A stretch of 5,624 nucleotides of DNA from positions 1-5,624 of the forward strand of contig JASHWO010000281.1 of the NCBI GenBank assembly GCA_030044045.1. Direction: 5' to 3'. This stretch comes from Acidimicrobiales bacterium. GTDB taxonomy: Bacteria; Actinomycetota; Acidimicrobiia; Acidimicrobiales; RAAP-2. The notes beneath the pieces were generated by a model that was not told the DNA's origin, did no database searches, and worked only from the letters and a program-made list of their open reading frames with translations. Position 1 is the first letter of the stretch. Each line of letters opens with the position of its first letter. A program made the position numbers and the translations under genes. Below, one piece after another: positions 1 through 5,624 of the stretch.

Positions 1-370
1 GCACCGGGAGGTAGGGGGGTGTGCGGTTGACGGCGCTGCTGTAGAGGTAGTCGAGATGGCGGCCGGTCACCACGTCGGGATCGCCGATCGACGTGCCGGG
101 GTCGACGTGCCGGCCGAGGTCGTCGTTCGGCGCCGGCGGGGGGAGGGACGGTGTGCGGCGGGAGATCACGGGCGACGGCCCGGCCCAGGCCACCACGGCC
201 GCCGCGGCCACGGCCGCCACCAGCGCGACGGCCAGCGCCGCGGCCACCATCCGTGACGACGGTCCCCGGTGGCGGCCAGCGCTACCGACCGGCCGGTCCG
301 GCCACCCGGTGGTGGGGGCCGCGGTCCCGGTCGCCTGGCCCCCGGCCGCGGCGTCCGGCTCCACTGCCAC
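1..370 (-). CDS. Membrane-anchored or secreted protein, N-terminal part (GH43-like beta-propeller suspected), truncated by window edge
   Basis: This is a 5'-complete, 3'-truncated gene of 123 visible codons. The start is GTG at 370: an AAGGAG Shine-Dalgarno (384-379) sits 8 bases upstream. An in-frame ATG at 250 (codon 41) would delete the N-terminal tail and lacks a comparable SD. Residues 1-40 are hydrophilic and rich in Ala/Gly/Pro. Residues 41-63 form one Ala/Val-rich hydrophobic segment ending in AWA-G, so it could be a membrane anchor or a long signal peptide. A Pro-rich linker (about 69-81) follows. The exported part then reads GDPDVV (96-101) and HLDYLYSS (105-112). An Asp-Pro-Asp followed by a Tyr-rich strand resembles the first blade of GH43-type five-bladed propellers, where that Asp is the general base. 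The family call rests on this short stretch only. The gene is transcribed away from fabZ. Confidence 0.7.
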   Translation of the reverse strand, partial: MAVEPDAAAGGQATGTAAPTTGWPDRPVGSAGRHRGPSSRMVAAALAVALVAAVAAAAVVAWAGPSPVISRRTPSLPPPAPNDDLGRHVDPGTSIGDPDVVTGRHLDYLYSSAVNRTPPYLPV

Positions 371-378
371 TGCCTGCG

Positions 379-384
379 CTCCTT
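379..384 (-). promoter_or_regulatory. Ribosome binding site deciding the GTG start at 370
   Basis: On the minus strand the bases read AAGGAG, within a longer GGGGAAGGAG run, 8 nt before GTG at 370. This is the best Shine-Dalgarno in the left part of the window, and it selects this GTG over the ATG at 250 and the GTG at 364. Confidence 0.65.
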
Positions 385-597
385 CCCCAAGGCGCTGCCG
401 TGCTGTCCCCGGTGGCGGCCCAGCGAACAAGCTCCACCCTGCCGGTTCGCCGGACCTCCAGAGCCACCATACGGGTCGTGGCGGTGCGTCGGGCCGCGAG
501 ACCCCTGCAGGCGCTCGGCAGCTTCCGGTCCGGCGCCCGCAGCCAGCGGCGTCGTCTGGCCGGGGTGGCGGGGCGCAAACGTTTCTGGACGGGGCAC

Positions 598-603
598 TAG
601 CCT
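598..603 (+). promoter_or_regulatory. Possible -10 element for a leaderless fabZ transcript
   Basis: TAGCCT fits the TANNNT pattern of actinobacterial -10 boxes. It ends 7 nt before the fabZ GTG at 611, which would place transcription start at or next to the start codon. The lack of a good Shine-Dalgarno before 611 agrees with a leaderless mRNA. No good -35 is seen at 16-18 bp spacing, although the palindrome AAACGTTT overlaps that position. Confidence 0.3.
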
Positions 604-610
604 CGACCAG

Positions 611-1033
611 GTGGAACCGACCGACTTCCTCCCGCACCGCGACCCCTTCCTGTTCGTGAGCGAGATCGGGACCGTGGACCCGGGCCGGTCGGCCACCGGC
701 TGCTGGCGCCTGACCGGCGACGAGCTGTTCTTCGCCGGCCACTTCCCGGGACGTCCCACCCTGCCCGGCGTGCTCATGGTGGAGTCCCTGGCCCAGCTCG
801 GGGGCATCGCCGTGCTGGCCGACGAGCGCTACGCCGACAAGCTGCCGCTCTTCGGCGGGATCGAGCGGGCCCGCTTCCGGCGCCAGGTGGTGCCGGGGGA
901 CACGCTCGACCTGGAGGTGACCGTGGGCCGCCTCTCGGTCCGGGCCGGTACGGGGCGCGGCCGGGCCACGGTCGGCGGGGAGCTGGCATGCGAGGCCGAC
1001 CTGCTCTTCGTGCTGGTCGACCGCGGGATCTGA
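611..1033 (+). CDS. fabZ: 3-hydroxyacyl-[acyl-carrier-protein] dehydratase, FabZ type
   Basis: The product is 140 residues, the usual size of a hot-dog-fold FabZ. This family dehydrates 3-hydroxyacyl-ACP to trans-2-enoyl-ACP in cytosolic type II fatty acid synthesis. The N-terminus carries LPHRDPFLFV (7-16), the family's PHRxPFLxVD-like opening. The signature GHFPGRPTLPGVLMVESLAQ (43-62) contains the catalytic pair His44 and Glu58. FGGIERARFRRQVVPGDTL (81-99) matches the conserved substrate-tunnel segment. GTG at 611 is chosen because homology begins immediately after it. The open frame extends far upstream, but that extension looks non-coding. There is no strong SD, only GGGG about 16 nt upstream. 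Xth follows 13 bp downstream, so the two are probably cotranscribed. A paralogue outside canonical FAS, such as one in polyketide or lipid tailoring, cannot be excluded because no other fatty-acid gene is adjacent. Confidence 0.9.
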   Translation: MEPTDFLPHRDPFLFVSEIGTVDPGRSATGCWRLTGDELFFAGHFPGRPTLPGVLMVESLAQLGGIAVLADERYADKLPLFGGIERARFRRQVVPGDTLDLEVTVGRLSVRAGTGRGRATVGGELACEADLLFVLVDRGI

Positions 1034-1046
1034 TCGGGGCCCCGCC

Positions 1047-1838
1047 GTGGATCTGGCCACCTGGAACGTCAACTCGTTGGGGGCGCGGCTCCCCCTGGTG
1101 CTGGAGTGGATCGAGGCCCGCCAGCCCGACGTGCTGTGCCTGCAGGAGACCAAGCAGGACGACGCCGCCTTCCCGGCACCGGCCTTCGCCGACCTCGGCT
1201 ACCAGGCGGTCCACTACGGCGACGGCCGGTGGAACGGCGTGGCGGTGGTGAGCCGGGTGGGGCTGGAGGATCCGGTCAAGGGGCTGCGGTCCGAGGAGGA
1301 CGCGCACGGCTGCCGCCTGGTGGCGGCCACCTGCGGGGGCGTGCGGGTCCACTCCGTGTACGTGCCGAACGGCCGCAGCCTGGACAGCGAGCACTACCGG
1401 TACAAGCTGGACTGGCTGGCCCGCCTGCGGGGCTACCTGTCCGAGACCTACGACCCGGCCGGCGACGTGGCCGTCTGCGGCGACTTCAACGTCGCCCCGA
1501 CCGACGCCGACGTGTGGGACCCGGCGCACTTCGTCGGGATGACCCACGTGAGCGAGCCCGAGCGCGACGCGCTCGGCTCGGTGCTGGACTGGGGGCTGGT
1601 GGACGTGTTCCGCCGCCGCCACCCTGACGGGGGGATCTACTCCTGGTGGGACTACCGGGGCGGCGACTTCCACAAGGGCCACGGCATGCGCATCGACCTG
1701 GTGCTGCTCTCCTCGGGGCTGGCCGACCGCTGCACCGATGCCTGGATCGACCGCGAGGCCCGCAAGAAGAGCCCGGCCGGGAACAAGCCCTCGGACCACA
1801 CCCCGGTGGTGGTGGCGCTCGACCTTCCCCGTTCGTAG
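1047..1838 (+). CDS. xth: Exodeoxyribonuclease III (AP endonuclease, Xth family)
   Basis: The product is 263 residues, close to E. coli ExoIII (268). The family cleaves DNA 5' to abasic sites and removes 3' blocking groups during base excision repair, using a divalent metal. The endonuclease/exonuclease/phosphatase fold is complete: TWNVNSLGAR (5-14) with Asn7; LQETK (32-36) with metal ligand Glu34; VYVPNG (104-109) with Tyr105; GDFNVAPTDADVWDP (145-159) with Asp146 and Asn148; GHGMRIDLVL (211-220) with Asp217; and KPSDHTPVVV (247-256) with the Asp250-His251 pair. A Trp-rich WWDYRGGDFHKG block (200-211) also fits. No catalytic residue is missing. GTG at 1047 is used because it leads straight into the first strand. 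Only a weak SD is visible (GGGG at 1036-1039). The short 13-bp gap to fabZ suggests one transcript. Confidence 0.95.
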   Translation: MDLATWNVNSLGARLPLVLEWIEARQPDVLCLQETKQDDAAFPAPAFADLGYQAVHYGDGRWNGVAVVSRVGLEDPVKGLRSEEDAHGCRLVAATCGGVRVHSVYVPNGRSLDSEHYRYKLDWLARLRGYLSETYDPAGDVAVCGDFNVAPTDADVWDPAHFVGMTHVSEPERDALGSVLDWGLVDVFRRRHPDGGIYSWWDYRGGDFHKGHGMRIDLVLLSSGLADRCTDAWIDREARKKSPAGNKPSDHTPVVVALDLPRS

Positions 1839-1845
1839 TCCCGGG

Positions 1846-2025
1846 CGCCCCTCCGTCGTCCTCGAACCCAGAGAGGATCCCATTCCCCGGCGGTCCGCCG
1901 TGAACCTCGACTCGGTCGAGAGCGCGTCGGTCGTCACGCTCGTCGACCGGCTCGGACGCCTCAGCGACGAACGGATGCGTCAGGTGTGCGCGGCCCTCGA
2001 GGTGGCGGTGGACTGTCCCGGTTGA
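1846..2025 (+). pseudogene. C-terminal remnant of a MazF/PemK-type toxin
   Basis: From about 1846 one frame reads GRPSVVLEPREDPIPRRSAV, then NLDSVESASVV, VDRLGRLSDERMRQVCAALE and VAVDC, ending at TGA 2023-2025. The order (EPGEDxxPxxSAVN-like strand, LDSVxSV, then an RxGRLSxxRMxxVCxAL helix and a final Cys) matches the C-terminal half of MazF/PemK endoribonucleases as I know the family. Those proteins are normally about 100-120 residues; only about 59 codons remain. The N-terminal half, including the RNA-binding and catalytic loop, is absent because the intact xth gene ends at 1838. No start with an SD opens this frame: GTG at 1900 has AGAGAGGA about 20 nt upstream, too far. No antitoxin is visible. 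It sits directly behind xth and may ride on its transcript. A short standalone protein from GTG 1900 is the alternative. Confidence 0.6.
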
Positions 2026-2067
2026 CCCGGCCCCGTAGCCGTGCGGTGACGCGGGCGCGGGGGTCGG
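2026..2067. other. Convergent gap without a recognisable terminator
   Basis: Only 42 bases separate the plus-strand toxin remnant from the end of the minus-strand adaptor gene. I see no stem-loop followed by a T tract on either strand. Termination here may be Rho-dependent, or the convergent transcripts may overlap. Confidence 0.4.
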
Positions 2068-3774
2068 TCAGGGCCCGGGGCTGAACGACCGGACGACCTG
2101 TCCTCCCCCGGGGCTGAACCCGTTCAGGCCGCCGCCTGTGCCCGGGCCTGTGCGTGTGCTCGAAGCGGGGAGCGGCGCCGACCGGTCGGCCAGCACGACG
2201 GTCATCCCCCTGGACAGGCCGCTGGTGATCTGGGTGTCGATGTCCCCGACGATGCCCACGGTCACCGGCCGGCGGTCCGCCTGCCCTGTCCGGAGGACGG
2301 TCACGTACGAATTCCCCGTCCCGGCGGTGTGCACCGCCGAGGTCGGGACGACCAGCGCGCCCTCGGCCCGTCGCAGCACCACCTCCGCCTGGGCGGCCGA
2401 TCCCGGGCGGATGCCGTGCGCCCCGGCCGGCAGGGCCACCACCACCGGGTAGGTGATGCTTGTCCCGCTCCCGCTGGTGTCGGGTGGCCCTACCCGGGCG
2501 ACCGTCCCCTCCAGGGGCGCTGTCGTGCTGTCGACGGTCACCTCGGCGGTGTCGCCCACCTTCAGCTCGGCCGCCTGGCTGCTCGAGACCGACGCCGTCA
2601 TCTCGAAGCTCCCGGCGCTGATGACGGTGATGGCGTCGGTCGCCGACCCTGCGCCCACCGACTGGCCGGCGGCCAGGTCGACCGAGACCACCGTGCCGGC
2701 GAGCGGGCTGGTGAGCTGGGCGGAGGCCAGGTCCTGCTGGGCCTCGATCAGCGCCGCCGTGGCCTTGTCGATGGACGCCTGGTCGCTGGCCAACTGGGCC
2801 GCGGTGGGGACGCCGTTCCCGGACGAGCCGTTCCCGCCGTCTGTGGCGCCGGGGCTCTTCGTGCCGGAGCCTGTGGCGCCCGACCCCGACGGCGAGCCGG
2901 ACCCCGACGCCGCCAGGATCTGGGCCAGGCTGCTCTCGGCCGTCGCTACCGCCTTCTGGTCGGTCGACACCTGTTCCTGGGCGGCCAACACCGCCTGCAA
3001 CGCGGCCCGGCATGTGGCCGTCGTTGTCGCCGCCGGCGGCGTGGTGTGGCTCTTGCCTGCTGTGCTGGAGCCCTTTGTGCTGGAGCCCGCTGTGGGGGCC
3101 CCGGAGCCGGGGGAGCCCTTGCCTGTCGTGGTGGAGTCTGTTGAGGTCCCGGAGCCTGTAGGGGACGTCGTCGTGGTGGTCCCCGACGACGGCGCCGACC
3201 CGCAGGCCGTCTGGGCCTGGGCCAGCGCCGTCGCCGCCTGCTGCGCCGCGGTGTCGGCCGCCTGCTGGGCGCTGACCACCGCCTGCTGGACCTTCTGCAG
3301 TGTGCCGTTCGGTGACGACGGCGACGAGCTGTTCGGTGCCGTGGTGGTGGTCGTGGTCGGTGCCGTGGTCGTCGTGGTCGCCGCCGCCGCCTCGGCTGCT
3401 TCGTCCTCGGCGAGCGTGGCCTTGGCGGCCTCGAGGTTCGTCTCCGCCGATGTCACCGCCTGCTGGAGTGTGGTGGTGTCCAACGACGCCAGCGTCTGCC
3501 CGGCGGTCACCGACTGGCCCACGGCGACGTCCACGGCGGCGACCGTCCCGGCCACCTGGAAGTCGGCTGTCGCCTGGTCGACCGGACTGGCCGTCCCCGT
3601 CAGTGTCAGGGTCTGCTCGACCGTGGCCGTGGTGGCGGTGGCCGTCCGGTAGCCGGTGGCCCCCGACGCCGCGGTGGCCCAGGCGGTGATCCCGCCGGCC
3701 GCGGCCGCCACCACCAGGGCGCCCACGCCGATGGCCCAGGCCCGGCGTCCCGGCCGGCGGCGGGGCTCAGCCAC
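2068..3774 (-). CDS. HlyD/MacA-like periplasmic-adaptor (membrane fusion) subunit of an ABC exporter
   Basis: The product is 568 residues from GTG 3774. Residues 11-36 form an N-terminal membrane anchor, and the rest is extracytoplasmic. The two halves of a biotinyl/lipoyl-like hairpin are AGTVAAVDVAVGQSVTAGQT (75-94) and SPLAGTVVSVDLAAGQSVGA (356-375). Between them lie Ala/Gln-rich coiled-coil helices (about 103-131, 160-190, 256-288, 325-353), separated by Ser/Thr/Gly/Pro linkers (132-159, 192-254, 289-324). A beta-barrel-like domain (about 390-470) and a membrane-proximal part (VVPTSAVHT, 476-484) follow, then a Gly-rich tail. The only two cysteines, Cys191 and Cys255, bracket the longest linker. 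GTG 3774 is preferred to the in-frame GTG at 3798 (576 residues) because it overlaps the stop of the upstream small ORF and has AGG 6-7 nt before it. The gene order makes it the partner of the MacB-like permease upstream. It is much longer than MacA because of the linkers. Confidence 0.85.
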   Translation of the reverse strand: MAEPRRRPGRRAWAIGVGALVVAAAAGGITAWATAASGATGYRTATATTATVEQTLTLTGTASPVDQATADFQVAGTVAAVDVAVGQSVTAGQTLASLDTTTLQQAVTSAETNLEAAKATLAEDEAAEAAAATTTTTAPTTTTTTAPNSSSPSSPNGTLQKVQQAVVSAQQAADTAAQQAATALAQAQTACGSAPSSGTTTTTSPTGSGTSTDSTTTGKGSPGSGAPTAGSSTKGSSTAGKSHTTPPAATTTATCRAALQAVLAAQEQVSTDQKAVATAESSLAQILAASGSGSPSGSGATGSGTKSPGATDGGNGSSGNGVPTAAQLASDQASIDKATAALIEAQQDLASAQLTSPLAGTVVSVDLAAGQSVGAGSATDAITVISAGSFEMTASVSSSQAAELKVGDTAEVTVDSTTAPLEGTVARVGPPDTSGSGTSITYPVVVALPAGAHGIRPGSAAQAEVVLRRAEGALVVPTSAVHTAGTGNSYVTVLRTGQADRRPVTVGIVGDIDTQITSGLSRGMTVVLADRSAPLPASSTRTGPGTGGGLNGFSPGGGQVVRSFSPGP

Positions 3775-3880
3775 CGGCCACCTGCCCGCCGCCGCCACCG
3801 GTCGGGCCGGCGACGGCCAGGGCCAGCAGCCCGTCGACGAGGGCCGCCGGCAACGCGTGCCTGGAGCTCGTTCGGTTCAT
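3767..3880 (-). CDS. Small ORF (37 residues) between permease and adaptor genes
   Basis: ATG at 3880 has a strong Shine-Dalgarno, GAGGAG, 8 nt upstream (3894-3889), better than any other start in this operon. The frame encodes 37 residues: a basic/polar start (MNRTSSRH), a short hydrophobic stretch (LPAALVDGLLALAVAG) and a Gly-rich end. It begins 24 nt after the permease stop, and its TGA (3769-3767) lies inside the first codons of the adaptor gene, giving an 8-nt overlap with GTG 3774. This arrangement suggests that ribosomes loaded here re-initiate at the adaptor start. The peptide may be a leader whose role is coupling rather than a functional protein. I recognise no family. Alternatively it could be a very small membrane-associated subunit, or the decayed start of a lost gene. 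Confidence 0.5.
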   Translation of the reverse strand: MNRTSSRHALPAALVDGLLALAVAGPTGGGGGQVAGG

Positions 3881-3888
3881 CCCGGTCT

Positions 3889-3894
3889 CTCCTC
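3889..3894 (-). promoter_or_regulatory. Strong Shine-Dalgarno for the 37-codon small ORF
   Basis: GAGGAG on the minus strand, 8 nt before ATG 3880 and 10 nt after the permease stop codon. It points to real translation initiation at 3880, and through the overlap it probably feeds the adaptor gene, which has only a weak SD of its own. Confidence 0.6.
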
Positions 3895-3904
3895 GGTCTG
3901 CTCG

Positions 3905-5131
3905 CTACTCGCTGCGGAGGGCGTCGATCGGGGCCAGGCGGGCCGCCCGGCTGGCCGGGTACACGCCGAAGACCAGGCCGATGGCGATGGCCACCACCAG
4001 CGCCCCGGCGGTGGCCGTGGCCGACACGGCGACGGGGTCGCCGATGGCCTTCGGCAGGAACGCCGCCCCCAGCAGGCCGATGAGCGCGCCCAGGGCGCCG
4101 CCGGAGAGCCCCAGGACCGACGCCTCCAGCAGGAACTGCCGGCGGATCAGGCCGGGGGTGGCGCCCAGGGCCTTGCGGAGCCCGATCTCCCGGATCCGCT
4201 CGGTCACCGACACCAGCATGATGTTCATCACCCCGATCCCCCCGACCAGGAGGGAGATGGCGGCGATCCCGCCGAGCAGGATGGTGAGCGTCCGGTCCAC
4301 CGAGGTGGCGGTGGAGTCCAGCGACTGTTGGGTGGTGATGGTGAAGTCGGCGTCCGACGATGTGGCGATCCCGTGCAGGGCCAGCAGCTCGGCGTCGACC
4401 TCCTGGTAGGCGGAGGACAGGGCGTCGCTCGACGCCGCCTGCACCAGGATCGAACTGAGCGAGGTCGAGCCGAAGATGCGCTCGGTGGCCGTGGTGATGG
4501 GCACGATCACCTGGTCGTCCTGGTCGGTCCCGGTCGATGTGGTCGACCCGACCGAGTTCAGCACCCCGACCACTGTCAGGGGGACGCCGTCCACGTCGAC
4601 CGTCTGGCCCACCGGGTCGGTCCCTTTGAAGAGCTCGGAGGCCGTTGTCGGCCCCAGCACCGCTACCGCCGCGTGGTCGGCCACGTCCTGGTCGTCGATG
4701 AACCGCCCCTGGGTCACCGTCCGGCCCCGCACGGACTCCCACGTCGGCGTGGTGCCCACCACTGTCGACGTCCAGGTGTTCGATCCGGCCACCAGGCTCT
4801 CGGGTGACTGGACCGTCGGCGCCACGGCGCGGACGTCGGGAGCCACCGTCTTCGAGGACAGGGCCGTGGCGTCGGCCGTCGTGAGGGTCGTGGCCGAGCC
4901 GAAGCCTTTCTGGATGCCCCCCGACGAGCTGCTGCCCGGGGTCACCGTCAGGAGGTTGGTGCCCAGGGCGTTGATCTCCGAGGTGACCTTGTCCTGGGCC
5001 CCCTGGCCGAGCCCGACGGTCAGGATCACCGCGGCGATCCCGATCATGATGCCCAGCACGGTCAGTGCCGAGCGGAGCCGGTGGGTGCGGACCGCCTCCA
5101 ACCCCGTCCGCAGGGTCTCCAGCCAGCTCAT
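3905..5131 (-). CDS. MacB/FtsX-family ABC transporter permease
   Basis: The product is 408 residues with the classic MacB permease layout. TM1 is at about 20-42 (RSALTVLGIMIGIAAVI). A large extracytoplasmic MacB_PCD-like domain follows (about 45-275), including GRTVTQGRFIDDQD (136-149), AVLGPTTASELF (157-168) and DPVGQTVDVDGVPLTVVGV (172-190). Three C-terminal TM helices lie at about 282-308, 334-360 and 372-392. GGIGVMNIMLVSVTERIREI (297-316), GLRKALGA (317-324) and the terminal YPASRAARLAPIDALRSE are hallmarks of the family. It forms a dimer in the cytoplasmic membrane, driven by a separate ATPase whose end lies upstream on the same strand. The substrate cannot be told from sequence; family members export macrolides, peptides, lipids or lipoproteins. 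ATG 5131 has SD AAGGGAG 7 nt upstream, inside the last unit of the 77-bp repeat array, and it overlaps the stop of the preceding mini-ORF (ATGA). Confidence 0.92.
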   Translation of the reverse strand: MSWLETLRTGLEAVRTHRLRSALTVLGIMIGIAAVILTVGLGQGAQDKVTSEINALGTNLLTVTPGSSSSGGIQKGFGSATTLTTADATALSSKTVAPDVRAVAPTVQSPESLVAGSNTWTSTVVGTTPTWESVRGRTVTQGRFIDDQDVADHAAVAVLGPTTASELFKGTDPVGQTVDVDGVPLTVVGVLNSVGSTTSTGTDQDDQVIVPITTATERIFGSTSLSSILVQAASSDALSSAYQEVDAELLALHGIATSSDADFTITTQQSLDSTATSVDRTLTILLGGIAAISLLVGGIGVMNIMLVSVTERIREIGLRKALGATPGLIRRQFLLEASVLGLSGGALGALIGLLGAAFLPKAIGDPVAVSATATAGALVVAIAIGLVFGVYPASRAARLAPIDALRSE

Positions 5132-5439
5132 TGGCGGGCTCCCTTCGGGAGCACTGCCGCTGAGCGGCGCCCTGTGCCGGCCGGTTCGCTCGTCTTCGGC
5201 TCGCTCACTGGCGGGCTCCCTTCGGGAGCACTGCCGCTGAGCGGCGCCCTGTGCCGGCCGGTTCGCTCGTCTTCGGCTCGCTCACTGGCGGGCTCCCTTC
5301 GGGAGCACTGCCGCTGAGCGGCGCCCTGTGCCGGCCGGTTCGCTCGTCTGCGGCTCGCTCACTGGCGGGCTCCCTTCGGGAGCACTGCCGCTGAGCGGCG
5401 CCCTGTGCCGGCCGGTTCGCTCGTCTGCGGCTCGCTCAC
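5132..5439. repeat. Four perfect-length 77-bp tandem repeats filling the ATPase-permease junction
   Basis: The units are 5132-5208, 5209-5285, 5286-5362 and 5363-5439, all exactly 77 bp. The only difference is one base: units 1 and 2 have T at offset 64 (5195 and 5272) and units 3 and 4 have G (5349 and 5426). Each contains two inverted repeats on the plus strand: GCTCCC-TTC-GGGAGC (first copy 5138-5152) and GCCGC-TGA-GCGGC (first copy 5156-5168). The array starts on the base before the permease ATG and ends on the first base of the GTGA that carries the ATPase stop, so it occupies the whole junction with no remainder. There are no spacers, so this is not CRISPR. Tandem duplication is certain from sequence; function is inference. 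Confidence 0.97.
5138..5152 (-). promoter_or_regulatory. Hairpin that sequesters the permease Shine-Dalgarno
   Basis: On the minus strand GCTCCC-GAA-GGGAGC forms a 6-bp stem with a 3-base loop. The right arm contains GGGAG, the Shine-Dalgarno of the permease ATG at 5131 (7-nt spacing). The left arm lies inside the last codons of mini-ORF 1, so a ribosome translating that mini-ORF would open the hairpin just before it terminates. The same element recurs every 77 bp upstream, before each mini-ORF start except the first. Confidence 0.5.
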
Positions 5440-5624
5440 TGGTCACTCACCGCCTCGGTGGGGACGACGAGGCCGTCCCGGATCCGCACCGTCCGCTCAG
5501 CCGCGGCCGCCACCTCGGGGTCGTGGGTGATCAGCACCAAGGTGCGTCCCGCCCGGTGGAGCTCGTCCATCAGGCCCAGCAGGTCGCCGGCCGAGGCCGA
5601 GTCCAGGTTCCCCGTCGGCTCGTC
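5436..5624 (-). CDS. ABC transporter ATP-binding protein, C-terminal part (MacB/LolD-like)
   Basis: The last 62 residues of an ATPase that continues beyond the right edge. The fragment opens on DEPTGNLDS: the end of Walker B with the catalytic Glu, then the D-loop. It continues with an LLGLMDELHRAGRTLVLITHD segment whose His is the H-loop switch residue, and ends RIRDGLVVPTEAVSDQ. The DEPTGNLDS-to-THD pattern is typical of MacB/LolD/FtsE-type export ATPases, and the downstream MacB-like permease confirms the context. It would hydrolyse ATP on the cytoplasmic face to drive the permease. Its TGA (5438-5436) is nested in GTGA, the start of the first repeat-encoded mini-ORF. Walker A and the signature motif lie outside the window, so completeness cannot be judged. 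Confidence 0.93.
   Translation of the reverse strand, partial: DEPTGNLDSASAGDLLGLMDELHRAGRTLVLITHDPEVAAAAERTVRIRDGLVVPTEAVSDQ

Follow-up and report, generated by a model that had tools for sequence, protein, structure and literature searches.

A dispersed MIRU-like repeat of Acidimicrobiia, seated at start codons, that probably relays ribosomes through coupled mini-ORFs

The window analysed here, a 5,624-nt stretch of DNA from an Acidimicrobiales bacterium, carries four tandem 77-bp units between the ATPase and permease genes of an ABC transporter, and we regard this array as probably the local amplification of one copy of a MIRU-like repeat, dispersed in Acidimicrobiia, that would relay ribosomes at start codons. 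At the level of sequence comparison, the anatomy of the element, its dispersal, its position at start codons, its conserved chain of stop-start overlaps, the covariation of its hairpins and the presence of empty junctions in other genomes are shown below.

Results

The array fills the junction between the two transporter genes (Table 1). Each mini-ORF spans 81 nt including its stop and encodes 26 codons, VSEP[Q/K]TSEPAGTGRRSAAVLPKGARQ; reading along the minus strand, the four starts lie at 5439, 5362, 5285 and 5208, and that of the permease at 5131. The ATPase ORF ends in AVSDQ, with its TGA at 5438-5436 inside a GTGA that also opens unit 1; the same four letters join the units to one another, and an ATGA joins the last unit to the permease, so that five overlaps lead from one transporter gene to the other. 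Tandem Repeats Finder delimits the repeat at 5126-5442, with a period of 77, 4.1 copies and 99% matches. The coordinates and overlaps that an earlier note had assigned to four 77-bp units with 26-codon ORFs are confirmed, as is the single polymorphism that it had seen: the units differ at one residue, which is Gln in the first two and Lys in the last two. The exact number of units in this 5.6-kb record is not certain. The arrangement is not a matter of chance, since the same layout was found at other loci of other genomes.

Table 1. Genes, mini-ORFs and hairpins of the window; hairpin coordinates were placed through the unit alignment A1
Feature	Position	Strand	Remarks
ABC transporter ATPase gene, 3′ end	5436..5624	-	62 codons in window; TGA overlaps unit 1
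Mini-ORF 1 (Gln variant)	5359..5439	-	GTGA at both ends; hairpins 5387-5399, 5369-5383
Mini-ORF 2 (Gln variant)	5282..5362	-	GTGA at both ends; hairpins 5310-5322, 5292-5306
Mini-ORF 3 (Lys variant)	5205..5285	-	GTGA at both ends; hairpins 5233-5245, 5215-5229
Mini-ORF 4 (Lys variant)	5128..5208	-	3′ ATGA shared with permease start; hairpins 5156-5168, 5138-5152
MacB/FtsX-type permease, 408 aa	3905..5131	-	Pfam PF12704 (MacB_PCD) and PF02687 (FtsX)
HlyD/MacA-type periplasmic adaptor, next gene on the same strand	2068..3798	-	Pfam PF13437 and PF16576

The 62-aa fragment of the ATPase has no Pfam match, and its assignment follows from the sequence DEPTGNLD, which we take to be an ABC motif, together with the homologous ATPase-permease junctions described below. 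Among relatives that carry an organism name, the permease is closest to those of Acidimicrobiales MAGs (about 80% identity). A long low-complexity stretch rich in Thr, Ser and Gly lies within the adaptor.

Units of this kind are dispersed. A search of 395 genomes in the class of an Acidimicrobiaceae locus (L008, genome G007) found matches in two genomes, and these led to many further copies. In the family of G235 the unit is matched in 8/10 genomes (E 1e-3) and in its order in 20/397 (E 1e-5; two candidates were scored per genome, and part of the matches span only the first 26-40 nt), and a single genome, G186, holds 28 matches. A profile run over 125 loci and the window defined 109 distinct units in 86 arrays, of which 72 are single, 10 are double and four have three to five units. 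Within an array the units are 97-100% identical (22 pairs), and same-length units of different arrays have a median identity of 71%, a contrast to be expected if a single insertion was then amplified locally. Identities of at least 95% between arrays are confined to two pairs, L098/L178 (identical) and L118/L150 (96%), and these few arrays are not independent. L098 and L178 are the same 92-bp element with similar flanks in two genomes, G410 and G409, and on this sequence likeness certain insertions may persist through speciation. Runs of N interrupt two related arrays, L092 and L152. Four loci of G186 (L207, L208, L213 and L215) represent a subtype beginning like GAGCGTAGCGAAGCGAAGCGACCC, which adjoins neither a classified gene start nor a classified gene stop; its lengths are 69, 75 and 76 bp, none of them 3n-1, the span of L215 being undefined, and it may represent a branch of the family without coupling.

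The element was found at the ATPase-permease junction of no genome other than that of the window, and the unit had no match in the three genomes of the family of G420, whose permease is the nearest among 148 (73% identity). Two weak short matches in 12 genomes of permease relatives (L081 and L082, both in G002) were taken as chance. Neither a plasmid collection nor viral contigs contained a match to the unit, and no natural copy-number variants at one junction were found among genomes that represent one per species.

Because the genomes are GC-rich, array flanks were classed by the GC3 of their reading frames, a gene being called where the frame with the highest GC3 stayed open for at least 60 codons. 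Contig ends cut three of the 86 arrays, and among the 83 that were classified the 3′ end coincides with a gene start codon in 72. Thirty run from a gene stop to a gene start, 42 adjoin a gene start only, seven a gene stop only and four neither. Where the array ends at a gene start, the four letters at the start codon are ATGA, GTGA or TTGA in 67/72 cases.

Empty sites define this position more closely. In G235 a single exact 77-bp unit (L083) separates atpG from atpD; it is missing from the seven related genomes in which this junction was readable, and five of them, including the two closest relatives, G407 and G408 (AtpD 96% and 94% identical), have a bare ATGA overlap, the junction in the other two not being a simple overlap. 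The element thus occupies precisely the stop-start overlap. As regards a target-site duplication of the kind that marks MITEs, both element ends carry RTGA and the empty site carries one ATGA, and the letters of element and target are indistinguishable. Homologous ATPase-permease junctions were compared at 41 loci, with permease identities down to 42% and reaching beyond the class; 35 are bare overlaps (16 ATGA, 12 GTGA, 6 TGATG and 1 TTGA) and six are not simple overlaps.

Conservation of the chain was assessed by simulating a ribosome for which reinitiation is allowed only where a start codon overlaps the stop just reached. Fourteen of the 83 classified arrays have no defined end; in the 69 that are defined at both ends the chain is unbroken in 63 (58 through RTGA, 3 through TGATG and 2 through TAATG), and among arrays between two genes it holds strictly in 29/30. 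It is broken in L084, L110, L158 and L218, and in L177 and L182 the mini-ORF runs in frame into the next start; the count is 65/69 if such in-frame runs are taken as intact.

A 77-bp period preserves a four-base overlap at every step, and the earlier note had asked whether relatives with other unit lengths keep the same 3n-1 rule. They do in 51/58 testable single units, with lengths from 71 to 98 bp. Seven single units of a length other than 74 or 77 bp break the rule; the chain is kept in four, broken in two and in frame in one. L087, L095, L159 and L169 each contain an ATGA or GTGA at which the mini-ORF is divided into two, and the relay is preserved despite the length. Lengths other than 74 and 77 bp are the better test, since they are less dominated by common ancestry: pooled over genomes they are 3n-1 in 11/18 cases (p 0.014), or in 9/16 without repeats of one subtype (p 0.05), and the strict chain holds in 15/18, which include four that depend on a stop-start overlap inside the unit. 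Elements that depart from the modal length of their own genome are 3n-1 in 6/11 cases (p 0.12). Much of the regularity could be inherited from a few master copies. Simulated single-base deletions leave the strict chain intact at 24/73 positions in one 77-bp type and at 0/70, 1/70 and 0/73 in three other units, and simulated two-base insertions at 99/292 in that same type and at 5, 8 and 3 of 280 to 292 in the others, which indicates that the rescue is partly built into that one sequence.

One of 27 distinct 77-bp units has an internal stop, whereas random substitution from a consensus, with relatedness ignored, would give 7.05. Selection on the encoded peptide was sought and is not visible: substitutions in 77-bp units fall on the three codon positions as 54/67/56 and 36/45/37, with no clear third-position excess, and those in 74-bp units as 79/90/110 over codons 2-12, a weak tilt toward position 3, and as 93/76/74 over codons 13-24. 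Our reading of these substitution patterns is that the reading frame has probably been maintained and the peptide has not.

The units also share two hairpins. In an alignment of 54 units of 74 or 77 bp, 91.8% of the cells in the two hairpins are paired (86.3% and 98.1%), and 37 changes affect both sides of a pair, compared with a mean of 6.3 in shuffled alignments (0/500 shuffles reach 37) and with 9-19 when the pairing is slid. The second hairpin of the window differs from the common form by two pairs changed on both sides. Its loop and 3′ arm read GAAGGNGG or similar and harbour a motif resembling a Shine-Dalgarno (SD) sequence, represented in mini-ORF 1 by AAGGGAG at 5370-5376. Defined as at least 5/7 letters of AAGGAGG no more than 20 nt before the next start, the SD-like motif is present in 69/71 distinct units, against a mean of 24% and a maximum of 39% in shuffles, and its spacing to the next start is 7 nt in 45 of those 69. 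The folding energies of three single units are not significantly stable (z -0.87, -1.17 and -1.84). The opening bases of unit 1, TGAGCG (5433-5438), could pair with the complementary CGCTCA of its first hairpin (5392-5397), and likewise in the other units; this alternative fold would hide the mini-ORF start. Of the three units folded, that of the window shows it, that of L083 shows it in the centroid structure, and the third does not.

Elements of the leader type, with no upstream gene overlap, number 32 once L178 is dropped as a copy of L098. In 11/32 a TANNNT box resembling a -10 element ends 6-9 nt before the mini-ORF start (distances of 5-9 nt were counted), compared with 0/30 between-gene elements, 0/7 gene-end-only elements and 0.5-0.7% at control offsets; the pattern was spotted by eye and then counted on the same data, and the count is to be read as post hoc. 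Before the start at the 3′ end of the element no such box was found (0/32, 0/30 and 0/5). SD sequences upstream of the 5′ start are mildly enriched in both element classes, at 9/33 and 10/30 against 11-12% of control positions. TANNNT at such a distance is the usual -10 position of leaderless actinobacterial transcripts that begin at the start codon, and its presence before 11/32 leader-type starts suggests that elements landed on the start codons of leaderless genes. The same sequence pattern suggests that at these loci the mini-ORF may now begin the mRNA.

Discussion

We propose that the repeat would insert at start codons, for the most part RTGA, where its mini-ORF would inherit the initiation signal of the host gene, whether an overlapping upstream stop or the start of a leaderless mRNA, and would feed that gene through the stop-start overlap at the 3′ end of the element. 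A ribosome travelling along the mini-ORF would open the second hairpin and reinitiate at the overlapping start, helped by a putative resident SD. This SD-like AAGGNGG occupies the loop and 3′ arm of the hairpin, and its commonest distance to the following start is 7 nt. At the window locus four units would then amount to four mini-cistrons between the ATPase and the permease. From sequence comparison we infer that the repeat spread by moving, that its mini-ORF is translated, that ribosomes reinitiate and that leaderless genes were taken over. A stronger formulation, in which a mobile family of non-MIRU origin is translation-transparent, in that it targets starts, seizes the initiation signal, feeds the gene again from an SD buried in a hairpin and stacks freely, seems to us about evenly balanced between true and false. 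If it is true, any number of copies of such a repeat can stack in an operon and leave the operon unbroken.

The closest known counterparts are the MIRUs, mycobacterial interspersed repetitive units, reportedly described by Supply et al. in 1997. The earlier note knew of no described system built in this way; that claim does not hold, since the mycobacterial MIRUs are so built according to the passages cited here (PMC4473831, PMC12548453, PMC4213456). According to a 2025 review, which also covers translational coupling at stop-start overlaps, MIRUs seem to be mobile, with insertion at start codons and coupling of their ORF to the gene at a -4 nt spacing (PMC12548453); a review on M. avium paratuberculosis gives small ORFs overlapping contiguous ORFs and the lack of dyad symmetry as hallmarks (PMC4473831); and an account of the senX3-regX3 gap in two strains describes three 77-bp MIRUs, or two of 77 bp and one of 53 bp (PMC4213456). 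Both families thus consist of short dispersed repeats, in part tandem, placed at start codons, with a small ORF that runs the same way as the operon and overlaps the adjoining ORFs at its two ends, as in the five overlaps of the window and in 29/30 between-gene arrays, and the MIRU lengths in that account, 77 and 53 bp, are both 3n-1. They differ in host group, Acidimicrobiia for the present family; in dyad symmetry, absent from MIRUs in the cited section and represented here by two covarying hairpins; and in frame, several of 20 MIRU loci looking fused in frame as against 2/69 in the Acidimicrobiia family. Some of those 20 loci have overlapping starts and stops, and others are in-frame fusions by appearance or unclear.

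Sequence homology to MIRUs was considered and rejected. Starting from a MIRU core, which was found in 19/397 Mycobacteriales genomes (a reversed-pattern control gave 0 in every genome listed), neither HMM matched the loci of the other family at E 1e-3 (0 matches, with positives of 24 and 155), and the local score between MIRU and the Acidimicrobiia unit is no better than that of shuffles (76/200 means and 99/200 maxima at least as high). The lack of detectable homology and the dyad symmetry lead us to call the Acidimicrobiia family MIRU-like but not MIRU. By eye, a 20-bp stretch of L161, a 92-bp subtype, resembles MIRU. Among the papers listed in literature searches, mostly from outside subscription journals, none reports Acidimicrobiia repeats of such build.

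Two further systems invite comparison. Coupling at ATGA or GTGA overlaps and the leader cistrons of bicistronic designs combine a stop-start overlap with an SD inside the upstream cistron, as the present units do, but here the coupling cistron is a repeated, dispersed and serially stackable element. The fpg1 repeats of M. tuberculosis (ETR-F/VNTR3239) likewise lie in tandem between operon genes and end at a start codon; in the cited parts of the study they are 37-bp units accompanied by other small repeats, are absent in species outside the M. tuberculosis complex, and have a length that correlates with mRNA level, the effect having been measured on mRNA (PMC2734929). The mechanism behind that effect need not be the one at work in the present array.

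Short dispersed repeats with conserved hairpins are also the mark of REP/BIME elements, and there is a small chance that the unit is a palindromic repeat of the REP kind that affects how stable the mRNA is or how it folds, its ORF being incidental. Dispersed palindromic repeats are common, the two hairpins covary, and the peptide is without clear selection, all as that explanation would have it; yet the units overlap start codons, with the 3′ end on one in 72/83 arrays, and they carry a conserved ORF chain, intact in 63/69, and Y1_Tnp/RAYT was found in 0/11 genomes. As a mobiliser of the present family RAYT is likewise unsupported by this search for Y1 transposase (PF01797), for which the control responded in 5/14 and in which the genomes may be incomplete. 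For an autonomous parent element of the MITE kind, too, the search covered PF01797, with the same outcome. It is distinctly improbable that the units serve instead as transcriptional elements, providing an internal promoter for the permease. The senX3-regX3 MIRUs are said, in the cited passage, to drive senX3-independent expression of regX3 (PMC4213456), but a scan of 5050-5550 found no sigma-70-like promoter or terminator, with the proviso that actinobacterial promoters can escape such scans, and the TANNNT boxes precede the element and not its 3′ start.

The idea that copy number is an adaptive dial for the ATPase:permease stoichiometry draws on the tandem array of four near-identical units and on the longer repeats that, in the cited part of the study, accompany higher fpg1 mRNA in M. 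tuberculosis strains (PMC2734929). We rate it as unlikely because single copies are the rule (72/86 arrays). Moreover, 42/83 arrays sit at a gene start without an overlapping upstream gene, 35/41 homologous junctions make do with bare overlaps, and an identity of 97-100% within arrays (22 pairs) is what simple slippage or recombination would be expected to leave. That the array or its copy number is an artefact of assembly we consider very improbable: serial 77-bp repeats are difficult for short reads and N runs lie within L092 and L152, but the units are not all alike (Q, Q, K, K and the closing ATGA), and elements of the family, single or tandem, recur at many loci, so that at most the count is uncertain. 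We retain the locally amplified, start-codon-seated repeat as the preferred explanation of the array.

Understood as such a repeat, it belongs to a second MIRU-like family, without detectable sequence likeness to the first and with hairpins and a resident SD-like motif of its own, MIRUs being known as mycobacterial. This suggests that repeats may more generally persist in gene-dense genomes by occupying a start codon with a coupled mini-ORF ahead of it. Stacking creates a natural dose series, and stacks of up to five units, together with apparently converted leaderless genes, provide natural material for measuring termination-reinitiation. The family also supplies tiny ORFs, which annotation is likely to overlook.

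A further small reading frame lies on the minus strand of the window between the permease and the adaptor, a 37-codon ORF, MNRTSSRHALPAALVDGLLALAVAGPTGGGGGQVAGG, at 3767-3880, whose end overlaps the start region of the adaptor ORF; it is possibly another short coupled cistron beside the operon of the array.
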